From positions 558,001 through 622,000 of the forward strand of contig NZ_JAFKLZ010000001.1 in the NCBI RefSeq assembly GCF_017304615.1: DNA of 64,000 nt. The letters run 5' to 3'. Below, in pieces: positions 1 through 64,000 of this stretch (positions within the stretch are counted from its first letter, which is position 1; the number at the start of each line of letters is the position of its first letter). The notes under the pieces are model-generated. The model ran no database searches. It had not been told where the DNA came from and worked only from the letters and a program-made list of their open reading frames with translations. The position numbers were made by a program, and so were the translations under genes. The stretch comes from Sphingomonas sp. (GTDB lineage Bacteria; Pseudomonadota; Alphaproteobacteria; Sphingomonadales; Sphingomonadaceae).

Positions 1-497
1 GTGCCGCGGGGCTCGCGCTGGGGCTGGTCGCGGGGCTGGGTTCGGCCGCCGGGGCCTGGTTCGGCGGCTGGATGGCGACCCGATATGGCGTGCGCGATCG
101 CGCTTATATCCTGACGGTAGTGTGGGTCGGCCAGTTGGTGGCGATGCCGCTTTCGGTTCTTGCCTACACGGTCGACAACTGGCAGCTGGCGGCGGCGCTC
201 ATGCTGGCGCCGGCGATCGTCAGCGGTGTGTCCTATGGCCCGGTCTTCACCTGCCTGCAGGGTCTGGTCCGCCCCGCCTCGCGCGGGGCCGCGGTAGCGA
301 TGTTCCTGTTGGTGCAGAATTTGGTCGGGCTGGGGCTGGGGCCGATGATCTTCGGCATGCTGTCCGATTTCTTCCGATCCTGGGCGGGCATCGAAAGCGT
401 CCGTTATGTGCTCTATCTGTCGGTCTTGCTCGCTCCGATCCCCGCTTTCTGTTTCTGGGCGGCGGGACGTTATCTCGAAAGGGAGATGCTCCGGTGA
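1..497 (+). CDS. MFS transporter, C-terminal part (5' truncated by window)
   Basis: This is the C-terminal half of a major facilitator superfamily permease; the gene starts before the window and its reading phase begins at base 3. About 165 residues are visible, with four or five strongly hydrophobic helices and a short basic turn (RYGVRDR) of the kind that joins MFS helices 8 and 9. The final helix ends at YLEREMLR. The visible sequence resembles spinster-like MFS proteins common in sphingomonads, but the substrate cannot be told. The stop overlaps the GTG start of the HxlR-type regulator (GTGA), so the two are probably co-transcribed. Confidence 0.8.
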   Translation, partial: AAGLALGLVAGLGSAAGAWFGGWMATRYGVRDRAYILTVVWVGQLVAMPLSVLAYTVDNWQLAAALMLAPAIVSGVSYGPVFTCLQGLVRPASRGAAVAMFLLVQNLVGLGLGPMIFGMLSDFFRSWAGIESVRYVLYLSVLLAPIPAFCFWAAGRYLEREMLR

Positions 498-1432
498 GTA
501 TCGAGATGCCAGTGCAGCCGCCGTTGAGTGTGGTCGTACGCTGTTCCCCTGCGGCGCGCGCTGCCACCGTGCTGGGCGATAGCTGGATCCAGCTGATCCT
601 GCGCGAGATGATGACGGGGCCGCAGCGCTTTTCCGACCTGGCGGCCAATCTTGGCATTTCGCGCGCGGTGCTGATCGAGCGGCTGCGGCGGATGAGCGAT
701 GCCGGCCTGGTCGAACAGGAACCAGCCCAGCCGAATGGCGTTCGCCGCACCTACATCTGCACCGCCAAAGGCGCCGACACGATCGGCATCATGTTGATGC
801 AGGACGCCTGGGAGCGGCTGTACGGCGCTGAAGACCGTGTGTTGGCGTTGTGCGATCGCGACAGCGGCTATCCGGTGCAGCCGGTGTTGCTTGCCACGCC
901 GGGGGGGAGTGCGATCGAGGCGCGGCGGATCGGCTATGTCTTCGACGGCGAGTGCGCCGATGTCGAACACGCGTCTAACGCCCGGCGACGTGGGGAAAGC
1001 GGGCAGCAGGTGGCCGAACTCGGCGCGATCTCGGTGCTCGGCGACCCCTGGTCTTGGCGCATTCTGATCGCCGCAATGCTCGGCGTCCGGCGGTTCGACG
1101 AGTTCACCGACGTGCTAGGTATCGCCAGCAACGTATTGACCGACCGGTTGAGCCGACTGGTCGAGGCCAATCTGATGTTGCGGGAGCGGTATCGCCGGGT
1201 GCCCGAACGGTATGAATACCGCATGGCGGTCGCCGGGCGCGCGCTGCATCCTCTGTTCTGCGCGATGTACGGCTGGGGAGAGCGCTGGCTGTATGACGGC
1301 GAGCCGCTGCCGATGCGGTTGTTCGATCGCATTACCGGCGCGCGCGTATCGCCTGTTGTGTGCGACGCCGCGTCTGGTCAGCCGATCGACATACGGCGGC
1401 TGCGTCGTGCGCGCGTCTCGATCGCCGCCTGA
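494..1432 (+). CDS. Tandem HxlR-family transcriptional regulator (two winged-helix domains)
   Basis: A 312-residue protein carrying two HxlR-type winged-helix domains in one chain. The first spans roughly residues 18-110 (LGDSWIQLILREMMTGPQRFSDL, then a recognition helix ISRAVLIERLRRM). The second spans about residues 175-275 (LGDPWSWRILIAAMLGVRRFDEF, ASNVLTDRLSRLVEANL). Most HxlR proteins have one domain and dimerise, so this one resembles a covalent dimer. The GTG start is inside the GTGA overlap with the upstream permease; an ATG four codons later (506) is the alternative. It precedes the oxidoreductase/acyl-CoA ligase/thiolase-fold genes and is their likely local regulator. The ligand is unknown. 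Confidence 0.85.
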   Translation: MSIEMPVQPPLSVVVRCSPAARAATVLGDSWIQLILREMMTGPQRFSDLAANLGISRAVLIERLRRMSDAGLVEQEPAQPNGVRRTYICTAKGADTIGIMLMQDAWERLYGAEDRVLALCDRDSGYPVQPVLLATPGGSAIEARRIGYVFDGECADVEHASNARRRGESGQQVAELGAISVLGDPWSWRILIAAMLGVRRFDEFTDVLGIASNVLTDRLSRLVEANLMLRERYRRVPERYEYRMAVAGRALHPLFCAMYGWGERWLYDGEPLPMRLFDRITGARVSPVVCDAASGQPIDIRRLRRARVSIAA

Positions 1433-1458
1433 ATTTCCTGGGGTCGAAAGGTATTCCG

Positions 1459-2457
1459 ATGAGAGCGTGGTTGAGTGACACCCCGGGCGGACCGGAAACT
1501 CTGACCTTGTCCGAGCGCAATGTGGCTCCTCCTGCAGCGGGAGAGGTACAGATCGATGTTCATGCGTGCGGCATCAATTTTCCCGACTCGCTGATCATCC
1601 GCGACCTCTATCAATATAAACCGCCGCGGCCGTTCGCCCCGGGTGGCGAGGTTGCGGGAATCGTCAGTGCGGTCGGGGATAACGTCGCGGGGTTCGCCCC
1701 GGGTGACCGCGTGCTGGCACGCACCGGCTGGGGCGGCCTGTCCGAAACGGTGTCGATCGACCAAGCGCGGGTCGCGCCGTTGCCCGAGGGGATGAGCTTC
1801 GCCGAAGGTTCGGCCTATCTATTCACTTACGAGACGTCCTATCATGCGCTGAAGCAGCGCGCGGCCTGCCGCCCCGGCGATGCGGTACTCGTACTTGGGG
1901 CCGCCGGTGGGACTGGTGTGTCGGCAATCGAAATCGCAAAAGTGATGGGTGCGCGCGTCGTGGCGGCGGTGTCGAGCGAGGACAAAGCCGCGTTCGTCAA
2001 AACCTGCGGTGCGGATGACGTGATCGTCTATCCGCGCGGACCCTTGTCCAAGGAACAGATGCTGGCGCTAGGCGCGGAGTTCAAGGCGGCAGGTGGCGCG
2101 CATGGCTTCGACATTGTCTATGACCCCGTAGGCGGCGATTATGCCGAACCCGCGTTCCGCGCGATGGCGTGGGGCGGGCGCTATCTGGTGGTGGGGTTCA
2201 CCGCCGGTATTCCGCGACTGCCGTTCAACCTGCCCTTGCTGAAGGGGGCGGGGATCATCGGCGTGTTCAACGGTGGCTTCTCGCAGAATGAGCCGGAGGA
2301 ATCGGCGCGCAACACCGCCGAGTTGATGGACCTCTACGTCACCGGGAAGTTGCGGCCGACCATTTCGTCGGTCGTGCCCTTCACTGACGCGCCGTCGGCG
2401 ATCACAGCGATCGCCGACCGCCAGGCGCTGGGCAAGATCGTGGTGGCGGTTCGATGA
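1459..2457 (+). CDS. NADPH:quinone oxidoreductase-type MDR family protein
   Basis: A 332-residue zinc-independent medium-chain dehydrogenase/reductase. The N-terminal GroES-like domain has the family signature CGINFPDSLIIRDLYQ and the PGGEVAGIV stretch; the Rossmann fold has GAAGGTGVSAIEIAK near residue 150. The zinc-ligand cysteines of alcohol dehydrogenases are not visible, so NADPH-dependent reduction of a quinone or enone is the expected chemistry. The ATG at 1459 has a GAAAGG ribosome site and leaves a short gap after the HxlR gene. The stop overlaps the ATG of the acyl-CoA ligase (ATGA). In this operon it could act as an enoyl reductase, but that is inference. Confidence 0.85.
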   Translation: MRAWLSDTPGGPETLTLSERNVAPPAAGEVQIDVHACGINFPDSLIIRDLYQYKPPRPFAPGGEVAGIVSAVGDNVAGFAPGDRVLARTGWGGLSETVSIDQARVAPLPEGMSFAEGSAYLFTYETSYHALKQRAACRPGDAVLVLGAAGGTGVSAIEIAKVMGARVVAAVSSEDKAAFVKTCGADDVIVYPRGPLSKEQMLALGAEFKAAGGAHGFDIVYDPVGGDYAEPAFRAMAWGGRYLVVGFTAGIPRLPFNLPLLKGAGIIGVFNGGFSQNEPEESARNTAELMDLYVTGKLRPTISSVVPFTDAPSAITAIADRQALGKIVVAVR

Positions 2458-4130
2458 GCGCGGCAAGCAGCGAGGCCGGTGGCTGGCAGGACGCCTGGGC
2501 CTATCCCAATATGTGGGAAGCGATATGCGCCGTTCAGCCCGATGTGCCGATCATCATCCAGGATGGCCGCACGTTGACCTATGGCCAGTTCGACGCCGCC
2601 GCCGATGCGCTGGCGCAGCATATGCGGGACGCGGGGCTTCAGCACCAGAGCAAGGTAGCAATCTACACGCCCAATCGCGCCGAATATCTCGTTGCCTTCT
2701 ATGCCGCGTTCAAAGCGGGACTAACGCCGTCGAACGTCAATTATCGCTATGCCGCGAACGAGGTCGTCCAGCTGCTCGACAACGGCGATGCCGAAGCGGT
2801 GGTGTTCGACGCGGCCTATCTGCCCATCGTGCTGGAGGCGCGTCCGCGCGCGCTGGCGGTCAGGACTTGGGTCGCGATCGCGGGTGATGGCGGTTCGTTG
2901 CCGGAGTGGATCGCGGATTACGCCGAGATTACCGCGCAAGCCCCGGCGCGGCGGCCGGTGGTCGCGTCCTGGGGACGGTCGGCCGACGATATAATGTTGT
3001 TGTTCACCGGCGGCACGACCGGCGCGCCAAAGGGCGTGATGTGGCGGCAAGGCGATATGATCGGCCGGTTCGGCTATGGCGCCAACCCGGCGCTGGGCCT
3101 GGGGCCGCTAGCGCGTCCGGCGGATGCGGGTGCGCGGGTTGCCGAACACCCATCGAGTTTCCGCTCGCTCGTCGCCTGTCCGCTGATGCACGGAACCGGG
3201 CTGATTTCGTCTCTGTCGGTGATCGGGATGGGCGGCACGATCGTGCTGCTGCCGCCGGGGTCATTCGATGCGGAGTTGCTGTGGGATACGGTGGAGCGCG
3301 AGCGCGCCAACCGCGTGACGATCGTGGGGCAGGCCTTCGCCCAGCCGATGCTTGCCGCGCTCGATGCGCATCCGGGGCGGTGGGATCTCGGTTCGCTGAC
3401 GCTGATCGGATCGTCGGGCACGATGTGGAGCCGCGAGAACAAGCAGGGGTTGTTGCGCCATTTGCCGGACATCCAATTGTCCGACAGCTTCTCCTCATCC
3501 GAAGCGTTCGGAATGGCGCAGTCGATCACGACGCGCGACGGGGAAAGCGCGACCGGTAGCTTCTCGCTGACACCCACCTGTGCGGTGTTTACGGAAGACG
3601 GCCGCCGCGTCGCACCCGGTTCAGACGAACGAGGGCGGATCGCGATCGGCGGGCACATTCCCCTGGGTTATTACAAGGATCCGGCCAAGTCGGCGGAAAC
3701 CTTCCCGATCTATGAAGGCGCGCGCTGGTCGGTGCCGGGCGACTGGGCAACGGTCAGCGCCGATGGCGACATCGTCGTGCTCGGCCGCGGGTCGCAATGC
3801 ATCAATACCGGCGGCGAGAAGGTCTTCCCCGAAGAAGTCGAGGAAGCGCTCAAGACACACGCGGCGGTGATCGATGCCGCCGTTACCGGCGTGCCTGATC
3901 CACGCTTCGGCGAGCGGATCGTCGCCTTGGTCCGGTTGGAAGACTCGGCCAGTGCGAGCGAGGACGATCTGCGTGAGCACGTCCGGACCGCGCTCGCGAC
4001 ATACAAGGCGCCGCGCCATGTATTTGCCGTGACGGCGATCGATCGCCTGGCGAACGGCAAGCTCAACTATCCAGCAGTCAAGGCGGTCGCACAGTCGCGT
4101 CTTGCCGATCAGGGAGTGCAACTTTCGTGA
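2454..4130 (+). CDS. Acyl-CoA synthetase (AMP-forming, ANL superfamily)
   Basis: A 558-residue ANL-superfamily ligase that activates a carboxylic acid to its CoA thioester through an acyl-adenylate. The phosphate-binding loop TGGTTGAPKGVMW lies near residue 185. The adenylate motif appears in the SDSFSSSEAFGM stretch, and the hinge follows GDWATVSADGDIVVLGRG. The C-terminal catalytic lysine is in LANGKLNY. Its length matches fatty-acid or steroid-side-chain CoA ligases rather than acetyl-CoA synthetase. It is translationally coupled on both sides (ATGA upstream, GTGA downstream). The neighbouring thiolase-fold and DUF35 genes suggest a branched or ring-bearing acyl substrate. Confidence 0.9.
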   Translation: MSAASSEAGGWQDAWAYPNMWEAICAVQPDVPIIIQDGRTLTYGQFDAAADALAQHMRDAGLQHQSKVAIYTPNRAEYLVAFYAAFKAGLTPSNVNYRYAANEVVQLLDNGDAEAVVFDAAYLPIVLEARPRALAVRTWVAIAGDGGSLPEWIADYAEITAQAPARRPVVASWGRSADDIMLLFTGGTTGAPKGVMWRQGDMIGRFGYGANPALGLGPLARPADAGARVAEHPSSFRSLVACPLMHGTGLISSLSVIGMGGTIVLLPPGSFDAELLWDTVERERANRVTIVGQAFAQPMLAALDAHPGRWDLGSLTLIGSSGTMWSRENKQGLLRHLPDIQLSDSFSSSEAFGMAQSITTRDGESATGSFSLTPTCAVFTEDGRRVAPGSDERGRIAIGGHIPLGYYKDPAKSAETFPIYEGARWSVPGDWATVSADGDIVVLGRGSQCINTGGEKVFPEEVEEALKTHAAVIDAAVTGVPDPRFGERIVALVRLEDSASASEDDLREHVRTALATYKAPRHVFAVTAIDRLANGKLNYPAVKAVAQSRLADQGVQLS

Positions 4131-5287
4131 CGATCCGCAACAAGGCGTTCATTGTCGGCGCTTGGGAACATCCGACCCGGCTGGCGCCGGATACCAGCAT
4201 CTTTCAGCTCCACGCAGAATGTGCCGCCGGCGCGTTGGCTGATGCCGGACTCAGCCTGTCCGACGTGGATGGCTATTTCTGCGCGGGCGATGCCCCGGGC
4301 AACGGCGGCATGTCGATGATCGACTATCTGGGGCTGCAGGTCCGGCACACCGATTCGACTGAGACCGGCGGTTCCTCCTATCTGATCCACGTCAGCCATG
4401 CTGCGCAGGCGATCGCCGCGGGAAAGTGCTCGGTCGCGCTGATCACGCTCGCCGGCCGTCCGCGGTCCGAAAACTTCATGGCGTTCCGGTCGGGCGGGCC
4501 CGAAGACGCCTTCGAGCGCTGGGTCGGAGCCACCACGCAGAATGGCTATGGCATGTGCGCCATGCGCCATATGCACGAATTCGGCACGACGTCGGAGCAG
4601 CTGGCCTGGATCAAGGTCGCGGCGTCGCACCACGCCCAGCACAATCCGAACGCGTTGCTCCAGGACGTCGTTTCCGTCGAGAACGTGTTGGCATCGCCGG
4701 TCATTTCCGATCCGCTCCACCGGCTCGATTGCTGCGTGGTAACTGACGGCGGCGGGGCGCTGGTGGTGGTATCGCCGGAGATTGCCCGATCGCTGAACCG
4801 ACCGCTCGTGGCGGTTCGGGGTGCGGCGGAGGCGGTGAAGGGGCCGCGCGGCGGGCGTCATCTCGATCTTACTACGTCCGCCGCTGCGCGATCCGGACCG
4901 CTGGCCTTCGAGGAAGCGGGTATCAAGCCGGCGGACATCAAATATGTCTCGCTGTACGACAGCTTCACGATCACGGTCCTGATGCAGCTCGAGGATCTGG
5001 GTTTCTGCGCCAAGGGCGAAGGGGGGCGGTTCGTTGCCGACGGCAACCTGATTTCCGGATCGGGAAAGCTGCCGTTCAACACCGATGGCGGCGGCCTGTG
5101 CAACAATCACCCGACTCATCGCGGCGGCATCACCAAGGTGATCGAGGCGGTGCGCCAGTTGCGCGGCGAAGCGCATCCGGCCGTGCAGGTAACAAACTGC
5201 GACCTCGCCTTGGCAAACGGCATCGGCGGCATGCTGGCGACCCGCCACGCCGCCGCCACCCTTATCATGGAGCGAATCGATGGCTGA
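4127..5287 (+). CDS. Thiolase-fold protein lacking the thiolase cysteines (SCP-x/Ltp2-like; possible acyl-CoA aldolase)
   Basis: A 386-residue thiolase-superfamily protein of the lipid-transfer/SCP-x subgroup. Where true thiolases carry the nucleophilic Cys, this one reads TETGGSSYLIHVSHA. The later catalytic Cys region reads LANGIGGML, without Cys. A histidine is kept in CNNHPTHRGG, and tyrosines lie in KYVSLYDSF. The related actinobacterial protein Ltp2 also lacks thiolase chemistry and, with a DUF35 partner, performs a retro-aldol cleavage of steroid side-chain acyl-CoAs. The adjacent gene here encodes a DUF35 protein, so an aldolase is more likely than a thiolase. The start is GTG in a GTGA overlap. 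Confidence 0.82.
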   Translation: MTIRNKAFIVGAWEHPTRLAPDTSIFQLHAECAAGALADAGLSLSDVDGYFCAGDAPGNGGMSMIDYLGLQVRHTDSTETGGSSYLIHVSHAAQAIAAGKCSVALITLAGRPRSENFMAFRSGGPEDAFERWVGATTQNGYGMCAMRHMHEFGTTSEQLAWIKVAASHHAQHNPNALLQDVVSVENVLASPVISDPLHRLDCCVVTDGGGALVVVSPEIARSLNRPLVAVRGAAEAVKGPRGGRHLDLTTSAAARSGPLAFEEAGIKPADIKYVSLYDSFTITVLMQLEDLGFCAKGEGGRFVADGNLISGSGKLPFNTDGGGLCNNHPTHRGGITKVIEAVRQLRGEAHPAVQVTNCDLALANGIGGMLATRHAAATLIMERIDG

Positions 5288-5675
5288 AAATTCCCGTAAG
5301 ATCGCATCGCCGTCGGTTGGACCCGAAACGGAGAAATTTTGGGCGGCGCTGATGGATGGCATCTTGCTGCTGAAACGCTGCCGCCGGTGTGATGAGGTCC
5401 ATTATTTTCCGCGCGGACGCTGCCCCTTTTGCCTTTCGGACGAAACGGTGTGGGAGGAGTCGAGTGGCAAGGGCGTCGTTTACAGCGTCTCGATCATGCG
5501 GCGCGGGGCAGGCGCACCGTACGCTTTGGCCTATGTGACGCTCGATGAGGGCGTTTCGATGCTGACCAACATTGTGGACTACGGTTCGAATGAGCCCGCG
5601 ATCGGGCAACCTGTGCGGCTTGCGCCAATTGCCAGTGAAAATGGGCAACTCGTCCCGGCTTTCACACCGGGCTAA
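5280..5675 (+). CDS. Zn-ribbon/OB-fold DUF35 protein, partner of the thiolase-fold enzyme
   Basis: A 131-residue protein with a rubredoxin-like zinc ribbon (CRRCDEVHYFPRGRCPFC, two CxxC pairs near residues 37-54), followed by an OB-fold DUF35 domain (GKGVVYSVSIMRR, YALAYVTLDEGV). Such proteins form complexes with SCP-x/Ltp2-type thiolase homologues and can support binding of the acyl-CoA substrate. Its start overlaps the end of the thiolase-fold gene by eight bases, which supports production as a pair. It is the last gene of the operon; a strong intrinsic terminator begins about 90 bases downstream. Confidence 0.88.
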   Translation: MAENSRKIASPSVGPETEKFWAALMDGILLLKRCRRCDEVHYFPRGRCPFCLSDETVWEESSGKGVVYSVSIMRRGAGAPYALAYVTLDEGVSMLTNIVDYGSNEPAIGQPVRLAPIASENGQLVPAFTPG

Positions 5676-5762
5676 ACGATCTGTCGGCTCAGACCGAATT
5701 CGTGCGGCCGGGTTTCTCCGCATTAATTTGAAAACCGCGGCCTCTCCCGGAGCGGTGCCTAG

Positions 5763-5797
5763 GCCGCCGGTACCAGCTTGTGCCGGCGGCAATTTTT
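5763..5797 (+). terminator. Rho-independent terminator after the acyl-CoA/DUF35 operon
   Basis: An 11-bp stem (GCCGCCGGTAC pairing with GTGCCGGCGGC, one G-T wobble) closes a 6-base loop (CAGCTT) and is followed by AATTTTT. It lies in the right place to end the plus-strand transcript that began upstream of the window. Confidence 0.8.
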
Positions 5798-6170
5798 GTC
5801 GTGTGAATAGCCAGCGCTGAGACTGGCGTTTTCCATTGGCGGCCGCCTAATGGCTGCCCTTTGAGCCGGGCTATGACGCCGTCAAGCTTAAGAACACGCT
5901 CCAGGAGAAACGGATAAAGCTTTGAATTAAAAATCGAAAGCTTTACAACCCTTCAATACGACAAGCGCCGCCGTCGTCGTCGCGACTGTCATTTTCTGGC
6001 TATTACCTCCGAGCCCCGACCTAACTTCCCCGCAAGGCGCAGCAAAGGGCGGGGGCGATCATCGGAACGTGATTGCAAACGCCCGTTCGCCTGCCATTGC
6101 CGCTGTTAGGGCGGTTCCAAGGCTTGCCCAAAAGCCGCCATTCGGCAACCGTCGCATTTGTGGAGGCGTT
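5798..6170. other. Intergenic region with paired AAAGCTTT palindromes; no gene seen
   Basis: I see no convincing coding sequence between the terminator and the metallo-hydrolase start. The stretch 5911-5960 is AT-rich against the GC-rich background and holds two copies of AAAGCTTT (5916-5923 and 5937-5944) exactly 21 bases apart, two helical turns. This could be the promoter or operator region of the downstream gene, but no regulator is adjacent. Confidence 0.4.
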
Positions 6171-7250
6171 ATGGATGTGAACCGCAGAACGTTGCTGGGG
6201 ATGGGTGTGGCCACGCTGGCGGTCTTGCCCAGATCGCTAAGCGCGGCGACACTGAATGTGCCGAGCGTGGCCTCGCTGGAGCTAACCGTCATCGTCGACA
6301 ATTTCGCAAACGTGTTTGCGGCGGACTTCGAACGGCCTGACATTTCCGTTTCCAGCCCGGACCCCGCTCCGGATTATCACCGAACCTATGCCGCCGAATG
6401 GGGCTATTCGCTGCATGCTCGAAGCGCTTCGCCTACCGATGCCGCCTCAAAGTCGGTGCTCATCGATTTCGGTTACACGTCGCAAGCGCTGCTCAACAAT
6501 CTTGCGCTGACAGGGATCGATCCCGCGACCGTCCAGGCGATGGTCCTAAGCCATGGTCATTACGATCATTTCGGTGGATTGGATGGCCTGCTCGCTACCG
6601 GCGAAATCCGCCCTGGCACGCCGCTCTACGTGGGCGGTGAAGAGGCGTTCTGCAGCCGAGTCCGCGGGATCAAGCCCGGCGCATCGTCGTTCGGGGCGAT
6701 TGATCGCGCTGCGCTGACAAAAGCGGGGATCGAGCTGATCGTGTCGGGAGAGCCTCACATGATCGCCGGGCAAGCTTTCACGACGGGAGAAATCCCTTTC
6801 GTGACTAGCGAACGGCCTCGGGTGCCCACCGCCATGTTACCCGGCCAGAACTGCAATCGAGCCCTGCTGGACCCGAGCAAGCGCGACGTGGACTTCGTGG
6901 TGGACGACGCGGTGCATGAACTTGGAACCGCGTACAATGTGGCGGGGCACGGCCTGGTGGTCATCGGGTCGTGCAGTCATCGCGGAATTATCAACACCGT
7001 GCGCCGGGCTCAGGCCGTCTCAGGCATCGACCGGGTACACGCGATCGTTGGCGGGTTCCATCTCGTTCCGCCGCAGACGAAGGCGCAAGCGCTCGAGACG
7101 GTCGCGATGATGCAGGCGATCAATCCCGACTACATCATCCCCGGTCACTGCTCCGGCGACGTGTTCATTGCTGCCGCTTCACAAGCGATGCCGGACAAGG
7201 TCATCCGTTCAGTCGTTGGCGCCCGCTATCGGTTCGGGCGGCGAAGCTGA
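6171..7250 (+). CDS. Secreted MBL-fold metallo-hydrolase
   Basis: A 359-residue metallo-beta-lactamase-fold protein. The N-terminus MDVNRRTLLGMGVATLAVLP has a twin-arginine-like n-region and hydrophobic core, so export is likely. The metal-binding signature SHGHYDHFGG lies near residue 127; further ligands are probably GSCSHRG, GGFHL and PGHCSG, the last near residue 325. The spacing resembles the dihydropterin/aminobenzene phosphate synthase-type MBL subgroup, though the substrate is unknown. A GGAGG four bases before ATG 6171 decides this start over an upstream in-frame GTG at 6069. The gene stands alone and converges with the minus-strand esterase. Confidence 0.85.
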   Translation: MDVNRRTLLGMGVATLAVLPRSLSAATLNVPSVASLELTVIVDNFANVFAADFERPDISVSSPDPAPDYHRTYAAEWGYSLHARSASPTDAASKSVLIDFGYTSQALLNNLALTGIDPATVQAMVLSHGHYDHFGGLDGLLATGEIRPGTPLYVGGEEAFCSRVRGIKPGASSFGAIDRAALTKAGIELIVSGEPHMIAGQAFTTGEIPFVTSERPRVPTAMLPGQNCNRALLDPSKRDVDFVVDDAVHELGTAYNVAGHGLVVIGSCSHRGIINTVRRAQAVSGIDRVHAIVGGFHLVPPQTKAQALETVAMMQAINPDYIIPGHCSGDVFIAAASQAMPDKVIRSVVGARYRFGRRS

Positions 7251-7293
7251 CGGCCGCAAAGCACTGTAATCCTGGTCGTTCTCGAGCAGTGAA

Positions 7294-8832
7294 TTAATTG
7301 ACCCGCTTAGCGTCAGGCCGGGCGACTGCGTACATCTCCCACGCAATGTCCTTTAGCAGCGCATCTCTGTCGTCGCCCCTGACATAGAGATCGAAGTGGG
7401 TTTTGCCCGGCAGATAACGAAAGTCCGTTCTGGCCCCGACATTGCGCATGACGGCCTCAAGCCTATGGGCCGGTCCATCGAGATAGAAGGTATCCGCCGT
7501 TCCAACGGTAAGGTGGATTTTGCCGTCGAGATCCGGTTTCAGCGTGGGCCAGTCGCGGCGGATGATATTCGCGATGTCGTAATTGTCCCGCCAATAGGCC
7601 GCGACCGACGAGTCGATCCGTCCAGTTGCCCGATCGAACAACGGCACCGGGCGGCCGTCGCGGCCCCGCGGGCTGAATACCCATTCGAATGAGGTAATCT
7701 GGCCGCCATAGGCGCCCATCACGGCTTCGCTGCGCGCGAAGTCGACCATGTTGGCGATGACCTTGCCGTTTTCGCGGATCAACGGACGGGGCTTGCCGGC
7801 GGCGTCGGTGTAGAAGTTGGCGTTGGGTGCGTAGATGTCGATATTGGTGAAATCGTGAAAGTCGCTCGGATCGGGCGAAGTCGGCCAGCTTCCGCCGAAA
7901 ACCTTGGGATAGCGAACCTGCAGCCACAGCGTGGACCAGCCGCCCGAACTGTGGCCGGTTAGGAAGCGGCCCGATGGACGCGCATCCATTGTGTATTCGC
8001 GTTCAAGTGCGGGAATAAGCTCGCTGGTCAGCGCTGTGCCCCAGGGACCGTTGTTCGCGGAGTCGGCAAATTCGTGCGTGCCAGTGCCGACCGAGTGATC
8101 GAGATAGACCCAGATCATTGGCGGCGCCTTGCCATCGGCCATCAGCCGAATCATGTTCGCCGCGCTGCGCTTGGCCGATCCCAGGGTGCTGCCGAAGCCG
8201 CCATCAGAATAGACTGTCGGGAAAGGCGTCTTGCCGTCGTATCCGGGCGGCAGCGCGAGCCAGCCTCGGATCGACGTCGGCGTTCCCCGAAACGCCGTCA
8301 GCAGCGTGCTCTGGAAATCGACCGGGCGAACTTTGGCGTAATAGGGTGCGAGATCGGCGCGGGGTGCCGATTCGGTTGCCGGCAATTCACTGTTCAACGT
8401 CAGCGTCGGGATCGGCCCCGGCAGCGTTACCGTCTCGACGCTCGAAATCAGATCACCGGGGCCACGACCGTTATAAGCATAGTCGTGATTGCGATCGAGA
8501 ACTGCCTGGAGGCGATATTTGCCACGCGGCAGCGTCGATAATGGTCGCGGAAATGCATCCGTCTCTGCGTCGACGACGGCGGCGACGGTCGGGCGCAAGT
8601 CGATGACCTCGCGCGCAGTGATCGTCGCGGTGGTTGGTGCGAACGCATTGAAATCGACAGAGGCTGACGGCTTGGCGCCGGGATCGACTCGTTCGACGAA
8701 GACGATCAGCCGGCCCGACTGATGATCACCGACCGACGCCGCGATCGTTACGGGAATGGAGAGCGGCTCAGGCGGTGAGGCTGCGGCGCCGAGCAACAGC
8801 GCGCTTGTAAGCAATACGAGCGATTTAATCAT
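7294..8832 (-). CDS. Secreted esterase (PF00756-like alpha/beta hydrolase)
   Basis: A 512-residue exported protein with a signal peptide ending around LLLGAAASPPEP. The N-terminal 150 residues look like a beta-sandwich (SVDFNAFAPTTATITAREV), followed by an esterase-D/enterochelin-esterase-like alpha/beta hydrolase. The nucleophile elbow is TGHSSGGW, the acid is probably in the VGTADTFY stretch, and the catalytic histidine is in GKTHFDLY near the C-terminus. ATG 8832 has GGGGG five bases upstream; a GTG at 8838 is possible. It converges with the metallo-hydrolase gene, with 43 bases between them. The substrate cannot be assigned. Confidence 0.82.
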   Translation of the reverse strand: MIKSLVLLTSALLLGAAASPPEPLSIPVTIAASVGDHQSGRLIVFVERVDPGAKPSASVDFNAFAPTTATITAREVIDLRPTVAAVVDAETDAFPRPLSTLPRGKYRLQAVLDRNHDYAYNGRGPGDLISSVETVTLPGPIPTLTLNSELPATESAPRADLAPYYAKVRPVDFQSTLLTAFRGTPTSIRGWLALPPGYDGKTPFPTVYSDGGFGSTLGSAKRSAANMIRLMADGKAPPMIWVYLDHSVGTGTHEFADSANNGPWGTALTSELIPALEREYTMDARPSGRFLTGHSSGGWSTLWLQVRYPKVFGGSWPTSPDPSDFHDFTNIDIYAPNANFYTDAAGKPRPLIRENGKVIANMVDFARSEAVMGAYGGQITSFEWVFSPRGRDGRPVPLFDRATGRIDSSVAAYWRDNYDIANIIRRDWPTLKPDLDGKIHLTVGTADTFYLDGPAHRLEAVMRNVGARTDFRYLPGKTHFDLYVRGDDRDALLKDIAWEMYAVARPDAKRVN

Positions 8833-9150
8833 CCCCACCCCCTAAGCGTTGAAGCTCGATCATCAATCATTTGCTCCGCGACAACAACCAATTCCGGCGA
8901 GCGCAAAATTGGAGTGCGAAATACGGACGATCAACAAGCTGTTGCGTGATGTGGGGCGGGCAGAAGATGTCGCCTGCTGTGCATGTGGGTGCGGATAGGG
9001 GCGGACATCCCTCGCGCGTATTGCTCTGGGCGGCGGCTGCCGCCAAAGTTCGAATTCGGGCGATGGATGGTCAAATGAGAAGCGATGCAACCGACTGGCG
9101 AGCTATTGTTCTGCTCGGCTTCTGAGCCCGCTCGACGGCCTAGGCGATCT
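8833..9150. other. Divergent intergenic region; no gene seen
   Basis: This 318-base gap separates the minus-strand esterase from the plus-strand formylglycine-generating enzyme and must hold promoters for both. I see an inverted repeat CCAATT (8888-8893)/AATTGG (8907-8912) and a GC hairpin GGCGGC/GCCGCC (9029-9044) without a T run. No convincing small gene is present. An in-frame ATG at 9085 is an alternative start for the downstream gene. Confidence 0.4.
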
Positions 9151-10089
9151 GTGTCCGCGCGCCGGTTCGTGGTTCATGTCGCCTTGGCTGCGTTCTGCCT
9201 GGTAACGGGGTGTGGTCGGGGGGATCGGGAAGCCGCGAAAGCGCCTGCCGTCGAGGCGCGCAGGGCTTGCGCAGACCTTGCTTCGGCGCCGATGGTGAAA
9301 ATAGCGGGCGGCAGTTTCGTCATGGGGGCCGATCCGCATTATCCCGAAGAGGGGCCGCCGCGTCGGGTGACGGTGAAGGCCTTCTGGATCGACGCGCATG
9401 AACTGACGAATACCGAGTTCGCCCGGTTCGTGAAGGCGACAGGCTATCGAACCGTTGCCGAGCGGGCACCGCCGCCGTTGCCCGAAGCGCCGCCCGATAT
9501 GCGGATGCCGGGTTCAGCGGTCTTTGCCCCACCGGACGGCGACGATCCGCGCTGGTGGCGTTGGGTGGTGGGAGCGCAGTGGCGCCATCCGCGAGGACCG
9601 GCCGAGAGCATCGCGGGCCGCGACCGCGAGCCGGTCGTGCAAATCGCCTATGCCGACGCAGAGGCCTATGCGCGCTGGGCGGGGAAACGGCTGCCCACCG
9701 AAGCCGAGTGGGAATATGCCGCGCTGGCGGGGGCGAAAGCCTTGCCCGAGCCCGTCGATGCAAAGGGGGTTCCCCAAGCCAATTACTATCAAGGCGTGTT
9801 CCCCGAGCGCGACCTCGGCCTCGACGGTTATCAAGGACGCGCGCCCGTCGGCTGTTTCAAGCCCAACGCCTGGGGCCTCTACGACATGATCGGCAATGTC
9901 TGGGAATGGACCAGCACGCCCGCGAGCGCGAAGGCCGACACCGGCGTGATCAAGGGCGGATCGTATCTTTGCGCGGCGAACTACTGCGCGCGCTATCGTC
10001 CCGCGGCGCGCCAGTTCGAGGAGCGCGGTCTGGGGACCGATCATATCGGCGTGCGCTTGGTCAGCGATCGGCCGATCCCACCGCGTTGA
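9151..10089 (+). CDS. Formylglycine-generating enzyme (sulfatase-activating), probable lipoprotein
   Basis: A 312-residue FGE-sulfatase family protein that oxidises a sulfatase cysteine to formylglycine. It carries GGSFVMGAD near the start, LPTEAEWEYAA, GNVWEWTS, and GGSYLCAANYCARYRPAAR with both catalytic cysteines (C274 and C279), as in true copper-dependent FGEs. From GTG 9151 the N-terminus is a short basic region, a hydrophobic core and a lipobox LVTGC (C21), which predicts a lipid-anchored periplasmic enzyme. The in-frame ATG 9085 would add 22 residues before the signal. Its probable client is the Cys-type sulfatase at 13056. Confidence 0.9.
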   Translation: MSARRFVVHVALAAFCLVTGCGRGDREAAKAPAVEARRACADLASAPMVKIAGGSFVMGADPHYPEEGPPRRVTVKAFWIDAHELTNTEFARFVKATGYRTVAERAPPPLPEAPPDMRMPGSAVFAPPDGDDPRWWRWVVGAQWRHPRGPAESIAGRDREPVVQIAYADAEAYARWAGKRLPTEAEWEYAALAGAKALPEPVDAKGVPQANYYQGVFPERDLGLDGYQGRAPVGCFKPNAWGLYDMIGNVWEWTSTPASAKADTGVIKGGSYLCAANYCARYRPAARQFEERGLGTDHIGVRLVSDRPIPPR

Positions 10090-10092
10090 CCG

Positions 10093-10135
10093 CTCTCCGA
10101 TATTTTGGCACGGATAGTGCCATAATATCGGAGAG
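10093..10135. promoter_or_regulatory. Long inverted repeat containing a TTGGCAC-N5-GTGCCAT operator
   Basis: Arms 10093-10111 and 10117-10135 match over 19 bp with one mismatch around the 5-base spacer GGATA. The right arm ends six bases before the dehalogenase ATG. The core TTTTGGCAC/GTGCCATAA has the same layout as the palindrome at 12599-12617, which marks it as a likely repressor site, although in RNA it would also be a strong hairpin. Confidence 0.6.
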
Positions 10136-10141
10136 GTCGAG

Positions 10142-11059
10142 ATGAAGGTCCTGCGAACGCCCGGCGAACGGTTTGCGAATCTGGCCGATTATCCGTTCGC
10201 GCCGCATTATCTGACCGTCACCGACGCCGACGGAACCGACCTCAGGATTCATTATGTCGACGAGGGGCTACGTGACGCCGCCCCCGTCCTGCTCCTTCAC
10301 GGCGAACCGAGCTGGTCGTACCTTTATCGCAAGTTCGTGCCCTGGCTGGTCGAACGCGGGCATCGCGTCGTTGCGCCGGATCTCCCGGGGTTCGGCAAGT
10401 CCGACAAACCCGCCGAGCGGACCGACTATACGTATGAGCGTTATGTCGCCTGGATGAGCGATTGGCTCACCGCGGTCGACCTTCGCGACGTCACTCTGTT
10501 CTGCCAGGACTGGGGCGGGCTGATCGGCCTGCGGCTGGTGGCGGCGTTCCCGGACCGGTTCGCCGGGCTGGTCGTGTCGAATACGGGGCTGCCAACGGGA
10601 TCGGGTGCGTCGGATGGCTTCGCGGCATGGCTCGCATTCAGCCAGAACGTCCCGATGTTCCCTGTCGGTGCGATCGTCAACGGCGGGACGACGCGCGAGC
10701 TGAGCGCGGCGGAGATCGCCGCCTATGATGCGCCGTTCCCCGACGAGAGCTACAAGGCCGGCGCGCGCCAATTTCCGGCGCTGGTACCGGTCACGCCGGA
10801 CCATGCTTCGGTCGCGGAGAACAAGGCCGCGTGGCAAGTGCTCGAACGGTTTACCGGTCCCGTCCTCACCGCGTTCGGCGACAAGGATGCGGTGACCAAG
10901 GGCGGCGAACGCGCTTTCATCGAACGCATTCCGGGAGCCAAGGGCCAGCCGCATACGATCATCGAAGGCGGAGGCCACTTCATCCAGGAGGATGCGACCG
11001 AGCAATTGTGCGCGCTGATCGACGCATTGGCTCGTAGCCACAGAGGAGCAGCGAAATGA
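10142..11059 (+). CDS. Haloalkane dehalogenase (HLD-I type)
   Basis: A 305-residue alpha/beta hydrolase with the haloalkane dehalogenase signature, predicted to replace a halogen on a carbon chain by hydroxyl. [11 protein letters not shown] (H53-R62) holds the oxyanion residue E55. The nucleophile is D123 in CQDWGG, with halide-binding W124 next to it. The catalytic acid is probably D249 in FGDKD, and the base is H279 in GGGHFIQED. This set matches the DhlA-type subfamily rather than serine esterases. It is translationally coupled (ATGA) to the DUF1330 gene and preceded directly by the palindromic operator. The natural substrate is unknown. Confidence 0.88.
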
Positions 11060-11475
11060 ACTACACCAATGCAGTATTCCCCCCGCCCGAACAGGCCGCA
11101 GCGTTCTTCGGCGCCACCGACGACGGCCCGTTCGTCATGATCAACCTGCTGAAGTTCAAGGATCGCGCCGAATATGCCGACGGCAGCGACGCCGAACTGT
11201 CCGGCCGCGAAGCCTATGCGCGCTACGGCGCCGGGGTGCGCGCGTGCCTCGAAGCGGTCGGTGGCAAGGCGCTCTATGCGGGCGCGATCACCGAAGCGAT
11301 GATCGGTGAAGTCGAGGAACTGTGGGACATGGTTGCGCTGGCGCAATATCCGTCGCGCGCCGCGATGATGGCGATGATCCAGCTGCCCGACTATCAGGCG
11401 ATCGAGAAGCACCGGATCGCTGGCCTCGCGGGCCAGCTCAACCTCCGCATCAAGCCGCTATCCGCCCAGGACTAA
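11056..11475 (+). CDS. DUF1330 family protein
   Basis: A 139-residue dimeric alpha-beta-barrel protein of the DUF1330 group ([52 protein letters not shown]). Proteins of this fold often accompany catabolic oxidoreductases and hydrolases, but no reaction is established. It overlaps the dehalogenase stop by four bases, so the two are made together. Its own stop overlaps the end of the convergent MBL gene by four bases. Confidence 0.85.
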
Positions 11476-12557
11476 CCGATCGGCAAGCGCCGGAATTCGA
11501 ATCCGCGCGACCCCGCGGGCATGCTGAACATCATGCCGTCCTCGCCGACCACGATCGGCCCGTCATAGAGGCGCCGCGCGTCGCCGAGCCAGGCAGGGTA
11601 CATCATCCGCGACGGCGTTTGCGGGATGATGTGCGTGAAGACGACGAACCGCACCCCGGCCGCCTGTGCCTCGCGCGCGACCAGTTCGGGCGAGGCGTGA
11701 TAGCCCAGAATGTCGCGCGTGATCTGCGCGATATTGGCGTTGCCGCGCTTCGTCAGCGCCGCAGTCATCAGCCCCACCAGCTTGGGTTGCAGGCCCTCAT
11801 GAAGCAGCATGTCGGCGCCGCGCGAGGCCTCCGCCAGGGAGGAACTTTCGGCGGTGTCGCCGCTGATCACGACCGAGCGGCCTTTATAGTCGAACCGATA
11901 GCCGACCGCCGGATCGACCGGCCCGTGATTCACGCGGAAGGCGGTGACCGTCAGCCCGTCGCCTGAGAAAACCGTAACGCGCGCGTTCGATCCGCGCGGC
12001 GGAAGGGCGAAGGGTTTCGCGACCCCGCCGGCACCCGAGGACGGTGCGATCTTCTGGCCGTGATGCGCTGTGCGATAGCCCGAATCGAGTGCATAGCCGG
12101 CGTCGAATCCGGCGACGACGCGCTCCACGCCAGGCGGGCCGTAGATCGGCAACGGACTGGTCGCGCCGTTCCCCGTCCAGCGCAGCAGCATCATCGGCCC
12201 CAATCCGTCGATATGATCGGAATGGAAATGGGTCAGGAAGACCGCTTCGATCCGTCCGTTGGGAATGCCCATCAGCGAGATGTTGCGCGCGCCGCCTTCG
12301 CCCGAATCGACGACGAAGATGTGCTTGCCGGCAATGACCACCGTACATGCCGCCGCCCGGCTCGGGTCGGGTAACGGCGAGCCGGTGCCGCACAAGGCGA
12401 CGTGAAGCCCGTCGGGCAAATCGGCGATCCGGTCGACACCCGCTCGCTGCGCGAATGCGGTACCGAGCACAGCCGCGCCGATCGGCCCCTGAAAGGCGGC
12501 GAACCCCACGATCGCCGCAATCGCCACGACAGCCGATACGATCATCTTGCTTGGCAT
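11472..12557 (-). CDS. Exported MBL-fold hydrolase (RNase Z/arylsulfatase-like)
   Basis: A 361-residue metallo-beta-lactamase-fold protein with an N-terminal signal/anchor segment (MIVSAVVAIAAIVGFAAF). The metal motif FLTHFHSDHIDGLG lies near residue 115; other ligand candidates are VNHGPVD, ISGDTAESSSL and FTHIIPQ. GTGSPLPDPSRAA is typical of the RNase Z/arylsulfatase-like MBL subgroup, and the export signal argues against a role in tRNA maturation. ATG 12557 follows GGAGGGG with five-base spacing; a GTG at 12563 is the alternative. It is divergent from the DUF4345/sulfatase operon across a palindromic site, so it may hydrolyse a sulfate ester or related ester in that pathway. Confidence 0.85.
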   Translation of the reverse strand: MPSKMIVSAVVAIAAIVGFAAFQGPIGAAVLGTAFAQRAGVDRIADLPDGLHVALCGTGSPLPDPSRAAACTVVIAGKHIFVVDSGEGGARNISLMGIPNGRIEAVFLTHFHSDHIDGLGPMMLLRWTGNGATSPLPIYGPPGVERVVAGFDAGYALDSGYRTAHHGQKIAPSSGAGGVAKPFALPPRGSNARVTVFSGDGLTVTAFRVNHGPVDPAVGYRFDYKGRSVVISGDTAESSSLAEASRGADMLLHEGLQPKLVGLMTAALTKRGNANIAQITRDILGYHASPELVAREAQAAGVRFVVFTHIIPQTPSRMMYPAWLGDARRLYDGPIVVGEDGMMFSMPAGSRGFEFRRLPIG

Positions 12558-12598
12558 GTGCACCCCTCCGCCGCTTTTTCCGCAGGATGCCGATTATT

Positions 12599-12617
12599 TT
12601 GGCATTATCAATGCCAA
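12599..12617. promoter_or_regulatory. Palindromic operator TTGGCAT-N5-ATGCCAA in divergent promoter
   Basis: TTGGCATTATCAATGCCAA is a perfect 7-bp inverted repeat around TATCA. It stands between the divergent MBL and DUF4345/sulfatase genes and matches the core of the element before the dehalogenase (TTGGCAC-GGATA-GTGCCAT) in sequence, arm length and spacing. The TetR-family gene at the end of this operon (14750) is the nearest candidate to bind it. Confidence 0.6.
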
Positions 12618-12672
12618 TAGATTGCGCGTTGCATTTGCGACGCTAGACTGGCGGCAAAATAGGGAGGGGCGG

Positions 12673-13059
12673 ATGCGGAAAGTGGCGCGCGCGCTGGTCG
12701 GACTTGTCGGCGCATTCAACGTGTTGCTGGGGTTGGGCTTTCTGATCGATCCGGCGCAGGCCGGGTTGCGGTTCTTTCTGCTTTCACTTGGGACGCAGGG
12801 CCTCGCGACGATGCGGGCGGACTTCACGGCCTTTTTCGTGACTGGCGGCGTCTTTGCGGTAGTCGCGGCGTGGCGCGCTTGGCGGACGCCGTTGCTCGTG
12901 CCTGTCAGCCTGCTTGGCATCGCTATCTCTGGCCGCGCGATCAGCCTGATCGCCGACGGCGCACCAGGCACCGCATTCCCGCCGATGGTGGTGGAGGCCC
13001 TGATGATCCTGATCCTGGCGATCGGTTGGCGCCATTTCGATGCGGAGGCGGCACGATGA
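12673..13059 (+). CDS. DUF4345-like small membrane protein
   Basis: A 128-residue integral membrane protein with four predicted helices (starting at VARALVGLVGAFNVLLGLGF, then ADFTAFFVTGGVFAVVAAW, VPVSLLGIAISGRAISLI and VVEALMILILAIGW). It resembles DUF4345 proteins; no function is known. ATG 12673 follows GGGAGGGG. The stop overlaps the sulfatase ATG (ATGA), so it is made with the sulfatase and might assist the membrane side of that system. Confidence 0.75.
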   Translation: MRKVARALVGLVGAFNVLLGLGFLIDPAQAGLRFFLLSLGTQGLATMRADFTAFFVTGGVFAVVAAWRAWRTPLLVPVSLLGIAISGRAISLIADGAPGTAFPPMVVEALMILILAIGWRHFDAEAAR

Positions 13060-14750
13060 AGCGCTGGATGAAGTGGACTCTCGGGACGATCGGCGGACTG
13101 GCCATCGCCGGCTATCTGTCGAAAGACTATGTTTTCCTGCATCTGCCCGGCTGGATTGCGCCGCATGTGTACAACAACCGGCCTGTCAAATGGCAGCCGG
13201 GGCCGGCGACCGCCGCGCTGCCCGCCGACCGGCGTCCGCCCAACATCGTTCTGATCGTCGCCGACGACCTTGGCTATAACGACATCAGCTTCAACGGCGG
13301 CGGCGTTGCGGGCGGATTGCTCAAGACCCCCAACATCGACGCGCTGGGCCGCCAAGGTGTGACCTTCGCCGACGGCTATGCGGGGAACGCGACATGCGCG
13401 CCCAGCCGCGCCGCGTTGATGACCGGCCGCTACCCGACCCGGTTTGGCTACGAATTCACGCCGGCCGAAGTCCATCCGCCCAAATGGTTCCCGTCTGGAC
13501 TGATCCGCACCGACGTCTCCTTCTCGCGCACCATCGCGAACTTCCCGACGCAGTGGGAGCATAAGACGATCTTCGACGAAGATGCCGCGCGGGCGCCCGC
13601 GACGACCGCCGACAAGGGGGTGCCCGGCAGCGAGATCACGATCGCCGAACTGCTAAAGGGCCGGGGCTATCACACGATCCACCTCGGTAAATGGCATCTG
13701 GGCGAAGGCAAGGGCATGCGGCCGGAGGCGCAAGGCTTCGACGAAAGCCTTGGCTTCATGATCGGCGGGCAGATGTATCTGCCGGAAAGCAGTCCCGACG
13801 TCGAAAACTCGAAGCAGGATTTCGATCCGATCGACAAGTTCCTGTGGGCGAACCTGCCGTTCAGCGTCCAGTATAACGGCGGCGACCGGTTCAAGCCTGC
13901 GCGCTACATGACCGACTATCTGACGGACGAGGCGATCGACGCGATCAAGGTCAACCGCAACCGCCCGTTCTTCATGTACCTCGCCTATAATGCGCCCCAT
14001 ACGCCGCTGCAGGCGCTCAAGGCCGATTACGACGCGCTGCCGCAGATCGCCGATCACCGCACGCGGGTCTATGCCGCGATGATCCGCGCGCTCGACCGCG
14101 GCGTGGGACGGGTCATGGCTGAGCTGAAGGCGCAGGGCCTCGACCAGAACACGCTGGTGATCTTCACCAGCGACAATGGCGGGGCGCACTATATCGGATT
14201 GCCCGACATCAACCGGCCCTATCGCGGGTGGAAGGCGACGTTCTTCGAAGGCGGGGTCAAGGTTCCCTTCTTCATGCGCTGGCCGGCGATGATCAAGCCG
14301 GGCACGCAGATCGCGGGGCCAGTCAGCCATTTCGACATCTTCGCCACCGCGAGCGACGTGGCGGGCGCGACACTGCCACGCGACCGTCCGATCGACGGCG
14401 TCGACTTGCTGCCGTTTATCGAGGGCAAGAAAACCGGGCTGCCGCACAATACCCTGTTCTGGCGTAGCGGCCCGTATCGCGTCGTCCGCGACGGCGACTG
14501 GAAGCTTCAGTTGCTCGATCTGCCGCGGGTCGCTTTGCTCTACGACATGAAGACCGATCCGACCGAGCGTCGCGATGTCGCGGCCCTGCACCCGGACGTG
14601 GTCGCGCGCTTGAAGGGGTTGATCGCACAGCACGATCGCGAGAGCGTCAAACCGGCCTGGCCGTCCCTCATCCGGTCGCCGATTGCGATCGATCGTCCGC
14701 TTGGTACCAAGCCCAAGGCAGGCGAAACCTACATCTATTGGTCGAACTGA
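13056..14750 (+). CDS. Type I (formylglycine) sulfatase
   Basis: A 564-residue alkaline-phosphatase-superfamily sulfatase that cleaves a sulfate ester. The metal ligands begin at IVADDLGYND (D70, D71). The modification site is C114 in CAPSRAALMTGR, the C-x-P-S-R form needing formylglycine conversion. LGKWHLG, NAPHTPLQA and FTSDNGG supply the other active-site residues. Residues 1-25 form an uncleaved-looking membrane anchor, so the enzyme probably faces the periplasm. The formylglycine-generating enzyme at 9151 fits as activator. It is coupled to the DUF4345 gene (ATGA) and overlaps the TetR start by one base. The substrate is unknown. Confidence 0.92.
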   Translation: MKRWMKWTLGTIGGLAIAGYLSKDYVFLHLPGWIAPHVYNNRPVKWQPGPATAALPADRRPPNIVLIVADDLGYNDISFNGGGVAGGLLKTPNIDALGRQGVTFADGYAGNATCAPSRAALMTGRYPTRFGYEFTPAEVHPPKWFPSGLIRTDVSFSRTIANFPTQWEHKTIFDEDAARAPATTADKGVPGSEITIAELLKGRGYHTIHLGKWHLGEGKGMRPEAQGFDESLGFMIGGQMYLPESSPDVENSKQDFDPIDKFLWANLPFSVQYNGGDRFKPARYMTDYLTDEAIDAIKVNRNRPFFMYLAYNAPHTPLQALKADYDALPQIADHRTRVYAAMIRALDRGVGRVMAELKAQGLDQNTLVIFTSDNGGAHYIGLPDINRPYRGWKATFFEGGVKVPFFMRWPAMIKPGTQIAGPVSHFDIFATASDVAGATLPRDRPIDGVDLLPFIEGKKTGLPHNTLFWRSGPYRVVRDGDWKLQLLDLPRVALLYDMKTDPTERRDVAALHPDVVARLKGLIAQHDRESVKPAWPSLIRSPIAIDRPLGTKPKAGETYIYWSN

Positions 14751-15331
14751 TGGCGAAAATGCAGGCTGCGGTGAAGGACGGACGGCGGCGCCGGACATTG
14801 GATAGCCGCCAGCGGATCGTTACGGCGATGATCGAACTTGTCGGCGAAGGCCATATCACGCCGAGCGCCGAAGATGTCGCGGTGCGCGCGGCGGTGGGTC
14901 TGCGGACGGTGTTCCGGCACTTCCGCGACATGGAAAGCCTGTACGCGGCGCTGACATCCTCGTTGGTCGAGCAATACGAGATGTGGCTGATCCCGTTCGA
15001 ATCGCTCGATCCGCTGGATCAGTTGAAAGAGATGATCGAACGCCGGACCGCGACGTTCGAGCGGATGTTACCGTTCAAGCGGGCCGGCGATGCGCATCGT
15101 CATATGTCGCCTGCGATCCAGGCCGAACATGTGCGCGTTACGATGCTGCTGCGGCGGCGACTGGCGTCGCTGCTACCGCGAAAGGTCGCGGAGGATCCTG
15201 CGCGCTTCGAACTCATCGATCTGATGCTGAGTCTCGATGTCTGGCAGCGATTACGAGACGATCAGTGCCTCCCGGCCGAGGTCGCGCGCGCATTGGTCAG
15301 CGAGGAGGTCTTGCGGCTGGCGGGAGACTAG
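14750..15331 (+). CDS. TetR/AcrR-family transcriptional regulator
   Basis: A 193-residue regulator with an N-terminal TetR helix-turn-helix (ITPSAEDVAVRAAVGLRTVFRHFRDMESLYAAL, residues about 38-70). The C-terminal ligand domain is unassigned. The ATG shares one base with the sulfatase stop (TGATG), so it is the last gene of the DUF4345-sulfatase operon. The two TTGGCAY-N5-RTGCCAW palindromes before the dehalogenase and in this operon's promoter are its most likely targets, which would make it an autoregulated repressor of both operons. This pairing is inferred from position. Confidence 0.85.
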   Translation: MAKMQAAVKDGRRRRTLDSRQRIVTAMIELVGEGHITPSAEDVAVRAAVGLRTVFRHFRDMESLYAALTSSLVEQYEMWLIPFESLDPLDQLKEMIERRTATFERMLPFKRAGDAHRHMSPAIQAEHVRVTMLLRRRLASLLPRKVAEDPARFELIDLMLSLDVWQRLRDDQCLPAEVARALVSEEVLRLAGD

Positions 15332-15358
15332 GGGCGCTGTCCGCCCGCTGAGGTGATT

Positions 15359-15534
15359 GTTAGCGACGCCGAACGTAGCGTCGATCGCGAGCTAACCCGC
15401 TATCCTCAAGATTGGCCGGCTTCGAGGATAGGGGAGGTTCGCTATAACCTGACGGCACCGCTGAAGAGTTTTGCGTCCCGAGGGCTGCTGCTTCCGCTCT
15501 GCAGCGTCATCCAATCTTGGGATAGGTCACCTAT
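15359..15534. promoter_or_regulatory. Cluster of inverted repeats upstream of the AraC-type regulator
   Basis: Within the 238-base gap before the AraC gene I see GTTAGC/GCTAAC enclosing GACGC/GCGTC, then CTATCCTC (15400-15407) pairing perfectly with GAGGATAG (15424-15431), and the compact palindrome ATAGGTCACCTAT (15522-15534). They may include the terminator of the TetR operon and operators for the AraC-type gene. No T run follows any of them, so regulation is as likely as termination. Confidence 0.4.
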
Positions 15535-15569
15535 TGCGATGTGCGTTCGAGTAGCCCAGAGCGTCGCGA

Positions 15570-16424
15570 ATGGGGGAAGAGACCGAGCGCGATGCGCTTC
15601 AAGCGTTGCGATACTCTCCCCCGCAGGTCTCGCTGACCAACTACATCACATTGCTGTTCGCATGGACGGAGTTGAAGCTCGGCTACGACGGCTGGATGCC
15701 AGCCGTCGACGCGCAAGTCGTGATCAGAATTGCTGGGGATGCCCAGCTTCAGACGCTCGATGGCAAAACCATCGAACTGCCACCCTTCGCACTCGTCGGG
15801 CCCTTGTCGACGACGGTCAGGATGGTCGCCAGCCCGGGCTATCGGGCCATTGGCGCGGGACTGACGCCGGGCGGGCTACGTACCTTATTTCGCGTCCCGG
15901 CATCGGAACTTGTCGATCGCGCGATCGACCTTGGCGGCTTTTTCGGCCTCGCCGGTCTGGACCAGGTGGTGCAGCAGGCGGGCGACCTGAGGGCCCCGCA
16001 TCACGGTTGGAAAGTAATCGAAGATTTGCTGTTCGATCGTCTGTGGCAGGTGTCGCCCGTCAACGATGAGCGCGTCCTGGCCGTGGATCGATGGTTGCGA
16101 AGTTCGCTGAACCCAAGCGTCGATCGTCTTGCGGAAATATTGGATTTATCTCCCCGCCAGACAGCGCGATTCACGGCGACCAGCCACGGCTTGTCCCCCA
16201 AATTGCTGGCCATCCGGAGGCGCGCTCAATCTGCCGCCGAACATTTTGCGCTTGCCGCTCCAGACGAACGGGATCTTGCCTATCTAGGATACAGCGACCA
16301 ATCGCACATGATCCGCGACTTTCGCCGCTTTATCGGCACGACGCCTGCGCGATTTATCAATGCCGAAGATGTGGCACGCCATGCGTTTGCGGGGCCGAAA
16401 ACGGTGGGGGCGACCTTGATCTAA
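15570..16424 (+). CDS. AraC-family transcriptional regulator
   Basis: A 284-residue regulator with a C-terminal AraC-type double helix-turn-helix. The first HTH is near residues 188-215 (NPSVDRLAEILDLSPRQTARFTATSHGLSP) and the second includes ERDLAYLGYSDQSHMIRDFRRFIGTTPARF. The N-terminal 170 residues are a cupin-like sensing domain without an assigned ligand. Its own start region is rich in inverted repeats. It lies between the sulfatase operon and the TonB receptor operon and could serve either. Confidence 0.85.
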   Translation: MGEETERDALQALRYSPPQVSLTNYITLLFAWTELKLGYDGWMPAVDAQVVIRIAGDAQLQTLDGKTIELPPFALVGPLSTTVRMVASPGYRAIGAGLTPGGLRTLFRVPASELVDRAIDLGGFFGLAGLDQVVQQAGDLRAPHHGWKVIEDLLFDRLWQVSPVNDERVLAVDRWLRSSLNPSVDRLAEILDLSPRQTARFTATSHGLSPKLLAIRRRAQSAAEHFALAAPDERDLAYLGYSDQSHMIRDFRRFIGTTPARFINAEDVARHAFAGPKTVGATLI

Positions 16425-16502
16425 AGGCTGGGAGAGCGGACCGTCCGGCAGGAAGCCGTCAGTTGACGAAATATCGAGTCGCTTCCGCCAGAATACCAGT
16501 TC

Positions 16503-17105
16503 TCATGGCGTCAGACCTCGCCAATAATAGACCATCGCGCGCACGGATTGCCCAAGCCACGTCAGGAAGCGCTCATCCTCTTCCCGCGTACCGCTGTCGA
16601 TCCAGCGCACATAGGCGTCGAGCATGAACGCTGCGATGGACGCGTCGAGCACCCCGATCTTGCCGGCGACGCTATCGCTCGGTCCCAGAATCTCGACTTG
16701 GCGATCCTCGATCCGCGCGATCAGTGCCGCCGTTAGTCGTTCGAAATGTCTCCCGAATACCGGGTCGTGCGAAGCATGGCGTATGAGGAGGCGCATCGCC
16801 GACCCGCGCGTGCGTGCTACCTTGAGCGTCAACCGCATCCGGTCCGCCCACCACATCGTCGGTTCGGCCGCATCGGCGTCCAGGATGCCGTCGACCACAT
16901 CGTCGAGCACCGCGTGCACGAGCGCATCCTTCGACTTGAAGTAACGATACAACACGATCTTCGACACGCCGGCGCCTTCGGCGACTTGATCCATCGTGGC
17001 CTGGCGTAGGCCACGGGCGTCCATAACGTCGGCCGCGGCAAGCAACAGGTGCTCGCGCCGCCGCTCGCGATGGGCGTCCATCATCTCGGAATAGCTCGGC
17101 TCCAT
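16503..17105 (-). CDS. TetR/AcrR-family regulator, divergent from the TonB receptor operon
   Basis: A 200-residue TetR protein. The DNA-binding domain is at residues about 15-62 (REHLLLAAADVMDARGLRQATMDQVAEGAGVSKIVLYRYFKSKDALVHAV), a textbook TetR HTH. The C-terminal domain is typical in length and has no recognised ligand motif. It is transcribed away from the TonB-dependent receptor operon, with GTTACTGGCGAGTAAC between the two genes, so it most likely represses the receptor operon and itself. The inducer is presumably the compound taken up or a breakdown product. Confidence 0.88.
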   Translation of the reverse strand: MEPSYSEMMDAHRERRREHLLLAAADVMDARGLRQATMDQVAEGAGVSKIVLYRYFKSKDALVHAVLDDVVDGILDADAAEPTMWWADRMRLTLKVARTRGSAMRLLIRHASHDPVFGRHFERLTAALIARIEDRQVEILGPSDSVAGKIGVLDASIAAFMLDAYVRWIDSGTREEDERFLTWLGQSVRAMVYYWRGLTP

Positions 17106-17187
17106 ACCCGTTGGTCGCCCAAGTCGGCGGCGAATGCAAATCCAACGAACCGGAAAGGTGCATGTGTTTACTTATCGGAAACTGCAT

Positions 17188-17203
17188 GTTACTGGCGAGT
17201 AAC
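17188..17203. promoter_or_regulatory. TetR-type operator GTTACT-GGCG-AGTAAC
   Basis: A perfect 6-bp inverted repeat, GTTACTGGCGAGTAAC, in the 147-base gap between the divergent TetR gene and the TonB receptor gene. A related TTTACTTATC lies just upstream (17168-17177). The position overlaps the expected promoters of both genes. Confidence 0.55.
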
Positions 17204-17252
17204 AGAGGGGCGCTCGATGTCGGCGCCCCCAGCACCGATGGGAGGGGACGAT

Positions 17253-19445
17253 ATGGGTCTGGAACGACGCGGCGTGACGCGAATTGGTGTGCTGGCGGGC
17301 ATGCTGTTGTCATCACCCGTGTTGGCGCAGGAGCGGCCAAAACCGGCCGCCGATCCGGTAGCGACCGGCCCATCCGAAGACATTCTGGTTCAGGCCCGCC
17401 GGCGTTCTGAATCGATCGAGGATGTGCCAGCGTCTGTCAGCGTGCTCGACAGCTCCGATATGGAACGTCTCGCCGTGCGCGACGTGGTCGATTATACGCG
17501 ACTGACGCCGGGCGCGATCCTGATCGGCTCCGGTCCCAAATATCTCAACGACATCGCGTTGCGCGGTCAGGGCGGCGGGCGGCTCGGCTTTTCCGAATCC
17601 TCGACCGGCATCTATCGCGACGGCATTTACGTGGCGGGCGGCGGTTTCGGCGGGCGCAGCTACAGCCAGATCGACTTTTACGACATCGACCGGGTGGAGG
17701 TGTATCGCGGGCCGCAGGGGGCTTTGTATGGCCGCAATGCGGTGGGTGGCGCGGTCAACGTCATCAGTCGTCAGCCACAGGCAGACACCGAATTTCGCGC
17801 GAAATTGGGCTACGATTCGGTCGACAAGCTCGATACCCAGCTGACCGTCAATGTGCCGCTGTCCGATACGGTCGCGATCCGCGCAGGCGGCTTCTATTCG
17901 AAGCAGACGGGGGGATTCTATACTGACCAGGTCACCGGGCGGGTGATCGACAACACGCTCGACTGGGGCGTTCGTGGCGCGATCGGTACCGGGATCGGCA
18001 CCGATACGAGCGCCCGGCTGACGATCGAATATTCGCGGTCGGAAGCGCCCGGCTTCACGTCGCTGGGGCGTAACCGCACGCTCGATCCCGATATTTTCGT
18101 GCGCACCGGACTCGATTCGATCGATCGTGTCACGATCGACCAGGCTCAGGCGATCGGCGAATTCCGCCACGATTTCGGCTCGTCGGAACTGACCATCCTG
18201 GCCGATTACAAGGGCCGCAAGGGCGATCGCAGCCCGGCCGATTTCGACCATTATCTGGGCATCCGGTTGCCGAACGTCCTGTTGCTCGACGCGCAGGGTG
18301 AGAAGTTCGAGCGCTACGGCACCGAGGCGCGGTGGGGATCGAAGGGTGACGGCCCGCTCACGTGGTTGGGCGGTGCCGATTTCCTGACCTATGTGTCACG
18401 CATCTATTCGAACCGCACGGGCACCGTAACCGGGACCGGCGCCACCGTGACATCGCTGCGGCGGCAATTACGGCTACAGCAATCGACCGAAAACGTGTCG
18501 TCCTATTCCGCTTATGGTCAGGTCGGATTCAAGCTGACGCCGACGCTGACGGCGTCGCTGGAATCGCGCTTTCAGGTCGACAGCAAGCAGTTCGCGTTCC
18601 AGCAGATCGACCTGGACGCGACCACCAACGATACGATTCCCCTGACGCGGTTTTCCCGAAACTGGAGCCGTTTCCTGCCGACCGGGTCGCTGACCTGGAA
18701 AGCGAGCGATCGCCTGACGCTCTATGGCCGGGTGGCTACCGGCTATCGCGCCGGTGGCTTCAATCAGGCGCCGGCAATCGGCTTCTTCGATCGCGTGCCA
18801 TACGACCCCGAAGACGTCACCTCCGGCGAAGTCGGCGCCAAGGGAAGCTTCCGGATCGGCGCCGCCCGCTTCCGCTCGCAGCTCGCGCTTTACATGAGCT
18901 GGACGCGCAACGTGCAGCAGACGACGACGCTGTCCACTACCAACCCGGCCTTCACGCTGGAGAATGTTGGCGGCAACCGCATTTACGGCGCCGAGTTCGA
19001 ACTGTCGGGTACCGTGCCGCTGGCCGGCGGCCGGCTGTCGGGGAGCGCCAACGTTTCGGGCAGCCGTGGGACCTGGAGCGATGGATCGTCGATCCTGTCC
19101 AACGGTGCCGTGCTCGATCTGTCGGGCAAGCAGACGCCGCGTACGCGCGATTACATTTTCAACGTCAACGGGATGTACGACCACCCGCTGGTGCGCGGTA
19201 TCGACCTGATGCTGACTGCAAGCTACCAGACCGCCGCAGGCGGCTGGGACGATGCGACGCTGACGCGCAAGAGCCAGAACTACTCGATCCTGGATCTGTC
19301 GGCGGGTGTGCGCGGGCGCAACTGGAAGCTGCTCGGATCGGTCAAGAACGTGACCAACGACCTCTATTACATCGTGTCGGTCGGCGGGAACGATTACTAC
19401 AACACGCCGCGCACCTACAGCGCGACGCTGTCCCTCGAATGGTAA
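17253..19445 (+). CDS. TonB-dependent outer-membrane receptor
   Basis: A 730-residue TonB-dependent receptor that imports a substrate across the outer membrane using TonB energy. After a signal peptide (GMLLSSPVLAQ) come the plug domain (EDILVQARRRSESIEDVPASVSV, VYRGPQGALYGRNAVGGAVNVISRQP) and a beta-barrel ending in YSATLSLEW, with a C-terminal aromatic residue as usual. GGAGGGG five bases before ATG 17253 decides the start; ATG 17217 is in frame and has its own AGAGGGG. It leads an operon of esterase, PQQ dehydrogenase, EthD-like protein, acyl-CoA ligase and DUF1254 protein. The transported molecule is unknown. Confidence 0.9.
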   Translation: MGLERRGVTRIGVLAGMLLSSPVLAQERPKPAADPVATGPSEDILVQARRRSESIEDVPASVSVLDSSDMERLAVRDVVDYTRLTPGAILIGSGPKYLNDIALRGQGGGRLGFSESSTGIYRDGIYVAGGGFGGRSYSQIDFYDIDRVEVYRGPQGALYGRNAVGGAVNVISRQPQADTEFRAKLGYDSVDKLDTQLTVNVPLSDTVAIRAGGFYSKQTGGFYTDQVTGRVIDNTLDWGVRGAIGTGIGTDTSARLTIEYSRSEAPGFTSLGRNRTLDPDIFVRTGLDSIDRVTIDQAQAIGEFRHDFGSSELTILADYKGRKGDRSPADFDHYLGIRLPNVLLLDAQGEKFERYGTEARWGSKGDGPLTWLGGADFLTYVSRIYSNRTGTVTGTGATVTSLRRQLRLQQSTENVSSYSAYGQVGFKLTPTLTASLESRFQVDSKQFAFQQIDLDATTNDTIPLTRFSRNWSRFLPTGSLTWKASDRLTLYGRVATGYRAGGFNQAPAIGFFDRVPYDPEDVTSGEVGAKGSFRIGAARFRSQLALYMSWTRNVQQTTTLSTTNPAFTLENVGGNRIYGAEFELSGTVPLAGGRLSGSANVSGSRGTWSDGSSILSNGAVLDLSGKQTPRTRDYIFNVNGMYDHPLVRGIDLMLTASYQTAAGGWDDATLTRKSQNYSILDLSAGVRGRNWKLLGSVKNVTNDLYYIVSVGGNDYYNTPRTYSATLSLEW

Positions 19446-19456
19446 GGAAGCACGTG

Positions 19457-20437
19457 ATGCGGACCTTGTACGTCCTGCTGGCGACGGCGGTCGCCGTCGC
19501 CGGATCCCCGATCGCCGCGCAAACCGACCGGCCGGGGCTGCGCGAGCAGTTGCGCGCCAGGATGGCGGCGTCCGACAACGCCCCGTTGCCCGCCGGTGTC
19601 GATCCCCGGACGTTGGCGGTGGGTGCCGCGACCCGCAATTACCTGCTGCTCGATGCGCGGCGCGACAAGGCGCCTGCGCCGCTGGTGATCGCGCTGCACG
19701 GCGGCGGCGGCAACGGCAAGACGATGGTGCCGCGCTGGGCCGACAAGGCGCGGGCGGAAGGTATCGTCGTCGCCTTTCCCGACGGCGTCGGCCGCGACGG
19801 GCGGATGGCGACGTGGAACGCCGGCGGCTGTTGTGGCCAGGCGATGGCGACGAACAGCAACGATGTCGGCTTCATCGGAGCGCTAATCGACGAGCTGGTG
19901 CGCAGCGGCGTCGCCGATCCAAAACGCGTCTATGTGACCGGCATGTCGAACGGCGGCATGCTGACGCACAAGGTTGCGATCGCGCTGTCTGGCAAGATCG
20001 CGGCGGCGGCGGTCGTCTCGGGTGCGATGTTCGGCGACGAAGGCGCCCCGGCGGGGCCGGTGCCGATAATGATCATGCACGGCGCCAAGGATCAGGTCGT
20101 GCCCTATGCCGGCGGACCCAGCCCGATCGGCTTTGTCGCCAGCGCGCAGAGCCGCGATTTCCAGGCGGTGGAAAAGACCGTGGCCTACTGGGTCAAAGCC
20201 GACGGTTGCACCGCCGCGCCCAAGGCTTCGCCCACCGGCGAGGTTCAGACCCAGGACTGGGCATCGTGCTCGGCCGGGTCGGAAGTGCTGTTCTATCGCC
20301 TCGCTTCCGCAACCCACACCTGGCCCGGCGCAAAGGCGCCCGCGGGCGCCACCCGGATGCTGGAGATGACGCCGTATGACGCGATCGACGCGACGGACGC
20401 CGCCTGGACGTTCTTCAAGCGCCATGTCCGGCCCTGA
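19457..20437 (+). CDS. Secreted PHB-depolymerase-like esterase
   Basis: A 326-residue alpha/beta hydrolase of the polyhydroxybutyrate depolymerase/LpqC-like esterase family. A signal peptide ends at GSPIAAQ. LVIALHGGGGNG is the oxyanion-hole region, GMSNGGM holds the serine nucleophile, HGAKDQVVPYAGG the probable aspartate, and ATHTWPGAKA the catalytic histidine. The start ATG is preceded by AAGGAAG. It probably hydrolyses an ester in the periplasm and hands the alcohol to the PQQ dehydrogenase whose gene overlaps its end by 14 bases. Confidence 0.85.
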   Translation: MRTLYVLLATAVAVAGSPIAAQTDRPGLREQLRARMAASDNAPLPAGVDPRTLAVGAATRNYLLLDARRDKAPAPLVIALHGGGGNGKTMVPRWADKARAEGIVVAFPDGVGRDGRMATWNAGGCCGQAMATNSNDVGFIGALIDELVRSGVADPKRVYVTGMSNGGMLTHKVAIALSGKIAAAAVVSGAMFGDEGAPAGPVPIMIMHGAKDQVVPYAGGPSPIGFVASAQSRDFQAVEKTVAYWVKADGCTAAPKASPTGEVQTQDWASCSAGSEVLFYRLASATHTWPGAKAPAGATRMLEMTPYDAIDATDAAWTFFKRHVRP

Positions 20438-22379
20438 CGCGAACCGCCGCGAGGTCCTGGCGGGCGGCACGGCGCTGGCGACGGCGGCCGCGCTCGGCGC
20501 GGCACCGGCCGGCGCGGCGACGGTAAAGCGCAAGTCGGGCGAATGGCCGGTCTATGCCGCGACCAACGCCGCGACCAAATATTCCCCGCTCGACCAGATC
20601 GACGCATCGAACGTCGCGGGACTCGAGATTGCGTGGGAATGGACCTCGCCCGACGCCGCGATCCTGGCCGATCATCCCGATCTGCGCCCCGGCGAATTCC
20701 AGGGGACGCCGATCATGGTCGACGGGCGCTTGTTCACCTCGACCGCCATGTCGCAAGTAGCGGCGATCGATCCGGCCACCGGCAAGACCCTGTGGGTGTA
20801 TGATCCCGGCAGCTGGAAACAGGGTTATCCGACCAGCAAGGGCTTCCTGCATCGCGGCGTGGCCTATTGGAACAAGCGCGTCCTGATCGGGACCGGCGAC
20901 AACCGGCTGATCGCGCTGGATGCCGCGGCCGGGCGGCCGGTGCCGGGCTTCGGCGACAAAGGCGAGGTCGACCTTCGCGCCGCCGCTGGCGAAAGCCGCG
21001 TCGGCGAACCAGCCGGACTGATCGGCGTCACCTCACCGCCGGTCGTCTGCCGCGACACGGTGATCGTCGGGCAATATATCAACGACCGGCCCGACCGCAC
21101 TCCAATGCCGGGCGGCACGATCATGGGTTTCGACGCCGCGACCGGGCGGCGCAAATGGACCTTTCGCCCGATCCCGCGCGACGGCGAGCCGGGCTCGGAA
21201 AGCTGGGCGCCCGGATCGCTGGCGCGCGCCGGCAACGGCAATGCCTGGGCGCCGATGAGCGCGGACGACGAACTTGGCCTCGTCTACGTGCCGGGCAGTT
21301 GCCCGACCAACAACTTCTTCGGCGGCGACCGGCCGGGCGACAATCTGTACGGCAACAGCCTGATCGCGATCGACGTCCTGACCGGCAAGCGGCGCTGGCA
21401 TTTCCAGATGGTCCATCACGACCTGTGGGATTACGACCTGCCGTGCGCGGGCAATTTGATCGATGTGACCGTCGACGGCCGCCGCATTCCCGCAATCGCT
21501 CAGGTGACGAAGCAGGGTTTTTGCTTCGTGTTCGACCGCCGCACGGGAAAGCCGGTCTGGCCGATCGAAGAACGCCCCGTTCCAGCATCGACGATCGCGG
21601 CCGAGCGTAGCGCAAAGACGCAGCCGGTCCCGACGAAGCCGCCCGCATTCGATCGACAGGGCGTGACCGACGACGACTTGATCGACTTCACACCCGACTT
21701 GAAGGCGGAGGCGCGCGCCATCCTCGCCACATACGATCACGGCCCGCTGTTCACCCCCCTCGGCACGCGGCCGACGATCGTGCTGCCGAGTTGGGTGGGC
21801 GGGGCCAATTGGTGGGGCGCGGCGGCGGATCCGGAAACGGGGATGCTCTATGTTCCGTCGATTACCGCGGCGGTCGCGATGGCGCTCGACCCAAACGGCA
21901 AGCGCACCGACGCCGCCGACGGCGAGAGCGAGATCGCCGGTCAGGCTGCCATCGTCCGCGGCCCCCGCGGGCTGCCGCTGCTCAAGCCGCCTTATGGCCG
22001 GATCACCGCGATCGATCTTAACAAGGGCGCGATCGTCTGGACACACGCCAACGGGCCGGGGGCGAAGGACGCGCCGCAATTCAAGCCCTACAATCCCGGC
22101 TGGATCGGACACACCGCGCGCACCGGTCCGCTGCTCACGAAGACGTTGTTGTTCCTGGGCGAGGGACCGCACCGGCCGGGCGTCGCGCGGAAGGTGTTGC
22201 GCGCCTGGAACAAGGCGACCGGCGCGGTCGTCGCGGAAATCGCGCTGCCTGACCACACTCATGGTCCGCCGATGACCTACTTGGCCGGCGGGCGGCAGTT
22301 CGTCGTCTGCGGCATGGGGTTCAACAAAGCGCCGCACCGCTTGGTCGCGCTGGCGCTGCCCAAGGAGAACAAGGCATGA
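20424..22379 (+). CDS. PQQ-dependent dehydrogenase (periplasmic, Tat-type signal)
   Basis: A 651-residue quinoprotein beta-propeller dehydrogenase related to the glucose/quinate dehydrogenase branch. The N-terminus NRREVLAGGTALATAAALG is a twin-arginine-like signal. Propeller repeats read AIDPATGKTLWVYD, GFDAATGRRKWTF and FDRRTGKPVWPIEE; WDYDLPCAGNLIDV is the typical metal/PQQ region. No CxxCH heme motif is present, so electrons must leave through a separate carrier. It oxidises an alcohol or sugar-like group in the periplasm. The gene overlaps the esterase by 14 bases and is coupled (ATGA) to the EthD-like gene. Confidence 0.88.
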   Translation: MSGPDANRREVLAGGTALATAAALGAAPAGAATVKRKSGEWPVYAATNAATKYSPLDQIDASNVAGLEIAWEWTSPDAAILADHPDLRPGEFQGTPIMVDGRLFTSTAMSQVAAIDPATGKTLWVYDPGSWKQGYPTSKGFLHRGVAYWNKRVLIGTGDNRLIALDAAAGRPVPGFGDKGEVDLRAAAGESRVGEPAGLIGVTSPPVVCRDTVIVGQYINDRPDRTPMPGGTIMGFDAATGRRKWTFRPIPRDGEPGSESWAPGSLARAGNGNAWAPMSADDELGLVYVPGSCPTNNFFGGDRPGDNLYGNSLIAIDVLTGKRRWHFQMVHHDLWDYDLPCAGNLIDVTVDGRRIPAIAQVTKQGFCFVFDRRTGKPVWPIEERPVPASTIAAERSAKTQPVPTKPPAFDRQGVTDDDLIDFTPDLKAEARAILATYDHGPLFTPLGTRPTIVLPSWVGGANWWGAAADPETGMLYVPSITAAVAMALDPNGKRTDAADGESEIAGQAAIVRGPRGLPLLKPPYGRITAIDLNKGAIVWTHANGPGAKDAPQFKPYNPGWIGHTARTGPLLTKTLLFLGEGPHRPGVARKVLRAWNKATGAVVAEIALPDHTHGPPMTYLAGGRQFVVCGMGFNKAPHRLVALALPKENKA

Positions 22380-23200
22380 GCGATCACGGCGTCACTCGCC
22401 GCACCCTGATGGCAGGCGCGGCGGGCGCCACGGCGATGCTGTGGGCGGCGCCCGCCTTCGCCGCCGGCGCAATCAAGCACTATATCCTGATCGAGCTGCT
22501 GCCGGGCGCCGATCAACTGGCGCTCGACCGTTGGTATATGACCTTTCACGCGCCGCAGGTGCGCAGAGCCTATCAGGCGTGGCAGCGCGATTACCTGTCG
22601 TTCCGTGCCTATCTGCCCCCGGCCGATGCGGTCCAACGCTATCACGTTGCCTATGGCCGGATGACCGAAATCCACTTCGACACGATCGAGAATTTCCGCG
22701 AAAGCCGGAAGAACCCGCTTTATGGCGGCGATCTTCAGAGCTTCACGCCGCCGCCGGGCGGCTGGCGCGGCAACACGCTGTTCCGCAGCACCACCGCCAC
22801 GGTGCCGGTCAATCCGGACATGCTGTACGTGTCGAAGCCGACACCGCCCAAGGAACTGCCCTATCTGCGCTGGATCGTCTTCCTTCGTCCACCCGCCGGC
22901 GTGGCGCAGGCCGATGCCGATGCGTGGTTCGACGGCGTTCATGCCAAGGAGATCGCCGCGTTGCCGGGGGTGAAGCGGTTCGGCCTGTACAAATCGGTGG
23001 CGGATCGCGGCGACTATCCGCGCGTGCTGGAAGTGTGGTTCGACGATTACGCCGCATGGCGGGCGGCGTTCCTAAGCCCCGAGCCTCGCTTCACCGCGCC
23101 GCTCTGGGGCGGGAAGTTTCCCTTCTTCGATACGATGTCGATGTTCGTGGGCGAGAATCCCGATGTGGATTTCATCCATGACGACCGGGTAATCCCATGA
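22376..23200 (+). CDS. Exported EthD-like (dimeric alpha-beta barrel) protein
   Basis: A 274-residue protein with a Tat-like signal (TRRTLMAGAAGATAMLWAAPAFA). Two related ferredoxin-like halves follow: IKHYILIELLPGADQLALDRWYM and YLRWIVFLRPPAGVAQADADAWFDGVHAKEIAALPGV. The pattern resembles EthD-type dimeric alpha-beta barrels fused in tandem. No catalytic residues are recognisable. It is translationally coupled to the PQQ dehydrogenase and the acyl-CoA ligase, so it belongs to the same degradative pathway, perhaps as a small-molecule lyase or binding protein. Confidence 0.7.
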   Translation: MSDHGVTRRTLMAGAAGATAMLWAAPAFAAGAIKHYILIELLPGADQLALDRWYMTFHAPQVRRAYQAWQRDYLSFRAYLPPADAVQRYHVAYGRMTEIHFDTIENFRESRKNPLYGGDLQSFTPPPGGWRGNTLFRSTTATVPVNPDMLYVSKPTPPKELPYLRWIVFLRPPAGVAQADADAWFDGVHAKEIAALPGVKRFGLYKSVADRGDYPRVLEVWFDDYAAWRAAFLSPEPRFTAPLWGGKFPFFDTMSMFVGENPDVDFIHDDRVIP

Positions 23201-24729
23201 CCATTTCCCAATCCGTCATCGACGACATGCTGCGCGACACCGCGGCCGAACATCCCGAAGCGCCGGCGTTGGGTATCATCGGGCAGGCGATCGATTTCGC
23301 GACGTTGGACGCGCGCGTCCACCGCGTCGCCAACGGTCTGCTGGCCGAGGGCAAGGCTGGTGACCGCATCGCGATCCTGGGCCGCAATTCGAACGAGCAG
23401 GTCGAACTGATGTTCGGTATCCTGCGCGCGGGCCAGGTGGTTCTGCCGGTGAACTGGCGGCTGGTCGCGGCCGAGATCGCCTATATCCTGAAGCATTCGG
23501 GCGCGACGCGGTTATTCGTTGACGAGGCTTTCCTACCGGCAGCCGAACAGGCCTGCGCTGACTGCCCGATGCCGATCACGGTCATCGACCGCGACTTCGC
23601 GACATGGCGAGACGCCCAGTCGAACGATCCCGTGCTACGCTCCGGTGCCGCCGACGACGTCGCACTGCAGATGTACACCAGCGGTACCACCGGTCTGCCC
23701 AAGGGCGTGATGTTGACTAACGCCAACGTCGTCGCCTCGGTCGCGATCTTCAGCCGGCCGCCGCTTGATCTCGCGCCCGGCGATGTGATCTACGCGCCTG
23801 CGCCGATGTTCCACATCACGGGTATCGGCCCCGTCCTGCGAATGGCGCAGTCGGGCGCGCGACTGGTTGTGAGCGCCGCTTTCGCGGCCGACGAGGCGGT
23901 GCGGGTGATGGCACGCGAACGGGTCAGCTATACCACGCTGGCCCCAGCGATGATCCAGGCGTGTCTCGCGGCCCCATCGTTCGCCGACGCCGACCTCTCC
24001 GCGCTCGGCGTGATCGTCTATGGCGGGGCGCCGATAGCTGAGGCGGTGCTGCGCGAAGCGACGGCGCGGATCGGCTGTCGCTTCGTGCAATGCTATGGCC
24101 TGACCGAAACGACCGGCCCGATCACTATCCTGACTCCGGCCGATCATGCGCCCGGCCGCAACCTCTTGCTGTCGTGCGGACGCGCTGCGGGCGACATCGC
24201 GATCCGGGTGGTGGACGGTAACGGACACGACATGCCGCCCGGCGAGACCGGGGAGATCATCGTCGCCGGGGCGATCAACATGGCGGGCTATGCGGCCGAC
24301 GCCGCCACGACCTCTGCCACGATCCGCGACGACTGGCTCTACACCGGCGACGCCGGCTATCTCGACGCGGAGGGCTATCTGTTCATCCGAGATCGGGTGA
24401 AGGACATGATCGTTTCCGGCGGCGAGAACATCTATCCGGTCGAGGTCGAGAACGCCTTGCTGGAACATGGCGGGGTGGCGGACGCGGCGGTGATCGGCGT
24501 GCCCGACGACCGTTGGGGCGAATCCGTGCTGGCGCTGGTTGTTCCTGCCGCCGACGCGCCGGAAGACGCCCAGGCGATCCTCGATTTCTGCCGCACCCGG
24601 ATCGCCGCCTACAAATGCCCGAAGACGATCCGTTTCACCGATACGATCGCGCGCAACGCGGCGGGCAAAATCCTGCGGCGCGAGATCCGCAAGCCGTTCT
24701 GGGAAGACCGCGATCGGCTGGTCGGTTGA
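23197..24729 (+). CDS. Acyl-CoA ligase (AMP-forming)
   Basis: A 510-residue ANL-superfamily ligase. YTSGTTGLPKGVML (near residue 165) is the P-loop, CYGLTETTGPIT the adenylate motif, YTGDAGYLDAEGYLFIRDRVKD the hinge region, and NAAGKILRREIR holds the catalytic lysine. It is in the size class of fatty-acyl or aryl-CoA ligases. Coupling by ATGA to the exported EthD-like gene suggests that it activates an acid released by the periplasmic esterase and dehydrogenase once inside the cell. Confidence 0.9.
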   Translation: MTISQSVIDDMLRDTAAEHPEAPALGIIGQAIDFATLDARVHRVANGLLAEGKAGDRIAILGRNSNEQVELMFGILRAGQVVLPVNWRLVAAEIAYILKHSGATRLFVDEAFLPAAEQACADCPMPITVIDRDFATWRDAQSNDPVLRSGAADDVALQMYTSGTTGLPKGVMLTNANVVASVAIFSRPPLDLAPGDVIYAPAPMFHITGIGPVLRMAQSGARLVVSAAFAADEAVRVMARERVSYTTLAPAMIQACLAAPSFADADLSALGVIVYGGAPIAEAVLREATARIGCRFVQCYGLTETTGPITILTPADHAPGRNLLLSCGRAAGDIAIRVVDGNGHDMPPGETGEIIVAGAINMAGYAADAATTSATIRDDWLYTGDAGYLDAEGYLFIRDRVKDMIVSGGENIYPVEVENALLEHGGVADAAVIGVPDDRWGESVLALVVPAADAPEDAQAILDFCRTRIAAYKCPKTIRFTDTIARNAAGKILRREIRKPFWEDRDRLVG

Positions 24730-24742
24730 GAGGAGAGAGGCG

Positions 24743-26095
24743 ATGATCGACAATCATATCGGGCGGCGGACGATGCTGCGCGCCGCGGCGGCGCTGCCGC
24801 TGGTCGGGGTTGGCGGGCGGCTGCTCGCCGCCGACGGCGACGCTGACCTGCCCGCTGCCTTCTATTTCGCCTATCCGCTGTACGAATTCGCGCGCAGCGA
24901 ACAGACGATCGCACAGTCGGTCGGCGGGCCGGGGCTGCTCAACGCGGTGAAGCAGCGCGCGCAATTGGCCGGCCCCAGCTCCAGAAACGTGACCGCGCCG
25001 AATAACGACACGATCTATTCGTCCGCGTTCCTCGATCTGTCGGCGGGACCGATCGAAGTTCAACTGCCGGACGTGCGCGACCGCTATTTCTCGTGCGCGT
25101 TCATGGACCTGCTGACCGACAATTTTGCCTATGTCGGGACTCGGGCAACGGGTGGACGCGGCGGGCGTTTCTGGATCGCCGGGCCACAATGGACGGGCCG
25201 CGCCCCGGTCGGGGTCACGCTGTTCCGGTCCATCGGCAATGACGTCTGGATGCTGGCGCGCGTGCTGGTCGACGGCCCCGCCGACCTTGCGGCGGCGAAG
25301 GCGATCCAGGCTCAGGTCAAGGTGATCGTGCCGCCTGGCCGCCCGCCAGCCCGGGCTTTCACCAATGCGGCTACGCCGGTGCCGCAGGATCCCGCACTGT
25401 TTCTCGCCGTCGTCAACGAAATGCTGCGGCGGTCGCCAGGCCGCAAGGGGCAATTGGCGCGTGCTACCCGCTTCCGTTCGCTCGGCATCGGCACCGACGC
25501 GCCGCCATCAGCCGCACTGCTCAAGCGTTGGGGCGATTACCTGCCGGCCGGCGTCGCCGATCTGCGCGAAGGCTTCCTGTTTCGCGATCTCGTGTCGGAC
25601 GGCTGGAGTTACCAGCCACGCGGGGTCGGCGAGTTTGGCACCAACGACCATTTGCGCGCGATGATCGCACTCGGCGGCATCGCCGCGCTGGGCGAAAGGG
25701 AGGCGATGTATTTCCACGCCAACTTCGAAAAGGGCGGCGCGCGTCTGACCGGCGAGCACGCCTATCGCTGGCGCGTTCCACCCGGCGGCGTACCTGTGCA
25801 CGGCTTCTGGTCGCTGACGATGTACGAACCGCAGGCCGATGGGCGTTACTTCCTGGTCGAAAACCCGATCGATCGCTATTCGATCGGCGACCGCACGCCT
25901 GGTCTGGTGCGCAATCCCGACGGCAGCATCGAGATCCTGATTCAGCACGACAAGCCACAGGGGCCGCTCGCCGCCAACTGGCTGCCCGCGCCCAGCGGAC
26001 CCATGCGGCTGGCGTTGCGTGCTTATTTGCCCGACGCCGCCCTGATTGAACGCCGCTGGCGAGTTCCACCGCTCGAGCGCATCCCGGCGCAATAA
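24743..26095 (+). CDS. DUF1254/DUF1214 exported protein
   Basis: A 450-residue protein with a signal sequence (GRRTMLRAAAALPLVGVGGRLLAAD). The N-terminal DUF1254 region includes NVTAPNNDTIYSSAFLDLSAGPIEV; the C-terminal DUF1214 region includes VHGFWSLTMYEPQADGRYF and RYSIGDRTPGLVRNPDGSIEI. The family is widespread in catabolic and envelope contexts but has no agreed activity. GAGGAGAGAGG precedes ATG 24743. It is the last gene of the TonB receptor operon. Confidence 0.85.
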   Translation: MIDNHIGRRTMLRAAAALPLVGVGGRLLAADGDADLPAAFYFAYPLYEFARSEQTIAQSVGGPGLLNAVKQRAQLAGPSSRNVTAPNNDTIYSSAFLDLSAGPIEVQLPDVRDRYFSCAFMDLLTDNFAYVGTRATGGRGGRFWIAGPQWTGRAPVGVTLFRSIGNDVWMLARVLVDGPADLAAAKAIQAQVKVIVPPGRPPARAFTNAATPVPQDPALFLAVVNEMLRRSPGRKGQLARATRFRSLGIGTDAPPSAALLKRWGDYLPAGVADLREGFLFRDLVSDGWSYQPRGVGEFGTNDHLRAMIALGGIAALGEREAMYFHANFEKGGARLTGEHAYRWRVPPGGVPVHGFWSLTMYEPQADGRYFLVENPIDRYSIGDRTPGLVRNPDGSIEILIQHDKPQGPLAANWLPAPSGPMRLALRAYLPDAALIERRWRVPPLERIPAQ

Positions 26096-26262
26096 CGCGC
26101 ACCGCCGAAAAACCCCGAGTATTACGCATAGAGGCGACCGGCGGTCGCAGCGTCGTTCGGCCATAAGCGCCGGGCATGGAACCGATGCGATAGCGCGATT
26201 TTTCCACATCGCCGCGGTCGGCAATTCTCCGGGCATCGATATTCATGCCCAGGAGATGCCCA

Positions 26263-26772
26263 ATGCGCTCGATAACCGCCGCGGCTTGCGCCGCGCTCGC
26301 TTTCGCCACGCTTTCGATTCCTGCCGTTTCGCGCGCCGACCCAGCCCCGGCCGCAACCCCCGCCGCAGCCCCCTCGGCGGCGGGGGTCATTCGTCTGCGA
26401 AGCGCCAATGCGTTCGACGACACCGTCGCGCGGTTGAAGGCGGACGTGCAGGCAAAGGGCATCCGCTTCTTCGACGCGATCGACCAAAGTGCGCTGGGCG
26501 GGTCGGCCGACCTCAAGATCCGGCGTTCGACGCTCGTCCTGTTCGGGAATCCGCCCCTCGGCGTGCAATTCCTCCAATCCAATCCCTATGCCGGGCTAGA
26601 CTGGCCGGTGCGGATGCTGGTGCTCGAGGATATGGACGGCAACGTCTGGGTCGCCTGGACCGACTTCGCCTTCATCGCCCAGCGCTACGCGATCACCGAC
26701 AAGGCGCCGCAGCTCAAAATGGCGAGCGCGGTCGCGGCATCGATCGCGGCGGCGGCCACGACGCATCAATGA
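26263..26772 (+). CDS. Exported DUF302 protein
   Basis: A 169-residue protein with a signal peptide (MRSITAAACAALAFATLSIPAVSRA), an Ala/Pro-rich linker and a DUF302 domain (DDTVARLKADVQAKGIRFFDAIDQ, STLVLFGNPPLGVQFLQSNPYAGLDWPVRMLV). Such proteins often sit beside sulfur or metal handling genes, without a proven activity. AGGAG seven bases upstream selects ATG 26263 over ATG 26245. The stop overlaps the start of the YeeE-type transporter (ATGA). Confidence 0.85.
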   Translation: MRSITAAACAALAFATLSIPAVSRADPAPAATPAAAPSAAGVIRLRSANAFDDTVARLKADVQAKGIRFFDAIDQSALGGSADLKIRRSTLVLFGNPPLGVQFLQSNPYAGLDWPVRMLVLEDMDGNVWVAWTDFAFIAQRYAITDKAPQLKMASAVAASIAAAATTHQ

Positions 26773-27692
26773 CGCCCGCGTTGCTGATCCTCGCGCTCGC
26801 CAGCGCCGCGATGATGGGTCTCGCAATCCAGCGTGGCGCGACCTGCATGGTCGCCGCCGTCGACGCGGCCATCATCGAACGGTCATATGGTCGTGCGCTG
26901 GCGCTGGGCGAGGCAGCGCTATGGGTGGGCGGATTGCTCGCCGTTACGCAGCTGGCCGGTGTGTTGACGATGCCGCCCGCACTTTATCGGGCGACCGCGC
27001 TGACCGTAGCCGGCGGCGTGCTGCTCGGTTTCGGCGCGTGGATCAACCGAGCTTGCGTGTTCGGCGCGGTCGCGCGGATCGGGTCGGGGCAATGGGCGTG
27101 GCTTGCAACGCCAGTCGGGTTCTTTCTCGGCTGCCTTATCCCTATCGCGAAACCAGAAGCCACCGGACATCCTGCTCCATTTGCCAATGCCGCGTTGATC
27201 GCGGTGCCATTCGGCGCGCTGGCAGTCTGGCGGCTGGTCGAGGTGGTCCGCGCGCCCGGTGCGCTTGCGCATTTGTGGCATCCGCACCGCGCAACGTTGC
27301 TGATCGCCGTCACCTTCGTGACGACGATGCTGAGCGTGGGTCTGTGGGCTTATACCGATGCGCTCGCGGCGATCGCCAAGGCGATGGACGTGCGTATAGG
27401 GTTGCGCGGCGCGATGGTGGTCGCGTTGCTTGCTGGCTCGATCCTCGGTGGCTGGTTCGCGGGCAAGATCCGCTGGGTGCCACCGACGCTCGACGACGTG
27501 GTGCGCTGCCTGGTCGGGGGTGCGTTGATGGGCGCTGGCGGATTGCTGGTTCCTGGCACCAACGATGGGCTGATCATGGTCGGTTTGCCGCTGCTTCAGC
27601 CCCACGCCTGGATCGCCGTCACCACGATGACGCTGACCATCGCCGCGTTGATCCTGCTCGCGCGGCACGTTCGTCGGCCGGCCGTCGCTTGA
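26769..27692 (+). CDS. YeeE/YedE-family sulfur-compound transporter
   Basis: A 307-residue membrane protein with about nine hydrophobic helices. The paired family motifs are QRGATCMVAAV (C26) and INRACVFGAVARIGSG (C96). In the thiosulfate importer TsuA/YeeE, cysteines at such positions relay the sulfur compound through the membrane. A third motif may be VGGALMGAGGLLVPGTNDG, which lacks the usual cysteine. It is coupled to the exported DUF302 protein, suggesting a two-gene sulfur uptake unit. The substrate, thiosulfate or another sulfane compound, is inferred. Confidence 0.85.
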   Translation: MTPALLILALASAAMMGLAIQRGATCMVAAVDAAIIERSYGRALALGEAALWVGGLLAVTQLAGVLTMPPALYRATALTVAGGVLLGFGAWINRACVFGAVARIGSGQWAWLATPVGFFLGCLIPIAKPEATGHPAPFANAALIAVPFGALAVWRLVEVVRAPGALAHLWHPHRATLLIAVTFVTTMLSVGLWAYTDALAAIAKAMDVRIGLRGAMVVALLAGSILGGWFAGKIRWVPPTLDDVVRCLVGGALMGAGGLLVPGTNDGLIMVGLPLLQPHAWIAVTTMTLTIAALILLARHVRRPAVA

Positions 27693-27774
27693 ACAGCGAC
27701 GGCCGCCGGATTGGCGCCGCATCCTGATCGATGTTAAACTCGTAACTCGCGCACCCGGAGGGGGGAGTGACGCC

Positions 27775-28677
27775 ATGGAAATGCAGCAGGTCCGCTATTT
27801 CGTCTGCCTGGCGCAGACGCTCAACTTCACGCGTGCGGCCGAACAATGCAACGTCAGCCAGCCCGCGCTAACCCGGGCGATCCAGCAGCTCGAACACGAA
27901 CTGGGCGGGCCGCTCTTTCATCGCGAGCGCAATAACACGCACTTGTCCGAACTCGGGCGGATGATGCTGCCTTATCTCGACAGCGTCCACGCCTCGACGC
28001 TCGCCGCCAAGGACGCGGCGAAATCGGCTAGGAAGATCGAGAATGTCACGTTGACGCTGGGAGCGATGTGCACCATCGGGCCTCAGCTTATCGCCGACCT
28101 GATCGTCCGCTTCCAGGCCGAGCATCCCGATGTCGAGGTCAACGTGATCGACGGCGAAGCGAGGGCGATGATCGAGAAACTGGAAAAGGGCGATCTGCAC
28201 CTTAGCATCGTCGGCGTGCCGGATGAGTTGCCCGATACGCTCCACCAGGTGCCGGTGTTCACGGAGCGCTTCGTCATCGTGATTCCACGCTACCATCCCT
28301 GGGCGGAAAAGAACGCCATCCGTGTGGCCGAGCTTAACGGCGAACCGTATGTCGGGCGGACCAATTGCGAAGTGTTCCAGATGGTGACGCAGGACTTCGC
28401 GAGGCGCGGGGTCACGACCAAAAAGGTGTTCAGCTCGCCGCGCGACGAATGGGTGCAGAAGATGATCAAGGCCGGACTAGGCTTCGGCTTCTTCCCCGAA
28501 TATTGCGTGACCGATCCCGACCTCATCGTCCGCCCGCTGATCGAGCCCGAATATTCGCGGACGATATATCTCGCGACGGTGCGCGGGCGGCCGCATTCAC
28601 CGGCGATCGGGGCGTTCGTGCGCGAGGCGCGACGTCACTCCTGGCCGTCGTTCGAACCGCTTTCCTCGCAGGTCTGA
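27775..28677 (+). CDS. LysR-family transcriptional regulator
   Basis: A 300-residue LysR regulator. The N-terminal winged HTH (MQQVRYFVCLAQTLNFTRAAEQCNVSQPALTRAIQQLEHELGG) is standard, and the effector domain runs from about residue 90. The GTTA-N6-TAAC stretch at 27733-27746 may be its own binding site. It lies at the head of the cupin/hydroxybutyrate/bufferin cluster and is the only DNA-binding protein encoded there. The palindromes at 29757 and 33228 contain T-N11-A, the LysR-box pattern, so it is the best candidate regulator of both operons. Its 3' end overlaps the convergent AhpD-like gene by 43 bases. Confidence 0.9.
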   Translation: MEMQQVRYFVCLAQTLNFTRAAEQCNVSQPALTRAIQQLEHELGGPLFHRERNNTHLSELGRMMLPYLDSVHASTLAAKDAAKSARKIENVTLTLGAMCTIGPQLIADLIVRFQAEHPDVEVNVIDGEARAMIEKLEKGDLHLSIVGVPDELPDTLHQVPVFTERFVIVIPRYHPWAEKNAIRVAELNGEPYVGRTNCEVFQMVTQDFARRGVTTKKVFSSPRDEWVQKMIKAGLGFGFFPEYCVTDPDLIVRPLIEPEYSRTIYLATVRGRPHSPAIGAFVREARRHSWPSFEPLSSQV

Positions 28678-29048
28678 CAGTCGGTGATCTCCACGAGCAG
28701 GTCATGGCACCACACGAGCGCGTCGAGTGCGGCCGGGACGCCGGCATGTGCAGCGATCTGAGTCAGCAGTTCGATGATTTCCGACTTGCTCCAACCGAGG
28801 TGAAGTGCCGCGGTGACATGATCGCGTAGCTGCGCGGCAGAGCGGCCCATCGCGGCGCACGCGGCGATCGCGGCGAACTCGCGCAACCGGAGGTCGAGCC
28901 CGGGGCGGGAAAAAACATCACCATAGGCAAAGCCGATGGCAAGGCGGGCGAAATCGGGCGCGACTTCGGCGACCCGGTTGCGGCGGGCATCCAGTTCTGC
29001 CCCGGTCCGGGCCAGCACTTCGAGCCCGACGTGATACGAATCTGTCAC
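28635..29048 (-). CDS. Carboxymuconolactone decarboxylase/AhpD-like protein
   Basis: A 137-residue protein of the carboxymuconolactone decarboxylase fold (PGLDLRLREFAAIAACAAMGRSAAQLRDHVTAALHLGWSKSEIIELLTQIAAHAGVPAAL). The core matches gamma-CMD/AhpD-like members, but the AhpD CxxC pair is absent. A CDLLVEITDCQTCEES-type tail with two cysteines (in DCQTCEE) extends beyond the domain. GTG 29048 follows AGGA with seven-base spacing; the longer form from 29120 lacks a ribosome site. It is downstream of the cupin on the same strand. A role in peroxide or lactone chemistry is possible. Confidence 0.8.
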   Translation of the reverse strand: MTDSYHVGLEVLARTGAELDARRNRVAEVAPDFARLAIGFAYGDVFSRPGLDLRLREFAAIAACAAMGRSAAQLRDHVTAALHLGWSKSEIIELLTQIAAHAGVPAALDALVWCHDLLVEITDCQTCEESGSNDGQE

Positions 29049-29072
29049 AGTGGCGTCCTGAGATAGAAGGAT

Positions 29073-29141
29073 GGCGCGGCGCCCGCATCCTCTCAAGAAA
29101 GGCGCCGCGCCGGGCCGCACCGGATAAGGGAAATCCGGTGC
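29073..29141. repeat. Two strong stem-loops between cupin and AhpD-like genes
   Basis: GGCGCGGCGCC (29073-29083) pairs perfectly with GGCGCCGCGCC (29101-29111), and GCACCGGAT (29117-29125) with ATCCGGTGC (29133-29141). Both lie downstream of the minus-strand cupin and before the AhpD-like gene. Neither has a T run, so they look like processing or attenuation structures rather than a classic terminator. Confidence 0.5.
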
Positions 29142-29164
29142 GACCTATGCGAGCGGCGGAGGAA

Positions 29165-29608
29165 TCAGTCGCGCGCCTTCACGTCGGCCGACAGTAGGAC
29201 CGCCGGCACCTTTCCGGTGTTTTTCCACCAGTGCGAGATGCCGTCGGATTCGCTGGCGACGTCACCAGCGTTGTGAACGATCCCGACCGCGCATGTGTTG
29301 CGAAATTCGGTGATCGATCCTGATACGACGGTGATCAGCGCGGGACGGCCGGCGTGGCTGTGCAGCGGCACGACGCCGCCCGGCTGAACGACGAGGCGAC
29401 GCAGGCGCAGGTCGCGATTGTCGACGTCGATCTCTTTCTTGAGATCGACCGAGCCAATGACGTCGTCAGTGACCTTGACCGGCGCGGTAGGCGCACCAGC
29501 GAGCGGGTTGGCGATGGTCTTGCCGGCAGGGCACGTGCCGGCGAAGGCAGGGGTGCCCGCGAGCATGGCGGCGGTCGCGGCGAATACCGCAGTCCAACGA
29601 ATGTTCAT
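29165..29608 (-). CDS. Secreted cupin-domain protein
   Basis: A 147-residue protein with a clear signal peptide (MNIRWTAVFAATAAMLAGTPAFAG) and a single cupin domain. VQPGGVVPLHSHAGRPALITVVSGSITEF supplies the first cupin motif with two histidines, and GDVASESDGISHWWKN the second. It is probably periplasmic and metal-binding. AAGGA eight bases before ATG 29608 fixes the start. It is divergent from the hydroxybutyrate dehydrogenase operon, so the region 29609-29841 probably controls both. Confidence 0.85.
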   Translation of the reverse strand: MNIRWTAVFAATAAMLAGTPAFAGTCPAGKTIANPLAGAPTAPVKVTDDVIGSVDLKKEIDVDNRDLRLRRLVVQPGGVVPLHSHAGRPALITVVSGSITEFRNTCAVGIVHNAGDVASESDGISHWWKNTGKVPAVLLSADVKARD

Positions 29609-29638
29609 GATGTCAGTCCTTTGCATTGAGTGAAATCG

Positions 29639-29711
29639 CGTCACGGGCGGCAGCACTGCCGGGACCGGGTTAGGGCTGGGGAATGCCCGGAACGGGCCAC
29701 CGCCCGTGACG
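29639..29711. repeat. Perfect 12-bp inverted repeat with 49-base spacer
   Basis: CGTCACGGGCGG (29639-29650) is repeated in inverted form as CCGCCCGTGACG (29700-29711) inside the divergent promoter region of the cupin and hydroxybutyrate dehydrogenase genes. It could loop the DNA between two regulator dimers or fold as a long stem in the cupin leader RNA. Confidence 0.45.
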
Positions 29712-29756
29712 ATGTTGAGATATGGGAGACTGCAGGGCGGGGACATTCGATTGACC

Positions 29757-29771
29757 GCATGGTTTCCATGC
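29757..29771. promoter_or_regulatory. Palindrome GCATGG-TTT-CCATGC upstream of hydroxybutyrate dehydrogenase operon
   Basis: GCATGGTTTCCATGC is a perfect 6-bp inverted repeat around TTT, about 70 bases before the dehydrogenase ATG. The reverse complement of 33228-33242, upstream of the bufferin operon, differs at one base (GCATGGTTTCGATGC). With the flanking A it contains T-N11-A as in LysR boxes, and a LysR gene heads the cluster. Confidence 0.55.
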
Positions 29772-29841
29772 ACGACCGGCATTTCAGTCATCGCGCGCGC
29801 ATCGGCATCCTGGGAACAGTCAAATTCCAAGGAGACCCACG

Positions 29842-30663
29842 ATGACCGTTCAGCCGATGGCCGAACTCAAACAGGCCGGACCTCTTACCGGCCGTGTCGC
29901 GATCATCACCGGATCGACCAGCGGCATCGGCCTCGGTATCGCCCATGCGCTTGCCGAAGCCGGCGCGGACATCGTGATCAACGGCCTCGGCGATGCTGTA
30001 GCGATCGAAGCGAAGCGCACCGAGCTCGCCGAAACGCATCGCGTCCGTGTCGCCTATAACGGCGCGAACCTGATGGACCCGGCCGGAGCAGTCGCGATGG
30101 TCGAGGCTGTGATTGCGGCGTTCGGTCGGATCGACATCCTGGTCAACAATGCGGGGATCCAATTCGTCAGCCCGATCGAGGATTTTCCGGCGGAGAAATG
30201 GGAGGCGATCATCGCGCTCAACCTGTCGGCGGCGTTCCACGCGATCCGAACGGCGTTCGCGCCGATGAAGGCCGCAGGTTGGGGCAGGATCATCAACATT
30301 GCCTCGGCGCACGGCCTCGTCGCCTCGCCGTTCAAGAGCGCCTATGTCGCCGCCAAGCACGGCATCGTCGGCCTGACCAAGACGGTCGCCTTGGAAGGTG
30401 CGAAGTTCGGCGTCACCTGCAACGCGATCTGTCCCGGCTATGTATGGACGCCGTTGGTCGAGGGGCAGATCGAGGACACCGCCAAGGCCCGCGGCATCAG
30501 CCGCGAGGACGTGATCGAGAACGTCCTGCTCGCCGCACAGCCGAGCAAGCAGTTCGCGACGGTCGAGGAACTTGGCGCGCTTGCGGTTTTCCTCTGTTCC
30601 AAGGGCGGTCGGTCGATCACCGGAACCGCGTTGCCGGTCGACGGCGGGTGGGTGGCGCAATGA
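29842..30663 (+). CDS. bdhA: 3-hydroxybutyrate dehydrogenase (SDR family)
   Basis: A 273-residue short-chain dehydrogenase predicted to interconvert (R)-3-hydroxybutyrate and acetoacetate with NAD. GSTSGIGLGIA is the cofactor loop and NNAG follows. The catalytic Ser-Tyr-Lys appear in NIASAHGLVASPFKSAYVAAKHG, and CPGYVWTPLVEGQI is typical of bacterial hydroxybutyrate dehydrogenases. CAAGGAGA precedes the ATG. It is the first gene of a coupled operon continuing with a 54-residue protein, NDH-2 and a patatin-like hydrolase, consistent with polyhydroxybutyrate or ketone-body oxidation feeding the respiratory chain. Confidence 0.88.
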   Translation: MTVQPMAELKQAGPLTGRVAIITGSTSGIGLGIAHALAEAGADIVINGLGDAVAIEAKRTELAETHRVRVAYNGANLMDPAGAVAMVEAVIAAFGRIDILVNNAGIQFVSPIEDFPAEKWEAIIALNLSAAFHAIRTAFAPMKAAGWGRIINIASAHGLVASPFKSAYVAAKHGIVGLTKTVALEGAKFGVTCNAICPGYVWTPLVEGQIEDTAKARGISREDVIENVLLAAQPSKQFATVEELGALAVFLCSKGGRSITGTALPVDGGWVAQ

Positions 30664-30824
30664 GCGCGCATTTGCCCCGTGCGCGTGAGAAGGAGTGCGC
30701 GCTGCGCCCGGACCTCGCCGCTTATTATGCCTTACGTCGCGTCCACCCAGATCGGCTCGACCGCGTCGACGCGCCGACGCTCGGCGTGCTCGCCGAACTC
30801 GCGCGCCACGGGAGGCCGTGGTGA
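30660..30824 (+). CDS. Small uncharacterised protein (54 residues)
   Basis: A 54-codon frame starting in an ATGA overlap with the dehydrogenase stop and ending in a GTGA overlap with the NDH-2 start, so both junctions fit translational coupling. The protein is charged and soluble (LPRAREKECALRPDLAAYYALRRVHPD, ending in GRPW), with no signal peptide or membrane segment. I do not recognise a family. The exact packing between two real genes is the main evidence that it is translated. Confidence 0.5.
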   Translation: MSAHLPRAREKECALRPDLAAYYALRRVHPDRLDRVDAPTLGVLAELARHGRPW

Positions 30825-32086
30825 ACCGCCAGAGCGTCGTGATTGTCGGTGCGGGGTTCGGCGGGCTCTCCGCCGCACGCGCCCTGGCGCGCGCAAACGT
30901 CGATGTGACGTTGATCGACCGCCGCAACCATCACCTGTTCCAGCCTTTGCTCTACCAGGTCGCGACTGCGGGCCTGTCGCCCGCCGACATCGCCGCGCCG
31001 ATCCGCTCGATCCTGCGCGGGCAGAAGAATGTCCGCGTCGTGCTCGACACCGTAATCGGCATCGATCGCGAGGGGCGTCGCGTGATCCTCGATGAGGGGC
31101 GTCCAATTGCTTACGACCAGTTGGTCCTCGCGACAGGCGCACGCCACAGCTATTTCGGGCGGGACGATTGGGCGCGACATGCGCCCGGCATAAAGACGAT
31201 CGACGACGCGACCGCGGTGCGCCGCAAGGTGCTGCTCGCGCTGGAGCGGGCCGAGAGTGAAACCGATCCCGACCGGCGCCAGGCGCTGCTCACCTTTGCG
31301 GTGATCGGAGGTGGCCCGACCGGAGTCGAGATGGCGGGGGCCATCGCGGAACTCGCCCGCCGCTCGGTGTCGCGCGATTTCCGCAGCATCACCCCGCATT
31401 GCTCGCGAGTATTGCTGATCGAAGCGGGCCCGCGATTGCTCGGCGCATTCCCGGAAAGGCTGGCCGGCAAGGCCCGCGTTGCAATCGAGGAAATCGGCGT
31501 CACGGTGCTCGCGGGCAAGCCGGTCTCTACGATCACCGACCATTACCTGGATGTCGGCGGCATCCGCATCCATACCGATACGGTTATCTGGGCGGCGGGC
31601 GTGCAGGCATCGCCAGCCGCCGCGTGGCTCGATGCGCTCGCCGACCGCGCTGGGCGATTGGTGGTCAGACCCGACCTTACGGTGCCCGGCTACCCGGAGA
31701 TCTTCGCGATCGGCGACACCGCCTCGTTCAAAAAGCCGGACGGTCATCATCTGCCCGGCGTCGCCCCGGTCGCCAAACAGCAGGGCAAGCATGTTGCGCG
31801 CATGATCGCGAGCGGTCGCCGCATGCCATTCCGCTATCGCGACTTTGGCAGCCTGGCGACGATCGGGCGGCATAGAGCGGTGATCCATTATGGTCACCTG
31901 AAGTTGTCGGGGACGCTTGCCTGGCTGCTGTGGTGCACCGCGCACATCTTCTTCCTCGCGGGCTATCGCAACCGGTTGATCGTCGGCGCGAACTGGCTGT
32001 GGAACTACCTGACCTTCGAACGCGGCGCGCGCCTGATCACCGGCGACGCAAACCCAACCAATGGAGATAAGACATGGGCCGCTTGA
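30821..32086 (+). CDS. ndh: Type II NADH:quinone oxidoreductase (NDH-2)
   Basis: A 421-residue FAD-dependent oxidoreductase. VVIVGAGFGGLSAARAL binds FAD, VIGGGPTGVEMAGAIAELA binds NADH, and FAIGDTASF closes the FAD site. The C-terminal amphipathic region (LAWLLWCTAHIFFLAGYRNRLIVGANWLWNYL) is the NDH-2 membrane anchor. It oxidises NADH to reduce quinone without proton pumping, on the inner face of the membrane. GTG 30821 follows GGGAGG by five bases. In this operon it could recycle NADH made by hydroxybutyrate oxidation. Confidence 0.88.
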   Translation: MNRQSVVIVGAGFGGLSAARALARANVDVTLIDRRNHHLFQPLLYQVATAGLSPADIAAPIRSILRGQKNVRVVLDTVIGIDREGRRVILDEGRPIAYDQLVLATGARHSYFGRDDWARHAPGIKTIDDATAVRRKVLLALERAESETDPDRRQALLTFAVIGGGPTGVEMAGAIAELARRSVSRDFRSITPHCSRVLLIEAGPRLLGAFPERLAGKARVAIEEIGVTVLAGKPVSTITDHYLDVGGIRIHTDTVIWAAGVQASPAAAWLDALADRAGRLVVRPDLTVPGYPEIFAIGDTASFKKPDGHHLPGVAPVAKQQGKHVARMIASGRRMPFRYRDFGSLATIGRHRAVIHYGHLKLSGTLAWLLWCTAHIFFLAGYRNRLIVGANWLWNYLTFERGARLITGDANPTNGDKTWAA

Positions 32087-33219
32087 GCCTTCACGACGAG
32101 TTGCGCGCACACGGCCAGCAAGTGCTGGTGCTGCAGGGCGGCGGCGCCCTGGGCGCCTATCAGGTCGGTGTCTATCAGGCATTGCATGAGGCCGGGGTCG
32201 AACCCGATTGGGTGATCGGCACGTCGATCGGTGCGATCAACGCCGGGATCATCGCGGGCAGCAAGCCAGGCGAGCGGCTCGAACGGCTGACGGAATTCTG
32301 GAAGCGCGTCGAGCACGGCCATTTCTTCGAAGACGTCATGCCGACCCAGATCGCCAGCGTCTGGCGCAACATGGCGACGATCATGGGCGGCCTGCCGGCG
32401 TTCTTCACGCCCAACCTGCCCGCGTTCGGCAGCCCGCACGCGACGCTCGGCGCCGAGGGCGCGGGGTACTATTCGGTCGACCCGATGCGCGAGACGCTTA
32501 GCGACCTGATCGATTTCGATCAGGTCAATGACGGCGCGGTCCGTCTGACAGTCGGCGCGTCGCGCGTGACGTCGAGCGAAATGGTTTATTTCGATTCGCG
32601 CGACATGCCGCTCGACCTGCGCCACGTCATGGCGTCGGGTGCGCTGCCGCCCGCTTTCCCGGCGGTGCGGATCGACGGCGAACTTTATTGGGATGGCGGC
32701 ATCCTGTCGAACACGCCGGTCGAGGTGGTGTTCGACGACAATCCACGCCGCGATTCGATGGTCTATGCCGTCCATATCTGGAACCCGCACGGTGCCGAAC
32801 CCGAGACGATCTGGGAGGTGATGAACCGCCAGAAGGACGTCCAATATTCGAGCCGCGCCGGCAGCCACATCAAGCGCCAGCGCCAGCTCCACCGCCTGCG
32901 TCACGTCATCACCGAATTGTCTGCGATGATCCCGTCCGACCAGCGCCAGACGCCCGAGGTCTCCGAGCTTGCAGCGTATGGCTGCCCGACGCGGATGCAC
33001 GTCATCCGCCTGCTGGCCCCCGCGCTCGATTGCGAGGATCACAGCAAGGATATCGATTTCAGCCCGTCGGGTATCCGCGCGCGTTGGGACGCGGGCTACG
33101 CCGACACGATGCGTACGCTGGAGACCGCACCGTGGCGCGATCCGGTCGATCCGCTCGAAGGATTCGTCCTGCACGAGGCGATGGGCGGCGAGATGGTGCG
33201 CACGTCCGCCGCGGGCTGA
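32074..33219 (+). CDS. Patatin-like phospholipase family protein (with C-terminal DUF3734-like region)
   Basis: A 381-residue patatin-domain hydrolase. GGGALGAYQVGVYQAL forms the oxyanion loop, S51 in GTSIG is the nucleophile, and D207 in WDGGILSNTP completes the Ser-Asp dyad. The last 110 residues (QYSSRAGSHIKRQRQLHRLRHVI, MHVIRLL) resemble the DUF3734 tail of proteins encoded beside hydroxybutyrate dehydrogenases in other alphaproteobacteria. No signal peptide is seen. A role in lipid or intracellular polyhydroxybutyrate turnover fits the operon but is unproven. Its start overlaps the NDH-2 end by 13 bases. Confidence 0.85.
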   Translation: MGRLSLHDELRAHGQQVLVLQGGGALGAYQVGVYQALHEAGVEPDWVIGTSIGAINAGIIAGSKPGERLERLTEFWKRVEHGHFFEDVMPTQIASVWRNMATIMGGLPAFFTPNLPAFGSPHATLGAEGAGYYSVDPMRETLSDLIDFDQVNDGAVRLTVGASRVTSSEMVYFDSRDMPLDLRHVMASGALPPAFPAVRIDGELYWDGGILSNTPVEVVFDDNPRRDSMVYAVHIWNPHGAEPETIWEVMNRQKDVQYSSRAGSHIKRQRQLHRLRHVITELSAMIPSDQRQTPEVSELAAYGCPTRMHVIRLLAPALDCEDHSKDIDFSPSGIRARWDAGYADTMRTLETAPWRDPVDPLEGFVLHEAMGGEMVRTSAAG

Positions 33220-33227
33220 CGCTCCAT

Positions 33228-33242
33228 GCATCGAAACCATGC
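33228..33242. promoter_or_regulatory. Palindrome GCATCGAAACCATGC upstream of the bufferin operon
   Basis: TGCAT-CGAAACC-ATGCA occupies 33227-33243, about 85 bases before the bufferin precursor ATG and just after the patatin gene. It matches the 29757-29771 palindrome at 14 of 15 positions in the opposite orientation. This gives the bufferin operon a likely promoter of its own under the same regulator. Confidence 0.55.
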
Positions 33243-33326
33243 ATTCCCGGTAGCGGACGCGACCGATCATTTTGGTGAGAGTCCCGTCGCACCCCCGGTG
33301 CCTCGAATCTCTTGAAAGGAAGCAAC

Positions 33327-33602
33327 ATGAAGACCGTCAATCTCGCCCTCACTGCCACCGTGCTGACCGCGCTCGGCTCGGCCGCCGCCCAAGCTGGGCC
33401 GGTCGCTGCGCAGCCCAACAAGGACAAGTGCTACGGTATCAGCCTGGCGGGCAAGAACGACTGCAAGGCGGGCGCGGGCACCAGCTGCGCGGGCACCAGC
33501 CGCATCAACTATCAGCGCGATGCCTGGAAGTATGTCGCCAAGGGCACCTGCGCGAAGATCAAGACGCCCAAGGGCTACGGCTCGCTGACCCCCAAGGCGT
33601 AA
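33327..33602 (+). CDS. bufA1: BufA1-like bufferin precursor (DUF2282)
   Basis: A 91-residue DUF2282 protein: signal peptide (about residues 1-23, ending AAAQA) and a mature part with four conserved cysteines, C35 (DKCYGI), C46 (KNDCKAG), C54 (TSCAGTS) and C75 (KGTCAKI). Members of this family are bufferins, ribosomally made and post-translationally modified peptides that sequester copper in the periplasm; their cysteines are converted by a DUF692 enzyme. AAAGGA precedes ATG 33327. The DUF692, DUF2063 and DoxX genes follow immediately, giving the complete operon order known from Caulobacter. Confidence 0.88.
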
Positions 33603-33606
33603 GCCC

Positions 33607-34440
33607 ATGACCCGTCCGACCGCTGGCGTGGCGTTCAAGCCCCAACATTTCGATGAGGCAATCGCCGCGTCGGCGGCCGGATTGTGGTTCGAGGTGCATG
33701 CCGAGAATTATATGGTCGCAGGCGGACCGCGCCTCGCGATGCTCCACGCCTTGCGCGAAGCGCGGCCGCTATCGCTCCACGGAGTCGGCCTATCGATCGG
33801 CGGCGCAGACCGCCCTGATCCCGCGCACCTCAAGGCGCTTGCGGACCTGGTCGACCGGTTCGACCCGTTCCTCGTGTCCGAACATCTCGCCTGGTCGCGG
33901 GTCGGGTCGCGTTGCCTGCCCGATCTGTTACCGGTGCCGCGGACGGGCGAGGCACTCGCAATAGTCACGCGCAACATCGACATCGTCCACGAAACGCTCG
34001 GTCGCCGCATCCTGATCGAAAACCCAGCGCACTATGCCGCGTTCGACGCGATGTGGAGCGAACCCGATTTCCTTGGTGAGATTGTCCGTCGCACCGGTTG
34101 CGGGTTGCTGATCGACGTGAACAACGTTGCGGTCGCGGCCAACAACCTTGGCTACGACCCGGGCCGCTATCTCGCTCAACTGCCGCACGACGCGATCGGC
34201 GAAATCCATGTGGCCGGGCACAGCGATGACCCGATGCTCGGCGCACACCTGCTGATCGACAGCCACGACGCGCCCGTGTCCGAAACGGTGTGGGGGCTGC
34301 TCGCCGAACTGCTCGACCACACGGGCGAGCGTCCCGTGCTGCTCGAACGCGACGGCAACGTCCCGGACTTCGCCGACCTTATGGCCGAGCGCGACCGCGC
34401 CGCTGCGATCCTCGCTCGAAAGGAACTATGCCATGCCTGA
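33607..34440 (+). CDS. bufB: DUF692 multinuclear iron oxidase (MNIO), bufferin-maturing enzyme
   Basis: A 277-residue TIM-barrel DUF692 protein. Metal-ligand candidates are visible in EVHAENYM, LHGVGLSIGG, SEHLAW, LIENPAHY, LIDVNNVAV and EIHVAGHS, the His/Asp/Glu pattern of enzymes that modify peptide cysteines using several non-heme irons. Its substrate is predicted to be the upstream precursor. It starts four bases after the precursor stop and overlaps the DUF2063 partner by eight bases. It acts in the cytoplasm before export of the peptide. Confidence 0.9.
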   Translation: MTRPTAGVAFKPQHFDEAIAASAAGLWFEVHAENYMVAGGPRLAMLHALREARPLSLHGVGLSIGGADRPDPAHLKALADLVDRFDPFLVSEHLAWSRVGSRCLPDLLPVPRTGEALAIVTRNIDIVHETLGRRILIENPAHYAAFDAMWSEPDFLGEIVRRTGCGLLIDVNNVAVAANNLGYDPGRYLAQLPHDAIGEIHVAGHSDDPMLGAHLLIDSHDAPVSETVWGLLAELLDHTGERPVLLERDGNVPDFADLMAERDRAAAILARKELCHA

Positions 34441-35167
34441 TCTTGCCACCTATCAGCGCCAGTTCGTCGAGACGATCGACGGCAAGCGGCATGGCGACCC
34501 GATCCTCGGCGTCTATCGCAACACGTCGGTCAAGGGCGCGATCGACGCGCTCGCCGACAATTACCAGACCGTTTTGATGGTCGTGGGCGAAAGCACGTTC
34601 GTCGCGCTGGCGATCGACTTCGTCGCCGACTGTCCGCCCGACAGCCCGGTGCTTGCCGCTTATGGAGCGGGGTTCGCCGACTGGCTCGAAATGCAGGGGA
34701 TCGGCCGGACGCTGCCCTATTTGTCGGGTATCGCGCAAATCGACCGGCTGCGTGTCGAATCGCACCTGGCCGCCGATGGCGACGTGCTCGACCCACTACA
34801 GCTTACCTCGGTATCGGCCGAGCAATGGTCGGCGAGCGCCGCGGTCCTTCATCCCGCCACGCGTTTCGGCTGGTTTGCCGTGCCCGCGCCGTCGATCTGG
34901 CTCGCCCACCTTGACCCGCATGCCGCCGAAATCGCGCCCGAATGGCGTGCAGAGGGTATGCTCCTCACGCGTCGCGAGGGCGCGGTGATCGGCCAGCGGA
35001 TCGGCGCGGCGGAGCACCGCATCCTGTTCGGCCTGCGCATCGGTGAGACGATCAGCCAGGCCGCGACCGCGGCCGCCGGCCTCTACCCACACGCCGACAT
35101 TACCGGCGCGTTTCGCGACATCCTCGCCTCCTGCGCGCTTTCCAGCCTCAAGACCAAGGGATTCTGA
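34433..35167 (+). CDS. bufC: DUF2063 partner protein of the bufferin system
   Basis: A 244-residue DUF2063 protein. The N-terminal DNA-binding-like/partner domain reads [41 protein letters not shown]. In related systems it delivers the precursor peptide to the DUF692 enzyme. The overlap with the DUF692 gene indicates equal production of the two partners. No signal peptide is seen, consistent with a cytoplasmic complex. Confidence 0.87.
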
Positions 35168-35169
35168 CC

Positions 35170-35643
35170 ATGCTCGACACCACCGCCGCTTTGCCCGTCG
35201 CCGAACCCGGACGGAGCTCGATCCTCGACCGCTTCGCCGGACTCGCGGATAGGGCCTTGCCGATGTCCCTGCTGCTGCTGATCCAGCGCTTCGCCGTCGC
35301 TGCGATCTTCTTCCTGTCGGGTCGCACCAAGGTGACCGGTTGGTTCACGATCACCGACGACGCGTTCGAACTGTTCCGCAGCGAATACGCGCTCCCGCTC
35401 GTGCCGCCGACGATCGCGACCTATGCCGCGACCTTTTCCGAGCATTTCTTCCCGATCCTGCTCGTGCTCGGACTGTTCAGCCGTTTCGCCGCGCTGGCCC
35501 TCCTCGGCATGACGCTGGTCATCGAGATCTTCGTTTATCCGGATGCCTGGCCGACTCACCTTAGCTGGGCCGGGCTGATGCTCCCGATCATCGCGATGGG
35601 TGGCGGGCGTTTCTCGCTCGATCGCCTCCTAAAGATCAAGTGA
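35170..35643 (+). CDS. bufD: DoxX-family membrane protein of the bufferin operon
   Basis: A 157-residue DoxX-like integral membrane protein with four predicted helices, including [57 protein letters not shown] and [18 protein letters not shown]. DoxX proteins close the bufferin operons of Caulobacter and others, and their exact role is open. It starts two bases after the DUF2063 stop and ends the operon. Confidence 0.87.
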
Positions 35644-35723
35644 AGCGGTGATCGAGCGACCGGACGCGGTCAGAGTAAATGCGGTGATCGCTCGAGGTTG
35701 GCCTGCCCGCACTAGATATGGAG

Positions 35724-35745
35724 TGATCCCCCGAACCGGGGATTG
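35724..35745. promoter_or_regulatory. CCCCGAACCGGGG-type palindrome upstream of the response regulator
   Basis: GATCCCCCGAACCGGGGATTG lies 180 bases before the response regulator start. Over 22 positions it matches the reverse complement of 38336-38357 at 19, and both are palindromic (AATCCCCGG/CCGGGGATT). A half-site CGGGGAT also occurs at 35799-35805. Most likely these are binding sites of the NarL-type regulator encoded next. Confidence 0.55.
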
Positions 35746-35924
35746 TTATTGCGTGCCGGCGATCTGATGGGATCGTCTTACGATCCTCGTTGATATTTCG
35801 GGGATCAATCCGCAAGCTCCGCCTCGCTTGGCCGAAGGGGCGAGGGGTGGGACGCAGCGGATACTTTAATCCGACTGACGACAGACCGGGTACAAGCCGG
35901 TACCGGCGAAAGGTGGGCGGGGAC

Positions 35925-36575
35925 GTGCAAGCAAAGGTCGTGATCGTCGAGGATGATCCGCGGATCGCCGCGCACGTCGCCCATGGGGTGACAGAGCATG
36001 GCGGCCTGTCGTTGCTTGGGACGGCGGGTTCGTTGGCGGAAGCGCGCGCGCTTTTGGGCCAGGACGCTGACTTGTTCATTCTCGATCTTGGGCTGCCCGA
36101 TGGCAACGGCATCGATCTGATCGCGGAAATTCGCACTAAACGAGGCGCAGGTCCGAAAATCCTGGTGCTGTCAGTTCTCGGCGATCAGACGACGGTGCTG
36201 GCGGCGGTGTTGGCGGGGGCCGACGGCTATCTGTTGAAAGACCTCGACAGCCTCGACATTGGCCAACAGGCCGCCGCAGCGCTGTCCGGCGGGGCGCCGC
36301 TTTCCCCGAGTATTGCAGCCTATGTGCTGCGTTATCTGCGCGGCCAGCAGGAGCAGCAAAAGCAGCAAGATGAGGACTCCGAACTGTCGCCGCGAGAGTA
36401 TGAATTGCTCCAATTGCTTGCTCGCGGGCAGAGCAACCGTCAGGCGGCCGAGGCGCTGTCGCTGTCTCCGCACACGGTCGGCGATCATGTGAAGTCGATC
36501 TACCGCAAGCTCGGGGTCAGCAGCCGGGGCGAGGCGATGGTCCGCGCCTTCCGGAGCGGATTGCTGCGCCCGTGA
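35925..36575 (+). CDS. NarL/LuxR-type response regulator
   Basis: A 216-residue two-component response regulator. The receiver domain has acidic residues ED-D at 9-11, phospho-acceptor D54 in FILDLGLPDG and a conserved lysine in GYLLKDLD. A glutamine-rich linker (GQQEQQKQQDED) joins it to a LuxR/NarL HTH (LSPREYELLQLLARGQSNRQAAEALSLSPHTVGDHVKSIYRKLGV). GTG 35925 begins the receiver fold; GTG 35913 is possible. It overlaps the histidine kinase start by four bases (GTGA). Palindromes at 35724 and 38336 are its probable targets. Confidence 0.88.
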   Translation: MQAKVVIVEDDPRIAAHVAHGVTEHGGLSLLGTAGSLAEARALLGQDADLFILDLGLPDGNGIDLIAEIRTKRGAGPKILVLSVLGDQTTVLAAVLAGADGYLLKDLDSLDIGQQAAAALSGGAPLSPSIAAYVLRYLRGQQEQQKQQDEDSELSPREYELLQLLARGQSNRQAAEALSLSPHTVGDHVKSIYRKLGVSSRGEAMVRAFRSGLLRP

Positions 36576-38329
36576 CGGTGACGATCCGGCGGTGGGGATG
36601 GCGCCGCGCAATCGTGACCGTGCTGGGCGCGCAAGTGCTGTTCTGGACCTTCTATGCGCTGATCGTGCTGGCCTTTCATCCGGCGGTCGCCTGGGGCGAA
36701 TACCGTTTGCCGGTGGGTCGTGCCGGACCGGCGTCGACGAGCGTTCCGACCGCGGCGTGGATCCCTGGTCTTTCAGAGCCGGCGGTGCTGCATGTTCCCG
36801 GTTGGCAGCCGGCGATCGTGACTCCGGCGCGGATGACGCTCCTGTCCCCATCCGAAAAGACCGAGGGGGGAGGGGCGTGGTCGCTCACTTGCCTGAACCG
36901 ATCCTGCGCGACGCCAGACGCGATTTATGTCGGCCCACATGACCGGATCGGCATGGCGGCGGGCTGGGAGCGGTTCCAGCGTTTCGACATGGTCTGGGTG
37001 GCCATCGCCGTCGAAGGGCTGCTTGGCCTGGCGCTGCTCGTGCTGCTGCCTCTCAGCCGTTTCTCGCGGCTTCAGACCATCACCGGCCTGTTCATGATCT
37101 TGGTGAGCGCGGACGCCTGGTTCACCGCGTTCGGCGCGGATGCGCTGCCTTATGCCTGGTTCCCGCTGCTGCGCTTCGGCGTGGAATATTTGATGCTGGC
37201 GATGGTGGCGCTTACCGTGAACGCCTTTGCGGGCTGGCAGCCCGGGGCGGCTCGCATCACCCTTGCCTGTTTTGGTATTGCCCTAACCGTCCTGATTGCC
37301 GCCATGCTCGTTTTGGGCGACGTTGCAGGTGTCGTCCCCTGGCTCGACGCCGCTGCGCTCGTCCTGGTGTCGGCCTATGGGATCGCGGCGCTGATCAGGA
37401 TGAGCCGCACCGCGCCCGGTCCGGCGATCCGAGTGATGGCGATCCTGCTGGTCGGCATTACGTCGACCGCCTGGGACCTCCTCATCCATCCGGCGCCAAC
37501 CGGCCCGATGTTGCAGGCGTCGGTACTGACGCCGACCTTGACGACGTTCCTCATCCTGTTCGAACTCGCGCTTCAGGGCCGCCAGCTCAGCCGGGAAGCC
37601 GACGAAGCGCGCACCGATCTCGAGCGGCAGGTCCTCGAACAGGACGCCAGCCTGCTGCGCTCATCCAACCTGCTGCGCCACCAGGAACGGCGGATCGCGA
37701 TCGACGCCGAGCGACAGCGCTTGTTGCGGGACATGCACGACGGCGTGGGTGGCATCCTGACTCACTTGCTGCTCGACACGCGCGAGGGGCGCCTGAACCA
37801 TGCGGAAATCGGGGAGTCGCTGCAATCGGCGGTCGATGATCTCCGAAACATGGCCAGCGCGATCGACGCCGCCGACGAGCCGATCGACGAGGCCCTGGCG
37901 ATGTTCCGCGAGCGCATGTGGGTCCGGTTGGCCCGATCCGGCATCGACTTCGAGTGGCGCTGCGAGCTTGCTTCTCCAGCGGCGCGTCTCGATGCCGCTC
38001 GGCTGCTCAGTCTTTACCGGCTGTTGCAGGAGGGGATTGCCAACACGGTGCGCCACGGCCGCGCGACGCGAATCGATCTGTGGGCAGAGCCAGCAGACAA
38101 TGATCGACTCCGCGTGACGCTCTCCGACAACGGCATGGGTTTCGATCCCGCCGCTGCCAGGGGTTCGCCGGGGGAGGGGCGCGGCCTCGCCAACATGCAT
38201 CGCCGCGCCGTGCAGATGGGTGGCGAACTGCGCATCGAAAGCGCGCCGGGGCAAGGGGCCCGGCTGATCGTCCTCGTCCCGATTGAAGACATCTCGAAGC
38301 GAAAATCTGGAAAATTTACCAATGATTAA
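36572..38329 (+). CDS. Sensor histidine kinase (HisKA_3/NarX-like) with large membrane domain
   Basis: A 585-residue sensor. A first membrane helix (AIVTVLGAQVLFWTFYALIVLAF) precedes a periplasmic segment of about 100 residues with a CLNRSCATP motif holding two cysteines. About seven further helices follow (residues 140-340). A coiled coil (EADEARTDLERQVLEQDASLL) leads to the phospho-acceptor H389 in RDMHDGVGG, and the ATPase domain has DNGMGFDPAAAR and GEGRGLANMHRRA. This is the NarX/DegS type that partners with NarL regulators; its partner is the adjacent gene. The stimulus is unknown. Confidence 0.88.
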   Translation: MTVTIRRWGWRRAIVTVLGAQVLFWTFYALIVLAFHPAVAWGEYRLPVGRAGPASTSVPTAAWIPGLSEPAVLHVPGWQPAIVTPARMTLLSPSEKTEGGGAWSLTCLNRSCATPDAIYVGPHDRIGMAAGWERFQRFDMVWVAIAVEGLLGLALLVLLPLSRFSRLQTITGLFMILVSADAWFTAFGADALPYAWFPLLRFGVEYLMLAMVALTVNAFAGWQPGAARITLACFGIALTVLIAAMLVLGDVAGVVPWLDAAALVLVSAYGIAALIRMSRTAPGPAIRVMAILLVGITSTAWDLLIHPAPTGPMLQASVLTPTLTTFLILFELALQGRQLSREADEARTDLERQVLEQDASLLRSSNLLRHQERRIAIDAERQRLLRDMHDGVGGILTHLLLDTREGRLNHAEIGESLQSAVDDLRNMASAIDAADEPIDEALAMFRERMWVRLARSGIDFEWRCELASPAARLDAARLLSLYRLLQEGIANTVRHGRATRIDLWAEPADNDRLRVTLSDNGMGFDPAAARGSPGEGRGLANMHRRAVQMGGELRIESAPGQGARLIVLVPIEDISKRKSGKFTND

Positions 38330-38335
38330 CCCCGT

Positions 38336-38357
38336 CAATCCCCGGTTCCGGGGATTG
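38336..38357. promoter_or_regulatory. Perfect palindrome CAATCCCCGG-TT-CCGGGGATTG
   Basis: Ten-base arms CAATCCCCGG and CCGGGGATTG are perfect inverses around TT. The element lies seven bases after the kinase stop and about 85 bases before the lectin gene start. It matches the site upstream of the response regulator gene, so the lectin gene is the probable direct target of this two-component pair. Confidence 0.6.
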
Positions 38358-38442
38358 CTGGAGGGCGTCTGAAACGACGACAATATCCTCCGATGCGCTG
38401 TGAAGGGGGACTTCGCGGCCAGGGCATTTTTTGGAGGGTATG

Positions 38443-39384
38443 ATGCGGTTCGAAGCGATTGGATGCCGGGCGGGTTTGCTGGCGCTGGCGATTGGTGGCG
38501 GGATGGCGACCTCCGCTCAGGCGCAGACCTTCTCCTATGCGAACTTCATCGACACGACGGGGCTGCAAATCAACGGTTCCGCCGACGCGCTCAATATTGG
38601 CGGCCGCGATGTGATGCGGCTGACGCCGCCGCAGGGTGCCATGGGCGGCTCCGTGTTCAACACACAGGCCATCGCGCTGACGAACGATTACAGCTTTAGC
38701 ACCCGTTTCACCTTCAACATCGGCAACAACGGCGACACGCCCTATGGCCCGATCGGCGCGGACGGCATCGCGTTTGTCATCCAGACCCTGTCGAACACAG
38801 TAGGCGGCGCCGGCGGCTCGCTGGGCTATGGCGGCATCACGCCGAGCGTCGAGGTCGAATTCGATACCTACAGCAACGGGACCGATCCTGATTTCAACGG
38901 CGACCTTCGCGCCAACAATCACATCGCCATCATGAAGAATGGCGACGCTATAAACCACCTGGCATATTCGAACGTGTCGTCCACGCTGAACCTGAGCGGG
39001 GGCTACGACATCACCGCCTTTGTCGATTATAACGGCGCCGCCAATTTGTTGGAGGTGCGCTGGTCCAAGGACGGCCTGCGGCCCGATAGCGCCGGCCTCA
39101 GCTACAACATCGACCTGGCGAGCATCTTCGGCACCAATCCGGTCTTTGTCGGCTTTACCGGCGGCACGGGCGCGAATTGGAGCGAGCAGGACATCGTGAA
39201 CTGGACGTTCAACGCCAATTACGATCCGATCACCACGCCGCCCACTGGCACCATTCCGCCCGGTTCCACACCTGGCGCCGTGCCGGAACCCGCCACCTGG
39301 GCGATGATGGTCGCCGGCTTCGGCTTGGTCGGCGGCGCGCTGCGCCGGAAGCGCCGCGAGACCGTCCGCTACAGTTTCGGCTGA
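38443..39384 (+). CDS. PEPxxWA-CTERM L-type lectin-domain surface protein
   Basis: A 313-residue exported protein. A signal peptide ends at GMATSAQAQ. The body is an L-type (legume-like) lectin fold: the central sheet signature GADGIAFVIQ and VEVEFDTYSNG with calcium-type residues, then VFVGFTGGTGANWSEQDIVNWTF. A proline/threonine linker leads to the C-terminal sorting signal VPEPATWAMMVAGFGLVGGALRRKRR: PEPxxWA motif, one hydrophobic helix, basic tail. Such proteins are cut and sorted by an exosortase-like enzyme. GGAGGG four bases before ATG 38443 sets the start. Confidence 0.88.
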   Translation: MRFEAIGCRAGLLALAIGGGMATSAQAQTFSYANFIDTTGLQINGSADALNIGGRDVMRLTPPQGAMGGSVFNTQAIALTNDYSFSTRFTFNIGNNGDTPYGPIGADGIAFVIQTLSNTVGGAGGSLGYGGITPSVEVEFDTYSNGTDPDFNGDLRANNHIAIMKNGDAINHLAYSNVSSTLNLSGGYDITAFVDYNGAANLLEVRWSKDGLRPDSAGLSYNIDLASIFGTNPVFVGFTGGTGANWSEQDIVNWTFNANYDPITTPPTGTIPPGSTPGAVPEPATWAMMVAGFGLVGGALRRKRRETVRYSFG

Positions 39385-39518
39385 GCCGCGCTACGCCTCC
39401 ACAATTTGCGGCGACGAGCTCGCTCAGGCGTCGCGCCTGCGGATTCGCGATAGCGAGTTGTCGCTTGGCAGTAGTCGTGCGAAGCGCGACCGTGCAGCGA
39501 GTTCGGCGTGGGGCGATC

Positions 39519-40574
39519 ATGGGAATTATGACTGGTCGACGTTTCGGGGCCGCGCTTCTGACCGGTGCGCTCCTTTGCGGCGTGGCGGTCGCGGCCGTCG
39601 CGCCAATGCCGGGCGTCGCGGCTTCGGCGTCAACAACATCTACGGCGATGAGCGAATTGCTCGACTATCTTAAGGGCCAGGGCACCACCGGCTTCCTGAT
39701 CGTTCAGGGCGGCAAGATAATCGTCGAGAAAAACTGGCCCGCGCCCGAGGGCAATCCTCAATTCGCCGCCTTCGTCTACGAACGGACGAAGGACGGTGCG
39801 CTGCTGGAGGATGTCGCCTCGCAACAGAAGAGCTTCGTCTCGGTGTTGGTCGCGGTGGCGATCGACAAGGGCCTGATCCAGGTCGACAGACCGATTTCCG
39901 ACTATATCGGCACAGGCTGGTCCAAGGCGGCACCCGAGCAGGAAGCCAAGATTCGGGTCATCGACGTTCTGACGATGAGTTCCGGTCTGGCCGAGAATTT
40001 CACCTATGCCGCGCCCGCCGGCACGACCTTCCTCTACAACACGCCCGTCTATGCGATCACCAAGCGGATTTTGGTGGCCGCTGCCAAGCAGCCGCTGGAG
40101 ACGATCACGCATGACTGGCTGACCGCGCCGGTGGGCATGAACGACACCGCCTGGCGCAAGCGCCCGGCCATTCTTTCCAGCGTAGGCAACGACACCGGTC
40201 TCGTTACGGCACCACGCGATACCGCGCTCTTCGGCGTGATGATCCTGAACGGCGGCGTCGCCGAAAACGGCAAGCGGATCGTGTCGGAGGCGAGTTTCAA
40301 GGTGATGTTCGCGCGGTCGGCGACCAACGCGGCTTATGGTCGGCTGTGGTGGCTGAACGGCAGCAGCTATACGATAGGCGCCTTGGGCGCTCGAAAGGAC
40401 GGGCCGCTGATCGCCGCCGCGCCCGCCGATCTGGTCGCCGCGCTGGGCGCTTTCAATCGTCGTCTCTACGTCGTTCCCAGCCGCAAGCTGGTAATCGTGC
40501 GCACCGGCGCGGCCGCGAGCGACAAGGATTTCGACGAGCAATTCTGGCTTCGGATCAATAAGGCACTGAACTGA
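39519..40574 (+). CDS. Secreted serine hydrolase (beta-lactamase/class C-like)
   Basis: A 351-residue exported protein of the serine beta-lactamase-like family. S101-x-x-K104 in ASQQKSFVS is the catalytic pair. The tyrosine motif is probably in FLYNTPVYAI, with YNT in place of the usual YxN, so the second active-site element is atypical. GGVAENGKRIVSEASF and the NAAYGRLWWLNG stretch are typical of esterase/peptidase members rather than antibiotic hydrolases. ATG 39519 begins the signal peptide (RRFGAALLTGALLCGVAVAAVA). It stands alone between the lectin gene and the uronate locus. Confidence 0.82.
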   Translation: MGIMTGRRFGAALLTGALLCGVAVAAVAPMPGVAASASTTSTAMSELLDYLKGQGTTGFLIVQGGKIIVEKNWPAPEGNPQFAAFVYERTKDGALLEDVASQQKSFVSVLVAVAIDKGLIQVDRPISDYIGTGWSKAAPEQEAKIRVIDVLTMSSGLAENFTYAAPAGTTFLYNTPVYAITKRILVAAAKQPLETITHDWLTAPVGMNDTAWRKRPAILSSVGNDTGLVTAPRDTALFGVMILNGGVAENGKRIVSEASFKVMFARSATNAAYGRLWWLNGSSYTIGALGARKDGPLIAAAPADLVAALGAFNRRLYVVPSRKLVIVRTGAAASDKDFDEQFWLRINKALN

Positions 40575-40775
40575 TCGGGAGGCCCGCTGTCAGAGCAAGC
40601 GCCACAATTGCCAAGCAAATCGGTCTGTTGTTCCGGCAGAGGGATCCCGATCCCGATCATCTTAGTGTGCGGCATGCCGCGCTAGACCGTGCCGGCGTCT
40701 CGTATTGGCCGGACAGCACAAGAGCGATGGTCCACTCTTCGCCAATAGCGGGAATGGCGCGGCAATTACCCGATA

Positions 40776-40787
40776 GACACCGGTGTC
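40776..40787. promoter_or_regulatory. LacI-type operator GACACCGGTGTC before the LamG gene
   Basis: A perfect 12-bp palindrome with the ACCGGT core and GTCA flank shared by the sites at 56041, 57169 and 60127. It lies about 75 bases before the 1276-residue protein's ATG, within a 286-base gap that holds no gene. It ties the plus-strand operon to the LacI repressor at 56070. Confidence 0.6.
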
Positions 40788-40860
40788 ATAAGTCGATTAT
40801 GGGTTGGGCAGGGTAGAGAAGCCGCGTCAGGCTCGGATCCGTCGAGAGAGGGTGGCTGAT

Positions 40861-43800
40861 ATGAGAATCCCGACGATGATGTGGCTGGCGGCGACGGGCT
40901 TGGCGACCGCGGCGCTGGGTGGCGCGACGTTCGCTCAGGATCCGGGACCGCGGCTGATCTTCCATGTCTCGGCCGATAAGAATTTCACTGCCGAGACCGC
41001 CGGTGGCGACGCGGTGCCCAATTTCCAGTCGAAGGTCGCGATCGTCCCGACCGGGAAGTCGGGCGGCGCGATCGAATGGCAGGACGATGGCTATGTCGCG
41101 TGGAAGGCGCCGGGTAACATCTACGCGCGCCGGGGCACTCTGTCGTTTTTCTGGCGCTCGCGCACGCCCGTCGGCGAGGCGCCGTTCGTGCTGTTCCGTG
41201 CTGGATTTGCCGACCACACCAGTTGGGACATGGCGTTCCTGCGGATCGACTGGAACGGCCACGGTTTCGACGCCTTCGTCACCGACAACAACCTCGCGCG
41301 AGAGCGGGTGTCGTTCCGCATGCCCACGCTGCCCGCATCGACCGAATGGCACCACATCGCCTTTGCGTGGGACGAAGCGGTCGGCGTGCGGTTGTTCGTC
41401 GACGGCAAGGAAGTCGCACGCAAGGATCAGAAAGCGGTGCTCGACAGCGGGCTCGACCAGTTCGGACTCGCGGGGCGGATCATCTCACCGCATCAGGTGC
41501 AGAGCCGCTACAGCTTCATGCGGGGCAGCGATGTCGACGAAATCCGCGTTTATGACCAGATGCTCGATGCGGGGGCGGTGGCGGCGCTGGCGGTGAATAC
41601 TGCGCCGAGCGGCGGGGCGCCGGTCGCTGCCGCGGCGGAGCGGCTGGCGTTCCTCCATCGCTACGGTTTCGAGGGCGCCTCGCCGCCGCTGCTGACTGCC
41701 GAGACGACGGCGATCCGCAAGGTCGAGTTCGCCGACGCCAAGGATTTGAAGGAATGGATGTGGAAGGGCGTCGACGGCATCGCCGAGACGACCTGGCCCG
41801 GCGTCTATAACCGCTCGCGCCTGCCGGGCCGCGACGACTATTTCGAACTGCCCGACTGGAACGTCTATGTCGAAGGCGGGAAAGCGTATGAACTGACCAT
41901 TCCGCAGGGCGAAACGGTCAACCGGGTCGAGATTCGCGGTGCGGCGTATGGCGCGCTCGATTATGCGCCGGACGGCGGGGCGTTCAGCCTGCTCGCCAAG
42001 CGGCCGCAGGGTGTCGAGAAGTCGATCACGAGTTTCGCCGACCGCACCGGCGGCAAGCTGCGCTTCACCAACATCGCTCAGGAAACGCCGATCCAGGAAA
42101 TCTGGGCGTACAACGTCGGCGCAGGGGCGGAACCCAAGGGCACATTCAAGCTAAGCTATACCGTCAACAGCAAGGCCGCGCCGAGCTTCGCGAACCTGTC
42201 GCCGCTCAACGCCTATATCGCCGGCCGCTTTCCGGCGAACGAGCGCGCGACGGTCGTTGCGCTGCCGGCCAGCGCGGGTGCCGCTGCGCCCGGTGCGGGC
42301 AGTGCGACCGATGCCGGTGGGGCAGTGCGCAGGGGGGACGAAGCGCCGCTGATCCATATCCTGATCCCGTCCGATTTCGGCGACGCCTTTCCGGGCAAGC
42401 CGCTGGCGCGGGCGTGGAACTATACCTGGGCCAATGCGCGCGACGGACTCGACGGCATCGCGCTCGACATCCCCGCGCTGAAAGCGGCGCCGAACAAGGA
42501 CGGCCTGATCCCGCTCAACATCCGGGTGAAGGACCCGATCTGGCCCGACCGTGACATGATCGACGTGACCGTGTCGGTGAAACCGGGCGAGAAGCGCACC
42601 GTCTGGCTCGACCTGCGCGACCGTATCCTGACCAACGATCCGTTCTACATCACTGTCGCTAGCGCCGCGCCTGATTTCGGCGCGTCGAGCCTGGACGGCA
42701 TGAACGTGCGGCTGGTGTTCAAGGACCGCGACGAAGCCAAGAAGGAGCATATCGCCGACCGCTTCAACCAGGTGAAGGATAATTGGGGCTTTCTGGTCGA
42801 GGAACATACCGCGTCGGGTCGCGAAGGCCTGTTCCGGCGGTTGAAGGGCGACATAACCGACCTGTTGCGCGTCGATCCCGACAATCTGGAGGGGCGGCGC
42901 TACTGGGCCGACATCAGCTACGGCGCGACTGGCATGCCGGCCTTTACCCAGCCGGCGCCAACTGACGGCACGCCGCTCTGGGCATTCCGCCAGCTTGAAG
43001 ACCTCAAGCTCACCAGCCGTTTCGTGAACTGGTGGATCGACAATCGTCAGGTGCCCTACGGCGATTTCGGCGGCGGGATTTCGGACGATGTCGACCTGAC
43101 CGAGCAATGGCCCGGCCTCGCGCTGATGGGGGTCGAGCCGGACAAGATCAACGCGTCGCTCCGCGCGCTGTCGGACGCCGTTTACAAGAACGGCATGCGG
43201 ACCAACGGCCTCGGCACCATCACCACCGACGAACTCCATGCCTATGAGGAAGGGCTCAATTCGGACGCCGAGCGGCTCTATCTCAACTGGGGCGAGCCGA
43301 AGGCGATCGAACGGCTGATGGCGACGGTGAAAGCGCTGTCCGAACGGATCATCCTGAAGAATCCCGCCGGGCATCTGCACTTCGCGAGCAACTGGTATGG
43401 CGGCCGCATCGTCTATCGCGAAGGGCCGTGGGAGTGGCAGAAGCCTTACAGCTTCACCGTGATGCACGCGCCGATCCTGATGGGCGTGTTCAACGCCAAT
43501 CCCACCGCGACGGGACTCGTCACGGGCGTGATCGACGGCTGGATGGCGCACGGCAAGCGGAATGCCGACGGCAGCTGGAGCTATCCCAATGAGATCAACT
43601 GGCGGACCGACGCGGAGCGCGTCGGCGATGGCGGCGGGTTGCCGACGCCGTATCAATCGGCCTGGGCGGCCTATCGCTTCACCGGCGACGCCAAGTATCT
43701 GACTCCACTGCTGAGCCGCGTGGCGCGGAGCGGGCCGGGGTCGATCGCCGACCTCAACGAAAACGTCGTCGCCGTGCTCGGCAGGCCCGAATGGGGCAAG

Positions 43801-44691
43801 GCGCTGGCGGGGATGAAAAGCGATTTCGGCCGCGTCGCCGGCTGGGACGCGACCGGCGACCGCAAGCTGCTGGAAAGCCAGGCGGCCGACGCGATCGCGT
43901 TCAAGTCGCAGCGCATGTACATGTACACGGAGGGACATTGGTGGACCGACCGGGTCGAGATGCCGAGCGACCAGTTGCAGCGGCAACGGCTCGGCGGCAT
44001 CGCGCTGGTGCGCAACCAGACCTGGCCGGGCAACACCGTCAGTTGGCGCTTCGCCAATCCGGGCGCGGCGGAGAGGGTGGCGATCCTGGTGCCGGGCGCG
44101 ACGCCGGGGCATTTCAAGGTCATCGCCTATAACACCAGCAACGTGCCGCAACCCGCAACCATGTCCACCTGGAACGTGACTGCCGGCAAGTGGCGGATGA
44201 CCGTCGGGACGAGCGCGTCTGGCGGCGACAAGGCGGACGGCGCGCCGCCCGCCAGCGACATGATGCTGGAACGCAGCGGGTCGGTCGAGGTCAGTTTCGC
44301 GCCGCGCACGACGACGATCTTGGAATTCACGCTGGAGGCGCCGGGCGTGCCGACCGAACGTCGCGCCGATCTGGGCATTGGAACCGACGATGTGGTCGTG
44401 ACCGGCCGCACGGCGGCGGTGACGGTCCACAGCCTCGGCGCGGTCGCGGCGACGGGCGGGCGAGTCGAGCTGGTCGACGCGTCGGGCAAGGTCGCGGCGA
44501 CCGTTGCGGTGCCGACACTCGCTGCCCCGCTCGACCTGCTGCCCAAGACCACGGTCGTGCGGCTGCCCTTGCCGGCGGCGGCGGGGCAGGGGTGGCGGGT
44601 GCGCGTCGCACTGCCCGACGGTGCACCGGAGGTGACACTGCTCAACAATGTCGTGGCGTTGCCGCCGGCGGCGCGCCGCAAGGCCAAGTGA
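40861..44691 (+). CDS. Large secreted LamG-domain protein, possible carbohydrate-active enzyme (1276 residues)
   Basis: A signal peptide ends at GGATFAQ (about residue 25). Residues about 30-255 are a LamG/concanavalin-like jelly roll (GTLSFFWRSRTPV, EWHHIAFAWDEAVGVRLFVDGKEVA, VDEIRVYDQMLDAGAV). Residues 290-500 look like beta-rich ligand-binding modules. Residues about 640-1080 are helical and aromatic-rich (FVNWWIDNRQVPYGDFGGGISDDVDL, GSWSYPNEINWRTDAERVGDGGGLPTPYQSAW, YMYTEGHWWTDRVEMPSDQLQRQRLGG), like an alpha/alpha toroid. The C-terminus is a beta sandwich. I do not recognise a named family. The LacI-type site and the uronate genes suggest a polysaccharide-degrading role. Confidence 0.75.
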   Translation: MRIPTMMWLAATGLATAALGGATFAQDPGPRLIFHVSADKNFTAETAGGDAVPNFQSKVAIVPTGKSGGAIEWQDDGYVAWKAPGNIYARRGTLSFFWRSRTPVGEAPFVLFRAGFADHTSWDMAFLRIDWNGHGFDAFVTDNNLARERVSFRMPTLPASTEWHHIAFAWDEAVGVRLFVDGKEVARKDQKAVLDSGLDQFGLAGRIISPHQVQSRYSFMRGSDVDEIRVYDQMLDAGAVAALAVNTAPSGGAPVAAAAERLAFLHRYGFEGASPPLLTAETTAIRKVEFADAKDLKEWMWKGVDGIAETTWPGVYNRSRLPGRDDYFELPDWNVYVEGGKAYELTIPQGETVNRVEIRGAAYGALDYAPDGGAFSLLAKRPQGVEKSITSFADRTGGKLRFTNIAQETPIQEIWAYNVGAGAEPKGTFKLSYTVNSKAAPSFANLSPLNAYIAGRFPANERATVVALPASAGAAAPGAGSATDAGGAVRRGDEAPLIHILIPSDFGDAFPGKPLARAWNYTWANARDGLDGIALDIPALKAAPNKDGLIPLNIRVKDPIWPDRDMIDVTVSVKPGEKRTVWLDLRDRILTNDPFYITVASAAPDFGASSLDGMNVRLVFKDRDEAKKEHIADRFNQVKDNWGFLVEEHTASGREGLFRRLKGDITDLLRVDPDNLEGRRYWADISYGATGMPAFTQPAPTDGTPLWAFRQLEDLKLTSRFVNWWIDNRQVPYGDFGGGISDDVDLTEQWPGLALMGVEPDKINASLRALSDAVYKNGMRTNGLGTITTDELHAYEEGLNSDAERLYLNWGEPKAIERLMATVKALSERIILKNPAGHLHFASNWYGGRIVYREGPWEWQKPYSFTVMHAPILMGVFNANPTATGLVTGVIDGWMAHGKRNADGSWSYPNEINWRTDAERVGDGGGLPTPYQSAWAAYRFTGDAKYLTPLLSRVARSGPGSIADLNENVVAVLGRPEWGKALAGMKSDFGRVAGWDATGDRKLLESQAADAIAFKSQRMYMYTEGHWWTDRVEMPSDQLQRQRLGGIALVRNQTWPGNTVSWRFANPGAAERVAILVPGATPGHFKVIAYNTSNVPQPATMSTWNVTAGKWRMTVGTSASGGDKADGAPPASDMMLERSGSVEVSFAPRTTTILEFTLEAPGVPTERRADLGIGTDDVVVTGRTAAVTVHSLGAVAATGGRVELVDASGKVAATVAVPTLAAPLDLLPKTTVVRLPLPAAAGQGWRVRVALPDGAPEVTLLNNVVALPPAARRKAK

Positions 44692-46229
44692 CTCGCCGCC
44701 GCGATTTCTTGGCCGGCGCGGCCAGCGTCTTGGGTACGGCCGCGCTGCCTCGCGTCGCCGCCGCCGTAGCGCCCGATGCCGATGCGGCGGCGCGCGCGGC
44801 GCTCGACGGCGTGGCGGCGCTCGCGACCCCGGCCGCCAAGCTCGCAAAATTGCGCGACGTGCGCGAGCACGGCCTGTCGCCACGAACCAAGCTGGACCTG
44901 GAAACCGCGCGCGAGGGGCTGGCGATCGATGCTCGCATCGCGGAGATCATGCCGTATGGCCGGCTCGGCCGCTCGCCTTACTCGGTGACGCCGACCAGCG
45001 GCGCGTGGCGCGATCTCGATGTGAGCGACGCCGTCGATCGCATCGCCGCGGATACCGCCGCCGTAAAGCGCGAGGCGGCGGCGGGGATCGTCCTGCCGCC
45101 CGATCCGCTCGATCGCACCGTCGGCGCGATCCTGGGCGCCGCCGGTCGCACTAGCGGTCCCGTGTCCGCGGCTCTTGGAGAGCAGGCACGGTTGCTCGTG
45201 TCGCTGGCGTCCCGGGCCGACGAGCCGGGCATGTCGCACCTGCCCAATGGTACGGCCTATTACGAGCTGATGATCGACCGTCAGTTCGGCGGGCGCGATG
45301 CCGCGGCGATCCACCGCCGGGTGATGGCGCTGGCGACGGAGACGGCGGCGGAAGCGGACGATCTGTTGCGCCGGTTCGGCTATGCCGGTCGCCATACCGG
45401 CGAACGATTTCGCTCCGCATTCCGTGATCCGCAATTCCTCTATCCCGACAGCGACGACGGCCGCGACCGTGCAGTCGCCGATATGAACTCCTGGCTGGTC
45501 CGGACGAAGGAGCGGCTGCCCGGCCTGTTCGGCTCGCTCCCCCCCGAATGCATGAACGTCGCGGTCGGACGAATGACACCGGTGGAAGAATCGGCAAAAA
45601 AGGGTGGTTATCGGGTCCTTCCGAACCCAAATGGGACGCCGGGACGCTATTTCGTCGATCTTTCGGACATTCGCCGCCGCCCGAACTGGAGCTTGCCGAG
45701 CGTTGTTCATCACGAGTTGCTTCCGGGCCACATGGTGCAGATGCCGATTGACGCCCGGGCCGCGCCGCACGCCTTACGCGTTGAATATACGGCAGGATTT
45801 CAGGAAGGATGGGCGATCTACGCCGAACAGCTGATGGCGCCGCTGGGCACGTTCGAGGCCGATGACCGCGCGCGTCTGGGCTTTCTGCACTGGATGTTGT
45901 TCCGGCTGTGCAGATCGCTCATTGACACCGGTGTCCATAGTGCGCGATGGTCACTTCAGGAAGCGCGGGAGACGCTTGAGAGGATGCAAGGCGAGCCAGC
46001 TTTTTTCGCGACGTTCGATCAGGACATCCAGCGGGTGTGCCTGGAACCGGGCGCGCGCGTCGGCGAAGCGCTGGCATGGCTTGCACTGGCCGATCGGTGC
46101 GGCCCGGTTGGTGCGGCCGACCTGTCCGCCAGGCATCGCGCGGCGATCGGCGATGGCCGGATCCGGCTCTCGGCGTTGCAGCGTCGGCTCGGTCCCGCAC
46201 GACCATGGAATTCTATCGATCGACAATAA
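44688..46229 (+). CDS. DUF885 metallopeptidase-like protein with Tat signal
   Basis: A 513-residue DUF885 protein. The GTG start overlaps the LamG stop (GTGA). The N-terminus TRRRDFLAGAASVLGTAALP is a Tat-like signal. The zinc motif is H342-E343-LLPG-H348 in HHELLPGH, with a downstream GFQEGWAIYAEQL supplying the third ligand. DTGVH is also conserved in the family. These features predict a periplasmic zinc hydrolase, perhaps a peptidase. Why it is coupled to a presumed polysaccharide-active protein and a TonB receptor is unclear. Confidence 0.85.
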   Translation: MTRRRDFLAGAASVLGTAALPRVAAAVAPDADAAARAALDGVAALATPAAKLAKLRDVREHGLSPRTKLDLETAREGLAIDARIAEIMPYGRLGRSPYSVTPTSGAWRDLDVSDAVDRIAADTAAVKREAAAGIVLPPDPLDRTVGAILGAAGRTSGPVSAALGEQARLLVSLASRADEPGMSHLPNGTAYYELMIDRQFGGRDAAAIHRRVMALATETAAEADDLLRRFGYAGRHTGERFRSAFRDPQFLYPDSDDGRDRAVADMNSWLVRTKERLPGLFGSLPPECMNVAVGRMTPVEESAKKGGYRVLPNPNGTPGRYFVDLSDIRRRPNWSLPSVVHHELLPGHMVQMPIDARAAPHALRVEYTAGFQEGWAIYAEQLMAPLGTFEADDRARLGFLHWMLFRLCRSLIDTGVHSARWSLQEARETLERMQGEPAFFATFDQDIQRVCLEPGARVGEALAWLALADRCGPVGAADLSARHRAAIGDGRIRLSALQRRLGPARPWNSIDRQ

Positions 46230-46273
46230 GGATCGGCGGAACAACCGCCGGTCGCGACTTCAGGGAGGATGGT

Positions 46274-49171
46274 ATGCGAAAGGGTTTCAAATTCGATCTG
46301 CTGCTGCGCGGGGGCGCCTCGCTGGCGGTACTCGCGGTCGCGGTGAGCGCAGGCGTCGCGCACGCGCAGACCGCGCCTGCCGATGCGGCACCGGCACTGG
46401 CCCCGGCGGCGGACGCACCCCAGGATGACCAGGCCGACGGCGGCGACATCGTCATCACCGGCTTCCGCGGCAGCCTGGCGCGCGCGCTCGACCAGAAGCG
46501 AGCGTCGGCGGTGGCGATCGACTCGATCCTCGCAGAGGATATTGGCAAGTTTCCCGACCTGAACCTGTCGGAATCGATCCAGCGCATTCCGGGCGTCGCG
46601 CTGTCGCGTGACGGCGGCGAAGGCCGCTCGATCTCGGTGCGCGGTCTCGGCCCGCAATTCACGCGCGTGCGTATCAACAGCATGGAGGCGATCGCAACGG
46701 CTGGTGGGTCGGACGCGTCGGGCGGCACCAATCGGGGCCGCGGGTTCGACTTCAACGTGTTCGCTGCCGACCTGTTCAACGCGATCACCGTCCAGAAGAC
46801 GCCGGATGCGGCGACCGAGGAAGGATCGCTGGGCGCGACGGTCGATCTGCGCACGGCGCGCCCGTTCGATTACAAGTCGGGCTTTACCGTCGCGGCGTCC
46901 GCTCAGGGCAGCTATAACGACCTTGCGGAGAAATTCTCGCCGCGCGGCGCGCTGATGGTGTCCTGGTCGAACCCCGACAAGACGTTCGGCGTGCTCGTGT
47001 CCGGCGCCTATACCAAACGCAAGCTCGTCGAAAGCGGCTACTCGACGGTGCGCTGGACTACTAACACTGCGGGCGCCGCACCGGGTTTCCAGAGCTATCT
47101 CGGCACGACCTGCGTCTATCCGACCTCGACCGGTCCCTCGACTACGCAAGCCTGTATCGACGCCAACAACCTGTTCCACCCGCGCTTTCCGCGCTTCGAT
47201 TACTACATCAACGACCAGCAACGTATCGGCCTGACTGCGTCGGTCCAGTGGAAGCCGGCCGCCGGCACGACGATCAGCCTCGACGGCCTCTACGCCGATT
47301 TCAAGGCGACGCGTGAAGAGCGTTATCTGGAAGCCAACGGCTTTTCCGTCGCGGGCGCGTGCACCACGGCCAATCGACCGACCACCTGCGGCGTGAACGA
47401 CATCGACGTGCTGACCGCGAAGGTAGACAACGGCGCGCTGATTGCGGGCACGTTCAACGATGTCGATCTTCGCGTCGAAAATCGCTTCGACCGGCTCGAC
47501 ACGAAGTTCAAGCAACTGACGATCAATATCGACCAGAAGTTCGGCGATCGTTTCTCGCTGAACTTCGTCGCGGGCCACTCCGAATCGAACCACCAGAACC
47601 CGATCCAGAACACGGTGACCTTCGACCTCTACAACGTCCAAGGCTACGGCTACGATTACAGCAACCGCCAGAAGCCGGTGTTCAATTTCGGCAACGCCAA
47701 CCTGGCGAATGGCACCGGCTGGGTATTGAGCCAGCTCCGTTTGCGTGCGGCGTCAGCGAAGAACACGTACGAGACCGGCGCGCTCAGCTTCAAGTGGGAG
47801 GTCACCGACGACTTCACCATCTCGGGCGGCGCGGCGTACAAGGGCTACGGCTTTGCGGCGACTGACCGGCGGCGCAGCAACGGCACCACCGCCTCGCAGG
47901 ACACCAACCTCGCCTGTTGCACGCTGGCCGCCGACCGAGACCTGAACCAGTTCGGCCAGATCGTCACGATCGAAGGCCAGACCTTCTTCGACTCATCATA
48001 CTTCAAGGCCGCCCAATATTTCGGCCTCGAAGATCCGACGGCGCGCGGGGGCGCGTTCAAGCTCGGCATCGAGCCGGGGCTGGCGGGGAACGTCGCGGTC
48101 GACGAGCACGACAAGAGCGGCTTCCTGCAATTCGACTTCAAGCGCGACTTCGGCGTGTTCAACCTGCGCGGCAATGCCGGCGTGCGGTACGTCCAGACGT
48201 TCCAGCGGTCGCAGGGCTATTCGTTCATCGGCACGGCGGCGGTGCCGCTGACGGTCTCGCGCACCTATGACGACTGGCTGCCGTCGGCGAACTTGGTGTT
48301 CGAACTCTCGCCCAAATTCCAGATTCGTCTCGCGGCGGCGCGCGTCATGGCGCGGCCCGATCTGACCAGCCTTGCGCCCTCGGCGACCGTGTCGGTATCG
48401 GGCGCGAGCCGGTCGGTGTCGGTGGGCAACCCCAACCTCGACCCATTCCGCGCCACCACGCTCGATGCAGCGGCCGAATGGTATTACATGCCCGGGGCGC
48501 TGTTCTCCGTCGCGTTGTTCCAGAAGAGCATCAATAGCTTCGTTCAGACGGTCCAATCGTCCGGCGCCTACACCAACAACCCGTTCGGGCTGCCCGACAG
48601 CCTCGCGATCGCGGCTTGCGCCAATCTCGATCCAGCGACGTGCAATCCGTCGCTGACCAACTGGGTGTTCTCCGCGCCACGCAACACGCCGGGCGGCAAG
48701 CTGCGCGGCCTGGAAATCAATTTCCAGCAGCCGTTCAAGTTCCTGCCGGGCTTCCTGGGCAATTTCGGTATCCTGCTGAACTACACGCACGTTACGTCGA
48801 ACATCAAATATCTGAATTCGGCCGGCGCAGTGGTGAAAACAGGCGATTTGACCGGTCTGTCGCGTGATAGCGGCAACGCGACGCTCTATTATGAAGACAA
48901 GGTGCTCAGCGCCCGCGTTTCTGCCGCCTATCGCTCGCGTTACCTGAGTGACGCGGTCGGCACGCAGGGTATCGACAGCCAGGGCTACAACCGGACGATC
49001 AACATCGATGCCTCGGCCCAGATCACCGTCACCAAATGGATGAAGTTGACGTTCGAGGGGATCAACCTGACCGACCAGTATCAGGATCAGTTCAACGACA
49101 CCCGCGATCTGTTGTCGGTCTATCACCACACCGGCCGCGAATTCCTGGCCGGGGTGCGTTTCAACTTCTGA
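46274..49171 (+). CDS. TonB-dependent receptor of the uronate locus
   Basis: A 965-residue TonB-dependent receptor of the large sphingomonad carbohydrate type. The signal peptide ends at GVAHAQ, then an Ala/Asp/Pro-rich region leads to the plug (DIVITGFRGSLARALDQKR, AIDSILAEDIGKFPDLNLSESIQRIPGVALSRDGGEGRSISVRGLG). The long barrel ends in FLAGVRFNF with terminal Phe. GGGAGG precedes the ATG. It ends the LamG-DUF885-receptor operon, followed by an intrinsic terminator, and is expected to import oligosaccharides, probably uronate-containing. Confidence 0.9.
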   Translation: MRKGFKFDLLLRGGASLAVLAVAVSAGVAHAQTAPADAAPALAPAADAPQDDQADGGDIVITGFRGSLARALDQKRASAVAIDSILAEDIGKFPDLNLSESIQRIPGVALSRDGGEGRSISVRGLGPQFTRVRINSMEAIATAGGSDASGGTNRGRGFDFNVFAADLFNAITVQKTPDAATEEGSLGATVDLRTARPFDYKSGFTVAASAQGSYNDLAEKFSPRGALMVSWSNPDKTFGVLVSGAYTKRKLVESGYSTVRWTTNTAGAAPGFQSYLGTTCVYPTSTGPSTTQACIDANNLFHPRFPRFDYYINDQQRIGLTASVQWKPAAGTTISLDGLYADFKATREERYLEANGFSVAGACTTANRPTTCGVNDIDVLTAKVDNGALIAGTFNDVDLRVENRFDRLDTKFKQLTINIDQKFGDRFSLNFVAGHSESNHQNPIQNTVTFDLYNVQGYGYDYSNRQKPVFNFGNANLANGTGWVLSQLRLRAASAKNTYETGALSFKWEVTDDFTISGGAAYKGYGFAATDRRRSNGTTASQDTNLACCTLAADRDLNQFGQIVTIEGQTFFDSSYFKAAQYFGLEDPTARGGAFKLGIEPGLAGNVAVDEHDKSGFLQFDFKRDFGVFNLRGNAGVRYVQTFQRSQGYSFIGTAAVPLTVSRTYDDWLPSANLVFELSPKFQIRLAAARVMARPDLTSLAPSATVSVSGASRSVSVGNPNLDPFRATTLDAAAEWYYMPGALFSVALFQKSINSFVQTVQSSGAYTNNPFGLPDSLAIAACANLDPATCNPSLTNWVFSAPRNTPGGKLRGLEINFQQPFKFLPGFLGNFGILLNYTHVTSNIKYLNSAGAVVKTGDLTGLSRDSGNATLYYEDKVLSARVSAAYRSRYLSDAVGTQGIDSQGYNRTINIDASAQITVTKWMKLTFEGINLTDQYQDQFNDTRDLLSVYHHTGREFLAGVRFNF

Positions 49172-49186
49172 TCGAGTCCTCACCTT

Positions 49187-49223
49187 GCCGGTGCGAGGGT
49201 CCGCCTTCGCACCGGCTCTTTTT
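49187..49223 (+). terminator. Rho-independent terminator after the TonB receptor
   Basis: GCCGGTGCGA (49187-49196) pairs perfectly with TCGCACCGGC (49207-49216) around a 10-base loop and is followed by TCTTTTT. It starts 15 bases after the receptor stop and ends the plus-strand operon. Confidence 0.85.
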
Positions 49224-49344
49224 GGAAGGGGAGCGGGGCAGGCGGTCTATTTCTTTCCCGGCGAGACGATGGGCGTCCGCCAGACCGGTGCCGAGCATCT
49301 CGCGCTGATCATCAACTATCTACCGATACACGCCCAAATAGGCG

Positions 49345-50343
49345 TCAGCTCCAGCCCTTGGCCCTCGCCCAGGCGAGGAACAGATCGGGCCATGCCGCTG
49401 CCGGCTTGCCGGTCACGCCGCGCAAGCCGAACCCGTGGCCGCCCTGTTCGAATACGTGCAGCTCGACCGGCACCTTTGCCGAGCGCAACGCCGCGTGGAG
49501 CATCATCGTGTTGGCGACGGGGACGACCGGATCGTCCGCCGCCGCGCACAGGAAGCAGGGCGGGGTGTCGGGTGCGATATTGAGGTCCGGCGAATGGGCG
49601 CGGGCAGCGTCGGGCGTCGGCTCGTCGCCAAGCAGCGACTTGCGCGATCCGGCGTGCGCGAAGCTCGAATCCATCGACACCACCGGATAGACCGGTGCCG
49701 CAATCATCGGCCTGGCGGACAGTGCGTCGGCGGCATCGACCGGCTCATAGATTTTGCTGGCGAAGCGCGCGGCGAGATCGGCGCAGAGGTGCCCGCCCGC
49801 CGAAAATCCCATCGCCGCTACACGGGCGGGGTCGAGGCCAAAATTCGCCGCATTCGCGCGGACCAGCCGCACCGCGCGCTGCGCGTCCTGCAGCGGTACG
49901 TCGGCTCGGTTCGCCCAGCCTTCGCCGGGAAGGCGATAGAACAGCACGAACACCGTGAAGCCCCGTGCCGCTAGCAGGCGGGCGATCTCGTACCCTTCCT
50001 TGTCGATCGCCATGCGGATGTAGCCGCCGCCGGGAAACACCACCAGCGACGCGCCATTCGGCGTGGCCGGGCGGAACACCGCGAGCCGCGGCGCCGTCAC
50101 ACCGACGACCGCGCGGTCGTTGCGCGCCGGGTCCCTGCTGCGCTCGATCGTGAGTTCGACGGGCGGTGTCTCGGGCATGCCGGGCGGGCCCTTCGGCCAC
50201 AGGTCGATCGTCTCGCTCGGCTCGGACAGCGCGAGGGGCAGCGCGCCCTCCTTGACCGTCGGCGGCGGTGTCTGCGCGCCGGCCTTTCCGGCGAACGCCG
50301 CGCCGAGCGTCGCGAGCATCGCGGTGCGCCGGTCGATCGTCAC
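49345..50343 (-). CDS. Exported alpha/beta hydrolase (acetyl-/carbohydrate-esterase-like)
   Basis: A 332-residue protein with a signal-like N-terminus (RRTAMLATLGAAFAGKAGAQ) and an alpha/beta hydrolase fold. VVFPGGGYIRMAIDKEGYEIARLL is the HGG-like oxyanion region, GFSAGGH the nucleophile elbow, CAAADDPVVPVAN the acid region, and FEQGGHGFGLRG the catalytic histidine. The sequence resembles carbohydrate acetyl esterases of the BD-FAE/axe type. The start is GTG 50343, one base after the carboxylesterase stop. It is the last gene of the minus-strand uronate operon, so removal of acetyl groups from pectin-like oligosaccharides is plausible. Confidence 0.83.
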   Translation of the reverse strand: MTIDRRTAMLATLGAAFAGKAGAQTPPPTVKEGALPLALSEPSETIDLWPKGPPGMPETPPVELTIERSRDPARNDRAVVGVTAPRLAVFRPATPNGASLVVFPGGGYIRMAIDKEGYEIARLLAARGFTVFVLFYRLPGEGWANRADVPLQDAQRAVRLVRANAANFGLDPARVAAMGFSAGGHLCADLAARFASKIYEPVDAADALSARPMIAAPVYPVVSMDSSFAHAGSRKSLLGDEPTPDAARAHSPDLNIAPDTPPCFLCAAADDPVVPVANTMMLHAALRSAKVPVELHVFEQGGHGFGLRGVTGKPAAAWPDLFLAWARAKGWS

Positions 50344-50344
50344 G

Positions 50345-51940
50345 TCAGGTGCCCGGCTGGATATAGGGAATGCGCGCGAACAGCTCGCGTTGCCAGCGGC
50401 GCGGGTTGTCCTCGATCCGGCTGTCCGTATCGAAGATCATCGTCGCGCGCCTGGCCAGATCGTATTTCGGCCAGGCGGGCAGGCCGGGATGGTTGGGATC
50501 GCCGGTTCGCGCAAACGCGACATAACTGTCCTGCACCGCCTTCGACGCCGCACGCGCATCGGCGCCCGTGCCGGTCTGCGATCCCGCCGCACCGAGCGTG
50601 CCGAAGGCGAGCGGGATGTCCATCGTGTGCATCGCCCCGCGCCGCGGTTCGGTGCGCGAGGCGAAATCGACCTGATAGACCCAGGCTGGCGCACCAGCCT
50701 TGGCGCGCTCCTCCGCCTCGATCACTTGACCGCGCCAGCTCCGCCCGGCCGTGGTCGCGGCATACATCACTTGTTCGGGCGACCATTGCGGATAGCGCTG
50801 GCGATATTCGGCGACGACCCATTCGGGCAGCGCGTCGATGCGCAACTGCGGGGCCATGCGCTCGGCGATATTGTCCCAGGTCAGACCCTTGATCGTCGCG
50901 CTGTCGGGGTCGATGAACGCGCCGGTTTCCTGTTTGCAATTGCCCAGGATCATCGGGATCGACAGCCCGACCGGGTTGGCGTCCGGGTAGAAGGGGTGGC
51001 GGACCAGCCACTTCATGTCGAGCACCGGCCCCATATAGAGCGCGCCGCCCAGGATCGGATCGGGCACCGACAGGCCCTCGATCAATTTCTCGACCGGCAT
51101 CGTCAGCAACGCGTCGATTGACGGATTGCCCAGCTTGCCGAGATACGCCCTCGCGCGCGTCGTCGCGTTGAGCGGGCCGGACGCCGTAACCTGCTGCCCG
51201 CTCATCGTAATCGCGCGGCTGAACAAACCCTTGGCGGCCGGCATCCCGGTCATCGTCGCGATCTTGGCCCCGCCGCCCGATTGGCCGAACACCATCACGC
51301 GGCTGGGATCGCCGCCGAACGCAGCGATATTCCTTTGCACCCATTGCAGCGCCAGGATCAGGTCGAGTTGCCCGGCATTGCCGCTGTCGGGCAAGCGCGG
51401 GTCTAATCGCGCGAGGTAGAGATAGCCGAACACGTTGAGCCGGTGGTTGACCGTCACCACGACCATGTCACGCTCGGCCAATTGCGTGCCGTCATACAGT
51501 GCGCTCGATCCGGTGCCTGACGAATAGGCCCCGCCATGGATGTAGAACATCACCGGCTTGGGCTTGTCGGTCTTGCCCGTCGTCCAGACGTTGAGGACCA
51601 GGCAATCCTCATTGGCGGGAATGCCGTTCGCGTCGCCGGCATAGCCCTTGCCGGCCTGCGGACTCGACGAACCCCAGGCGACCGCACGGACCGGAGCAGT
51701 CGCGCGTGGTTCTGGCGTTGGGGCGCGGAAGCGCTCGGCGCGACCGTAGCGGATGCCGCGGAAAGACCAGGCGCGCGGTCCCCCGTTTTCGCTGTGGCCG
51801 TCGCTCAGGAATCGCCCGGCGGGTGCATCGATCTGCAGGCTGATGGGCGTCGCGTAAGCGGTGCGCGGGAGCAGCGCCAAAGCGGCAGCGCCGATCCCGT
51901 TGCCGATCAGCGTGCGGCGGTCGATGTCAGCGCCGGACAT
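50345..51940 (-). CDS. Type-B carboxylesterase, exported
   Basis: A 531-residue carboxylesterase family protein. A Tat-like signal (IDRRTLIGNGIGAAALALLP) is followed by AWSFRGIRYGRAERF and EDCLVLNVWTTG. PVMFYIHGGAYSSGTGSSALYDG carries the oxyanion residues, and FGQSGGGAKIATM the serine. The acid and histidine follow the family order, with the His in the MHTMDIPLAFG stretch. ATG 51940 overlaps the kinase end by 14 bases. It belongs to the uronate operon and may cleave methyl or acyl esters from the sugar substrate. Confidence 0.87.
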   Translation of the reverse strand: MSGADIDRRTLIGNGIGAAALALLPRTAYATPISLQIDAPAGRFLSDGHSENGGPRAWSFRGIRYGRAERFRAPTPEPRATAPVRAVAWGSSSPQAGKGYAGDANGIPANEDCLVLNVWTTGKTDKPKPVMFYIHGGAYSSGTGSSALYDGTQLAERDMVVVTVNHRLNVFGYLYLARLDPRLPDSGNAGQLDLILALQWVQRNIAAFGGDPSRVMVFGQSGGGAKIATMTGMPAAKGLFSRAITMSGQQVTASGPLNATTRARAYLGKLGNPSIDALLTMPVEKLIEGLSVPDPILGGALYMGPVLDMKWLVRHPFYPDANPVGLSIPMILGNCKQETGAFIDPDSATIKGLTWDNIAERMAPQLRIDALPEWVVAEYRQRYPQWSPEQVMYAATTAGRSWRGQVIEAEERAKAGAPAWVYQVDFASRTEPRRGAMHTMDIPLAFGTLGAAGSQTGTGADARAASKAVQDSYVAFARTGDPNHPGLPAWPKYDLARRATMIFDTDSRIEDNPRRWQRELFARIPYIQPGT

Positions 51941-52934
51941 CCAGGCCGCCTTCGAGGAAAGCGTCGACGTCCGCCTGGCGGAACAGGCTGGCATCGCCCG
52001 GCAACGAGTGCTTGAGCGCGGTCAGTGCTAGGCCGATGCGCGCGGCGTCGTCGATGCTGCCGCCCGAGCGCAATGCGTGCAGCACGCCTGCGGCAAAGGC
52101 GTCGCCCGCGCCGATCCGATCGACGATCCCGGCCAGCGTGATTTCCTCCGACTGGGCATGCGCATCGCGCGCGTCGACCCGCGCCGACAGGCGATGGCGG
52201 TCGGCATCCTCGACATGGCGCGCGGTCGAGGCGATCGTCTGGAGCTCGGGAAAAGCGGCGAATGCGGCCTCCGCGGCTTCGCGTCGGCGATCCTCGCCAT
52301 CGCCGGAAAAGGGCTTGTCGAGCAGCAATGCGATGTCGCGATGGTTGCCGAACATCAGGTCGGCATGGGCGACGATCCGCGACAGGATCTCGCGCGGTTT
52401 ACCGTCCCATCGCTCCCACAATTTGCCACGCCAATTGCCGTCGAACGACACCGCGACGTTGCGGGCGGCGGCGGCTTCGGCGGCAGCGATCGCGGCTTGC
52501 GCGGGGACGGGGCCAAGCGCCGGGGTGATCCCGGACAGGTGCAGCCGGTCGACGCCCTTGAGCAGCGCGTCCCAATCCCACGCCTCCGCGGGTGCATCGG
52601 CGAAGCTCGAATGCGCGCGGTCGTAGATCACTTCGGTCGCGCGCATGCCGGCACCGGACGTCACGAAATACAGCCCCATACGCTCGCCGCGGCGTTGGAT
52701 GCCCGACGTATCGATGCCGTGGCCGCGCAGGGTCGCGACGGCGCTGTCGCCAAGATCGTTCGCTGGTACGGCGCTCGCGAAGGCGACATTATGGCCGAGC
52801 CGGGCGAGGGCGGTCGCGACGTTTGCTTCTGCGCCCGCCACCCAAACGTCGAACTTCGGCGTCTGCAGGATCAACTCGCGCCCCGGCGGAGAGAGCCGCA
52901 GCATGATTTCGCCGAATGCGAGGAATTTACCCAT
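51927..52934 (-). CDS. kdgK: 2-keto-3-deoxygluconate kinase (PfkB family)
   Basis: A 335-residue ribokinase/PfkB-family sugar kinase. FGEIMLRLSPPG and WVAGAEANVATALARLG form the N-terminal sugar site, SFDGNWRGKLW the middle motif typical of KDG kinases, and DRIGAGDAFAAGVLHAL holds the catalytic aspartate and anion hole. It phosphorylates 2-keto-3-deoxygluconate to the 6-phosphate, the point where both the KduI/KduD branch and the UxaC/reductase/UxaA branch meet. GGGGAG precedes ATG 52934. No KDPG aldolase gene is in the window. Confidence 0.88.
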   Translation of the reverse strand: MGKFLAFGEIMLRLSPPGRELILQTPKFDVWVAGAEANVATALARLGHNVAFASAVPANDLGDSAVATLRGHGIDTSGIQRRGERMGLYFVTSGAGMRATEVIYDRAHSSFADAPAEAWDWDALLKGVDRLHLSGITPALGPVPAQAAIAAAEAAAARNVAVSFDGNWRGKLWERWDGKPREILSRIVAHADLMFGNHRDIALLLDKPFSGDGEDRRREAAEAAFAAFPELQTIASTARHVEDADRHRLSARVDARDAHAQSEEITLAGIVDRIGAGDAFAAGVLHALRSGGSIDDAARIGLALTALKHSLPGDASLFRQADVDAFLEGGLDVRR

Positions 52935-52954
52935 TCCACTCCCCTGCGGTGTGA

Positions 52955-53710
52955 TCACCGCGCCAGCCATCCGCCGTCTACCGCGAGGATATGGCCCTGC
53001 ACATAGTCCGACGCGCGGCTGGCGAGGAAAACCGCCGCGCCGCCCAGGTCGCTCGCGTCGCCCCAGCGCCCCGCGGGGATACGATCGAGGATCGAGCGGT
53101 TGCGCGCCTCGTCGGCCTGCAACGCCGCTGTGTTGTTGGTTGCAATATAGCCCGGCGCGATCGCGTTGACGTTGACGCCCTTCGCCGCCCATTCGTTGGC
53201 GAGCAGCTTGGTCAGCCCGCCGACCCCGCTTTTCGACGCAGTGTAGCTCGGTACGCGGATGCCGCCCTGGAAGGTCAGCATCGACGCGATGTTGATGATC
53301 TTGCCGCCACCGTTCGCGATCATGTGGCGCCCAGCGGCCTGGCACAGGAAGAACACCGATTTCAGGTTGGTGTCGACCACAGCGTCCCAGTCCGCCTCAG
53401 TGAAATCGACTGCGTCCGCGCGCCTGATGATACCGGCATTGTTGACCAGAATGTCGAGCCCGCCAAGCTTTCCGACGGTTTCGTCCACGACCCTTTGCAC
53501 AGGCTCGATGGTCGAAAGATCGGCGGAGACGATCTCCGCCTTGCCTCCGAGCGCGCGCACTTGGGTCACGGTCTCCTCAGCCGGCGTGCGGCCGACGCAC
53601 GCCACATCGGCGCCCGATTCGGCCAGCGCCAGCGCGATCGCCTGGCCGATGCCGGTATTGGCGCCGGTGACGACCGCGACCTTGCCGCTGAGATCGAACA
53701 GGTTCGACAT
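52955..53710 (-). CDS. kduD: 2-dehydro-3-deoxy-D-gluconate 5-dehydrogenase (KduD-like SDR)
   Basis: A 251-residue short-chain dehydrogenase. VVTGANTGIGQAIALALAE binds the cofactor, NNAG follows, and the catalytic Ser/Tyr/Lys appear in NIASMLTFQGGIRVPSYTASKSG. The FQGGIRVPSYTASK segment is characteristic of KduD. It reduces 3-deoxy-D-glycero-2,5-hexodiulosonate to 2-keto-3-deoxygluconate. The ATG shares its first base with the KduI stop, and the order kduI-kduD-kdgK follows the pathway order. Confidence 0.92.
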   Translation of the reverse strand: MSNLFDLSGKVAVVTGANTGIGQAIALALAESGADVACVGRTPAEETVTQVRALGGKAEIVSADLSTIEPVQRVVDETVGKLGGLDILVNNAGIIRRADAVDFTEADWDAVVDTNLKSVFFLCQAAGRHMIANGGGKIINIASMLTFQGGIRVPSYTASKSGVGGLTKLLANEWAAKGVNVNAIAPGYIATNNTAALQADEARNRSILDRIPAGRWGDASDLGGAAVFLASRASDYVQGHILAVDGGWLAR

Positions 53711-54549
53711 CAGGCAAGCTGGCAGATGTCGAGGACGTTCATGTCGGTATAGTCCTGGTTCTCGCCCGCCATCGCCCAAATGAAGGCATACGCCTTGGTG
53801 CCCGCGCCCATATGGATGGACCAGGGCGGACTAATCACCACTTCCTCGTTCGCCATGACGATGTGCCGCATCGCTTCGCCTTCGCCCATGAAGTGCATGA
53901 CTCGGTCGTTCGGGCCGTCGAGTTCGAAATAGCAATAGATCTCGCTGCGCCGCTCATGGATGTGCGGCGGCATCGTGTTCCACACGCTGCCGGGCTTGAG
54001 CACCGTCAGGCCCATGACGAGCTGCGCGCTGTCGCAGATGCCCGGGATGACGAGCTGATAGATCGTCCGCTCGTTCGATTCCTCAAGCGACCCGCGATCG
54101 AGCGCGTTGGCGTCGGCGATGCCGAGCTTGCGCGTGGTGAAGGCTTTGTGCGCGGGGCAGGAGGCGAGGTAGAAGCGCGCGCCATCGCCCGAAAACTCGA
54201 CGTCCGTCGCGCCCATCGTGACGTACAGGCAATCCTTGTTGCCGAGTTCGAAACTCTCGCCGTCGACCGTAACCGTTCCCGCCGACTTGCCGATATTGAC
54301 TACCGCCAACTCGCGTCGCTCGAGGAAGGGATGCCCAGCGGCCGACGGCGGCTCGGTCTGCGCGGGCAGCTTTACCGGCGCCGCGCCCGGCGCAACCCCG
54401 CCGATCACGAAGCGGTCGGCATGCGTATAGTTGAGCACGCACTCGCCCTCGCGGAACAGCCCTTGGATCAGATAGCGGTCGCGCAATTCCTCGTTCGAAA
54501 CGCACTCCATCATGTCCGGGTGCGTGGCGTAGTAGGTGCGGTCGAACAT
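53710..54549 (-). CDS. kduI: 5-keto-4-deoxyuronate isomerase
   Basis: A 279-residue cupin-type isomerase. The N-terminus [31 protein letters not shown] is strongly typical of KduI. Zinc ligands are visible in [18 protein letters not shown] (H, H, E) and a later histidine in [20 protein letters not shown]. It converts 4-deoxy-L-threo-5-hexosulose uronate, the product of pectin and other uronan lyases, into the diketo substrate of KduD. GAGGAG precedes ATG 54549. Confidence 0.95.
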
Positions 54550-54559
54550 CAGTATCTCC

Positions 54560-56002
54560 TCAGGCCGCTTGCGCAGCAAATTGCGGGTCATCGATCTTGT
54601 AGGCGCGGCGCACGAGACCGCTGGTTAGTTCGTGCGCGAGTTCGGCGGCTTCCCAGTCGGCGATGCGATGCTCCGCCACCAATCGGGCGAGGAACGCGCA
54701 GTCGATCCGCCGTGCGACATCGTGGCGAGCGGGGATGGACAGGAAAGCGCGGGTATCGTCGTTGAAGCCGACCGTGTTGTAGAAGCCCGCCGTTTCGGTC
54801 GTCATCTCGCGGAACCGGCGCATGCCTTCCGGGCTATCGTGAAACCACCAGGCGGGGCCGAGTTTCAGGCAGGGATAATGCCCGGCGAGCGGCGCGAGTT
54901 CGCGAGCATAGGTGCTCTCATCGAGCGTGAAGAGGATGATCGACAAGTCGCGCTCGTTCCCGAACCGGTCGAGCAGCGGCTTGAGCGCGTGGACATAGTC
55001 GGTCCGTGTCGGAATGTCCGCACCCTTGTCGCGCCCGTGGCTGGCGAACAGCCCGGCGTTGTGGTTGCGGCAGCTGCCCGGATGGATCTGCATCACCATG
55101 CCGTCCTCGACGCTCATCGCCGCCATTTCGGTCAGCATCTGCGCGCGGAACAACTCGGCGTCGGCGGGGGTCCAGGTGCCCGTGACGATAGTGTTGAACA
55201 ACCGCTCTGCTTCGTCGGGCGACAGGTTGGCGGTCAGCGCCGTGGCATGGCCGTGATCAGTCGCCGTTGCGCCGGCCGCGCGGAAATCGGCGCGCCGTTT
55301 GCGATGCGCCGCGAGGTAGCCGCGCCAGCTGAACACATCCTCTCCGGTGAGATCGGCGAAGCGCGCCATGGCGGGCTTGAACGCCTCATGCTCGACGTCG
55401 ATCACGCCATCGGGTCGATAGGTGGTGACGACGCGGCCGGCCCAGCCCGAGCGGCGGATGGCGTGATGATGCGTCAGATCGTCCTGCGCGCCTTCGGTCG
55501 TCGCCAGGAAATCGATCCGGAAGCGGTCGAACAACGCGCGCGGGCGAAACGCGTCGGTCGCGAGGCTCTCGCCGATCGCGTCGAAATAATGGTCGGCGGT
55601 GGAGGCGTCGAGCGCCACATCGATCCCGAACACCTCGGCAAAGACATGGTCGAGCCACAGCCGTGAGGGCGTGCCGCGGAACAGGTGATAGTTGCTCGCG
55701 AACAGCCGCCACGACGCGCGCGGGTCAGTCGCCGGGATGCCGCTCCGGCGCGGGATCGCCAACGCGTCGAGTTCTACTCCCTGACTGTAGAGCATGCGGT
55801 AGATGTAATGATCCGGCGCGAGCAGCAGGCTGGTTGCGTCGGTCCACTTCGCGTCGCTCGCGAACCAGGATGGGTCGGTGTGCCCATGCGGGCTGACGAT
55901 CGGCAGGTCGGCGATCGCCGCATACACGTCGCGGGCGATGGCGCGCGTGCCGGGATCGGCGGGAAACAGACGATCGGGGTGCAGTTCAAGCGATCCGGCC
56001 AT
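54560..56002 (-). CDS. uxaC: Uronate isomerase (glucuronate/galacturonate isomerase)
   Basis: A 480-residue amidohydrolase-superfamily uronate isomerase. [16 protein letters not shown] carries the metal-binding HxH near the start; [14 protein letters not shown] and [19 protein letters not shown] are conserved UxaC motifs. It isomerises D-glucuronate to fructuronate and D-galacturonate to tagaturonate. GGAGGGAGAG precedes ATG 56002. It heads the six-gene minus-strand operon, and a palindromic ACCGGT operator lies 39 bases upstream of its start. Confidence 0.95.
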
Positions 56003-56040
56003 TTCTCTCTCCCTCCTTTCGCTTCTGTCGAGCGGCGCGT

Positions 56041-56055
56041 TGGTAACCGGTGTCA
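56041..56055. promoter_or_regulatory. LacI-type operator before uxaC
   Basis: TGGTAACCGGTGTCA, with the ACCGGT core shared by the sites at 40776, 57169 and 60127. It lies in the 67-base gap between the LacI gene end and the uxaC start, in position to block transcription of the minus-strand operon. Confidence 0.65.
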
Positions 56056-56069
56056 GTGCGCAGTGCAAC

Positions 56070-57104
56070 CTACTCCGTCGGCGGCGCGACCGATGCGCGG
56101 CGGATCAATGTCGACAGGAACATCGACGGTTCCTGAACCGCGTCGTTATCGTCATTGTCGGCGATCCCGGTGATCATCTTGAGCGCCGCCGACCGCGCCA
56201 TCGACGCGATCGGCCAGCGCACCGTCGTTAGCGGCGGCCACATGTGCGCGGCGATCGGCGTGTCGTCGAACCCGATCACCGACAGGTCGCGTGGCACCTC
56301 CAGTCCGCGTTGGTGAGCGGCATGGATCACACCCGCGGCCATCTCGTCGTTCGATGAAAAGATCGCGGTTGGTCGCGGGACGAGGTCGAGCAGCCGTTCG
56401 GCGGCGACCATGCCCGACTCGAAGCGATAAGTGCCCTCCGCAATCATGCTGCGCGGCAGCGGGATGCCGGCGTTGCGCAACGCTTCCTCGAACCCCAGCC
56501 GGCGTTCCTGCGCCGAGCGAAAGCCGTGCGGCCCGGCGATCAGCCCGATCCGGCGATGGCCCTGCTCGATGAGATAGTCGACGGCGGTGCGGACCGCTTC
56601 ACGGTCGTTCGAAGCGACCATGTTCTCCGGCCGGTCGAGCATTGCCGAGCCCATGCGGACGTACCGGCACCCGATCGCGTCGCACAATTTGGCGACAGAA
56701 TCGTTCTCGCTGATCGGCGGCATCAGCAGCACGCCGAACAACCGCTGCCGCTCGAGGAAATGGCGCAGATCGTCGAGCATCGTGGGCGATCCGCGATCTA
56801 CCGGACGCACGACCATTTCGAATTCGGTGTCCTGGATCGCCTCCAGCATGCCCTGCTGGACGTTCATCACGGTCTGCGCGTTGGGATTACCGTGTACCAG
56901 ACCGATCAGGAAATTGCGCCGCAGCGCCAGCGCGCGCGCCTGGGGGTTGGGGATATAACCGAGCTGGCCGATCACGTCTTCAACCCGCTTGCGCGTATCG
57001 TCGTTGAGCAACGGCGATCGGTTGATCACGCGGCTGACGGTCTTCTTGGACACGCCTGCGATACGCGCCACGTCGTTGATCGTCGGCTGGCCGGTCTTTT
57101 CCAT
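56070..57104 (-). CDS. LacI-family repressor of the uronate locus
   Basis: A 344-residue LacI/GalR repressor. The HTH (TINDVARIAGVSKKTVSRVINRSPLLNDDTRKRVEDVIGQLGYIPNPQARAL) includes the hinge helix. The periplasmic-binding-protein-like effector domain has GLVHGNPNAQTVMNVQQGMLEAI and VIGFDDTPIAAHMWPPLTTV. ATG 57104 directly precedes the HTH; a TTG further upstream is a poor alternative. It is flanked on both sides by ACCGGT palindromes and divergent from uxaA. It is expected to release DNA on binding a uronate pathway intermediate such as 2-keto-3-deoxygluconate, which is an inference. Confidence 0.9.
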   Translation of the reverse strand: MEKTGQPTINDVARIAGVSKKTVSRVINRSPLLNDDTRKRVEDVIGQLGYIPNPQARALALRRNFLIGLVHGNPNAQTVMNVQQGMLEAIQDTEFEMVVRPVDRGSPTMLDDLRHFLERQRLFGVLLMPPISENDSVAKLCDAIGCRYVRMGSAMLDRPENMVASNDREAVRTAVDYLIEQGHRRIGLIAGPHGFRSAQERRLGFEEALRNAGIPLPRSMIAEGTYRFESGMVAAERLLDLVPRPTAIFSSNDEMAAGVIHAAHQRGLEVPRDLSVIGFDDTPIAAHMWPPLTTVRWPIASMARSAALKMITGIADNDDNDAVQEPSMFLSTLIRRASVAPPTE

Positions 57105-57168
57105 CGCGAACGGGCATAGCGTGGGCTGGCGCGCCGGGCTAGCCTTGCGCGCAGGCGCAATCAACTTA

Positions 57169-57183
57169 TGCTACCGGTTACCA
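57169..57183. promoter_or_regulatory. LacI-type operator in the lacI/uxaA divergent promoter
   Basis: TGCTACCGGTTACCA; the reverse complement TGGTAACCGGTAGCA matches the site before uxaC at 13 of 15 bases. It ends ten bases before the uxaA ATG and could repress both uxaA and the repressor gene. Confidence 0.65.
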
Positions 57184-57193
57184 TGAGGATGAT

Positions 57194-58672
57194 ATGACGG
57201 CCAGCGCGATCCGCATCGACAGCCGCGACACGGTAGCGACGCTGCTGTCCGAAGGGCACGCCGGCGACGCGCTGCAGATCGACGGCATGGCAATCACGCT
57301 CGCGGACGACATCGCCCGCGGACACAAGGTCGCGCTCGGCCGGATCGAGCCGGGCGAAGACGTGATCAAATACGGCCATTCGATCGGCCGGGCGACCGCG
57401 CCGATCGCGGCGGGCGGGCACGTCCATTCGGAAAATCTGGCGACCGCGCTGAACGGGACCGACGACTATTCCTACGATCGCGCCGATCATGCGCAACTCG
57501 CCGCGAGCGATGCGACGTTCATGGGCTATCGCCGTGCCGATGGGCGGGTGGGGACGCGCAACGAAATCTGGATCCTGCCGACGGTCGGCTGCGTCGCGCG
57601 CACCGCCGAACGGATCGCGGCGGGCGCAGCAGCGGCGGTAGCGGGGCAGGTCGACGGCGTGCACGCCTTCACGCACCCGTTCGGCTGCTCGCAACTCGGC
57701 CAGGACCTCGACGGGACGCGCGCGATCCTGGCGTCGCTCGCCTGTCACCCCAATGCCGGCGGCGTGCTTATCGTCGGATTGGGATGCGAGAACAATCAGA
57801 TCGCTACCCTTCTTGAGACAATTCCTGAGGCGCGGCGGCCTGCGGTCCGAACCCTTGCGACGCAACGTGCGGGCGACGAGATTGAGGAGGGGGTCGCGCT
57901 GGTCGAGGAACTGGCCGCCGCCGCAGCGTGCGATCGGACGCCAGCGCCGCTCGCCGACCTCGTGCTTGGCGTGAAGTGCGGCGGGTCTGACGGGCTGTCG
58001 GGGCTGACCGCGAACCCGCTGGTTGGGCGGATCAGCGATCGCGTCGCCGGGTCGGGCGGCCGCACCGTCTTCACCGAAATTCCCGAACTGTTCGGCGCCG
58101 AACAGATGCTGATGAACCGCGCCGAAGACGCCCTCATCTTCGGCAAGTTCGTCGATGTCGTAAACGGCTTCAAAAATTACTTCCTCGCTCACGGCGAGCC
58201 GGTCTCCGAAAATCCCTCCCCCGGCAACATCGCCGGCGGCATTACGACGCTGGAGGAGAAATCGCTCGGCGCGGCGCAAAAGGCGGGGCGAGCGCCGGTG
58301 GCCGATGTCATCCACTATGGCGAACGCGTTGCCACGGACGGCCTGACCCTGCTCGAAGCGCCGGGCAACGACGCCGTTTCCTCGACCGCGCTGGCGGCGG
58401 CGGGCGCAACCGCGATCCTGTTCACGACCGGGCGGGGGACGCCGCTCGGTTTCCCGGTCCCGACGATCAAGATTGCGTCCAACAGCGATCTCGCCGCGCG
58501 CAAGCCGGGCTGGATCGACTTTGACGCCGGCAGCGTGCTCGACACCGGGTTCGCGGTGGCGGAATCGTTGTTGCTTGACCGCGTCATGGCGATCGCATCG
58601 GGCGAGACGACCGCCGCCGAACGCAACGGCGAGCGCGAGATCGCGATCTGGAAGCGGGGAGTGACGTTGTGA
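57194..58672 (+). CDS. uxaA: Altronate dehydratase
   Basis: A 492-residue UxaA/GarD-family dehydratase. The N-terminal SAF domain (residues 1-90: GDALQIDGMAITLADDIARGHKVALGRIEPGEDVIKYGHSIG) is followed by the catalytic domain with FMGYRRADGRVGTRNEIWILPTVGCVAR, HPFGCSQLGQDL, GLGCENNQI, and VLGVKCGGSDGLSGLTANPLVG. Conserved cysteines and histidines probably bind iron. It converts D-altronate to 2-keto-3-deoxygluconate. AGGA lies before the ATG, just after the LacI-type operator. Its stop overlaps the reductase start. Confidence 0.93.
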   Translation: MTASAIRIDSRDTVATLLSEGHAGDALQIDGMAITLADDIARGHKVALGRIEPGEDVIKYGHSIGRATAPIAAGGHVHSENLATALNGTDDYSYDRADHAQLAASDATFMGYRRADGRVGTRNEIWILPTVGCVARTAERIAAGAAAAVAGQVDGVHAFTHPFGCSQLGQDLDGTRAILASLACHPNAGGVLIVGLGCENNQIATLLETIPEARRPAVRTLATQRAGDEIEEGVALVEELAAAAACDRTPAPLADLVLGVKCGGSDGLSGLTANPLVGRISDRVAGSGGRTVFTEIPELFGAEQMLMNRAEDALIFGKFVDVVNGFKNYFLAHGEPVSENPSPGNIAGGITTLEEKSLGAAQKAGRAPVADVIHYGERVATDGLTLLEAPGNDAVSSTALAAAGATAILFTTGRGTPLGFPVPTIKIASNSDLAARKPGWIDFDAGSVLDTGFAVAESLLLDRVMAIASGETTAAERNGEREIAIWKRGVTL

Positions 58673-60105
58673 TGCGGTTGTCGAGGGCGACGCTGGCCTC
58701 GGTCCCGGCGACAATCGAAGCGCCACGGTCGCGCGGACCGATCGCGACGGGGATCGTGCATTTCGGGGCGAGCGCGTTCCACCGCGCGCATCAGGCCGAC
58801 TATATCGACCGTTTGCTCGACCATAACCCGCGTTGGGGGATCGCCGCCGTTTCGCTGCGGTCGCGGGGCACGATCGATGCGCTCGCGGCGCAGGACGGCC
58901 TCTACACACTCGCCATTCGCGACGCCGAATCGTCGATGCGGTTGATCGGTGCGCATACCCGGTCCCTGGGGCCGGAGGACGCCGATGCCACGCGCGCGAT
59001 GCTGGCCGCACCGGACACGCGGCTGGTGACGATGACCGTGACCGAGAAGGGCTATTGCCTGGCAACCGACGGCAGCCTCGATTTCGCGCACCCGGATATA
59101 ATCCACGACCTGGCCGTGCCCTCGGTCCCGGCAAGCGTAATCGGCTGGATCGTCGCGGGCCTTGCGGCGCGGCGAGATGCGGGTGTTCCGCCGTTCGTCG
59201 TGATGCCGTGCGACAACCTTGCCAGCAACGGGGCGAAAATCCGTGCCGCCATCATCGGTTTCGCGCGCCGCATTGACCCGGCGTTGGCCGGCTGGGCCGA
59301 GGATACCCTCCGCGTTCCCGCGACGATGGTCGATTCGATCACGCCGGCCGCCGACGATGCGCTGTACGCCGATGTCGCCGCGGCGCTGGGTGTCGAGGAT
59401 CGCGCTGCCGTCCAGCGCGAACGCTTTGCGCAATGGGTGATCGAGGACGTCGGCGATATCGGGCCCGATTTGGCTTCGGTCGGCGCAACCATTACTAGCG
59501 ATGTCGGCGGCTATGAACGGGCGAAGCTGCGAATCCTCAACGGCGCGCATTCGACGCTCGCTTATTCGGGTTTGCTCCGGGGCCATGCGACCGTCGCCGA
59601 GGCGATGCGAGACGCGGAACTCGCGGAATTCGTCGATGCGATGATCCGCCAGGACATCATCCCGACATTGCCGCCGGTCGCCGGGCTCGACCTGCATGCC
59701 TATGCCGACGACGTGCTGCGGCGGTTCGTCAATCCGGGGATCGTCCACCGGCTCGACCAGATCGCGCAGGATGGATCGCAGAAACTGCCTTATCGGCTCG
59801 GCGACACGCTGATCGCCAATCGGCGCGCCGGGCGGATGCCCCACCATATCGTCCGGGCGATTGGCGGCTGGGTGGCGTTCCTGATGCGGCGCGCCCGCGA
59901 AGGTATGCCGATAATCGACCCGCTCGGCGCTCGCCTCCTTACGATCGCGTCGCACATCGATCCAAGCGACGTGGCGTCGCAACTGATGGGTCAGGGGATC
60001 GGCATTCCGCTGGAGCTGGCGGGCGATTCCGAGTTCGTCGAACAGCTGGGCCAGGCGTCGTCGGCCGCCCTACATGGCGCCCCGCTGCCCGAAGCGACCG
60101 CTTAA
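58669..60105 (+). CDS. Mannitol-dehydrogenase-family uronate reductase (UxuB/UxaB role)
   Basis: A polyol dehydrogenase-family protein of 478 residues. GIVHFGASAFHRAHQADYIDRLLDH is the family NAD-binding start, and MTVTEKGYCLATDG and MPCDNLASNGAKIR follow. KLRILNGAHSTLAYSGLLRGHATVAEAM carries the catalytic lysine region. The sequence is closest in feel to fructuronate reductase (UxuB), yet the neighbouring dehydratase is the altronate type, so tagaturonate is the substrate the operon requires. GTG 58669 is seven bases after GGGGAG; ATG 58672 is the alternative. It overlaps uxaA by four bases. Confidence 0.85.
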   Translation: MMRLSRATLASVPATIEAPRSRGPIATGIVHFGASAFHRAHQADYIDRLLDHNPRWGIAAVSLRSRGTIDALAAQDGLYTLAIRDAESSMRLIGAHTRSLGPEDADATRAMLAAPDTRLVTMTVTEKGYCLATDGSLDFAHPDIIHDLAVPSVPASVIGWIVAGLAARRDAGVPPFVVMPCDNLASNGAKIRAAIIGFARRIDPALAGWAEDTLRVPATMVDSITPAADDALYADVAAALGVEDRAAVQRERFAQWVIEDVGDIGPDLASVGATITSDVGGYERAKLRILNGAHSTLAYSGLLRGHATVAEAMRDAELAEFVDAMIRQDIIPTLPPVAGLDLHAYADDVLRRFVNPGIVHRLDQIAQDGSQKLPYRLGDTLIANRRAGRMPHHIVRAIGGWVAFLMRRAREGMPIIDPLGARLLTIASHIDPSDVASQLMGQGIGIPLELAGDSEFVEQLGQASSAALHGAPLPEATA

Positions 60106-60126
60106 AAAACGCGACGGGCTTGCCAA

Positions 60127-60142
60127 TGACACCGGTTTCCCA
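60127..60142. promoter_or_regulatory. LacI-type operator before the FAH-family hydratase gene
   Basis: TGACACCGGTTTCCCA holds the ACCGGT core with the TGAC half found at 40776 and 56041. It lies in the 82-base gap between the reductase and the hydratase, suggesting a second regulated promoter for the hydratase and permease genes. Confidence 0.55.
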
Positions 60143-60187
60143 TAGGCCGTTTGGAACGCCAATGAAGGCGAGGGGAGGGGTTCGGCG

Positions 60188-60982
60188 GTGAAGCCAGACA
60201 GTGACGCCGACAATATCGTCCAAATTGCTCGATCGTTCGTCGATGCGCGTCGCGCGGGCAGGGCGTTGCCTGACTATCCCGGCGCCATGCCGACCACGCT
60301 CGATGAAGCCTATGCCGTACAGGACATCGCGATCGAATTCGCAGGATCAACGGTGGCGGGGTGGAAAGTCGGCAAGATCGATCCGCCGGTTGCTGGCACC
60401 AACCGGCTCGCGGGACCGATCTTTGCTGATCAGATCGTGAGCAATGACGGCTCCGTCGTCGCGATGCCTGTTTTCGCTGATGGCTTTGCCGCCGCCGAAG
60501 CGGAATTCCTGCTGCGGATCGGCGCGATGCCAGATCCGGCCAAAACCAGTTACACGATCGACGAGGCGCGCGACCTGATCGATGCCGTCCATGTCGGAAT
60601 CGAAATCGCGAGCTCGCCATTTCCTGGGATCAACCAGAACGGCCCCGGCGTCACGATCTCGGACTTCGGGAACAATAACGGCCTGGTCGTCGGCGACGGC
60701 ATCCCGAACTGGCGCGACGTCGATCTCAACGAATGGCAGGTGCGGCTCTGCATCAACGACCACGAAGTCGGCGCCGCGACAACGGCGACGATGCTGGACG
60801 GACCATTCGGCGCGGCGCGATTCCTGTTCGAACTGATGGCGGCGCGGGGTATTGCGCTGACGCCGGGTCAGTGGATTTCGACCGGCGCCGTGACTGGCGT
60901 CCACGCCGTGTCGATAGGCGATCGTATCGAGGCTACGTTCGACGGCAGAATGACGATAGGGTGCATTATCAAGGCTCGCTAA
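60188..60982 (+). CDS. 2-keto-4-pentenoate hydratase/FAH-family protein
   Basis: A 264-residue member of the fumarylacetoacetate hydrolase superfamily, hydratase branch. GWKVGKIDPPVAGTNRLAGPIFAD, FAAAEAEFLLRIG (metal-binding Glu pair) and DAVHVGIEIASSPFPG are typical of 2-hydroxypenta-2,4-dienoate hydratases and 4-oxalocrotonate decarboxylases. GLVVGDGI and QWISTGAVTGVHAV complete the fold. GGGGAGGGG precedes the GTG start. Its presence between uronate enzymes and a hexuronate permease is unusual; it may act on a 2-keto-3-deoxy sugar acid, but the reaction is not known. Confidence 0.83.
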   Translation: MKPDSDADNIVQIARSFVDARRAGRALPDYPGAMPTTLDEAYAVQDIAIEFAGSTVAGWKVGKIDPPVAGTNRLAGPIFADQIVSNDGSVVAMPVFADGFAAAEAEFLLRIGAMPDPAKTSYTIDEARDLIDAVHVGIEIASSPFPGINQNGPGVTISDFGNNNGLVVGDGIPNWRDVDLNEWQVRLCINDHEVGAATTATMLDGPFGAARFLFELMAARGIALTPGQWISTGAVTGVHAVSIGDRIEATFDGRMTIGCIIKAR

Positions 60983-61005
60983 GAGGCCGGCGGAGGAGAG
61001 GTGTA

Positions 61006-62295
61006 GTGGCAGGCACGGGGATACCGGAAGCATCGCCGGTCGATGCGCGCGTCGGGCGTTATCGCTGGGTGATCGTCGGGCTGCTGTTCGCGGCGACCGC
61101 GATCAACTATGTCGATCGGCAGATGATCGGCGTTCTGAAGCCGACCATTTCGGGTGAGCTCGGCTGGAACGAGACGACCTATGCGAACGTCGTCACTTGG
61201 TTCCAGATCGCCTATGCCATCGGGTATCTGAGCTTCGGCAAGGTCGTCGATATGTTCGGCGCGCGGATCGGCTTCTCGATCGCGTTCGTGATCTGGACGG
61301 TCGGCCATACGCTGTGCGGTTTCGTCAACAACGCGTTCCAGTTCGCGGCGGCGCGGTTCGTGCTTGGCATCGGTGAATCGGGCAATTTCCCTTCCGGCCT
61401 GAAGGCGGTGAGCGAATGGTTCCCCGCCAGGGAGCGTGCGCTGGCCACGGGCCTGTTCAATGCTGGGTCGAATGTCGGCGCGATCATCACGCCGCTCGTC
61501 GTGCCCGCGATCACGATCGCCTATGGCTGGCGCATGGCGTTCATCGTCACCGGCGTCGTCAGCCTGGTCTGGCTGGTGGCGTGGATCGCGGTCTATCGCC
61601 GCCCGCGCGAGCAAAAGCGGCTGTCGGCGGCTGAGTTGGCCTATATCGAAAGCGACCCGGCGGACGCCGGAGAGAAGATCGGATGGTTGAAGCTGCTAGG
61701 CTATCGGGAGACCTGGGCATATGCGCTGGGCAAGTTCCTGATCGACCCGATCTGGTGGCTGTTCCTGTTCTGGACGCCGGATTTTCTGGCCAAGACCTAC
61801 AATCTCGACCTCAAGAGTTTCGGGCCGCCGCTCGTCGCGATCTATCTGATCTCCGACATCGGCAGCATCGCCGGTGGCTGGTCGTCGTCCACGCTGATGA
61901 AACGCGGGTACAGCGCCAATGCCGCGCGCAAGATCACGATGCTGATTTGCGCGTTTCTGGTGATGCCGATCTTCTTTGCGCAATATGCCGCGAGCGTGTG
62001 GCTGGCGGTTGCGATCGTCGGCCTTGCCACAGCGGCCCACCAGGCGTTTTCCGCCAATCTCTACACGATCCCGTCGGACATGTTCCCGCGCGCCGCCGTG
62101 GGATCAGTGGTCGGGATCGGTGGCACGCTCGGCGCGGTCGGCGGGATCTTCATGGCGCAGTTCACGGGCTATGTGCTGCAACAGACGCACAGCTACACCC
62201 TGATCTTCGCAGTGGCCGGCTGCGTCTATCTGATTGCGGTGACCGTCGTGCACTTGCTCAGCCCCCGGCTGGCGCGTATCGACCTGCACGAATAG
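61006..62295 (+). CDS. exuT: Hexuronate MFS transporter (ExuT-like)
   Basis: A 429-residue permease of the anion:cation symporter branch of MFS. Twelve hydrophobic helices are visible, beginning with RYRWVIVGLLFAATAINYVDRQMIGVLKP, whose NYVDR motif is the hallmark of the ExuT/GudP group. GIGESGNFPSGLKAVSEWFPARERALATGLFNAGSNVGAI is the conserved helix 4-5 segment. It is expected to import glucuronate or galacturonate with protons. GGAGGAGAG precedes GTG 61006. It is the final gene of the uronate locus and converges with the DctD-like regulator. Confidence 0.88.
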   Translation: MAGTGIPEASPVDARVGRYRWVIVGLLFAATAINYVDRQMIGVLKPTISGELGWNETTYANVVTWFQIAYAIGYLSFGKVVDMFGARIGFSIAFVIWTVGHTLCGFVNNAFQFAAARFVLGIGESGNFPSGLKAVSEWFPARERALATGLFNAGSNVGAIITPLVVPAITIAYGWRMAFIVTGVVSLVWLVAWIAVYRRPREQKRLSAAELAYIESDPADAGEKIGWLKLLGYRETWAYALGKFLIDPIWWLFLFWTPDFLAKTYNLDLKSFGPPLVAIYLISDIGSIAGGWSSSTLMKRGYSANAARKITMLICAFLVMPIFFAQYAASVWLAVAIVGLATAAHQAFSANLYTIPSDMFPRAAVGSVVGIGGTLGAVGGIFMAQFTGYVLQQTHSYTLIFAVAGCVYLIAVTVVHLLSPRLARIDLHE

Positions 62296-62337
62296 TCTGA
62301 TCACGCCTCACCCCGCTACGTCCGGTCAACAAGGCCG

Positions 62338-63654
62338 TTATTTGAAATCGCCGGGCGAAATGCCGAAGCGTTTCATCTTGTCGTACAGCGTCTTTCGCGG
62401 AAGGCCGAGCGTGGCGAGGACGGGGGCGACGCGACCTCGGCTCGACGTCAGTGCGGCGCGGATTTCGCCGGCCTCATAGTCCGCAACGCGCGCGGCGAGC
62501 GGTTTGGCGAGAGCGTCCGGTCCGGCGGTCCACGTCCCCAGGACCGCTTCAGTCGCGGCGTTGCGCAGTTCCCGGACATTGCCGGGCCAGTCGTGATGAC
62601 GCAGGCGGCTTTGCGTCGCCGCGTCGATGCGCCAATCCTGACGGCCGAACAGCCGTGCCGCTTCGCCGGCGAATGTCGCGAACAACGCCACCACATCGTC
62701 GCCGCGCTCGCGTAGCGGCGGCACGCGGATACGAGCGGTGTGGAGACGATAGAGCAGGTCGGCGCGAAAGCTACCTGCCTTGACCGCTTCGGCCAGGTCG
62801 ATCTTGCTGGTCGCCACCACGCGCAGATCGACCGCGTGCGGCCGCTCCGCGCCGATCGGGTGGACCTCGCGCTCCTCGAGCACGCGCAGCAGTCGGGCCT
62901 GCATGGTGAGCGGCATGCTGTCGATTTCGTCGAGCAGCAGGGTGCCACCGCTCGAGCTGGCGATGTGGCCGGTGCGCGACAATCGTGTTTGGGGCACGCT
63001 GTCCGCCGCGTGACCGAACAGTTCGATCTCGGCGAGGCCTTCCGGCAGCGCGCCGCAATTGACCGCGATCAACGGCCGGGCGCGACGCGGGCCTTCTCGG
63101 TGCAGCATGGTCGCGACCAGCTCCTTGCCGGTCCCGGTCTCACCCTCGACCAGTACGTCGATGTCGGCCACGGCGAGCTGCCGGATGACCTGGCGCAACC
63201 GCTGCATCGGCGGGCTGTCGCCAATCAGCGGCTCGCTCGCGGCGGGCGCGTCGGCGAGTGCGCGGAGATGGCGATTGTCCATTACCAGCGCGCGGTGCGC
63301 GAGCGAACGGCGGACGGCGGCGATCAGATGGTCGGTCGCGAAGGGCTTGGTCAGGAAGTCGGCCGCACCGTCACGCATCGCCCGCACCGCCATCGCGATG
63401 TCGCCATGCCCGGTGATCAGGACGACCGGGATTTCGGGGTCGATCAAGCGCACCGCCGCCAGCAGTTCGAGCCCGTCCATGTGCGGCATGCGGATGTCGG
63501 TGACGACGATGCCAGCAAAATCCTGACTGATCGCGGCGGCGTCATCCGCGCGGGCGAAGGCGCGAACGTCGAACCCTGCTAGTTCGAGCGCCTGGGTCGT
63601 CGCCAGCCGCAGCTGATCGTCATCCTCGACGAAGATCACCGGGGCCAGGGTCAT
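62338..63654 (-). CDS. DctD-like AAA+ response regulator lacking the GAFTGA motif
   Basis: A 438-residue NtrC-family regulator. The receiver has phospho-acceptor D53 in [12 protein letters not shown], and the AAA+ domain has Walker [12 protein letters not shown] and Walker [12 protein letters not shown] Fis-type HTH closes the protein ([40 protein letters not shown]). After ELFGHA the L1 loop reads ADSVPQTR, where sigma-54 activators have GAFTGA. Contact with sigma-54 therefore looks lost, as in some NtrC-family proteins that work with sigma-70. It overlaps the kinase gene by four bases. C4-dicarboxylates are the inferred signal. Confidence 0.88.
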
Positions 63655-64000
63655 GCAGCCCTCAGCGTGGCGACAAACGTCCCACCGACGCCACCAGCAA
63701 CATGGGCGATGTCACCCCCGAACTCGCGCGCGATGTCGCGGGCGATGGCGAGGCCCAACCCCAGTCCTTCGGGCTTGCCGGAGGAGAACGGTGTGAACAA
63801 CGTCGCGGCGATTGCGGGGTCCAGGCCGGGGCCGTTGTCGGCGACCGACAGCGTAATGGCATCTCCGTCGCCGGCGGCGGTGATTGTCACGCGACCGCCG
63901 CGCCGGTCGGCGACTGCTTCGATGGCGTTCTGGACCAGGTTGATGACGACCTGTTCGAGCCGAGTCCGGTCGCCGACCAGTACGACACCGCGCAGGGCGT
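63651..64000 (-). CDS. Sensor histidine kinase, C-terminal ATPase part (DctB-like, truncated by window)
   Basis: The last 116 codons of a histidine kinase whose start lies beyond the window. The N-box is LEQVVINLVQNAIEAV, the G1 box DNGPGLDPAIA, the F/G2 boxes TPFSSGKPEGLGLGLAIARDI, and the protein ends FVATLRAA. The GKPEGLGLGL form is typical of DctB-type kinases. It overlaps the DctD-like regulator by four bases (ATGA), so they form a two-component operon read leftward. Confidence 0.85.
   Translation of the reverse strand, partial: ALRGVVLVGDRTRLEQVVINLVQNAIEAVADRRGGRVTITAAGDGDAITLSVADNGPGLDPAIAATLFTPFSSGKPEGLGLGLAIARDIAREFGGDIAHVAGGVGGTFVATLRAA

Follow-up and report, generated by a model that had tools for sequence, protein, structure and literature searches.

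A putative LysR-type operator shared by bufferin and 3-hydroxybutyrate dehydrogenase units in Sphingomonas

Bufferins, peptides that bind copper, form a family described only recently. Two systems outside this family resemble parts of the locus considered here. The consensus operator of OxyR is composed of four half-sites separated by N7 gaps, and the Legionella bdhA-patD operon places a 3-hydroxybutyrate dehydrogenase gene next to a patatin gene. The bufferin cluster survey names sigma factors and NrsF, and the words LysR and regulator are absent from it. The Caulobacter bufferin operons CC3254-CC3257 are associated with sigF, a negative regulator and GTAACC-N16-CGAA promoters (PMC3511200, in excerpt). 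A LysR gene is listed in the Pseudomonas Pep3 cluster, a DUF692/DUF2063 peptide cluster whose precursor is COG3767 (PMC8719888, in excerpt). HypT is a LysR-type protein sensing by methionine oxidation and the Rcl system ties oxidant defence to copper via RclA, with no bufferin link of HypT or RclR found in the excerpted text (PMC7464077). RclX is AhpD-like (PMC7950407) and serves here as context only. No description of the regulon proposed here, and no paper joining LysR to patatin, hydroxybutyrate dehydrogenase and Sphingomonas, was found in the literature searched.

Genes and operators of the locus

In the window, i.e. the whole stretch of 64,000 nucleotides of Sphingomonas sp. DNA that was analysed, the features described here lie on the forward strand unless stated otherwise. 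The LysR-type regulator (27775..28677; PF00126 HTH_1, 1.1e-20; PF03466 LysR_substrate, 2e-41) carries the N-terminal LysR helix-turn-helix and the C-terminal substrate-binding domain that the LTTR class requires. Its gene is preceded by those of a DUF302 protein (26245..26772; PF03625), which looks exported by a signal peptide recognized by eye, and of a YeeE/YedE-type sulfur transport membrane protein (26769..27692; PF04143). A carboxymuconolactone decarboxylase/AhpD-like protein (28635..29120; PF02627) and a cupin protein (29165..29605; PF07883) are encoded on the minus strand, the latter divergently from the 3-hydroxybutyrate dehydrogenase gene bdh (29842..30663; TIGR01963, 368 bits against a cut-off of 307). 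Then come the genes of an NDH-2-like FAD/NAD oxidoreductase (30818..32086, with a GTG start at 30818 or 30821; Pyr_redox_2 and NDH2_C) and of a patatin-like phospholipase with DUF3734 (32074..33219; PF01734, PF12536). The bufferin unit comprises bufA, coding for a Buf1-type precursor with four cysteines and a signal peptide assigned by eye (33327..33602; DUF2282, PF10048), bufB for the MNIO enzyme (33607..34440; DUF692, PF05114), bufC for its DUF2063 partner (34433..35167; PF09836) and bufD for DoxX (35170..35643; PF07681). The mechanical open reading frame of bufA opens at TTG 33312; the start is most likely ATG 33327. What defines a Buf1 cluster is present, i.e. a DUF2282 precursor with four cysteines together with MNIO, DUF2063 and DoxX genes.

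Domain matches (LysR, TIGR01963, NDH2_C, patatin, DUF2282, MNIO, DUF2063, DoxX) confirmed the gene identities that the original prediction had given for the bufferin and bdh operons. Its view of LysR as the only DNA-binding protein of the cluster was wrong, because a NarL-type regulator and a kinase are encoded 3' of bufD in the window. Among 80 patatin loci, the DUF302 cluster is present in 33; an AhpC/TSA relative is found somewhere in 45 (43 by clustering) and directly 3' of patatin in 7 only.

Two 15-mers had been predicted, and both were found exactly at the expected positions: GCATGGTTTCCATGC at 29757-29771 and, in reverse orientation on the minus strand, GCATGGTTTCGATGC at 33228-33242. 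A third copy, GCATGGAACCGATGC, lies at 26174-26188, 5' of DUF302/YeeE. The palindrome forms the inner pair in a row of four half-sites (ATnG-N7-GCAT-N7-ATGC-N7-GCAT-TTC) that follow each other at 11-bp spacing, which is the OxyR-like geometry of LysR-type operators. The three forward-strand operators read ATAA-N7-GCAT-N7-ATGC-N7-CGAT-TTT before DUF302/YeeE (26163..26202), TTCG-N7-GCAT-N7-ATGC-N7-GCAT-TTC in the cupin/bdh gap (29746..29785) and TGAC-N7-GCAT-N7-ATGC-N7-GTAG before bufA (33217..33256). The second does precede the bdh operon, as had been proposed, but its gap also belongs to the divergent cupin gene.

Site profiling gave T(-9)-N11-A3 and T13-N11-A25 as the conserved boxes, so that the register first read inside the palindrome (T4...A16) was off; the symmetric palindrome was then dropped as the LTTR box in favour of two flanking T-N11-A boxes. 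Both boxes are found at DUF302 (26164/26176 and 26186/26198) and at bdh (29747/29759 and 29769/29781). The bufA operator has a single one (33240/33252), as its left box is missing, and its right half-site is mostly GTAG, not GCAT. In the 19 sphingomonad bdh sites profiled, window included, T(-9), A19, G23, A25, T26, T27 and T28, all at unselected positions, are each kept 19/19. Thirteen DUF302 sites, again including that of the window, were found at <=2 core mismatches; the profiled sites were picked by this threshold, so that conservation of their core is by construction.

The core is short, and 165 sites of the genome match it within one mismatch, as would be the case for a dispersed repeat or a chance match. 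This reading was rejected, its probability being negligible: only 13 exact sites (GCATSG-N3-CSATGC) exist in the 3.34-Mb genome, three of them cluster within 7.07 kb at the locus (Poisson P about 3e-6), flanking T-N11-A boxes are missing at nine of the other ten, the tenth (C8:262293) having one, and the same operator positions recur in other genera. Each of the ten remaining sites falls within a long open frame whose third-position GC resembles that of coding sequence, but this test decides little since it also flags two of the three locus sites.

Conservation of the operator and specificity of the regulator

The operator recurs 5' of bdh/cupin and bufA, and partly of DUF302, in Sphingomonas, Sphingopyxis and Croceibacterium. 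In orthologous loci carrying the LysR gene the palindrome proved to be conserved, and the original prediction therefore survives there. Exact GCAT-N7-ATGC stands 5' of one or more of the genes bdh, cupin, DUF302 and bufA in 20 of the 23 sphingomonad patatin loci with LysR; it was not found before these four genes in L047, L051 and L056, the last of which has degenerate four-half-site elements. In several loci, DUF302 has no such site or only a degenerate one. Another degenerate four-half-site element is found in L163, with a clade-B LysR encoded beside DUF302 and YeeE on another contig of the genome, and ATAG-N7-CTAT-N7-ATAG-N7 elements lie near LysR relatives of 55-56% identity. In Bradyrhizobium and Alsobacter, lysR and bdhA diverge from a gap that contains a homologous site; in Sphingomonas ID1715, alba and hankyongi (L038, L039, L043), the site occupies the gap from which lysR and bufABCD diverge. 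The LTTR layout, with the regulator divergent from its target across the operator, is absent in the window itself and present in these relatives; the lysR of Microvirga does not neighbour bdh.

The window LysR has Ala31 in its recognition helix (predicted helix 29-43). The same core goes with LysR proteins of two clades that share only about 33% identity, and each clade contains both Ser31 and Ala31 proteins. Among 58 tallied bdh promoters, the second letter of the half-site is T in 32/33 with Ser31 and C in 20/25 with Ala31, the other five being without C; in the sequences compared, the half-site letters co-vary with residue 31. The tally covers 58 of 61 rows, L055 and L066 having scored too low and L093 having no LysR call, and the rows of L052 and L054 picked elements other than the operator (L052:4271, L054:7713). 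The best solved-structure match of LysR is OxyR, both by sequence (27% identity) and by Foldseek E-value, with TM-scores near 0.6 alike for OxyR, CysB and others. The NCBIfam OxyR model cut-off was not reached (115.4 bits against 329). In the phmmer alignment, the OxyR C199/C208 pair was not found: C208 has no equivalent and C198 of LysR falls two residues before the C199 position, the gap placement being uncertain. C99 and C198 are conserved in the clade of the window LysR and lost in clade B.

Presence of LysR and presence of the site are imperfectly linked, because A. segetis (L032) keeps the bufA site with no LysR match in its genome at E<=1e-30 and because the exact core was not found 5' of cupin in L063, though this genome has a 51% relative of the clade-B LysR. 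The A. segetis case, the distance between the two clades sharing one core and the NarL-type regulator lying just 3' in the window would all suit an unlinked transcription factor that binds the operator, LysR being a mere neighbour with targets of its own. We hold this to be unlikely, as the site lies in the gaps of divergent lysR/bdhA and lysR/bufA pairs and its letters track residue 31 in both clades. Moreover, 5' of patatin in L032, what is left of the NDH-2 gene directly adjoins a gene that looks by eye like a transposase, which suggests that this locus has lost its lysR side. The downstream NarL-type regulator was itself considered an unlikely operator binder, as just two further loci gave matches to it (28% identity).

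Promoters of bufA

Control of the window bufA by sigma-F was rejected. NrsF was not found in the entire window genome, the Caulobacter control being positive, and no sigma-F box was found at the operator or within 350 bp 5' of bufA with our own loosened form of the published GTAACC-N16-CGAA promoter; the predicted absence of the anti-sigma factor is thereby borne out. At LysR/patatin loci, the strict core (<=1 mismatch) precedes 13 of 14 bufA copies and a sigma-F box one of 14. Where a genome gave no LysR match at E<=1e-60 (45 genomes, 68 bufA promoters), the core was found in none of the promoters and the sigma-F box in 49. Six genomes possess both kinds of bufA: the LysR-locus copy has the core in 6/6 and the sigma-F box in 0/6, the other copy the core in 0/6 and the sigma-F box in 6/6. 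In two Sphingomonas genomes, sigF-nrsF and the LysR site coexist, as if caught in mid-switch. In two clade-B genomes (L212, L237), bufA lies behind cupin with neither its own site nor a sigma-F box. The 19-genome sample was picked by us from the loci and leaves out L036, where LysR is present and bufA has an exact core but lacks a sigma-F box; BufA was not matched in one of the 27 bufA loci (L227). Fisher values overstate certainty because related genomes are not independent samples.

The closeness of bufA behind patatin, and an operator deprived of the left box and of the GCATTTC element, could also mean that LysR governs only bdh and cupin, the bufA copy being left over from a rearrangement by which bufABCD came to lie downstream of patatin, with bufA itself expressed by read-through or constitutively. 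This is improbable: exact GCAT-N7-ATGC is kept in all 14 LysR/patatin-linked bufA copies across varied gene arrangements, most of them with the flank GGTAGCGGA, and in a Rhodoblastus MAG, where a 49% LysR lies beyond patatin, the bufA/patatin gap contains two elements, one facing each gene, so that bufA has its own.

The proposed regulon and known systems

Sequence comparison documents how the operator is built, that it is conserved in LysR loci and that bufA promoters differ within single genomes. On this basis, a single LysR probably controls DUF302-YeeE, cupin, bdh-NDH2-patatin and bufABCD through a shared operator. The LysR-type operator originally proposed for bufferin and bdh is well supported, given its conservation, LTTR-geometry flanks and co-variation with the recognition helix, but the regulon would be larger, including DUF302/YeeE and cupin. 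LysR would bind an operator of ~40 bp with four half-sites at three promoter regions, one of which the cupin and bdh units share as divergent neighbours, and may activate from it, the right-hand half-site (GCATTTC) presumably being the activation site near -35. Bufferin operons are usually under the stress sigma factor sigma-F and NrsF; in sphingomonad relatives, LysR control would have replaced this arrangement, or would stand beside it in two genomes. As to the signal, our guess is an oxidant, a thiol-reactive species or copper, sensed via the OxyR-like effector domain, because OxyR is the closest solved relative and cysteines are conserved.

Against a thiol signal, LysR is devoid of the C199/C208 pair, and clade B has lost C99 and C198 yet keeps the site.

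A broader scenario is tentative and, to us, somewhat doubtful: a LysR protein that, like OxyR, senses oxidants through thiols (reactive chlorine, or oxidation driven by copper) might on more than one occasion have taken bufferin operons over from sigma-F/NrsF, copper-chelating peptides joining an oxidant response that mobilises stored 3-hydroxybutyrate to feed NDH-2, with the two Sphingomonas genomes as an intermediate under both controls. If a one-component LysR regulator took over, such apparent intermediates among living species would reveal the route by which the operon of a metal buffer comes under a new input signal. The locus also offers a direct route to asking what the bdhA/patatin-side LysR family senses across Alphaproteobacteria.

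The window operators share with that of OxyR the four half-sites and N7 gaps, with different sphingomonad letters (GCAT/ATGC), whereas the LysR protein departs from OxyR in its low identity, cysteines and NCBIfam score. As in the Legionella bdhA-patD operon, bdh shares an operon with patatin. The Pseudomonas Pep3 cluster differs from the window by its COG3767 precursor, and regulation by LysR is unclaimed in the excerpted text (PMC8719888). Compared with the Caulobacter operons as excerpted (PMC3511200), the families and their order, DUF2282, DUF692, DUF2063, DoxX, are the same, whereas the window genome has no NrsF match and its bufA, in place of a GTAACC-N16-CGAA box, carries a LysR-type operator.

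A putative shared operator and its predicted targets in the window

The original prediction joined the bufferin operon bufABCD to the operon of 3-hydroxybutyrate dehydrogenase (bdh), NDH-2 and patatin through a shared palindrome. Both 15-bp copies are exact (29757-29771 before bdh, 33228-33242 before bufA), and the genes had been identified correctly; a further copy upstream of DUF302-YeeE (26174-26188) and a wider target set enlarge the observation. The whole genome (3.34 Mb) has 13 matches to GCATSG-N3-CSATGC, and three of them lie inside 7.07 kb of the window (Poisson P near 3e-6). T-N11-A boxes flank the window copies, both being present at DUF302 and at bdh and only the right-hand one at bufA, where the last half-site is GTAG. 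Among the ten remaining genome sites, nine are without flanking boxes and one has a single box. Given these boxes and the clustering, the site set looks local in this genome and comprises DUF302-YeeE, cupin / bdh-NDH2-patatin and bufABCD.

Profiles were built from sites at 19 bdh, 15 bufA and 13 DUF302 genes, all selected for having no more than two mismatches to the core. The element consensus is ATnG-N7-GCAT-N7-ATGC-N7-GCAT-TTC, with its symmetry centre at position 8. Outside the selected core, T(-9), A19, G23, A25, T26, T27 and T28 are each found in 19/19 bdh rows. The profiles place the T-N11-A boxes at T(-9)/A3 and T13/A25, and the T4/A16 reading first proposed is off register. This register apart, the idea of a LysR regulon gains from site conservation and from the LysR-linked promoters in the comparisons. 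Control of DUF302-YeeE, cupin/bdh and bufABCD by the LysR encoded at 27775..28677 is a well-supported prediction from these sequence data.

Conservation with LysR in related loci

Conservation was checked in loci from a patatin search, the 80 named being the best 80 of 193. Copies of the palindrome stand upstream of bdh, bufA or DUF302 in Sphingomonas, Sphingopyxis, Croceibacterium, Altererythrobacter and an Erythrobacter MAG. Homologous elements occur in the divergent lysR-bdhA gap of Bradyrhizobium and Alsobacter (e.g. ATAG-N7-GTAT-N7-GAAG-N7-GCATTTC) and before bdh in Microvirga, where lysR does not adjoin. Two 55-56% LysR relatives have a nearby element ATAG-N7-CTAT-N7-ATAG-N7-GCAT or GTAT. 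In one of these two cases, that of the 56% relative, this OxyR-like ATAG/CTAT element of four half-sites is flanked by a DUF7482 gene and msrB-msrA (L157:11835-14221). A Methyloceanibacter MAG has a four-half-site element before a DoxX-like match (L080:5511-6066).

LysR is present in the stretch in 23 of the 31 sphingomonad loci among the best 80, and in 20 of these 23 an exact GCAT-N7-ATGC lies upstream of one or more of the genes bdh, cupin, DUF302 and bufA. No exact core precedes these four genes in L047, L051 and L056, the last having degenerate elements of four half-sites upstream of bdh and DUF302. Eight loci are without LysR in the stretch; of the seven testable, only L032 from A. segetis has the exact core, and the other six include two on one contig (L050, L161). 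The genomes of L046, L050 and L059 contain no LysR of clade A or B, that of L046 having a 29-30% one. L163 shows a degenerate four-half-site element, and a clade-B LysR is encoded on another contig of its genome. The L063 genome counts against a strict link between LysR and site, since it encodes a 51% clade-B relative and yet the locus is without the exact core. L032 has kept its bufA site with no LysR match in the genome; there, upstream of patatin, a transposase-like gene (named by eye) adjoins the remnant of an NDH-2 gene, and the lysR side of the locus therefore seems to have been lost. This LysR is rare overall: 10/397 family genomes, one of them the window's, have a match at E<=1e-100. 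Croceibacterium salegens has two paralogues in tandem (74% and 82%; L033:3869-5725).

Residue 31 of LysR lies inside a predicted helix (29-43). In 58 tallied bdh promoters, whose rows are not independent, half-site position 2 is T in 32/33 cases where LysR has Ser31 and C in 20/25 where it has Ala31. Both states are present in both clades of the tree, so that one change in a common ancestor does not account for the pairing of residue and letter.

Sigma-F-type boxes and putative LysR sites at bufferin operons

DUF2282 is present in 46/149 family genomes, and 69 bufA genes were located. A sigma-F-type box precedes 49 of them, the window's bufA having none, whereas the core, sought with one mismatch allowed in the 350 bp upstream, precedes the window's own copy only. 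The 45 other DUF2282 genomes have no LysR match at E<=1e-60. The anti-sigma partner NrsF is absent from the window's genome; it was found in 12 of 18 chosen relatives. In this set of genomes, 14 bufA copies at LysR/patatin loci were compared, those of the window and A. segetis among them; 13 have the strict core at one mismatch or fewer and one has a sigma-F box. L225, the bufA of L041, has two mismatches to the strict core but an exact GCAT-N7-ATGC. In six genomes with two bufA genes, the linked copy carries the core but lacks a sigma-F box, and the reverse is true of the other copy. In L041 (Sphingomonas MAG nzgw538) and L042 (S. daechungensis), the genes for an ECF sigma factor and NrsF diverge from bufABCD, and lysR follows; both loci have a LysR site upstream of bufA, and L041 alone also a sigma-F box (loosened pattern). 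These two loci are plausible intermediates in a switch from sigma-F to LysR. Sphingopyxis solisilvae has tandem bufferin operons, a LysR-type bufA preceding a sigma-F-type one (L040:11241-14264).

Other arrangements were found. In a Rhodoblastus MAG (L096), the bufA/patatin gap holds a pair of four-half-site elements, of which one faces bufA and the other patatin. In L052 and L054, bufABCD follows cupin co-directionally with the site in the cupin/bdh gap, and bufA has neither its own site nor its own sigma-F box. Two sphingomonad sigma-F-type bufA loci are followed by NDH-2-like matches (L134:2232, 59%; L173:3813, 54%), which hints independently at a connection between NDH-2 and bufferin. An AhpC/TSA relative is present in 45 of the best 80 loci, directly after patatin in seven (including L047:2248-2943) and elsewhere in 38. 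In the window, a 54-codon open frame (30660-30824) occupies the bdh/NDH-2 gap, its ATG overlapping the bdh stop. A NarL/LuxR-type response regulator and sensor kinase (35925-38329) start less than 300 bp after bufD; other loci gave two 28% matches only.

Candidate mechanism, signal and likeness to OxyR

A bufferin landscape paper mentions sigma factors and NrsF, the words LysR and regulator being absent from its accessible part (PMC12452194), and a LysR gene is listed in a different DUF692 cluster, with no regulatory claim in the portion available (PMC8719888). No description of a LysR-bufferin/bdh regulon was found in the literature searched, a scope outside which most subscription papers fall. 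A LysR tetramer would bind the operator and activate these promoters. The right-hand half-site (GCATTTC) would lie at the -35, because a GGCATCCT-like element follows it by 18-19 bp in many bdh promoters (by eye).

In the part of the source available, a P. aeruginosa DUF692 iModulon is up with hypochlorite, and also with copper among other supplements (PMC9023270). Chlorite dismutase has been linked, in the accessible text, to cupin, SDR and LysR families, whose subfamilies may differ from the window's (PMC9751292). C99 and C198 are invariant in 17/17 rows of the window's clade and 4/4 of Phenylobacterium; C198 is also present in 31/31 Bradyrhizobium-type rows, and both are lost in clade B (seven rows). 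From these cysteines, the OxyR likeness, the AhpC/TSA neighbours, the DUF692 response and the chlorite dismutase linkage, we infer that the signal may be an oxidant, chlorine, a thiol or copper, loosely in that order.

OxyR is the closest solved match of LysR by sequence (2.2e-28) and by Foldseek E-value, although TM-scores do not separate OxyR from CysB. The C199/C208 pair of OxyR is absent from the window LysR, whose C99 adjoins a Thr common to both proteins in the alignment. The OxyR consensus likewise consists of four half-sites, and their spacing equals that of the window element.
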